A program made the translations under genes and the position numbers. 7,570 bases of DNA from Anaerolineales bacterium (lineage in GTDB: Bacteria; Chloroflexota; Anaerolineae; Promineifilales; Promineifilaceae). This document shows, piece after piece, positions 1-7,570 of this stretch (positions are counted from its first letter, which is position 1; the number at the start of each line of letters is the position of its first letter). The DNA lies in the NCBI GenBank assembly GCA_020432595.1, contig JAGQGA010000076.1, positions 1 to 7,570 on the forward strand. The letters are read 5' to 3'. The notes beneath the pieces were generated by a model. That model was not told the DNA's origin. It worked only from the letters and a program-made list of their open reading frames with translations, and ran no database searches.

Positions 1-771
1 GTTAGGATCCGAATACCAAAGTTGCCCACGTTCGGCCGGTTCCAAATCAGCATAAACCGGCACATTAGAAGCCTCTTCAATCCAGGCTGCATAAGCCTCC
101 GGCCCCATTACCAACACTTCAGCCCGCATATCAGCATGACCTGTACCACAAATTTCGGCACAGCGAACCTTGTATGTACCTTCTTTTGTTGGTTCAATGC
201 GTAGCTTTGTGGTTTGCCCAGGAACCAAATCTTGCTTTACGCGGAATTCAGGCACCCAAAAAGAGTGAAGAACATCTACAGAATTCAGCTCTAGCACAAT
301 GGGTTGCCCTACCTCTAAAGCCAGTTGCCCAGAAACAAGTGCTTCATGCTCAGGGTAGGTAAATTTCCAACCCCACTGCCGTGCTTCCACCTGAATCGTA
401 ATTTCCCCCTGTTGGGGCGCAATTAAATCATTAAGCAGAATGGCTCCATACACACCAAAGCCTAATACGACGACCGTAGGAATAACCGTCCAGCCGATTT
501 CTAAAGCTGTGTTGCTATGAATATGCGGTCCGTCTTCATCATCGCCAGGGCGCCGCCGAAAAACAAAGGCGGAATAAAGCATGAGCACCATGATGAGCGC
601 AAACAGGAATGAGATCATCCAAAAATGAATGCTAAAAAACCCATCTATGGGGCCGGCTTGAGCACTGGCGGCAACCGGCAGCGTAAAAAGCCAGCCAAAG
701 AACACGCGCAGGAGCAATGTTACAACCACAATTAGAACAGCAACGATAGCAAGGTGTCTGCTATTATTCAT
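1..771 (-). CDS. coxB: Cytochrome c oxidase subunit II (CuA subunit), 3'-truncated by window edge
   Basis: Subunit II of a haem-copper terminal oxidase. It takes electrons from cytochrome c at a binuclear CuA centre on the outer face of the membrane and passes them to subunit I. I translated 257 residues from ATG at 771, which has the SD-like AGGA 7 nt upstream, to the window edge with no stop. There is a hydrophobic N-terminal segment (about 8-30, signal or anchor), then two helices (about 48-71 and 91-113). The second contains LEIGWTVIP, whose Glu is the family's K-channel residue. The cupredoxin domain has QWGW at 132-135 and a complete CuA ligand set: His169, Cys204, Glu206, Cys208, His212 and Met215 (CAEICGTGHADM). 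The last visible residues (RGQLWYSDP) could begin a fused cytochrome c domain, but no CxxCH lies inside the window. It is 44 nt downstream of the membrane protein at 816-1601 and presumably co-transcribed with it, with the other oxidase subunits beyond the left edge. Confidence 0.96.
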   Translation of the reverse strand, partial: MNNSRHLAIVAVLIVVVTLLLRVFFGWLFTLPVAASAQAGPIDGFFSIHFWMISFLFALIMVLMLYSAFVFRRRPGDDEDGPHIHSNTALEIGWTVIPTVVVLGFGVYGAILLNDLIAPQQGEITIQVEARQWGWKFTYPEHEALVSGQLALEVGQPIVLELNSVDVLHSFWVPEFRVKQDLVPGQTTKLRIEPTKEGTYKVRCAEICGTGHADMRAEVLVMGPEAYAAWIEEASNVPVYADLEPAERGQLWYSDPN

Positions 772-815
772 CTTTCTTTCCTACCTACTTCACGTGCAGC
801 ATACATGCAGCACCG

Positions 816-1601
816 TTATACGGGGGTGTTTAGATAGACAGCAAAGCCAATGCCCAGACCCACAACAAGCAGCCCAGTGAGAATGACAACAATCATATCC
901 CAGGGAATGGTTGGGGAATCGGTATCTGCTTCTTTGAGACGACGGGGTCGCATCCGCAGAGCCAGGTAAATGGCGAAAGCAACAACGACAATCCACGTTA
1001 TCATTGAAGATACGTTAATGATAGGCCCACCAAATATCTTGCCAAGTAGGGAATCCCCAACTACCAGTTCGTTAGCGGGGTAGAAGGTGCGCATAACCAT
1101 CATGCCAAAAAAGATGCCAAACATAATGATAATGAGCGAGGTTGACCAAGCTGACCAACGCGGCATTTCATGAGATGGCATCGGATTGGGTTTGCGGTCA
1201 ATTCGCATTCCTTTTATGTCGCTGTTGACTTTCTTTTCCAGGGCTTGCTCGCTGGCTTTATAGTTGTCATCATCTTTTGCCCGTTGGATAAAATTAGCCA
1301 GAAAACGATAGAGGAAGGCCAGGACAATGCCGGGAACGATGACTGCGCCAATAAAGAAGGCGGCTAAAACACCAAAAATGACGAAGCCATTAACGGTACT
1401 AACGTTGAGCTGCTCTGCCAACATGGGGCCAATGCCGGGAATGGTGTCCAGGGCAATTTGCTCTGCTGCCACGGGTACGCGGGATGGTGTAACGCCACCG
1501 CCACCGCTAAATAAAGAGGGCCAAACGGCCGTTAAGACACTTGTTGCCACCAAAATGGCAATAATCATTCCCCAGTTTCGTAAAGATTCTTTGTTGCTCA
1601 A
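816..1601 (-). CDS. Five-helix membrane protein of unknown function, first gene of cox operon
   Basis: I do not recognise the family. The 261-residue protein has five probable membrane helices at about 11-31, 72-104, 151-173, 198-217 and 235-257. A Gly/Pro-containing loop follows helix 1 (GGGG at 33-36), a charged loop rich in Lys and Asp lies between helices 2 and 3 (about 105-150), and a short basic segment (RMRPRRLK) follows helix 4. No cysteine pairs, CxxCH or His-rich metal motifs are visible, so it is unlikely to carry haem or copper by a known motif. The start is TTG at 1601, with GGAG 9 nt upstream. The later in-frame ATG (residue 12) has no properly spaced SD and would cut into helix 1. 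Position directly before coxB, in the same direction, suggests an accessory or assembly role for the oxidase or a partner respiratory complex. That is inference from context only. It carries one AACGGCCGTT decamer (1524-1533), read as Thr-Ala-Val. Confidence 0.8.
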   Translation of the reverse strand: MSNKESLRNWGMIIAILVATSVLTAVWPSLFSGGGGVTPSRVPVAAEQIALDTIPGIGPMLAEQLNVSTVNGFVIFGVLAAFFIGAVIVPGIVLAFLYRFLANFIQRAKDDDNYKASEQALEKKVNSDIKGMRIDRKPNPMPSHEMPRWSAWSTSLIIIMFGIFFGMMVMRTFYPANELVVGDSLLGKIFGGPIINVSSMITWIVVVAFAIYLALRMRPRRLKEADTDSPTIPWDMIVVILTGLLVVGLGIGFAVYLNTPV

Positions 1602-1805
1602 GAGACTCTTCTCCGCTTACTTGGTTATTGGCAAACAAACCATTTTTACTCAAATTTAGCTGTTTGCTCCAACATCTCTTCCGTTTGTGTATTTTAGCAC
1701 AATCAAAGATGCAGGCAATTTTACAAAACCGCCCGAATATCGGTGCCGCTATTTTCCAAAACGAGATAGATAGACGTTATTTCCCGCTATTATACCTATT
1801 CTTGG
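1602..1805 (-). promoter_or_regulatory. Upstream region of the cox operon
   Basis: This 204-bp AT-richer gap between the degV stop and the TTG start of the membrane protein is the longest gene-free stretch of the window. It holds the promoter candidate described separately (1691-1718) and an isolated perfect TATAAT on the minus strand (1789-1794) that lacks a recognisable -35 box. I see no strong hairpin followed by a T-run that would end the degV transcript, so read-through from degV into the cox genes cannot be excluded. Confidence 0.55.
1691..1718 (-). promoter_or_regulatory. Candidate sigma-70-type promoter for the cox operon
   Basis: Read on the minus strand, TTGCCT (1718-1713) is followed after 16 bp by TAAAAT (1696-1691). 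TG stands one base before the -10 box, giving an extended -10 (TGCTAAAAT). The predicted transcript start is near 1684, leaving a leader of about 80 nt before the TTG codon at 1601. The -10 matches consensus at 5 of 6 bases and the -35 at 4 of 6, so this is plausible but unproven. Confidence 0.45.
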
Positions 1806-2651
1806 CTAAACAGGAATAGCAATTAACCCCAAGGCACCGGGGCCAAGATTAATAGCAACGGCCACAGCCATGTCTACCGTCATCAGTTCATGAATGTTAA
1901 AAGTCGCTTCGGCCTGTTGGCGCAATTGGGCGGCATCAGCCGGGGAATTGGCGTGGATGACGGCAAGCTGCACGGGCTGGTTGCCCACGCCCTGGTGAAC
2001 GGCATCCACAATGTGGCTGATGGCGCGTTTACGGGTGCGAACCCGGCCGGCCTCTACGACAACCCCATCTTCCAGCCGCATAATGGGTTTGATGTTGAGC
2101 AGGGAGGCCATTACCGATTTGAGAGAGCTGACGCGCCCCCCTTTGACGGCATATTCCAAGCTATCAATGGTAAAAATGACTACCATGTCGGCAACCATTT
2201 TTTGCAAACGGCCGTTAATGACATCTGCAGAAGCCCCTTCCTGCGCCAGCCGTGCCGCTTCAATTGCCATAAACCCCTGGGCGGCGGTGGCGGCTTGGGA
2301 ATCAAAAACACGGAAGGTGCCTTTGCCCGCCAATTCCTGGGCCGCCTGGGTGGCAGAAGCGTAGGTGCCACTTAACTTTTGGCCGACGGTAACGGTGTAA
2401 ATTTCATTTTCACCGCGTGCCAAAATTTCGTCATATTTTTGCACAAATTGATAGGGGGTTGGCTGAGACGTTTTGGGAAAGCTGCTGGCCTCAACGGTTT
2501 TGGCACGCTCATAAAATTTGGGGATATCCATTTCAATACCAGACAAATATTGTTCGGTGCCAAAGGCGATGTTGATGGGGATGATTTCGACATTGTATTT
2601 TTGGGCAAGTTCTGCTGGCAAATCACCAGCGTCGTCCATGAGGATTTGCAT
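1806..2651 (-). CDS. DegV family fatty-acid-binding protein
   Basis: DegV proteins are two-domain cytoplasmic carriers that bind one long-chain fatty acid; in Firmicutes they (FakB) present it to the kinase FakA. The 281 residues are a normal family length. Visible signatures are the fatty-acid headgroup motif TSQPTP at 61-66 in PKTSQP, LSGTYAS at 93-99, FDSQ at 116-119, the hallmark DSLEYAVKGGRVS at 163-175, and the C-terminal NLGPGALGLI at 268-277. The N-terminal strand reads LMDDAGDLP, where many members have a TDS-type motif, a mild departure. Start is ATG at 2651 with GAGGG 8 nt upstream. It lies 36 nt after the sigma-factor stop in the same direction, so probably in one operon. No fakA-like kinase is in the window, so the fatty-acid kinase role is not shown here. 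Decamer 2207-2216 lies inside and reads Asn-Gly-Arg. Confidence 0.93.
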   Translation of the reverse strand: MQILMDDAGDLPAELAQKYNVEIIPINIAFGTEQYLSGIEMDIPKFYERAKTVEASSFPKTSQPTPYQFVQKYDEILARGENEIYTVTVGQKLSGTYASATQAAQELAGKGTFRVFDSQAATAAQGFMAIEAARLAQEGASADVINGRLQKMVADMVVIFTIDSLEYAVKGGRVSSLKSVMASLLNIKPIMRLEDGVVVEAGRVRTRKRAISHIVDAVHQGVGNQPVQLAVIHANSPADAAQLRQQAEATFNIHELMTVDMAVAVAINLGPGALGLIAIPV

Positions 2652-2687
2652 TTTGTTTTCCCTCGTTTGATCAGTGAACCGGGTTTG

Positions 2688-3299
2688 CTAACGTTTGCGG
2701 CCAAACGGCCGTTGTAGAAACCGCAGCCCCTTCTTTTTACTTTCTTCCTGATTAGTTGCCCCTGTTAGCTCTTCACGCAAGGAAAGCAACGTTCGATGAT
2801 ACAGAGACTTGATAGCTCCTTCACTGCGCCCCATAATGTCGCCAATTTCTGCATTGGACAACCGATCTACAAATTTTAATGACAGCAGTTCCTGGCGGTC
2901 GGCCGGTAAACGGCGTATTGCCAGCATCAACGTTTCCTTGTCCTCCATCATCTGCGTGGCAAATTCTGGCCCTTCCCCTGCAAGCTGCCACTGCGACACA
3001 TCATCCAGAGCAATGAGCTTACGGCGGCTGTTGTCGCGGTGCCAGTTGGCAACCAGGTTGTGGGCAATGCGATAAAGCCAGGCAGAGAACGGCAGACCTT
3101 GGTCACGGTAGTTGGGCATATGGTTCATGGCTCGGATAAAAATTCGCGCCGTCAAATCCTCGGCATCGTCGCTGTTGCCGGTGCGGTAGTAGACATAATT
3201 GTAGATACGGTCAACATACCGCTCATACAGTTGCCCAAATGCCTCTTTGTCGGTTTTGGCTCGCTCAATCAGAGCGTTTTCGTCAATGCCAGAATCCAA
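2688..3299 (-). CDS. ECF-type sigma-70 family RNA polymerase sigma factor
   Basis: A short sigma factor of 203 residues with only regions 2 and 4, so it should direct RNA polymerase to an alternative promoter set. Region 2 spans about 18-92, with SDDAEDLTARIFIRA (core binding, 43-57) and FSAWLYRIAHNLVANWHRD (-10 recognition, 71-89). Region 4 spans about 124-176, with LPADRQELLSLKF (131-143) and the helix-turn-helix SNAEIGDIMGRSEGAIKSL (148-166). A basic tail follows (KKKGLRFLQRPFGRKR, 188-203), partly encoded by a palindromic decamer (2704-2713). Start is TTG at 3299, with AAGGA 7 nt upstream, which is convincing. No anti-sigma gene with zinc-binding or membrane features follows; the next gene is degV. 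The tail has no obvious zinc-binding or SnoaL-like domain. Targets are unknown. Confidence 0.93.
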   Translation of the reverse strand: MDSGIDENALIERAKTDKEAFGQLYERYVDRIYNYVYYRTGNSDDAEDLTARIFIRAMNHMPNYRDQGLPFSAWLYRIAHNLVANWHRDNSRRKLIALDDVSQWQLAGEGPEFATQMMEDKETLMLAIRRLPADRQELLSLKFVDRLSNAEIGDIMGRSEGAIKSLYHRTLLSLREELTGATNQEESKKKGLRFLQRPFGRKR

Positions 3300-3334
3300 T
3301 GGTTTATCCTTTGCTGCCGCCGTCTCTTGTTAGC

Positions 3335-3362
3335 AGTATATCAAAATCAGAGAAAGTGTCAG
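3335..3362 (-). promoter_or_regulatory. Promoter of the sigma factor-degV transcript
   Basis: On the minus strand CTGACA (3362-3357) and TATACT (3340-3335) are separated by 16 bp, and TGA precedes the -10 box, giving an extended -10 (TGATATACT). Each box matches consensus at 5 of 6 bases. Predicted start near 3328 gives a leader of about 28 nt carrying the AAGGA ribosome site. The match suggests transcription by the housekeeping sigma rather than autoregulation by the ECF factor itself. Confidence 0.6.
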
Positions 3363-3371
3363 GTTTCTATC

Positions 3372-3400
3372 TTGACGCACTTTTGGGGGTACGCTATGCT
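3372..3400 (+). promoter_or_regulatory. Promoter of the deacetylase gene, predicted leaderless
   Basis: TTGACG (3372-3377), 17 bp, TATGCT (3395-3400): 5 of 6 and 4 of 6 matches to consensus with optimal spacing. A start 7-9 bp after the -10 box falls at about 3407-3409, exactly on the ATG of the deacetylase at 3409. No Shine-Dalgarno sequence stands at the normal distance before this ATG, which fits a leaderless mRNA. The -35 box is only 9 bp from the -35 box of the opposite promoter. Confidence 0.55.
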
Positions 3401-3408
3401 CCCATCTT

Positions 3409-4524
3409 ATGGCAGAACGGAGTTCATCAGAGCGTAGCGGGGTTGATGGGGTGGGGTGCGTTGCCACGCTCCTGGTTTTGCTTTTGGTCATTTTTGTCGT
3501 GAGCACGGTGTTGGGTGGTAGCGGACAGGACGATGTGGCTGAGGCAACGGCCGTTCAGACCGCCTTAGCCGCAGTGACTGCCACGAACACCCAAACGGCC
3601 GTTCCTTCCCACACTCCCACCAACACGGCCACGCCTACGCAAACGGGCACCCCCACGCAAACGGCCTCCCCTCCGGCCACCTCCACCTTGATTCCAACAG
3701 TGACAGAAACGGCCGTTCCTCCCACCGATGCCCCACCCACCGCCACCTTCACGCCCACCGTGACCCCAACCCTGCCGCCGCTGCCCACCCCCAGCGGCAC
3801 CTACAGTTGGACGCTAAAGGTACCGATTTTGATGTACCACTACATCAGCGTGCCGCCCGAAGATGCCGACGTGTACCGTACCGACCTCTCCGTGGCTCCT
3901 GAAGATTTTCGGGCACAGATGCAATATTTGGCCGACAACGGCTTCACCACCATTGATTTGTATGATTTGTCGCTGGCAATTACCGCCAAAATTGAGCTGC
4001 CAGAAAAGCCGGTCATCATCACCATGGATGATGGCTATCTGGATAACTACACCGAAGCGTTCCCCGTTTTGCAGGAATTCGGCCAGAAAGCTACCTTCTT
4101 TATTGTGACTGAGTTTGTGGATTTTGGGCGCAAAGGGTACATGACCTGGCCGATGATTGAAGAGATGGCGGCGGCGGGGATGCGGATGGAGCCGCATTCG
4201 CGCACCCACCCTGACCTGCGTGAACGGGATCGGGATTTTCTGGTGTGGGAGATGTTGGGGCCGCAGGAGACGCTGGCGGCGCATATTGGCTACACTCCTC
4301 GCTTTTTTGCTTACCCCGGCGGCAGCTATGACGAAGATACGATTACGATGCTGCAAGAGCTGGATTTTTGGGGGGCGGTGGTGACGGCCGGTGGCAAATG
4401 GCATGGGTTTAATGACCGGTATGAGTGGACGCGAGTACGAATGCGGAACACCACCCACATTGCCGAGTTTGCTGATTTTGTGGATGCGGGTGATCACGTT
4501 GGCGGTAAACCGCCAGGTGGGTAG
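3409..4524 (+). CDS. Membrane-anchored polysaccharide deacetylase (NodB homology, CE4)
   Basis: Probable metal-dependent removal of acetyl groups from a cell-surface or extracellular polysaccharide; the substrate cannot be told from sequence. Of the 371 residues, about 1-17 are cytoplasmic and 18-36 form a hydrophobic anchor (TLLVLLLVIFVVS). A Thr/Pro/Ala linker spans about 45-130, followed by the NodB domain from VPILMYHYIS (138-147) to about 358. Catalytic motifs are present: TMDDGY at 205-210 (Asp207 base, Asp208 metal), HSRTH at 263-267 (His263 and His267 metal ligands), and FAYPGGSYD at 300-308. The VPILMYHYIS opening resembles the PgaB/IcaB-type branch. Start is ATG at 3409, chosen because it follows the promoter by leaderless spacing and leaves a normal short segment before the anchor. 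The linker carries three AACGGCCGTT decamers. The stop codon (4522-4524) abuts a hairpin element. No polysaccharide synthase is in the window. Confidence 0.93.
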   Translation: MAERSSSERSGVDGVGCVATLLVLLLVIFVVSTVLGGSGQDDVAEATAVQTALAAVTATNTQTAVPSHTPTNTATPTQTGTPTQTASPPATSTLIPTVTETAVPPTDAPPTATFTPTVTPTLPPLPTPSGTYSWTLKVPILMYHYISVPPEDADVYRTDLSVAPEDFRAQMQYLADNGFTTIDLYDLSLAITAKIELPEKPVIITMDDGYLDNYTEAFPVLQEFGQKATFFIVTEFVDFGRKGYMTWPMIEEMAAAGMRMEPHSRTHPDLRERDRDFLVWEMLGPQETLAAHIGYTPRFFAYPGGSYDEDTITMLQELDFWGAVVTAGGKWHGFNDRYEWTRVRMRNTTHIAEFADFVDAGDHVGGKPPGG

Positions 4525-4544
4525 GGGCGTATTGCATACGCCCT
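4524..4544. repeat. Short perfect hairpin overlapping the deacetylase stop codon
   Basis: GGGCGTAT (4525-4532), loop TGC, ATACGCCC (4536-4543) is a perfect 8-bp stem, extendable by one G-T pair at 4524/4544. It starts at the last base of the TAG codon and ends 16 nt before the preferred start of the next gene. It lacks a T-run, so it is a poor intrinsic terminator. It looks more like a dispersed repeat or an intercistronic mRNA-stabilising hairpin. A second small stem, GGCGG/CCGCC (4501-4514), lies inside the last codons. Confidence 0.6.
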
Positions 4545-4560
4545 CTTCGGAATGGTTGTC

Positions 4561-5049
4561 ATGATAAAACGGCCGTTTTTCTCCCTCACGCTCACAACTT
4601 TGCTGCTGCTTAACCTGCTGTCCACGCGCAGCCTGTTTGCCGCCACCAACCCCGCCGCCTATTTGCCCATCATCAAAGCCCACTATCCGTTTGCAAAAAC
4701 GGCCGTTAGTCCGGCTTACCTGCAAAACTTTGCTAACAACGCTGGTTGTCATTGGCTTGGCATCGCCGGAGGCTTGCAAGATGCCAACGGTAAACCAACG
4801 GGCGTGGGCGATTATCAGGTACACGTTTGGGGCAGCGGCATTGATGAGCGTGTGCCAATTGGCAGTGCCTCGGCTTATGGCCCAGCGGGTTGGGAGCAAT
4901 TTTTGTTTAGTTCGCCTGTCGTTCGCAGCTATTGGGTGCAATTGGAATGGGTGAGTGGAACGGCCGTTTCCGCCATCTATCCCATCATCACCCGCGCCAG
5001 TTGCGATGAAAACCTGGTTTGGTTTGATTTTCAGGCCAACCAGCCGTAA
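4561..5049 (+). CDS. Small secreted protein of unknown function
   Basis: Not recognised with certainty. The 162-residue product begins with a classic signal peptide: basic MIKRP, a Leu-rich core, then SLFA at 24-27 as likely cleavage site. The mature part of about 135 residues is rich in Gly, aromatic residues and beta-type segments. It holds two cysteines, Cys63 (NNAGCHWLGIAG) and Cys148 (RASCDENLVWFDF), which could form a disulphide closing a beta-sandwich. The stretch GLQDANGKPTG followed by YQVHVWGSG resembles carboxypeptidase-regulatory or Ig-like folds, where a strand-turn-strand carries D-x-N-G-x-P; this is only a structural guess. ATG 4561 is preferred over ATG 4552 because GGA lies 9 nt before it and because the n-region is then typical. 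The gap to the deacetylase is 36 nt and to the hydrolase 38 nt, so the three may be co-transcribed. Three decamers lie inside (4568 read Arg-Pro-Phe; 4698 and 4959 read Thr-Ala-Val). Confidence 0.8.
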   Translation: MIKRPFFSLTLTTLLLLNLLSTRSLFAATNPAAYLPIIKAHYPFAKTAVSPAYLQNFANNAGCHWLGIAGGLQDANGKPTGVGDYQVHVWGSGIDERVPIGSASAYGPAGWEQFLFSSPVVRSYWVQLEWVSGTAVSAIYPIITRASCDENLVWFDFQANQP

Positions 5050-5087
5050 CGTTTTGTATTTGTCCAAAGGAAAAAAGAGGCAAGATA

Positions 5088-5918
5088 ATGCAACATAACC
5101 AAGGAACATTTAAAGGTGCAGATGGCCTTGATCTGTTTTACCAGAGTTGGCACCCCGAGGGCGGAGCCGAGGCTACGCTGGTCATTGTTCACGGGCTGGG
5201 GGAACACAGCGGCCGTTATCCAAACGTGGTTAACCACTTTGTCCCCAAAGGGTATGCTATTTACGGCTTTGATAACCGTGGGCACGGCCGTTCGCCGGGG
5301 CAGCAAGGGTATGTCAACAGCTTTGATGAATTTGTGGCTGACGTGGGCGCGTTTGTGCAGATGGTGTCGCAGCGCGAGGCAGGCAAATCGTTTTTTCTGA
5401 TGGGTCACAGCATGGGCGGGTGCATTGTTTTGAACTATGTTATCAAACACCCCGAAGGGCTGGACGGCGTGATTGCTTCGGCTCCAGCGGTGGGCGCACT
5501 GGACATTCCCCCCATTTTGCTGCTGGTAAGCCGCGTTATGGAAAAGGTGGCACCCAAACTAAGCGTGGCAACTGGGCTGGATGCAACGGCCGTTTCTCGT
5601 GACCCTGCGGCTGTGGCAGCGTACCAAAATGACCCGCTGGTTCACGGCAAAGGCTCGCCGCGCTTTGCGATGGAGTTCAAGCGGAGTGCTGAATGGGCAC
5701 AGGCCAACGCCGGCCGTATCCAACTCCCCCTGCTCATGGTTCACGGCAGCCATGACCGGCTGGTGAACGTGGAAAACAGCCGCACCTTTTTTGCCAGCCT
5801 CACCCAGCTCGACAAAAAGCTGCTGGTCTATGAAGGTGGCTACCACGAACTCCACAACGATATTGAGTATGAGCAGGAATTAGCCGATATTGAGGCGTGG
5901 TTAGCGGAGCATCGGTAA
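5088..5918 (+). CDS. Alpha/beta hydrolase, monoacylglycerol lipase/lysophospholipase-like
   Basis: A serine hydrolase of the Hydrolase_4 (serine aminopeptidase S33) group, whose bacterial members include monoacylglycerol lipases and lysophospholipase L2-like enzymes. It likely cleaves glycerol monoesters or similar lipids, though the exact substrate is inference. Of 276 residues (normal length), the oxyanion-loop motif HGLGEHSGRY is at 35-44, DNRGHGRS at 62-69, and the nucleophile elbow GHSMGG at 106-111 with Ser108. The acid is Asp223 in HGSHDRLV, and the catalytic His253 lies in GGYHELHND. A lid region lies between about 135 and 205. No signal peptide, so cytoplasmic. ATG 5088 has AGAGG 7 nt upstream. 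The TAA stop lies within the first heptamer of the repeat hairpin that follows. Decamer 5585-5594 reads Thr-Ala-Val; two near-copies (5208-5217, 5283-5292) sit within conserved SGRY and HGRS motifs. Confidence 0.95.
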   Translation: MQHNQGTFKGADGLDLFYQSWHPEGGAEATLVIVHGLGEHSGRYPNVVNHFVPKGYAIYGFDNRGHGRSPGQQGYVNSFDEFVADVGAFVQMVSQREAGKSFFLMGHSMGGCIVLNYVIKHPEGLDGVIASAPAVGALDIPPILLLVSRVMEKVAPKLSVATGLDATAVSRDPAAVAAYQNDPLVHGKGSPRFAMEFKRSAEWAQANAGRIQLPLLMVHGSHDRLVNVENSRTFFASLTQLDKKLLVYEGGYHELHNDIEYEQELADIEAWLAEHR

Positions 5919-5981
5919 TCGGTAATCAGTAATCGGTAATCGGTAGCCTAGACTGATTACCGATTACTGATTACTGATTAC
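5913..5981. repeat. Heptamer-built inverted repeat between convergent genes
   Basis: Four copies of CRGTAAT (5913-5940) are followed by a short loop and four copies of the inverse, CYGATTA (5953-5980). Folded, 5915-5943 pairs with 5953-5981: a 29-bp stem with 27 Watson-Crick and two G-T pairs around the 9-nt loop TAGCCTAGA. It fills almost the whole 68-bp gap between the hydrolase and the oppositely oriented coiled-coil gene, beginning inside the hydrolase's last codons. A transcript from either side would form the hairpin, so it may end both genes or protect both 3' ends. There is no T-run typical of an intrinsic terminator. Confidence 0.85.
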
Positions 5982-5986
5982 ACTTC

Positions 5987-6946
5987 TTACGGGGTAGGCG
6001 TTGGGGTAATGGGTTCGGGGGTGGAGCCGACAAGCTGGGGTTGAGGCAGGATGCGTTCGGCCAACACGGTGTCGAGTTCATTCCACGCCGTTTCCAGGTC
6101 GGCGGCGGCGGTGGTGGGGTCGTCGGGCAGGTTGGCAAAGGCCAGAGCCAGCCGCCCTTGCACCGCTTTGTAACTGTTGGCTACTTCCTCGCTGCTTGTG
6201 GTGACGAGCAAATCCATGGTGCGAACGGCCGTTTCCACATCATCCCCCGCCAGCCCCACATTGTTCTCCGCCAGCCGCAGCCGCGCCCGCGTAATCAGTT
6301 CCCATACGCGGAACAAAGCCAGCACCTCACGTAGCTCCTGCGTCCGGGCATCATCTGCCGCCGCTTGCTGCAAATCGGTGACAGAGGTGTCGAGAACGGC
6401 CGTTTGTTCTTGCAACCCCGTCACCGCCCCGTCAATTCGGTCAACCGTTCCCCCCAGCGCGTCCACTTCGCCGCCCGTGCGGTTCAAATCTGCTTGCAGC
6501 GATGTGATAGCCTCTCCCAGCGAGGCGATGTCGTCGAGTGCCGTTTCGCCGCTGCTGTTGGCAACGGCAAGCTGGCTGTTTAGCGCATCCAGCAGTTCGC
6601 CTTGGCGCGAAACAGATTCAGAAAGGGTGTCGGTAACGGCCGTTTGTTCCCGTGCAAATGCCGCCAAATCCCGTTCCGCCCCATCCAACTGCGCCTGCCG
6701 CGTCATCTGTGCTGTTTCCAGCCCGTCAATTTGCGCCGCCAGCGAACCTATTTCCCGCGAATTGGCCTCAATTCGCACCGCTGTGCTGTTGAATGAACGC
6801 TGCAATTCCTGATAGGCAAAAAAGCCAAGCAGTGGCAGCCCCACCAAAAAAGCAATCAAAATCAACGTAATGATCGTCGTGCGGAAAACCCAGTACAGGC
6901 TGCGCCCCAAACGCTGGCCGAAACCGGGTTGTGGTTCTGAACTCAT
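5987..6946 (-). CDS. Membrane-anchored coiled-coil protein with Thr/Pro C-terminal tail
   Basis: No family assigned. The 319-residue protein has a short basic N-terminus, a membrane helix at about 22-45 (TTIITLILIAFLVGLPLLG), and a long Gln/Leu/Ala/Asp-rich coiled coil at about 47-200. A separate helical segment follows at about 201-298 (LREVLALFRVWELITRARLRLAENN), and the end is a short TPEPITPTPTP tail. The anchor-plus-coiled-coil-plus-helical plan vaguely recalls HemX-like proteins, but I see no decisive motif. The coiled coil contains EQTAVxDT twice, at 100-107 and 180-187. Start is ATG 6946, with AGGAG 8 nt upstream. An in-frame TTG at 6952 lies too close to that SD. The upstream gap carries a 54-bp palindrome. 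The neighbouring upstream gene has the same tail style and looks like a relative. Decamers at 6224, 6395 and 6635 all read Thr-Ala-Val. Confidence 0.82.
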   Translation of the reverse strand: MSSEPQPGFGQRLGRSLYWVFRTTIITLILIAFLVGLPLLGFFAYQELQRSFNSTAVRIEANSREIGSLAAQIDGLETAQMTRQAQLDGAERDLAAFAREQTAVTDTLSESVSRQGELLDALNSQLAVANSSGETALDDIASLGEAITSLQADLNRTGGEVDALGGTVDRIDGAVTGLQEQTAVLDTSVTDLQQAAADDARTQELREVLALFRVWELITRARLRLAENNVGLAGDDVETAVRTMDLLVTTSSEEVANSYKAVQGRLALAFANLPDDPTTAAADLETAWNELDTVLAERILPQPQLVGSTPEPITPTPTP

Positions 6947-6968
6947 GAGCAAAACTCCTCAAGAAATA

Positions 6969-7022
6969 GGACGCAGATTGACCTGATTTTCCTGATCAGG
7001 AAGATCAGGCCAATCTGCGTCC
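6969..7022. repeat. 54-bp near-perfect palindrome between two coiled-coil genes
   Basis: The left half 6969-6995 and right half 6996-7022 are inverse complements at 25 of 27 positions; one exception is a G-T wobble and one an A-C mismatch. The outer arms are GGACGCAGATTG and CAATCTGCGTCC, and the centre is CCTGATCAGG, itself a palindrome. There is no loop, so it would extrude as a cruciform or fold as a long RNA hairpin. It sits 49 nt after the stop of the upstream gene and 22 nt before the start of the downstream one. It encodes nothing and is not followed by a strong T-run. It may be a dispersed intergenic repeat (REP/MITE-like) or an RNA-processing or transcription-attenuation hairpin. Confidence 0.85.
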
Positions 7023-7071
7023 CATTTTCATTCTTCATGGTGGGCACTCGTTTATGAAACCCCCCGCTTCA

Positions 7072-7569
7072 TTATCCCGACGGGGCAAAGGCGGTGGCTG
7101 TGGGGCGGGGTGTGCGGGTGGCGGGTAGGGCGGTGGTGGGTGTAGGGGCTGGAGTGGGTGTGTCGCTGGCGGGAACGGCCGTTGGTGTAACCGTCTCACC
7201 TGCGGGCACATCTAGCGTTAGCAGCAAGTCACGCAGCCGCGCCAGAAAGGTGTTGAACGTCTCCGCTGCCACCGTAATCGCATCAATTTCCTGGTCTAGC
7301 TGGGTCGTTGTTTCCGACAGGTTGGTGATGTCGGCCTGGGTTGTGGCTACTATGTGTGCCACGGTTGCCAAATCGGCCTGGGCAGTGGCAATGTCGCCGC
7401 TGCTTTGCTGCTGTTGCAGCACCAAATCGCCGCTGCGGGTAGCAAGGATGCTGACGGCGTTGCCGAGTTGCGCCACTTGCGCGGCCAAATCCCCTTGTGC
7501 CGCCTGCGCCCCGGCCAGTTCCTGCTGAATTTGGGCATCGGTGCGGCTGAAGGCGAGTGAACCATCGTT
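7072..7569 (-). CDS. Coiled-coil protein with Thr/Pro-rich C-terminal tail, 5'-truncated by window edge
   Basis: Only the C-terminal 165 residues are in the window; the frame stays open to the right edge with no stop, so the real start lies beyond it. An internal TTG at 7488 has no SD and should not be taken as the start. The visible part is a Gln/Ala/Leu/Asp-rich coiled coil (about residues 10-115 of the fragment, with QQQQ and repeated alanine-leucine heptads). It then becomes a tail of roughly 45 residues built from Thr, Pro and Ala (SDTPTPAPTPTTALP, RTPRPTATA) ending at TAA 7072-7074. The design matches the next gene downstream (5987-6946), suggesting duplication or a shared complex; a membrane anchor would be expected in the missing N-terminus. 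The decamer at 7174-7183 reads Thr-Ala-Val at the junction between coiled coil and tail. Function unknown. Confidence 0.82.
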   Translation of the reverse strand, partial: NDGSLAFSRTDAQIQQELAGAQAAQGDLAAQVAQLGNAVSILATRSGDLVLQQQQSSGDIATAQADLATVAHIVATTQADITNLSETTTQLDQEIDAITVAAETFNTFLARLRDLLLTLDVPAGETVTPTAVPASDTPTPAPTPTTALPATRTPRPTATAFAPSG

Positions 7570-7570
7570 G

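Follow-up and report, generated by a model that had tools for sequence, protein, structure and literature searches.

A CGGCCG-core highly iterated palindrome with lineage dialects in an order of Chloroflexota, probably upheld site by site

Why should one 10-bp palindrome, AACGGCCGTT, recur in gene after gene of a Chloroflexota contig? An earlier note on this DNA, a stretch of 7,570 bases analysed as a whole (the window), had reported 14 perfect copies between positions 1524 and 7183, in eight genes on both strands and in all three codon phases. We located all 14 copies, where 0.02 would be expected in 7,570 bases, and none of 200 dinucleotide shuffles of the window contained 14 or more. Eight ORFs contain them, five encoded on the minus strand and three on the plus strand, and the rest of the window has none; the counts by encoded tripeptide (TAV 11, RPF 2 and NGR 1) were reproduced exactly. 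It is the only 10-mer palindrome that occurs more than once in the window, and among the 8-mer palindromes ACGGCCGT has 15 copies, the runner-up having two. The unit is layered: 15 of the 21 copies of the core CGGCCG are extended to the A..T octamer, and 14 of these 15 to the decamer. The copies are listed below (no strand is assigned to the palindromes; strands are those of the genes).

1524..1533, AACGGCCGTT, TAV frame of the minus-strand ORF 816-1601
2207..2216, AACGGCCGTT, non-TAV frame of the DegV gene (minus, 1806-2651)
2704..2713, AACGGCCGTT, non-TAV frame of the sigma-70 family gene (minus, 2688-3299)
3546..3555, AACGGCCGTT, TAV frame of the polysaccharide deacetylase gene (plus, 3409-4524)
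3594..3603, AACGGCCGTT, TAV frame of the same deacetylase gene (plus, 3409-4524)
3708..3717, AACGGCCGTT, TAV frame of the same deacetylase gene (plus, 3409-4524)
4568..4577, AACGGCCGTT, non-TAV frame of ORF 4552-5049 (plus)
4698..4707, AACGGCCGTT, TAV frame of ORF 4552-5049 (plus)
4959..4968, AACGGCCGTT, TAV frame of ORF 4552-5049 (plus)
5208..5217, one-off copy AGCGGCCGTT
5283..5292, one-off copy CACGGCCGTT, containing an intact octamer ACGGCCGT
5585..5594, AACGGCCGTT, TAV frame of the alpha/beta hydrolase gene (plus, 5088-5918)
6224..6233, AACGGCCGTT, TAV frame of ORF 5987-6952 (minus)
6395..6404, AACGGCCGTT, TAV frame of ORF 5987-6952 (minus)
6635..6644, AACGGCCGTT, TAV frame of ORF 5987-6952 (minus)
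7174..7183, AACGGCCGTT, TAV frame of the minus-strand ORF running from 7072 to the window end

For the source genome the counts cover the window, and the genome-wide evidence comes from 56 relatives in the Chloroflexota order containing Promineifilum. The members of this order are bacteria of sludge and sediment. Thirty-one of the 56 genomes carry a CGGCCG-based octamer, in most of them at 1,000 to 2,100 copies per Mb; in 21 the hexamer alone is over-represented, in some of these weakly, and four show no excess. The 24 genomes classed as A..T hold 2,984 to 15,176 octamers each versus 40 to 459 copies of the reversed control word, at densities of 991 to 2,088 octamers per Mb (437 in the partial genome G027); across the order, density reaches 2.1 octamers per kb in G017 and 5.1 hexamers per kb in G023. 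The CGGCCG core is fixed while the ends vary, giving ACGGCCGT in most octamer genomes, TCGGCCGA in two and GCGGCCGC in one, and two-fold symmetry is retained in every dialect. The decamer AACGGCCGTT is the dialect of the window, G024 and G025; it accounts for 84% and 82% of the octamers in G024 and G025, respectively, versus 5 to 55% in the remaining A..T genomes, and it belongs to a sub-lineage. In the relatives, the word is a perfect short palindrome in genome-wide excess, its copies per Mb lie inside the range of 500 to 2,500 except in the partial G027, and its deviations cluster at the outer bases; we are close to certain that it is a member of the highly iterated palindrome (HIP) class. 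The earlier reading of it as HIP1-like with another sequence is supported by this excess, with counts in the relatives far from expectation and enrichment there extending beyond this locus.

Elsewhere in the phylum, GCCGGC-rich genomes resembled another HIP. When 20 regions were checked (16 from GCCGGC-rich genomes and four from genomes with CGGCCG above control), two consisted of N, and none of the 18 readable ones contained a GCCGGC octamer standing out as HIP octamers do, which does not disprove the lead; the hexamer itself is raised in some regions (24 versus 7.2 expected in G359, and 39 versus 25.4 in G350).

Codon usage follows the palindrome closely. Counts were based on 1,070 of 2,096 ORFs, those without a homologue in another genome being dropped and those of the window always being retained, and on 26 of the 28 A..T genomes (G027 and G045 were left out). 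Thr-Ala-Val is encoded as ACGGCCGT in 506 of 521 cases (97%), versus 221 of 1,040 (21%) for the control of Thr-Ala not followed by Val. The other dialects have rules of their own, namely, SA[DE] in the T..A dialect (20/20 versus 6/62) and AAA in the G..C dialect (13/13 versus 1/36). At fresh loci, first-frame sites were filled in 6/6 cases in G048 (0.6 expected) and in 10/10 in G022 and G035 together (1.0 expected). Second- and third-frame openings are less completely filled, for example, 5/11 in the fresh loci of G022 and G035, and openings in two frames of G025 held the octamer in just 1/6 and 1/4 cases, and the decamer in 0/2. The tripeptide TAV is itself 5.5-fold over expectation in A..T genomes versus 0 to 1.2-fold in the other groups compared, so the palindrome appears to write a protein motif; the xGR tripeptides are non-specific, YGR being raised 3.0-fold in A..T genomes and still 2.8-fold in the groups that have the hexamer or lack a HIP. 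The earlier statement that no shared protein motif explains the palindrome is better reversed: the palindrome seems to create the TAV motif.

The sites are also retained between genomes, as the earlier note had proposed to check. In relatives' orthologue pairs with at least 55% identity over at least 60 aligned residues, where the amino acids are conserved, orthologous octamers were identical in 298 of 312 cases versus 1,800 of 4,082 for other words of the same composition; these pooled counts are non-independent because genomes recur in several pairs. With matched codons, the HIP was retained in 98/98, 52/53 and 32/33 cases in the three frames, versus 18/32, 17/31 and 8/16 for the same two codons elsewhere. 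A natural loss was seen in G018, where 0/12 of the relatives' sites were retained versus 24/25 in G034 (orthologue pairs with at least 50% identity over at least 60 aligned residues).

Genes and gaps, whose comparison had likewise been proposed, are both enriched in the relatives: density is 1.53 copies per kb inside ORFs, where all frames are used, versus 0.96 outside. Intergenic DNA holds 38 copies in 42.5 kb versus 0.61 expected (O/E 62), similar to the synonymous enrichment (odds ratio 125). The gaps between copies are near-exponential (CV 1.06), with random spacing and no sign of a preferred interval, and TAV is written as HIP in 154/157 cases within 150 bp of another copy and in 352/364 farther off. 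Even spacing and local saturation are thereby ruled out. Since neither spacing nor neighbours have an effect, the force seems to act on each site, and we consider it very likely that maintenance is per site, not spacing-based. Within the list of roles drawn up earlier, a methylation or binding site with per-site drive fits best, and even spacing fits badly. Among one-off copies, those at the outer bases have O/E values of 3.9, 1.9 and 0.8, and those in the core are under expectation in 8 of 9 cases.

We think it fairly probable, taking these results together, that a CGGCCG-core HIP with a symmetric reader and per-site upkeep runs through the order and that AACGGCCGTT is its local dialect. A sequence-specific symmetric reader would recognise the core together with the dialect ends, and each site would be upheld by its own force of some 4 to 5 natural-log odds units, which may be selection or repair biased towards the word. 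The likeliest reader might be a DNA methyltransferase marking the site, and the mark could perhaps serve repair or DNA-end processing.

A candidate methyltransferase has orthologues in 29 of the 31 octamer genomes, 14 of the 25 others and none of 24 outside the order (kinship ignored); Candidatus Leptofilum is among the named carriers. Its distribution fits imperfectly, and from gene content we regard its role as reader of the site as possible but doubtful. G018, where the sites are lost, has no orthologue. The octamer genomes G045 and G046 and the hexamer-rich G023 and G049-G053, all MAGs with completeness not given, are without one, and G007 has one, interrupted by a contig end, yet no HIP. 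PF00145 and PF01555 are unmatched at E <= 0.001 in G053 (25,568 CGGCCG), while in G045 PF00145 is unmatched and the single PF01555 match is under the family cut-off. A single classical cytosine-5 methyltransferase for all is rejected, PF00145 being unmatched in the octamer genomes G005, G006, G010, G013, G015 and several others. The candidate matches PF01555 above cut-off and partially matches NF042963 (DUF1156), CcrM, PADLOC PglX, type II and DUF1156 methyltransferase models, its matches to NCBIfam models being far under their cut-offs. PF01555 and the DPPY motif liken it to DUF1156 or CcrM-like DNA methyltransferases, from which it differs in its length of ~660 aa, its mid-region cysteines and its motif order (DPxMGGGTT, then DPPY). 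Its 27 surroundings, where just a few neighbours are annotated, have no neighbour gene in common, and single genomes may still hold a restriction partner. In G022 and G037 it is followed downstream by genes for NurA and HerA, and clustered homologues occur in three more genomes. It is conceivable, though quite improbable, that the octamer is a self-mark read by the methyltransferase and a NurA-HerA DNA-end machine, as a symmetric methylation-dependent Chi-like signal; were this true, the lineage dialects would be genetic barriers, and the mark would have the strength to alter protein sequences at thousands of sites.

Other explanations must be weighed against the same evidence. Codon or base-composition bias, for which the 11 TAV among the 14 window copies could be taken to speak, has practically no chance of being correct: the same codons without the third partner give 21% versus 97%, intergenic DNA is enriched, the reversed word is rare in A..T genomes, and other dialects use other codons. 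A binding site of a dimeric protein, serving chromosome organisation or DNA-end repair (a palindromic Chi-like site) under selection and without methylation, would account for the symmetry and for the strong conservation of the whole octamer, and the abundance of the word in G053, where both methyltransferase families are unmatched, and the NurA and HerA genes described above point the same way. The random spacing with no favoured interval speaks against it, however, and Chi sites are not known to be palindromes; we regard it as unlikely, though credible.

Rather unlikely is a DNA uptake signal, by which word-bearing DNA would be preferred and recombination would copy the word into near-matches (molecular drive), a mechanism put forward for the uptake sequences of Haemophilus and Neisseria. 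Per-site drive without spacing, lineage dialects, the protein effect and high density agree with it, and drive to over-representation is described for uptake sequences in the part of PMC1939737 available to us; the same part has them as non-palindromic and in excess in non-coding DNA, whereas here every dialect is symmetric and density is lower outside ORFs. We give similarly little credence to a functionless by-product, in which methyl-directed mismatch repair ratchets near-matches into the word (the cyanobacterial model of Elhai 2015). The HIP1-like pattern of one-offs (enriched at two of three outer bases, depleted at eight of nine in the core), the core retained through the dialects, and the alike intergenic and synonymous enrichments favour it. 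However, that model, as given in the available part of PMC4390886, has the word levelling off at about one site per 1,000 nt, whereas TAV beside an existing copy is equally HIP, and density reaches the values of G017 and G023 given above.

With a per-site, symmetric reader as the preferred reading, the order offers a second, sharper case of a DNA puzzle hitherto discussed for cyanobacteria. Another phylum, another core, and dialects, hexamer-only and lost states within one order provide the comparative replicates that the question lacked. The near-complete codon rule makes the strength of the force on each site measurable, tells against models in which spacing maintains the word in this order, and is an example of a DNA word shaping proteins.

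We found no prior account of the Chloroflexota palindrome in the literature searched. Restriction-modification targets are expected to be depleted in the host genome, and CGGCCG is in strong excess across most of the order; REP-type elements are longer, intergenic and present in few to hundreds of copies, while the word here is 8-10 bp, mostly genic and present in thousands. Both were rejected. The Caldithrix abyssi repeat, as far as the part of PMC5317091 available to us describes it, is likewise a genome-wide palindrome in an unrelated phylum but has 18 nt and 38 exact copies, chiefly outside genes, and is REP-like. Uptake sequences of Pasteurellaceae and Neisseriaceae are similarly very frequent, drive-like and group-specific in form, but non-palindromic, with a receptor implied (PMC1939737, in part); the asymmetry that marks them is absent here, all dialects being palindromic. 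The closest parallel is HIP1, GCGATCGC, known in cyanobacteria since 1995. According to the portion of Elhai 2015 (PMC4390886) on which our comparison rests, HIP1 and alternate HIPs occur at ~500-2,500 per Mb, keep a fixed core with altered outer bases (GCGATCGC and TCGATCGA), have one-offs chiefly at the ends and are sporadically replaced by another palindrome; orphan methyltransferases are suspected, and the relation of HIP1 to methyltransferase is termed a mystery. HIP1 itself, with its GATC and CGATCG methyltransferases, is excluded here by the CGGCCG core. As far as that portion goes, the two words share a short GC-rich palindrome, comparable density, a constant core and end-located one-offs, but the Chloroflexota word differs in phylum, in its core, and in having three octamer dialects, a decamer and a hexamer-only state. 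The methyltransferase link is weaker in Chloroflexota, where 97% of allowed first-frame sites are used with no neighbour effect, HIP1 being compared from that publication only.

The decamer AACGGCCGTT of the window had been proposed in the earlier note to be a highly iterated palindrome (HIP), and counts in the genomes of relatives bear this out, showing a real, strong and order-wide palindrome with dialects that differ in the end bases of the octamer around the core CGGCCG. In the window the decamer occurs 14 times between positions 1524 and 7183, against a mean of 0.02 and a maximum of 1 in dinucleotide shuffles; as the note had stated, all 14 copies lie inside eight ORFs on both strands and are read as TAV (11), RPF (2) and NGR (1). 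Fifteen of the 21 CGGCCG hexamers in the window are the A..T octamer ACGGCCGT, 14 of these 15 being the decamer, and 11 of the 12 Thr-Ala-Val (TAV) tripeptides in the nine listed ORFs are encoded by the decamer. The window's coxB protein has its nearest match in locus L001 (61% identity), and its matches come from MAGs labelled Anaerolineales, Anaerolineae, Ardenticatenia, Promineifilum and Chloroflexi. One of these loci, L004 (Promineifilum sp.), falls in the order of genome G006, and the NCBI taxonomy places Promineifilum and Candidatus Leptofilum in Promineifilales; we infer that this is the order studied and that the window belongs to it. Where two convergent genes meet, at positions 5911-5981 of the window, one 7-bp unit is repeated in tandem as ATCGGTA x5 and another as ACTGATT x4.3; the two units are nearly reverse complements of each other, and the arrays are possibly a terminator.

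The genome-wide counts cover relatives, namely 56 genomes of the order other than the window's own, in which the octamer ACGGCCGT has between 14 and 15,176 copies; for CGGCCG, a comparison with the reversed word GCCGGC as control took in 80 genomes. A..T ends are found on more than half of CGGCCG in 24 of the 56 genomes, and on 34-50% in four more, including G027, whose octamers number only 437 per Mb. In another three (G022, G035 and G048), KCGGCCGM accounts for 83-90% of CGGCCG (11,584/13,891, 8,144/9,713 and 12,431/13,814, respectively), the fetched loci showing that the dialect word is TCGGCCGA (T..A) in G022 and G035 and GCGGCCGC (G..C) in G048. A hexamer excess with no preferred end is seen in 21 genomes, some of them with a weak one (G043 at 1.1 and G057 at 1.3 times the control); the remaining four (G007, G018, G028 and G031) have neither excess. 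In G031, TGCCGGCA, a control word in the octamer count, reaches 3,665 copies genome-wide and 24 in 27 kb (loci L145, L278, L279 and L327-L329), so this word of different core seems to replace the CGGCCG word there. The decamer makes up 84% of octamers in G024, 82% in G025, 54-55% in G026 and G045, and 5-50% in the other A..T genomes. In G049-G053 and G023, CGGCCG occurs at 3.0-5.1 per kb with ends not strongly preferred, possibly an ancestral or relaxed state. GCCGGC is almost absent from G048 (51 copies in 8.0 Mb) and G023 (132 in 4.1 Mb). In an rpoB tree of 40 genomes, in which several forks are weak, most octamer genomes group together and losses are scattered, with G018 within the octamer group, G007 beside G028, and the hexamer-only G039, G040, G042 and G004 in between.

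Beyond these 56 genomes, a draw of 400 from the phylum added 397 others; judged by eye, none of the 397 has both a CGGCCG/GCCGGC ratio >2 and >0.5 copies per kb. CGGCCG stands at 0.6 of expectation in a further 60 coxB loci (933 kb; L020-L080 except L030), of which 23 are in genomes outside the order and 37 are unplaced. The genomes G112, G121, G130, G139, G148 and G186, all outside the order and 3.9-5.6 Mb in size, have almost no CGGCCG (23-81 copies) whereas GCCGGC is common in them, which suggests that they avoid CGGCCG.

The proteins differ by dialect. TAV is at 5.5 times its amino-acid expectation in A..T genomes (521 vs 94), but at 0.5-1.2 times in the order's other groups and in loci taken as outside, with none in G031 against one expected; SAD and SAE reach 3.4 and 2.6 times expectation in the T..A genomes and AAA 3.9 times in G048 (small counts). 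Thus, altered proteins accompany the word. Less telling are the xGR tripeptides, YGR reaching 2.8 times its expectation in the hexamer and no-HIP groups as well. Codon choice follows a sharp rule, counted in fetched loci (26 sampled A..T genomes) over those ORFs for which another genome has a homologue. TAV is written ACG GCC GT in 506 of 521 cases, whereas TA before another residue is ACG GCC in 221 of 1,040; SA[DE] is TCG GCC GA in 20/20 cases in T..A genomes (otherwise 6/62), and AAA is GCG GCC GC in 13/13 in G048 (otherwise 1/36). The second frame, where the preceding codon's outer bases are already present, behaves alike (A..T 322/355, T..A 15/16, G048 8/9). Loci fetched afterwards had the first frame filled in 6/6 cases in G048 and 10/10 in G022 and G035, the other frames being lower (4/5 and 5/8; 5/11 and 2/3). 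G031 has TGCCGGCA in 23 of 41 openings, i.e., places where the protein allows the word, with about 2.5 expected. In two A..T genomes, G013 and G006 (loci L013, L130, L251, L006, L126 and L245 for GCGGCCGC), foreign GCGGCCGC is found at none of 103 openings, where 9.4 would be expected, and foreign TCGGCCGA at 2 of 98 (about 1.7 expected); therefore, the former is avoided and the latter neutral. Decamer openings, in mechanically called ORFs, are filled in 11/12 cases in the window, 13/14 in G024, 12/28 in G006 and 0/2 in G025.

Conservation at orthologous sites, which the note had suggested as a check, points the same way, although genomes recur across comparisons and certain sets were scored in both directions, which leaves the counts non-independent. 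At spans whose amino acids are conserved, the partner carries an identical ACGGCCGT in 298 of 312 comparisons, against 1,800/4,082 for words of the same composition and 126/362 for other palindromic octamers; of the 197 octamers compared 25 times or more, it is the best kept. Because CGGCCG outside the A..T context is kept in the same genomes (87/140) near the level of other C3G3 hexamers (1,063/1,950), the octamer is the unit there. In hexamer-only groups, the unit conserved is the hexamer itself: 94/122 vs 64/157 in G050-G052, 66/96 vs 26/125 in pairs among G049-G053, and 340/606 vs 1,584/4,438 in the Promineifilum group (GCCGGC 134/364). TCGGCCGA is kept in 4/5 cases between G022 and G035 (background 12/123). 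A tighter control, comparing the same two codons with and without the third partner in seven genome pairs, gave 98/98 vs 18/32, 52/53 vs 17/31 and 32/33 vs 8/16. G018, a genome without the word, keeps 0/12 octamers of G005, G029, G020 and G034 (background 47/253), and G034 keeps 24/25 of those of the first three (background 46/228).

The sites may be maintained by selection or by biased repair. The TAV rule has an odds ratio of 125 (ln 4.8), similar to the intergenic O/E of 62 (ln 4.1); read as selection, values of this size would imply a scaled coefficient of roughly 4-5 for each site. Gaps between copies are near exponential (CV 1.06), the variance/mean ratio of counts in 2-kb bins is 1.19, nearly that of a Poisson process, and TAV is the HIP in 154/157 cases when another copy in the same gene lies no more than 150 bp away and in 352/364 otherwise; with such gaps and no neighbour effect, a required spacing is not seen. 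Among end-base one-offs, two of three letters are enriched (TCGGCCGT 3.9, GCGGCCGT 1.9, CCGGCCGT 0.8), and core one-offs have O/E of 0.3-0.8 except ACGACCGT (1.15).

The reader might be a methyltransferase or another symmetric reader. In searches with PF00145 and PF01555, G006 had no match to the former and three partial matches to the latter, two of them in one protein of about 660 aa; this protein carries the motifs DPxMGGGTT and DPPYFD and bears a distant resemblance to DUF1156 and CcrM enzymes. This candidate methyltransferase has orthologues (E <1e-80) in 43 of the 56 genomes of the order and 0 of 24 outside, being present in 29/31 octamer genomes and in 14/25 of the rest (Fisher p 0.0013 without correction for kinship), with exceptions both ways (G045 and G046; G007). 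It has 2,204 relatives in the protein database, and the organisms named among the best 120 are all Chloroflexota, including Candidatus Leptofilum. Its next clustered neighbours are common to G022, G034, G035, G037 and G048, which differ in dialect; in G022 and G037, NurA adjoins it and HerA lies three ORFs past NurA (Pfam):

L263, 9465-15438: candidate methyltransferase, then NurA, with HerA three ORFs beyond
L261, 8835-15380: candidate methyltransferase, then NurA, with HerA three ORFs beyond

Among published systems, the available portions of Elhai 2015 (PMC4390886) describe cyanobacterial HIP1 together with TCGATCGA and with unrelated alternates, and a mismatch-repair ratchet model that saturates at roughly one site in 1,000 nt; 'chloroflex' is absent from its main text. 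Portions of other papers report that a conserved enzyme N4-methylates GGCC in Synechocystis, which affects replication and repair (PMC6560206), that Lake Biwa Chloroflexi methylomes have motifs GANTC, TTAA and GCWGC, 2/3 of those genomes being CL500-11 relatives and none being shown there to belong to the order studied (PMC6329791), and that a sludge Chloroflexota host is of another order (B4-G1), the portion seen giving no CGGCCG motif (PMC12772301). No report of the palindrome of this order was found in searches of the open-licence literature, made only in part with the words themselves. As far as the available text of Elhai 2015 goes, the order shares the grammar of cyanobacterial HIPs, but its palindrome has another core and shows no saturation. 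The HIP class is known, and this member, with its sharp codon rule, is new relative to the literature searched.
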